In this document: positions 1-10,593 of the stretch, piece by piece | Layout: every line of letters begins with the position of its first letter | Numbering within the stretch: position 1 is the first letter of the stretch | NCBI GenBank assembly: GCA_026992695.1 | Contig: JALWYP010000497.1 | Span: forward strand, 1 to 10,593 | Length of the DNA stretch: 10,593 nt | From: Flavobacteriaceae bacterium | GTDB taxonomy: Bacteria > Bacteroidota > Bacteroidia > Flavobacteriales > Flavobacteriaceae | Direction of reading: 5' to 3' | Translations under genes and position numbers: made by a program | Notes under the pieces: model-generated | Databases searched by the model: none | What the model saw: the letters and a program-made list of their open reading frames with translations, nothing else | Told to the model about the DNA's origin: nothing

Positions 1-135
1 TTAAAATAAATAAATCGCCACACCGATTTGCTATGCTCGTTATATACCTTATTATATATTGTTTCGGAACAAACCGACTTGGATGAATCCATAAAAAAGT
101 TTTTTCGCTCTAAAATTAAAGTTTTTTTTAAAACT

Positions 136-170
136 AGGTAGGGTATTTTAATAAAAAGCTGTTATACTTG
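136..170 (+). promoter_or_regulatory. Possible promoter/regulator region of the repeat lipoprotein gene
   Basis: The 10-mer AGGTAGGGTA lies at 136-145. After 17 bases comes TATACTTG (163-170), which matches the Bacteroidota -7 consensus TAnnTTTG at five of six fixed positions. No TTG -33 box is present at the usual spacing, and the 10-mer sits where one would be expected, so an activator or alternative sigma factor is conceivable. If this is the promoter, transcription would start near 177, which would favour a translation start at 188 or 200 rather than 176. This is inference from a weak match. Confidence 0.3.
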
Positions 171-175
171 TAACT

Positions 176-1996
176 ATGAAAAATAATATGTTGTTACTAA
201 TGCTTTTACTTATTAAAAAATACAAAAAAACAGTTTTGTTTTCGCTTATGTCGTTTGTTCTGTTATTAGGGGTTAGCTGCCAGAAAGAAGAAACCGAATA
301 TATAGACACTACAGATCAAGATACCATTACCGCCAATTCGGTAATAACAACTATTCTATCGAAAACTGTTCAAAACGAAGGTTCTTGGGATGATATTATA
401 GACGGTACATCTTGTGCCGCTGTGCAATACCCGCTAACGGTTATAGCCAATGGGCAGGAAGTACTATTACAGAATATAGAAGACATCCAACTTATTGTTG
501 CCATTTTTGCGCAATTTCCTAACGATACGGATACACTTGAAATAGTTTTTCCTATTACACTTATTATGTGGGATTATACAGAGGTTGAAGTAAACTCGCA
601 AGAAGAGCTTAATCAAATAATTACAAATTGCATTTCAAATGGACAAGGCAATAACGAAATTACCTGTATTAGTTTTCAATATCCAATTACTATTTATACT
701 TACAATTCTGCGCAAGAACAAACAGGAACCGTTGTGATAAATAGTGATTTTGAATTGTTCCAATTTCTTCAAAATCTGGATGAAAATGATGTGTATAGCC
801 TAGACTTTCCGGTAACGGTTATTTTAGATGACGGTTCTACACAAACCGTAAATAATACACAAGAATTGCAAGATTTAATAGAATCTTGTGAAAACAATAC
901 CAGTACTAACCCAGATCCAACACAATTTGAAACCGATTTAACTACCGGAGTTTGGTATGTAACTTATTATTTTAACGATTATGACGAGACCGATAATTAT
1001 CAAGACTACCAATTTACCTTTAACACAGATGGAAGTTCAACAGCATCTAACGGGAATGATACTGTAAATGGAAGCTGGAATTACCAAAATGATAGCACAC
1101 CCAAATTAGAATTGTATTACGGAACAACTTCTCCCTTTAACGAATTAGATGAGGATTGGGAAATTATAGAGGCGTCTACAGAGATTATAAAACTTAAAGA
1201 TATAAGTGGCGATGGGAGTATAAACTATCTAACTTTTGAACGTAACCCTAATACAACAGGTAGTAATGAAGATTTAAACAATTTAATACAATACCTTACT
1301 ACAGATTCTTGGTTTGTAAATTTAATGGATGATAGCGAAGAAGATAAAACTTGCAATTTTGTAGCTTATGAATTTAGTTTTGCTAGCAACGGTACGGCTC
1401 AAGCCGTTTCAACTTCAAATACCGTAACGGGTTTTTGGGCAGCTCAAATGAGTGACGGACAGTTAGAAGTTATTTTAAATTTTGATAGTGGAGGAAGTAA
1501 TGAAGCGTTTGGTAATCTTAATGACGATTGGGAGGTTTTGGTGTCTTCAAATACAGCTATTAATCTCAGAGATGTGAGTGGAGGAAACGGTGGAACCGAT
1601 TACTTAAATTTTGAAAGGAATCCTTATACCGGTTGTGGTGGCGGAGGAACTACAGCAGCTGATGTAGAAAATATACTACAAGACGGGCAATGGTTTGTTG
1701 CCAGCTACCTGGATGATGGTGTTGACGAAACTTCAGATTATGCAGGATATACAATTACTTTTATTAGTGGAGGTTCTGTATCAGCAACCAACGGAACCAA
1801 TACTAATTATGGAACTTGGTATGTTACAGGAAGTACCGGATCATTAGAATTGATACTAGATTTTGGTACAAGTAATCCCTTTGAAGGTATAAATGAAGAT
1901 TGGGATATTATTGAAGCATTAACTAATAAAATTACGCTTCAACACATAAGTGGCGGAGGCGGAGGAATTAATGATCTTATCTTAGAAAAATTATAA
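176..1996 (+). CDS. Multi-repeat surface lipoprotein with two Cys-bounded repeats and three lipocalin-like repeats
   Basis: The predicted 606-residue lipoprotein has a basic n-region (KKYKK, 14-18), a hydrophobic core and a lipobox-like GVSC ending at Cys35. The residues after it (Q-K-E-E-T-E) resemble the flavobacterial lipoprotein export signal first described in Capnocytophaga (QKDDE type), so a cell-surface location is likely. Residues 80-152 and 164-238 are two related repeats, each starting and ending with Cys. They share a (V/F)QYP(L/I)T motif, a second FP(I/V)T strand and a QEL segment before the closing Cys. Residues about 250-358, 365-485 and 497-606 are three copies of a lipocalin-like unit: an opening W strand, a second Trp strand (GSW, GFW, GTW), DDWE or EDW(E/D), then a Gly-rich turn and a final strand. 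Ligand and function are unknown. The start is uncertain, because Met5 (188) and Met9 (200) are also in frame and would leave the signal peptide intact. There is no Shine-Dalgarno sequence, as is usual in this phylum. Confidence 0.85.
   Translation: MKNNMLLLMLLLIKKYKKTVLFSLMSFVLLLGVSCQKEETEYIDTTDQDTITANSVITTILSKTVQNEGSWDDIIDGTSCAAVQYPLTVIANGQEVLLQNIEDIQLIVAIFAQFPNDTDTLEIVFPITLIMWDYTEVEVNSQEELNQIITNCISNGQGNNEITCISFQYPITIYTYNSAQEQTGTVVINSDFELFQFLQNLDENDVYSLDFPVTVILDDGSTQTVNNTQELQDLIESCENNTSTNPDPTQFETDLTTGVWYVTYYFNDYDETDNYQDYQFTFNTDGSSTASNGNDTVNGSWNYQNDSTPKLELYYGTTSPFNELDEDWEIIEASTEIIKLKDISGDGSINYLTFERNPNTTGSNEDLNNLIQYLTTDSWFVNLMDDSEEDKTCNFVAYEFSFASNGTAQAVSTSNTVTGFWAAQMSDGQLEVILNFDSGGSNEAFGNLNDDWEVLVSSNTAINLRDVSGGNGGTDYLNFERNPYTGCGGGGTTAADVENILQDGQWFVASYLDDGVDETSDYAGYTITFISGGSVSATNGTNTNYGTWYVTGSTGSLELILDFGTSNPFEGINEDWDIIEALTNKITLQHISGGGGGINDLILEKL
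413..889 (+). repeat. Two tandem Cys-bounded coding repeats
   Basis: The two units encode residues 80-152 and 164-238 of the lipoprotein. Each opens with C-x(3)-QYP, contains a second F-P-(I/V)-T-(L/V)-I strand, and closes with a QEL-x-x-(I/L)-I helix and Cys. The paired terminal cysteines suggest one disulfide per unit. The similarity is clear in the protein but not close at the DNA level, so this is an old duplication. Confidence 0.65.
923..1996 (+). repeat. Three tandem lipocalin-like coding repeats
   Basis: The units run roughly 923-1249, 1268-1630 and 1664-1993. Common anchors are G-x-W at the first strand (the second unit has SWF), a TF or SF strand followed by a small turn, a second Trp strand after T-V-x-G or an equivalent, the acidic (D/E)DW(E/D) motif, and a closing SGG turn. 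The 157-residue lipoprotein downstream carries a fourth copy. This pattern fits the lipocalin-like small lipoproteins of Bacteroidota. The family assignment is from memory of the pattern, not from a search. Confidence 0.65.
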
Positions 1997-2053
1997 CACT
2001 TTACAATATTTGAATTAACCTATAAAATTAATTGTTTGGTTGTTAGTTGTTAT

Positions 2054-2144
2054 GAAAACCGGTGGTTTTAAAATATGTAACCTCACAGCAAAGACCCATC
2101 GTAGAATGGCGAGCCTATTTTTGGTAAAATTACCGCCGGTTTTC
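2054..2144 (+). ncRNA. Candidate structured RNA between two lipoprotein genes
   Basis: A 13-base stem pairs 2054-2066 with 2132-2144 (GAAAACCGGTGGT with ACCGCCGGTTTTC, one G-U pair). It can extend through TTTTA/TAAAA (2066-2070 with 2125-2129) and AAATA/TATTT (2071-2075 with 2116-2120). Inside, CTC (2082-2084) can pair with GAG (2111-2113), and CCAT (2096-2099) with ATGG (2106-2109) around a short loop. The enclosed bases 2081-2115 are less AT-rich than the flanks, as expected of a conserved RNA core. No long T-run follows, so it is not a typical terminator. It could be a leader of the downstream lipoprotein gene, a 3' element of the upstream one, or an independent small RNA. A weak TTG-N18-ATTGTTTG pair (2010-2038) could start it. 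Flavo-1 is a named flavobacterial RNA family worth comparing, but I cannot confirm a match. The strand is inferred from the flanking genes. Confidence 0.45.
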
Positions 2145-2202
2145 TTAAACTAAATCAATTTTAAATAATTTACGATTATTAATATTTATAAATAAATAAC
2201 CT

Positions 2203-2676
2203 ATGAAAAATCTAATTAAATTAACACTGACATTTTTATTATTAGGAGGATTTGTATCTTGTTCTACCTCTAATGATACTAATGATGACTCTTCTTCAAA
2301 TAATTCTTCTGAAAATGTTACACAAATTGAAAATACAGCAGAGTCCGGTACCTGGCGTATTACCTATTATTATGATTCTGACCACGAAGAAACTAACAAC
2401 TTTACAGGTTATAATTTTACGTTTAATTCAGACGGAAGTTTGATAGCTGAAAATGGAAATAGCACGGTTACCGGAACATGGTCTGTTACCGGAAGTAACT
2501 CAGGATCTTCATCAAGTGACGATAACCATTTTAATATCTTTTTTGCTGCTCCACCAAATTTTGAAAAACTTTCAGACGATTGGGAAATAGTAAATAGTTC
2601 ATCCAATAAAATTGAATTAAGAGATGTAAGTGGAGGTAATGGAGGAACTGATTATTTAACCTTTACAAAAAATTAG
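2203..2676 (+). CDS. Small lipoprotein with one lipocalin-like domain
   Basis: The 157-residue protein has a signal peptide (MKNLIKL then a Leu-rich core) ending in FVSC with Cys20. A Ser/Asn/Asp-rich linker (about 21-42) includes acidic residues near the lipidated Cys. Residues about 47-157 form one lipocalin-like repeat: GTW, ITYYYD, FTFNSDGS, TVTGTW, DDWEIV, then DVSGGNGGTDYL. It is a paralogue of the repeat units in the 606-residue lipoprotein 206 bases upstream. Its C-terminal third matches the second repeat there almost exactly, while the first half looks more like the first repeat. A Ser-rich insertion (about 100-108) lengthens one loop. The Bacteroidota family is generally annotated lipocalin-like with unknown ligand. 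It may be cotranscribed with the larger gene, and an intrinsic terminator follows its stop codon. Confidence 0.85.
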   Translation: MKNLIKLTLTFLLLGGFVSCSTSNDTNDDSSSNNSSENVTQIENTAESGTWRITYYYDSDHEETNNFTGYNFTFNSDGSLIAENGNSTVTGTWSVTGSNSGSSSSDDNHFNIFFAAPPNFEKLSDDWEIVNSSSNKIELRDVSGGNGGTDYLTFTKN

Positions 2677-2702
2677 GAGACCTACTTTTGCCCCAATTTG
2701 AG

Positions 2703-2739
2703 AACCATTTTACTATTTTTTTAGTAAAGTGGTTTTTTT
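2703..2739 (+). terminator. Intrinsic terminator after the small lipoprotein gene
   Basis: A 12-base stem pairs AACCATTTTACT (2703-2714) with AGTAAAGTGGTT (2723-2734), with one G-U pair and an 8-base T-rich loop. It runs into a T-tract (2733-2739). It lies 27 bases after the stop codon and separates the lipocalin-like pair from the next operon. Confidence 0.85.
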
Positions 2740-2750
2740 CTTTACAGGAG

Positions 2751-2760
2751 AGGTAGGGTA
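2751..2760 (+). promoter_or_regulatory. Second copy of the AGGTAGGGTA motif, upstream of the four-gene operon
   Basis: The sequence is identical to 136-145, upstream of the 606-residue lipoprotein gene. Both copies are followed by ACTTGT (166-171 and 2772-2777), but the gaps are 20 and 11 bases, a difference near one helical turn. It sits just after the terminator and about 94 bases before the favoured start of the first operon gene. No convincing TAnnTTTG element is visible here. A shared regulator site is possible but unproven. Confidence 0.3.
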
Positions 2761-2853
2761 AATCAAAATTAACTTGTTTAAAGTTTAGTAAATAAAGATT
2801 AAAATGAAGTGGTAGTAACTAATAAACCAATAACTTTTAAAAACAAAAAAGAT

Positions 2854-3615
2854 TTGAAAAAAAAATTTATCATCCTAATTTATATTTTATCACAAAGTAT
2901 CTTCGCACAAGATATACCTTCCAAATTTTTAAACTTTTATAGTTATAATTTTGATTATAAGATTAATAAAAAAGTAAAGTTAAGAGCGGGAAATCTTTTT
3001 AGCTTTAATACAGAAGGCTATAAATTAAGTTTTGTTCAATTCAAGATAGGTGCAACGCTGAGATGGAACAAAAAACTTTCTTCCGATTTTTATTACAAAC
3101 CAATGCTTTTTAAAGGAGCTACAAAAAATATTTGGTATCATAGATTAAGTGCAAACCTCACTCATAGAAGCAAATTATTTAGGATGCCCTTGAAAAATAC
3201 AATTACCTCTGAAGTTTTTTCGCCAAGCCCTCGAAAACACAAATATCGTTTTATTTATACTGCAAAACTATCATTTAAAAACAAAGTATTACCCCTACGG
3301 GCTACACCCTACATAAAATACCAATTATATTACTATTTAGGTGGCATAAAAGTAAATTATTATGACGCTTCAGGAACGCAACTACTGGCTACTAATTCGC
3401 CAGATGGATTTCATCGGTACCGGTTAGGAACAGGAGTGCGTTTTAGACCTGTAAAGAAATTTTATGTTACCCTTTATTATATCTGGCAAGAAGAGTTTAA
3501 TATGAAATCTTCAAAAAACAGAGAACTCAATATCCCAAATCAAAGTCAAACCCGAATAATTAATCCGTTTAACGATTACCAAGTTGTAGGATTAAGTTTT
3601 AGTTATTCTATTTAA
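2854..3615 (+). CDS. DUF2490-like outer-membrane beta-barrel protein
   Basis: The predicted protein is 253 residues from a TTG start. I chose 2854 because the product then begins M-K-K-K, followed by a hydrophobic stretch and FAQ, an ideal signal peptide cleaved before Gln19. The longer GTG start at 2809 would add 15 polar residues in front of it. The mature protein is rich in alternating Tyr/Phe/Lys strands (KFLNFYSYNFDYKINKK, KLRAGNLFSF, FYVTLYYIWQEEFN) and ends in a strand with aromatic residues (SFSYSI), as expected of an outer-membrane barrel. Size and pattern fit DUF2490. No enzymatic motif is seen. It is the first gene of a plus-strand set and lies 22 bases before the P-loop gene, so it may be the outer-membrane exit or anchor for whatever that set handles. 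The barrel prediction is good; the family name is less certain. Confidence 0.65.
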   Translation: MKKKFIILIYILSQSIFAQDIPSKFLNFYSYNFDYKINKKVKLRAGNLFSFNTEGYKLSFVQFKIGATLRWNKKLSSDFYYKPMLFKGATKNIWYHRLSANLTHRSKLFRMPLKNTITSEVFSPSPRKHKYRFIYTAKLSFKNKVLPLRATPYIKYQLYYYLGGIKVNYYDASGTQLLATNSPDGFHRYRLGTGVRFRPVKKFYVTLYYIWQEEFNMKSSKNRELNIPNQSQTRIINPFNDYQVVGLSFSYSI

Positions 3616-3637
3616 TAACCCCCAAAACCATCTAATT

Positions 3638-4675
3638 ATGAAAATTAAAAGAACCATTATTTGTAAAGGATTATCCAACTATAAACTAAATAAAAAAATA
3701 AACAAAGTGTATACACCCAAAGCCGGTGATTTAGCTGTTTTTAAAGTGTTGGAGTTAGGAAAACACACCTCTCTTCAAGGCGAAAACGGAAACAACCTAT
3801 ATATTTTTCCGGGCGATTATATTATGGCAGCCTTTGGAAACCGATATGCAACCGATCAGTTTGAAGGTTATGTGCCTCGAGAATACCATAAAGAATACCA
3901 CGTATTAGGAAAAGGAGGAGCCATAGGTATTTTAGCATCTATGCATGCGAAACTGGAAGAGAAAGGTACTACCAATCTTCAATTAGTTGGATATGTAGTT
4001 GATGAAAATGATAACAACAATATTATAAACACGAAATATTTAAATAAAGAAAAAATTAAATTCAATCCTAATAAAAAACGTTCTTACCAAATTATTTTAT
4101 CGTTAGGATCTGCTATGGATAGTGGAAAAACTACTACGGCAGCATTTTTATCTAGAGGATTGCAAGCAGCAAAAAAGAAAGTAGCCTATATTAAACTTAC
4201 AGGAACGGTTTATACAAAAGACCGCCACTTGGTTAGAGATTGTGGTGCAGATTTAGCTATCGATTTTTCTACCTATGGTTTTCCTTCTACGTACCTGTGT
4301 ACAAGACAAGAAATGCTGGACTTACATGAAACGCTTCTCACGCAAGCAGAAAAAATAAATCCCGATTACGTTATTATTGAAATTGCGGACGGGTTATTAC
4401 AACGCGAAACAGCCATGCTTTTAAAAAATGCTAAGTTTATGTCGCAAATAAATGGAGTCGTTTTTTCGGCAGCTGATAGTTTGGGAATCCTTTCCGGGAT
4501 ACAATTACTCAAACAACAAGGTATTCGACCCCTTGCTGTAAGTGGTTTGTTTACTGCTAGCCCATTATTAATAAATGAAGTAGAAGGGGTTATTAATTAT
4601 CCGATATTAACTTTAGAAAAATTGGCAGAACCAAGTGTTTTAACTATCTTAGAAAAAAATGTTAAAGCTGCATGA
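3638..4675 (+). CDS. Two-domain P-loop NTPase-fold protein, distantly DUF1611-like
   Basis: The 345-residue protein has no signal peptide or membrane segment, so it is cytoplasmic. Residues about 1-140 form a beta-rich N-terminal domain with a striking GDYIMAAFGNRYATDQFEGY motif (59-78). Residues about 150-335 form a P-loop domain. Its Walker A is GSAMDSGKTT (157-166, Lys164). TGT follows at 188-190, then a GADLAIDF segment (about 203-210), and EIADGLLQRE (248-257) where an acidic metal- or substrate-binding motif would lie. This order resembles DUF1611 proteins and, more remotely, dethiobiotin synthetase and MobB. DUF1611 includes DgcN, reported as a D-glutamate N-acetyltransferase, but the usual dipeptide-epimerase partner gene is absent here. 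The last 4 bases overlap the ABC gene (ATGA), implying translational coupling and a shared pathway. I infer ATP-dependent modification of a small molecule; the substrate is unknown. Confidence 0.7.
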   Translation: MKIKRTIICKGLSNYKLNKKINKVYTPKAGDLAVFKVLELGKHTSLQGENGNNLYIFPGDYIMAAFGNRYATDQFEGYVPREYHKEYHVLGKGGAIGILASMHAKLEEKGTTNLQLVGYVVDENDNNNIINTKYLNKEKIKFNPNKKRSYQIILSLGSAMDSGKTTTAAFLSRGLQAAKKKVAYIKLTGTVYTKDRHLVRDCGADLAIDFSTYGFPSTYLCTRQEMLDLHETLLTQAEKINPDYVIIEIADGLLQRETAMLLKNAKFMSQINGVVFSAADSLGILSGIQLLKQQGIRPLAVSGLFTASPLLINEVEGVINYPILTLEKLAEPSVLTILEKNVKAA

Positions 4676-6366
4676 AGAGTGCCCAAACACAAAAATGGGA
4701 ATTAATTAAATGGTTTCTAAGCAAGCACAAAATACTATTTGTGTTTACCATTGCTTACGGAATTTTAGCAAACTTGTTTGTAATACTTATTCCGGTAAGT
4801 TTAGGAAAGTTTTTCGATTTTTTATTTGGCTATCAGTCACATCGAGCAGCTTATTTGGATAAACTACCATTTTCGTTTTGGGACACCATGCCTCATTATT
4901 TGTGGTTTTTAACAGCACTTATTGTGTTGCGGTTTATATTTCAATTTTTACAACGTTATTATACGGCTGTTTTAGGCGAAAAATTTGTAAAAGAACTACG
5001 CGAAAAACTTTTTGTACAACAACTTAAAATTCACACAGAGGTATATGATGATAGAGGTACAGGGAGGTATTTGCTTAGGCATAGTGGCGATTTAAAAAGT
5101 ATTCAAAACTATTTAACCAGAGGAATTATACGTTTTGCTACCGATGTAATTTTATTACTTATGGCAATTCTGTTTTTGTTAAGTATAAATACCACTGTTT
5201 TTTTAGTCATTACATTAGGTTTTGTTTTTACGGTGATTGTGGTTTACTTTTTAAATAAAACGCTCTTTAAAACCTCTGTAAAAAGACGAAATACTCGCTC
5301 CGGATTACTCTCTTTTGTAAGCCGCCAGTTACAAACTACAAAGGCAATTAAAGCCTTTAACAAAGAAGCAACCGAAATTGGGAAATACAACAAAAGATCT
5401 TTAAAACTATACCAATCTAGCGTTGCGTTTCAAAAAATATACAACTTAATATACACACTAATACCCGCTCTTTTATATGGTGTACTGGTTGTTGTTTTGT
5501 TCTATATATACGAAATAAAATTGCAAGAAAAAACATTGTTTAATGCTGGCGAAATGTTAGGATTTATATTGCTTTTTATAACAATTTTACCAATTTTTAG
5601 GCGTGTAATACGAGTTGCAACCGTTTGGGAATTGGGCAACATTTCGTTTGGTAAATTAATAAATGTATTTCACCTTCCTACCGAAATACCGATACAGTCC
5701 AAAAAACCTTTTATATTCAAAAAAGGAGAACTGGTTTTTAAAAATGTCTCGTTTTCTTATAAAGATGAACAACACTTGTTTAAAAACTTAAATTTTAAAG
5801 TTAAACCCAATTTCATAAATCAAATTAAATTAAGCAATGGTCAAGGAAAAACTACGCTAGTAAAACTTTTAGCCGGTTTGTATTTGCCAAATAAAGGTGA
5901 AATTTTTTACGATAACCAACCCATATCACAATTAGATATAAAATCGCTACGAAAAAAAGTAACCTTTGTTTCTGATGAATTTTCATTAATTGGAAAAACC
6001 GTTTTTGAAGTTATTTCGTACAGTCGAAGTAAAGAAAAACGTGTAAAAGCCCAACAAATCATCGATTATTTTCAAAATAATATTCCTTCTTCAATGAAGC
6101 TCTCTTTAGACGATAAAGTAAAAGAAAGAGGTTTAAACTTGTCTAAATCACAAAAGAAAATGCTTTTGTATGCTAGAGCTGCACTATCTAATAAACCTAT
6201 TATTGTAATCGAAGAGCCCATTCGTAATTTAGAAAAAAATACCAAAAAAAATATTCTAACGTGGCTATCGGAAGTAAAAAATAAAAAAACAATTGTGTTT
6301 TTGTGTTACACTTGGCGCGAACCCATTGTAAAAATAGATCACGTTATTTCAATTCCAAAACAATAA
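4672..6366 (+). CDS. Exporter-type ABC half-transporter with a degenerate nucleotide-binding domain
   Basis: The 564-residue protein has an N-terminal domain with about six membrane helices (near 23-47, 76-98, 152-172, 175-197, 255-278 and 288-310), the fold of type IV (MsbA-like) exporters. A C-terminal ATPase domain spans about 345-564. The fold is clear but its motifs are eroded. Walker A is LSNGQGKT (387-394) with Leu for the first Gly. The Q-loop Gln is replaced by Asp435. The signature LSGGQ reads LSKSQ (490-494). The Walker B Asp is Glu514. The D-loop reads RNLE (518-521). The H-loop His is Tyr546. Walker A Lys393, the catalytic Glu515 and the A-loop Tyr363 remain. There is no premature stop, so the gene seems under selection. 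ATP binding is plausible, but hydrolysis may be weak or absent. It overlaps the P-loop gene by 4 bases and is followed 11 bases later by a lipoprotein gene. Its cargo is unknown. Confidence 0.85.
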   Translation: MKSAQTQKWELIKWFLSKHKILFVFTIAYGILANLFVILIPVSLGKFFDFLFGYQSHRAAYLDKLPFSFWDTMPHYLWFLTALIVLRFIFQFLQRYYTAVLGEKFVKELREKLFVQQLKIHTEVYDDRGTGRYLLRHSGDLKSIQNYLTRGIIRFATDVILLLMAILFLLSINTTVFLVITLGFVFTVIVVYFLNKTLFKTSVKRRNTRSGLLSFVSRQLQTTKAIKAFNKEATEIGKYNKRSLKLYQSSVAFQKIYNLIYTLIPALLYGVLVVVLFYIYEIKLQEKTLFNAGEMLGFILLFITILPIFRRVIRVATVWELGNISFGKLINVFHLPTEIPIQSKKPFIFKKGELVFKNVSFSYKDEQHLFKNLNFKVKPNFINQIKLSNGQGKTTLVKLLAGLYLPNKGEIFYDNQPISQLDIKSLRKKVTFVSDEFSLIGKTVFEVISYSRSKEKRVKAQQIIDYFQNNIPSSMKLSLDDKVKERGLNLSKSQKKMLLYARAALSNKPIIVIEEPIRNLEKNTKKNILTWLSEVKNKKTIVFLCYTWREPIVKIDHVISIPKQ

Positions 6367-6377
6367 ATTTTGCACTT

Positions 6378-7640
6378 ATGAAACGTCTTAAATTTCAATT
6401 TTTAACTCTCATTGTTTTACTTATAACGCTATTTGCTTCTTGCGAAAAAGATATGGTTATTCTTACCGGATTACTTCCTACTTACACAATTGAAGATGTA
6501 ACGGTGCAAGGACAAAATCTTAAAAAAATAACAGGAAGTATTAACGAGTCTATTACTTTAAGCAATAGCAATTCCTATTTGTTAAGCGGAATTGTATTTG
6601 TAGAGGATACACTAACCATAGAACCCGGAACGATTATTTATGCAGAAACAAGCCCCTTAACAGCTTTGGTAATAAACCGTAAGGCAAGATTAGAAGCAAT
6701 CGGAACAGCAACAGCTCCTATTGTTTTTACTTCGGTAAACGAAATTCAAGGAAATGGACAAAGCGGCGATTGGGGAGGCATTCATATTAACGGTCAAGCA
6801 TCTTTAAATACAAGAAGTACAGCTCTGGTAGATATTATTGGTAAGTACGGAAGAACCGATAACTTAGTAAACGACGAAGATAATTCCGGTGTAATGAAAT
6901 ACCTTCGAGTAGAGTTTGCAGGCAAAGATGTAAATGGTTCTGCAGGAGCCTTCAATTTAAACGCGGTAGGAAGCGAAACTCAAATTGAATATCTACAAAC
7001 CTATAAATCTAGCGGACAAGGAATACGTTTTAGAGGAGGTAAAGCCCGTTTAAAATATGCTTTAGCAACACAAACCATTGGTAAAGGATATCGTTGGGAT
7101 GCCGGCTGGCGTGGATATGGTCAATTTTGGATAGTAAACTATACCCAAGCCGTTCAAGACACCTTAATTGCTATTGAAGGACGAAGCGGTGCACCTAACG
7201 ACCCGCCCGTTTCGGCTCCCATACTCTCTAATATTACTATTGTAGGAATGGGAAACACCGGTGCAGATCCGCAAGTAAGAGGTATTCGGTTTAGAGATTC
7301 TACCTTGGGAAAGGTGTATAACTCCATTATCACTCAATGCCGCCGTGCAGTAAGAGCAGATTATTCGCAGTCTACTATTGATGCAGGAACCTTAGTTTTT
7401 GCCAATAATAATTTATTTTACAATCAACCCGATTATTATGTAGGTGCTTCAGGCGACACTTCAGTTTTTGGATTGCCACAATACAATAACACTACAAATG
7501 TGGTTTCCATGAATGGCTATATTGGAACTGATACAGGAGGAACTTTTTCTGTACAAACTATCGATAGTTGGTTTAATACGATAAATTATAAAGGGGCAGT
7601 TCCTTCGGGAAACAATTGGACACAGGGCTGGACGAGGTAA
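6378..7640 (+). CDS. Right-handed parallel beta-helix lipoprotein
   Basis: The protein is 420 residues from the ATG at 6378. A longer frame from a TTG at 6303 would overlap the ABC gene and bury the signal peptide, so I rejected it. The signal peptide is MKRLKFQF plus a Leu/Ile core, ending in LFASC with Cys22. The following E-K-D is compatible with surface export. From about residue 50 the protein shows the Bacteroidota pattern L-x-G-x-V-x-V-x-(D/G)-T-L-x-I-x-P-G-T, then APIVFTS, GDWGGI and many short Gly/Asn turns, which indicates a beta-helix. No C-terminal type IX sorting domain is seen, so lipid anchoring is the likely attachment. Such proteins bind or process polysaccharides or act as adhesins, and no catalytic residues can be assigned. 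It is the last gene of the four-gene set, 11 bases after the ABC gene. Confidence 0.8.
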   Translation: MKRLKFQFLTLIVLLITLFASCEKDMVILTGLLPTYTIEDVTVQGQNLKKITGSINESITLSNSNSYLLSGIVFVEDTLTIEPGTIIYAETSPLTALVINRKARLEAIGTATAPIVFTSVNEIQGNGQSGDWGGIHINGQASLNTRSTALVDIIGKYGRTDNLVNDEDNSGVMKYLRVEFAGKDVNGSAGAFNLNAVGSETQIEYLQTYKSSGQGIRFRGGKARLKYALATQTIGKGYRWDAGWRGYGQFWIVNYTQAVQDTLIAIEGRSGAPNDPPVSAPILSNITIVGMGNTGADPQVRGIRFRDSTLGKVYNSIITQCRRAVRADYSQSTIDAGTLVFANNNLFYNQPDYYVGASGDTSVFGLPQYNNTTNVVSMNGYIGTDTGGTFSVQTIDSWFNTINYKGAVPSGNNWTQGWTR

Positions 7641-7692
7641 TTTAACAGGTTTTGTTATAAATTCCTTACAACCAGATAAAAAAGTAATTATT

Positions 7693-8088
7693 TCAAATAC
7701 GTTGTAGTGCAGTTTCAAATTCGGTTCTGTTTTTAGATTTTTTTAAGATCTTTTTTATCACCAAACTATCCAGTTCTACAGAGAGAACTGCGGTAAGCAT
7801 TTCTCTTTTGGTTGCATGATACTCTTTGTTTTGTAATAATTCTTCTGCAAGTTGGGCAATGCTATTAAATTGTTCTGTTGTGATGGTAACGGTTGCATTT
7901 TTTCCACCACTATACACACCCGAAGAACTGTTTTTTGCAGCTATTGGATTGTATTTTATCTCTACGGGGGTTATGGAATACGAGTTATTATTTTGATCTA
8001 AATAAAAATACATATCGGCTGGTTTGTAGTTAGTAAATTGGCATCCGGTTAGTAGTAAAGGAAGTAGTAAAAAATATATAAATTTCAT
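7693..8088 (-). CDS. Small lipoprotein of unknown function
   Basis: The 131-residue protein has a classical signal peptide and lipobox (LLTGC, Cys16). The following QFTNY has no acidic export signal, so it may stay periplasmic. A short beta-like region (DMYFYLDQNNNSYSITPVEIKY, about 25-46, read in two parts) is followed by a Gly/Ser turn SSSGVYSGG and a helical half rich in Glu and Lys. I do not recognise the family. The start lies 9 bases after the stop of the fused E1 gene on the same strand, so the two are probably cotranscribed. A link to 2-oxoacid metabolism is not obvious. It converges with the beta-helix lipoprotein gene, with 52 bases between the two stops. Confidence 0.75.
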   Translation of the reverse strand: MKFIYFLLLPLLLTGCQFTNYKPADMYFYLDQNNNSYSITPVEIKYNPIAAKNSSSGVYSGGKNATVTITTEQFNSIAQLAEELLQNKEYHATKREMLTAVLSVELDSLVIKKILKKSKNRTEFETALQRI

Positions 8089-8097
8089 AGTTGTAGA

Positions 8098-10512
8098 TTA
8101 ATACAAGGGAGGGAAATCAGTTGGATTTACTTCATTCATTATCTCATATACTTTTTCAAAAACATCCTCTACCGATGGCTTTGAAAAATAATCGCCGTCG
8201 GTTCCGTAAGCCGGACGGTGTTGTTTTGCCGTAAGGGTTTGTGGTTTGCTGTCTAGATATTGATAGGCATTTTGCTCATCTAAAACAGTTTGTAAAATAT
8301 ATGCCGAAGCTCCTCCCGGTACATCTTCGTCAATCACCAATAAGCGGTTGGTTTTGGCTACACTTTTTACAATGTCATGGTTCAAATCTAAGGGTAATAA
8401 GGTTTGAACGTCTATTATTTCAGCATTAATTCCTACTTGCAATAATTCTTTAGCAGCTTCTTCTACTATACGCAAGGTACTTCCGTAAGAAACTAAGGTT
8501 ATATCGGCTCCTTCTTTTACGGTTTCTACCACGCCAATAGGTGTTTTAATTTTGCCTAAATTAGAAGGTAATTTTTCTTTTAATCGGTATCCGTTAAGGC
8601 ATTCTACAACAAGAGCCGGTTCGTCTGTTTCTAATAGTGTATTGTAAAAACCGGCTGCTTTGGTCATATTTCTAGGTACTAAGATGTACATTCCTCTTAA
8701 TAAATGAATTAACCCACCCATAGGCGAACCGCTGTGCCAAATTCCCTCTAATCGGTGCCCGCGTGTACGCACGATAAGCGGGGCTTTTTGTTTTCCGAAG
8801 GTTCGGTATCGTACAGTAGCTAAATCATCGCTCATAATTTGAAGACAGTACAGTACGTAATCTAAATATTGTATTTCGGCAATAGGGCGTAACCCACGCA
8901 TTGCCATTCCTATTCCTTGCCCGATAATCGTCGCTTCACGTATTCCGGTATCAGATACTCTAATCTCACCAAATTTTTCTTGTAATCCTTCCAGTCCTTG
9001 ATTAACATCGCCAATTTTCCCGCTGTCTTCTCCAAATATAAGTACATTGGGGTGGGTTTTAAAAATGGCTTCAAAATTATCTCTCAGTACCAATCTAGCA
9101 TCTACTATTTCGGAATTTTCATCGTACTTTGGAAGTACTTCTTTTACAGTTATAGCTTTGTTTACAGCTTCAGAATACAAGTGTGCACTGTATTTGGGCT
9201 GAATGATTTCAAAGTAATTATGAATCCAATCTTGCAGTTGCTTTTTTGCACCCGATTCCTCAGAAGCAACATAACGTAATGCTTTACGGGCGGTTGCAAT
9301 AATATCTCTTCGTAGTGGCGATTTTTCTTGAGCCAAATCATCACTTAATTTTTTGATAAAAATCTTATTACTGCTGTTTTCTGCTAAGTTAGTAAGCAGG
9401 GTAATTGCTTCTTGTTGTTCTTTTATCTGGGGTTCTAGAAAAGCTTTCCAAGCACGTGTTTTTCCTTCGCGTACTTGTTTTTTTATGTCTTTTTCAAGTT
9501 GTACTAATTCTCCTTCGGTGGCAATTCCGGTTTCGATTATCCATTGCCTCATTTTTACGTTACAATCGTGTTCTTTTTCCCATTGTAAACGTTCGGGACT
9601 TTTATAACGTTCATGCGAACCACTGGTAGAATGTCCTTGCGGTTGGGTGAGTTCTTGCACGTGAATTAAATACGGAATGTGATTGGTGCGGGCATCGTCA
9701 CCTGCTTTTTGATATACCTCGACTAGAGCAGGGTAGTCCCAGCCTTTTACACGAATTATTTCGTATCCTTTTTGGTCTTGGGTACGTTGAAAACCGTTTA
9801 ATATTTCCGAAATATTTTCTTTGGTGGTTTGATCTTTTGCGTGAACCGATATTCCGTATTCATCATCCCAAACACTCATTACCATTGGGACTTGTAATAC
9901 ACCGGCGGCATTAATGGTTTCCCAGAATAATCCTTCACTCGTACTGGCATTTCCTATGGTTCCCCACGCTACTTCGTTTCCGTTGATAGAAAAATTGGTT
10001 TTGTTGGGAATTCCGCTAAGGTTTCTAAATACTCTTGAGGCTTGTGCAAGTCCTAAGAGTCTAGGCATTTGTCCGGCGGTGGGGGAAATGTCCGGGCTAC
10101 TGTTTTTTAATGTGGTTAGATTTTTCCAACTTCCGTCTTCATTTAAGGTATGCGTCGCAAAATGACCTCCCATTTGTCTTCCGGCACTCATTGGGTCGGC
10201 TTTAATGCTTGTGTGTGCGTACAAACCGGCGAAAAATTCTTCGATAGTAAGCTTACCAATCGCCATAAAAAAGGTTTGGTCTCGGTAATAACCACTACGC
10301 CAATCGCCGTTTTTAAATGCTTTTGCCCAAGCTAATTGTGGGACTTCTTTTCCGTCTCCAAAAATCCCGAATTTGGCTTTTCCGGTAAGCACTTCTCTAC
10401 GACCTAACAAACTACATTCTCTACTGGTAACAGCAATTTTATAATCGTTTAAAACTTCGGTTTTAAAATCTTTAAAGGAAAGCTTGTTATTGGTTTGAGA
10501 ATTTGTTTGCAT
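8098..10512 (-). CDS. Fused alpha/beta E1 component of a 2-oxoacid dehydrogenase complex
   Basis: The 804-residue cytoplasmic thiamine-diphosphate enzyme decarboxylates a 2-oxoacid (probably branched-chain or pyruvate-like) and transfers the acyl group to E2 lipoyl. E1-alpha occupies about 20-320. Its cofactor region reads GNASTSEG (187-194), with WDDEYGIS at 215-222 instead of the usual GDG and NN. The phosphorylation-loop-like segment GHSTSGSHERYKS follows at 293-305. A charged helical linker covers about 325-465. E1-beta occupies about 470-800, with GED (494-496), the catalytic Glu526 in DTGIREATIIG, a PIAEIQYLDY segment and the C-terminal transketolase domain (GADITLVSYGSTL). Most organisms encode alpha and beta separately; fused long forms are common in flavobacteria. 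No E2 or E3 gene is in the window. The ATG at 10512 follows a strong promoter. The substrate cannot be settled from sequence alone. Confidence 0.9.
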   Translation of the reverse strand: MQTNSQTNNKLSFKDFKTEVLNDYKIAVTSRECSLLGRREVLTGKAKFGIFGDGKEVPQLAWAKAFKNGDWRSGYYRDQTFFMAIGKLTIEEFFAGLYAHTSIKADPMSAGRQMGGHFATHTLNEDGSWKNLTTLKNSSPDISPTAGQMPRLLGLAQASRVFRNLSGIPNKTNFSINGNEVAWGTIGNASTSEGLFWETINAAGVLQVPMVMSVWDDEYGISVHAKDQTTKENISEILNGFQRTQDQKGYEIIRVKGWDYPALVEVYQKAGDDARTNHIPYLIHVQELTQPQGHSTSGSHERYKSPERLQWEKEHDCNVKMRQWIIETGIATEGELVQLEKDIKKQVREGKTRAWKAFLEPQIKEQQEAITLLTNLAENSSNKIFIKKLSDDLAQEKSPLRRDIIATARKALRYVASEESGAKKQLQDWIHNYFEIIQPKYSAHLYSEAVNKAITVKEVLPKYDENSEIVDARLVLRDNFEAIFKTHPNVLIFGEDSGKIGDVNQGLEGLQEKFGEIRVSDTGIREATIIGQGIGMAMRGLRPIAEIQYLDYVLYCLQIMSDDLATVRYRTFGKQKAPLIVRTRGHRLEGIWHSGSPMGGLIHLLRGMYILVPRNMTKAAGFYNTLLETDEPALVVECLNGYRLKEKLPSNLGKIKTPIGVVETVKEGADITLVSYGSTLRIVEEAAKELLQVGINAEIIDVQTLLPLDLNHDIVKSVAKTNRLLVIDEDVPGGASAYILQTVLDEQNAYQYLDSKPQTLTAKQHRPAYGTDGDYFSKPSVEDVFEKVYEIMNEVNPTDFPPLY

Positions 10513-10531
10513 AGTACCGTTTTTTACCTTG

Positions 10532-10562
10532 CAAAGGTAGTAAAAACAACCGACTTAAACAA
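10532..10562 (-). promoter_or_regulatory. Bacteroidota-type promoter for the fused E1 gene
   Basis: On the minus strand, a TTG -33 box (10562-10560) is followed after 20 bases by TACCTTTG (10539-10532), a full match to the Bacteroidota -7 consensus TAnnTTTG. Transcription should start near 10525, giving a leader of about a dozen bases before the ATG at 10512. The -7 element lies inside a small inverted repeat (TACCTT-TGC-AAGGTA, 10525-10539), which could be a regulator site or coincidence. Confidence 0.75.
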
Positions 10563-10593
10563 TACTCTTTTTTTGAAAGAACAACAGTAATTT

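Follow-up and report, generated by a model that had tools for sequence, protein, structure and literature searches.

The window, that is the whole stretch of DNA analysed, is one complete contig of 10,593 bases from a fragmented source genome which is 83% complete. Three genes on the + strand form a cassette coding for a DUF2490-like barrel, a P-loop protein and an exporter with a membrane part (TMD) and an ABC-fold ATPase domain (NBD). The features are:

2700..2737, + strand, terminator-like hairpin separating the cassette from the lipoprotein-like gene before it (a consensus match only)
2809..3615, + strand, gene for a DUF2490-like outer-membrane barrel, first in the cassette
3638..4675, + strand, DUF1611-like P-loop protein of 345 aa with an intact Walker A, DSGKT, at residues 161-165
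4672..4675, + strand, ATGA overlap of the P-loop gene stop with the ABC gene start
4672..6366, + strand, ABC-exporter-fold protein, 564 aa, TMD and degenerate NBD
5062..5091, + strand, family signature GRYLLRHSGD, residues 131-140 in the TM2-TM3 loop, at the inferred position of coupling helix 1
5143..5145, + strand, Asp158, aligned with Glu149 of E. coli MsbA (TMH 3)
5830..5856, + strand, Walker A LSNGQGKTT with Leu387 for the first Gly and with Lys393 retained
5974..5976, + strand, Asp435 at the Q-loop position
6139..6153, + strand, signature motif LSKSQ, residues 490-494
6199..6216, + strand, Walker B IIVIEE with Glu514 for Asp and with Glu515 retained
6307..6309, + strand, Tyr546 at the H-loop position

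The hairpin has a stem of 16 pairs and a T tail; a search of the window gave no Rfam match. The barrel gene matches PF10677 at E 2.4e-4, which is under the Pfam cut-off, and relatives in the equivalent place in other loci score above the cut-off in three of the four tested. The exporter matches ABC_membrane (PF00664, E 4e-30, 105.9 bits) and its NBD matches ABC_tran (PF00005, E 6.4e-19, 69.4 bits). It thus has the TMD and the fused ABC-fold NBD of a type IV ABC exporter (ABCB/MsbA-like) and lacks the full motif set of that class (Walker A, Q-loop, signature, Walker B, H-loop). The sequence-only reading had described an exporter with nearly all ATPase motifs altered in a kept reading frame. Its motif readings (Y363, L387, K393, D435, LSKSQ 490-494, E514, E515, Y546) were all exact when read again, Tyr363 being present, and the frame 4672-6366 (+) is open over 564 aa with the start/stop overlap ATGA upstream. 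The structural model keeps the whole fold; it was matched at full length, over 535 residues, with TmrAB as the best fold match.

The age of the replacements was analysed in 131 distinct relatives, which are the best 120 of 1988 homologues and 11 further distinct exporters from fetched loci (an earlier set of 135 rows held four near-repeats, later removed). As controls we used 30 ordinary exporters: 18 genomes were searched for other PF00664 exporters at E up to 1e-12, and the 29 better-scoring of about 100 matches, from 17 of the 18 genomes and not from the window's own, were taken together with one exporter from locus L049 of genome G442. All five residues K393, Q435, D514, E515 and H546 are present in 30/30 controls and in 0/131 relatives from among the best listed, and loss of the Q-loop and the H-loop is therefore a family trait. 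Taken singly, Lys393 is kept in 121 relatives, Gln435 in 1, Asp514 in 87, Glu515 in 72 and His546 in 4. K393, D514 and E515 occur together in 57/131, so that some ATP turnover is possible in those relatives. Walker A is unrecognisable in the exporters of G128, G130 and G058, and also in those of G1236 and G1086.

It had been proposed that each replaced residue should be compared among close homologues, canonical motifs in sister species being the sign of recent decay. No such canonical relative was found among the 131 examined, and most replacements proved to be conserved in the 17 nearest proteins (P0001-P0017). Position 387 is Ile or Leu and position 435 Asp or Glu in all 17, position 492 is Lys in 15 and position 493 Ser in 16, while position 546 is never His (eight Arg, five Lys, and one each of Tyr, Ser, Asn and Gln). 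Glu515 is found in 17/17 and Glu514 for Asp in 2/17; in the wider family Glu514 occurs in 29 of 135 rows. Judged from these alignments most of the replacements are old, and the Walker B change from Asp to Glu is limited to a few members of the nearest clade.

A contig scan of the genomes gave one near copy at 97% (L032) and eight distant matches. Compared with L032 the window exporter has a dN/dS of 0.107 (TMD 0.094, NBD 0.149; 60 substitutions in total, 16 in the NBD), and the values for the P-loop gene, the barrel and E1 are 0.106, 0.181 and 0.076. The value of 0.107 indicates purifying selection and therefore a protein in use; that of the NBD, although from only 16 substitutions, indicates that this domain is still constrained in the window lineage. 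Recent pseudogene decay is rejected on the open frame, the dN/dS of 0.107 and the family-wide pattern. An alignment search of 296 genomes of the order, with four candidates scored in each genome shown, matched only the window. The P-loop gene had no match at E up to 1e-30 in two genomes of the same genus (99 and 97% complete), and the distribution is therefore patchy. The altered ATPase is scattered through the Bacteroidota, and in one branch the domain is lost entirely.

That branch was seen in G532 and G1416, where the gene stops after the TMD (frames of 353 and 365 codons; genes in the fetched loci are stop-to-stop frames, whose start sites are not fixed) and the P-loop gene adjoins it. Searching with the G532 product yielded 53 proteins, of which 43 are 334-384 aa long and match PF00664 only, and ten are longer with both domains. 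With the G1416 protein this makes 44 NBD-less proteins; the genera named include Algoriphagus and Cyclobacterium. When the surroundings of the G532 and G1416 genes were probed with ten NBDs, only chance-level matches to an NBD remnant were obtained; the best (E 0.005 over 44 aa) is some 3 kb 5' of the G1416 gene, on the strand opposite another frame, and the positive control gave 6e-47.

A tree of the TMD was built from 89 rows which, after thinning, include 10 of the 44 NBD-less proteins and 25 of the 30 controls. The family together with the NBD-less rows is separated from the controls at 100/100, and the ten NBD-less rows group at 100/99. Four rows are long and of unsure placement, among them F_L069, which adjoins the NBD-less clade. 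On the tree the Walker A Lys requires a minimum of 5 changes, the Walker B Asp one of 10 and the catalytic Glu one of 11; such counts can not tell gain from loss, and repeated loss is our reading of them. The conservation of the NBD was also compared with that of the TMD. It is the better conserved domain in 435/435 control pairs vs 19% of 9045 family pairs (135 rows including the four near-repeats). At comparable TMD identity the NBD minus TMD identity is +0.16 in controls, -0.02 in family pairs with K, D and E, -0.06 in those with K but not both D and E, and -0.12 in those without K (6 pairs only). NBD conservation is thus weaker in the family than in ordinary exporters, and the excess drops stepwise as the motifs go.

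One model which must be considered postulates that the NBDs bind ATP through Walker A without fast hydrolysis, binding by itself being enough to close the dimer or to gate a channel or a slow transporter. The Walker A Lys in 121/131 and E515 in 72/131 relatives, the NBD fold kept in the model and the NBD dN/dS of 0.149 speak for it. However, a minimum of five changes is required for the Lys on the tree, and one clade lacks the NBD altogether in cassettes which contain the same P-loop gene, so that ATP binding can not be the general explanation; we regard it as unlikely. ATP binding without fast turnover is possible for members with K393 and E515; in the window protein, which has both but neither Q nor H, the residual NBD may bind ATP as a regulator or dimer clamp.

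Of the three interpretations offered from the sequence alone, half of a heterodimer, ATP binding without fast turnover and a transporter powered in another way, the last gains from the NBD-less sister clade, the repeated change of the Walker A Lys and the weaker NBD conservation, while the first is not supported. It would place the canonical half elsewhere in the genome. Degenerate sites are common in heterodimeric exporters (PMC7756269), and other PF00664 exporters occur in 17/18 genomes (E up to 1e-12), the 29 examined and the one of L049 all being canonical. Against this, no second exporter half adjoins the gene within the fetched stretches of 18/18 loci, and the losses strike both the Walker-side and the signature-side motifs of one chain. 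A remote partner would not explain the NBD-less clade either, and an NBD-less half would in our judgement be odd in such a pair. We therefore consider a heterodimer most improbable.

The P-loop protein had been named as a candidate functional partner, and this suggestion has held: the exporter lies 3' of a DUF1611-like P-loop gene in 18/18 loci, and the DUF2490 barrel lies upstream in 14/18. For the P-loop protein 2955 matches were obtained, and 80 of the best 120 plus five from the loci entered alignment A3. Identity to DUF1611/DgcN is about 15%, the Pfam DUF1611 score of 11.6 bits lies under the cut-off of 25, and the alignment matched no PDB sequence at E below 0.2. Structure comparison of the P-loop domain, which barely covers the model before about residue 146, gave dethiobiotin synthetase, CTP synthetase and DUF1611/DgcN, followed by the SRP GTPase Ffh and HypB; the N-terminal part is beta-rich. 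Because the fold is of the dethiobiotin synthetase type, the modelled protein is more likely an enzyme than a motor, the fold alone not being decisive.

This bears on a model in which the P-loop partner, by docking on coupling helix 1, takes the place of the NBD in a homodimer. Such a motor swap would make the fused NBD redundant and allow the ABC ATPase to decay and in the end to be lost. No other exporter-fold transporter with a non-ABC ATPase as its motor is known to us. The P-loop relatives occur without an exporter in 7/7 type-B loci, however, and in 12 distant loci they are neighbours of M20 peptidases. Dethiobiotin synthetases are closest to them in fold, and coupling helix 2 diverges in the NBD-less clade. 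The motor swap is thus very unlikely.

Several further observations were made on the P-loop genes. The distant relatives (25-31% identity) adjoin M20-peptidase-like genes in 12/12 loci (L016-L027, L052; checked with Pfam in four), and in L052 the relative also lies near AstE/AspA-like and GCS2/CBS proteins; we read these settings as an uncharacterised pathway. G442 (L049) has a related P-loop gene, and 3' of it lie genes for a canonical exporter, for a DUF2490 barrel and for a PGA_cap protein. This exporter was considered as an ancestral state or ortholog and rejected, its TMD grouping with ordinary exporters on a long branch; the pairing of P-loop gene and exporter in L049 is perhaps independent.

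In the AF2 model a short helix of residues 131-134 lies between TM2 and TM3. We assign it to the coupling helix 1 site, in the loop which in ordinary exporters contacts the ATPase. Five residues, Q117, Y133, L135, G139 and K328, are found in 130-131 of the 131 family members, in 44/44 NBD-less proteins and in 0/30 controls; for Y133 and G139 the family count is 131/131. The coupling helix 1 motif is nearly unchanged without the NBD (Y133 and R136 both 44/44), and the coupling helix 2 region, residues 223-228, has drifted in the NBD-less clade. ICL1 is the best conserved TMD segment of the family at 3.16 bits, and reaches 3.42 bits in the NBD-less proteins (TM6 3.44). It should be noted that ICL1 is also the best segment in the controls, at 2.54 bits, and its conservation is therefore partly structural.

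Three alignments place D158 on E149 of E. coli MsbA. The position is Asp in 131/131 family members and Asp or Glu in 44/44 NBD-less proteins, an acid in 175/175, and Asp or Glu in 18/30 controls. The positions of MsbA R78 and K299 are also basic here, with R/K87 in 107/131 and 44/44 and R/K310 in 130/131 and 44/44, which suggests an anionic cargo. MsbA D41, D252, R148 and R296 have no constant counterpart in the family. D158 is a candidate proton carrier; since the acid also occurs in 18/30 controls and in MsbA, and D41 and D252 are not kept, proton coupling is only suggested by these alignments.

Conservation of the membrane part, with ICL1 as its most conserved segment, and a cassette holding genes of two membranes could also be explained if the protein were not a pump but a scaffold, a scramblase or a channel part within an envelope complex that includes the DUF2490 barrel. 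The conserved charged residues at MsbA chamber positions (R/K87, D158, R310) suit a transporter, however, and the transporter fold over 535 residues fits one better; we find this model improbable.

Since the TMD and the adjoining enzyme are conserved while the ATPase is lost, the proteins are probably transporters which are powered in another way. The model which we favour, with a probability of roughly 0.55, proposes an ABC-exporter fold which no longer needs hydrolysis by its own NBD, works by alternating access on a proton or cargo gradient, and serves the P-loop enzyme. The energy for alternating access of the TMD dimer would come from the proton gradient or from that of the cargo itself, and the invariant D158 (MsbA E149) is the candidate proton carrier. 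As cargo we propose an acidic small molecule, perhaps of the beta-aspartyl type, which the cytoplasmic P-loop enzyme would use or make and which would cross the inner membrane through the exporter and the outer membrane through the DUF2490 barrel. In some species an exported isoaspartyl peptidase would process it in the periplasm. Hydrophobic N-terminal leaders are present on the isoaspartyl peptidases close to the cassette in 6/6 loci and absent from those of 7/7 P-loop loci without a transporter; the link holds for only 6/18 loci and is not seen in the window.

Cyanophycin was considered as the general cargo and rejected, full CphA being found in only 5/23 genomes. A complete cyanophycin set of CphA, a Peptidase_S51 gene and an Asparaginase_2 gene occurs together in G130 and G786, and G1236 has CphA with an S51 gene (L127-L129 for the three genomes). 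In G1417 there are three copies of a P-loop and isoaspartyl peptidase pair (L084, L085, L087), two of them in closely alike surroundings.

Primary transport, driven by ATP, and secondary transport, driven by a gradient, are textbook opposites. In the literature consulted here, SbmA is the sole case of an ABC exporter thought to have turned into a secondary transporter. According to PMC13316013, SbmA derives from an ABC exporter and works as a proton-driven TMD, and the SLiPTs (SbmA/BacA) arose from a YddA-like ABC exporter that lost its NBD. Like the NBD-less members described here they are type IV exporter TMDs without an NBD, but of another TMD family. The window protein has no match to the SbmA_BacA model in Pfam and matches PF00664, and at E up to 1 the model gave no match in two NBD-less members and the G130 protein, PF00664 matching instead. 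SLiPTs are also described, in PMC13316013, as lacking coupling helices, whereas the NBD-less clade keeps coupling helix 1. Chains with intermediate NBD decay survive in the family described here. Proton-driven transport with a glutamate ladder marks the SLiPTs; one invariant acid, D158, was noted in the present family. With SbmA as its closest precedent, the family is filed as a loss event of the same kind and not as a SLiPT member.

MsbA and the engineered MsbA-MD differ in that the ATPase of MsbA works, while the loss in the window family is natural. In PMC4979069 a pH gradient drives ethidium transport by MsbA lacking its NBD, and the triple mutant D41N/E149Q/D252N is inactive; in PMC8660845 MsbA without its NBD does not rescue growth in place of MsbA, which counts against the favoured model. 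TM287/288, TmrAB and TAP have, like the window protein, an altered Walker B, signature and H-loop (PMC7756269). They keep one canonical site per pair, whereas here the cassette has a single exporter chain, and this chain has lost both the Q-loop and the H-loop. Literature searches on degenerate or NBD-less exporters, SbmA, DUF2490/DUF1611, DgcN, cyanophycin and the genera concerned gave no title or opening of an abstract on the family; they covered papers under open licence and are weak evidence of absence.

One Bacteroidota cassette, in partly cultured hosts, keeps many stages: altered motifs, no Walker A and no NBD. The sequence of events, the source of energy and what the coupling helices do can therefore be tested directly and in parallel across the stages. 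The name "ABC transporter ATP-binding protein", carried even by the NBD-less member of Algoriphagus kandeliae, is misleading about energy.

Some observations concern the surroundings of the cassette. Upstream in the window are two lipoprotein-like genes, 176-1996 and 2203-2676 (+), neither with a Pfam family above the cut-off, which by eye have a common repeated domain in three copies and one. The spacer between them has a 13-pair stem at about 2054-2144 (+) without an Rfam match; the whole spacer gives -30 kcal/mol with z -2.6. The gene 3' of the exporter, 6381-7640 (+), codes for a 419-aa protein without a Pfam match, and G786 has a gene 60% identical to it in the equivalent position. A DCC1-like protein is found near or inside the cassette in G833, G1357 and G1433, with an HTTM domain in L064, and a TPR-CHAT protein near or inside it in G833, G1433 and G1416 (loci L064 and L080-L082 for both proteins).
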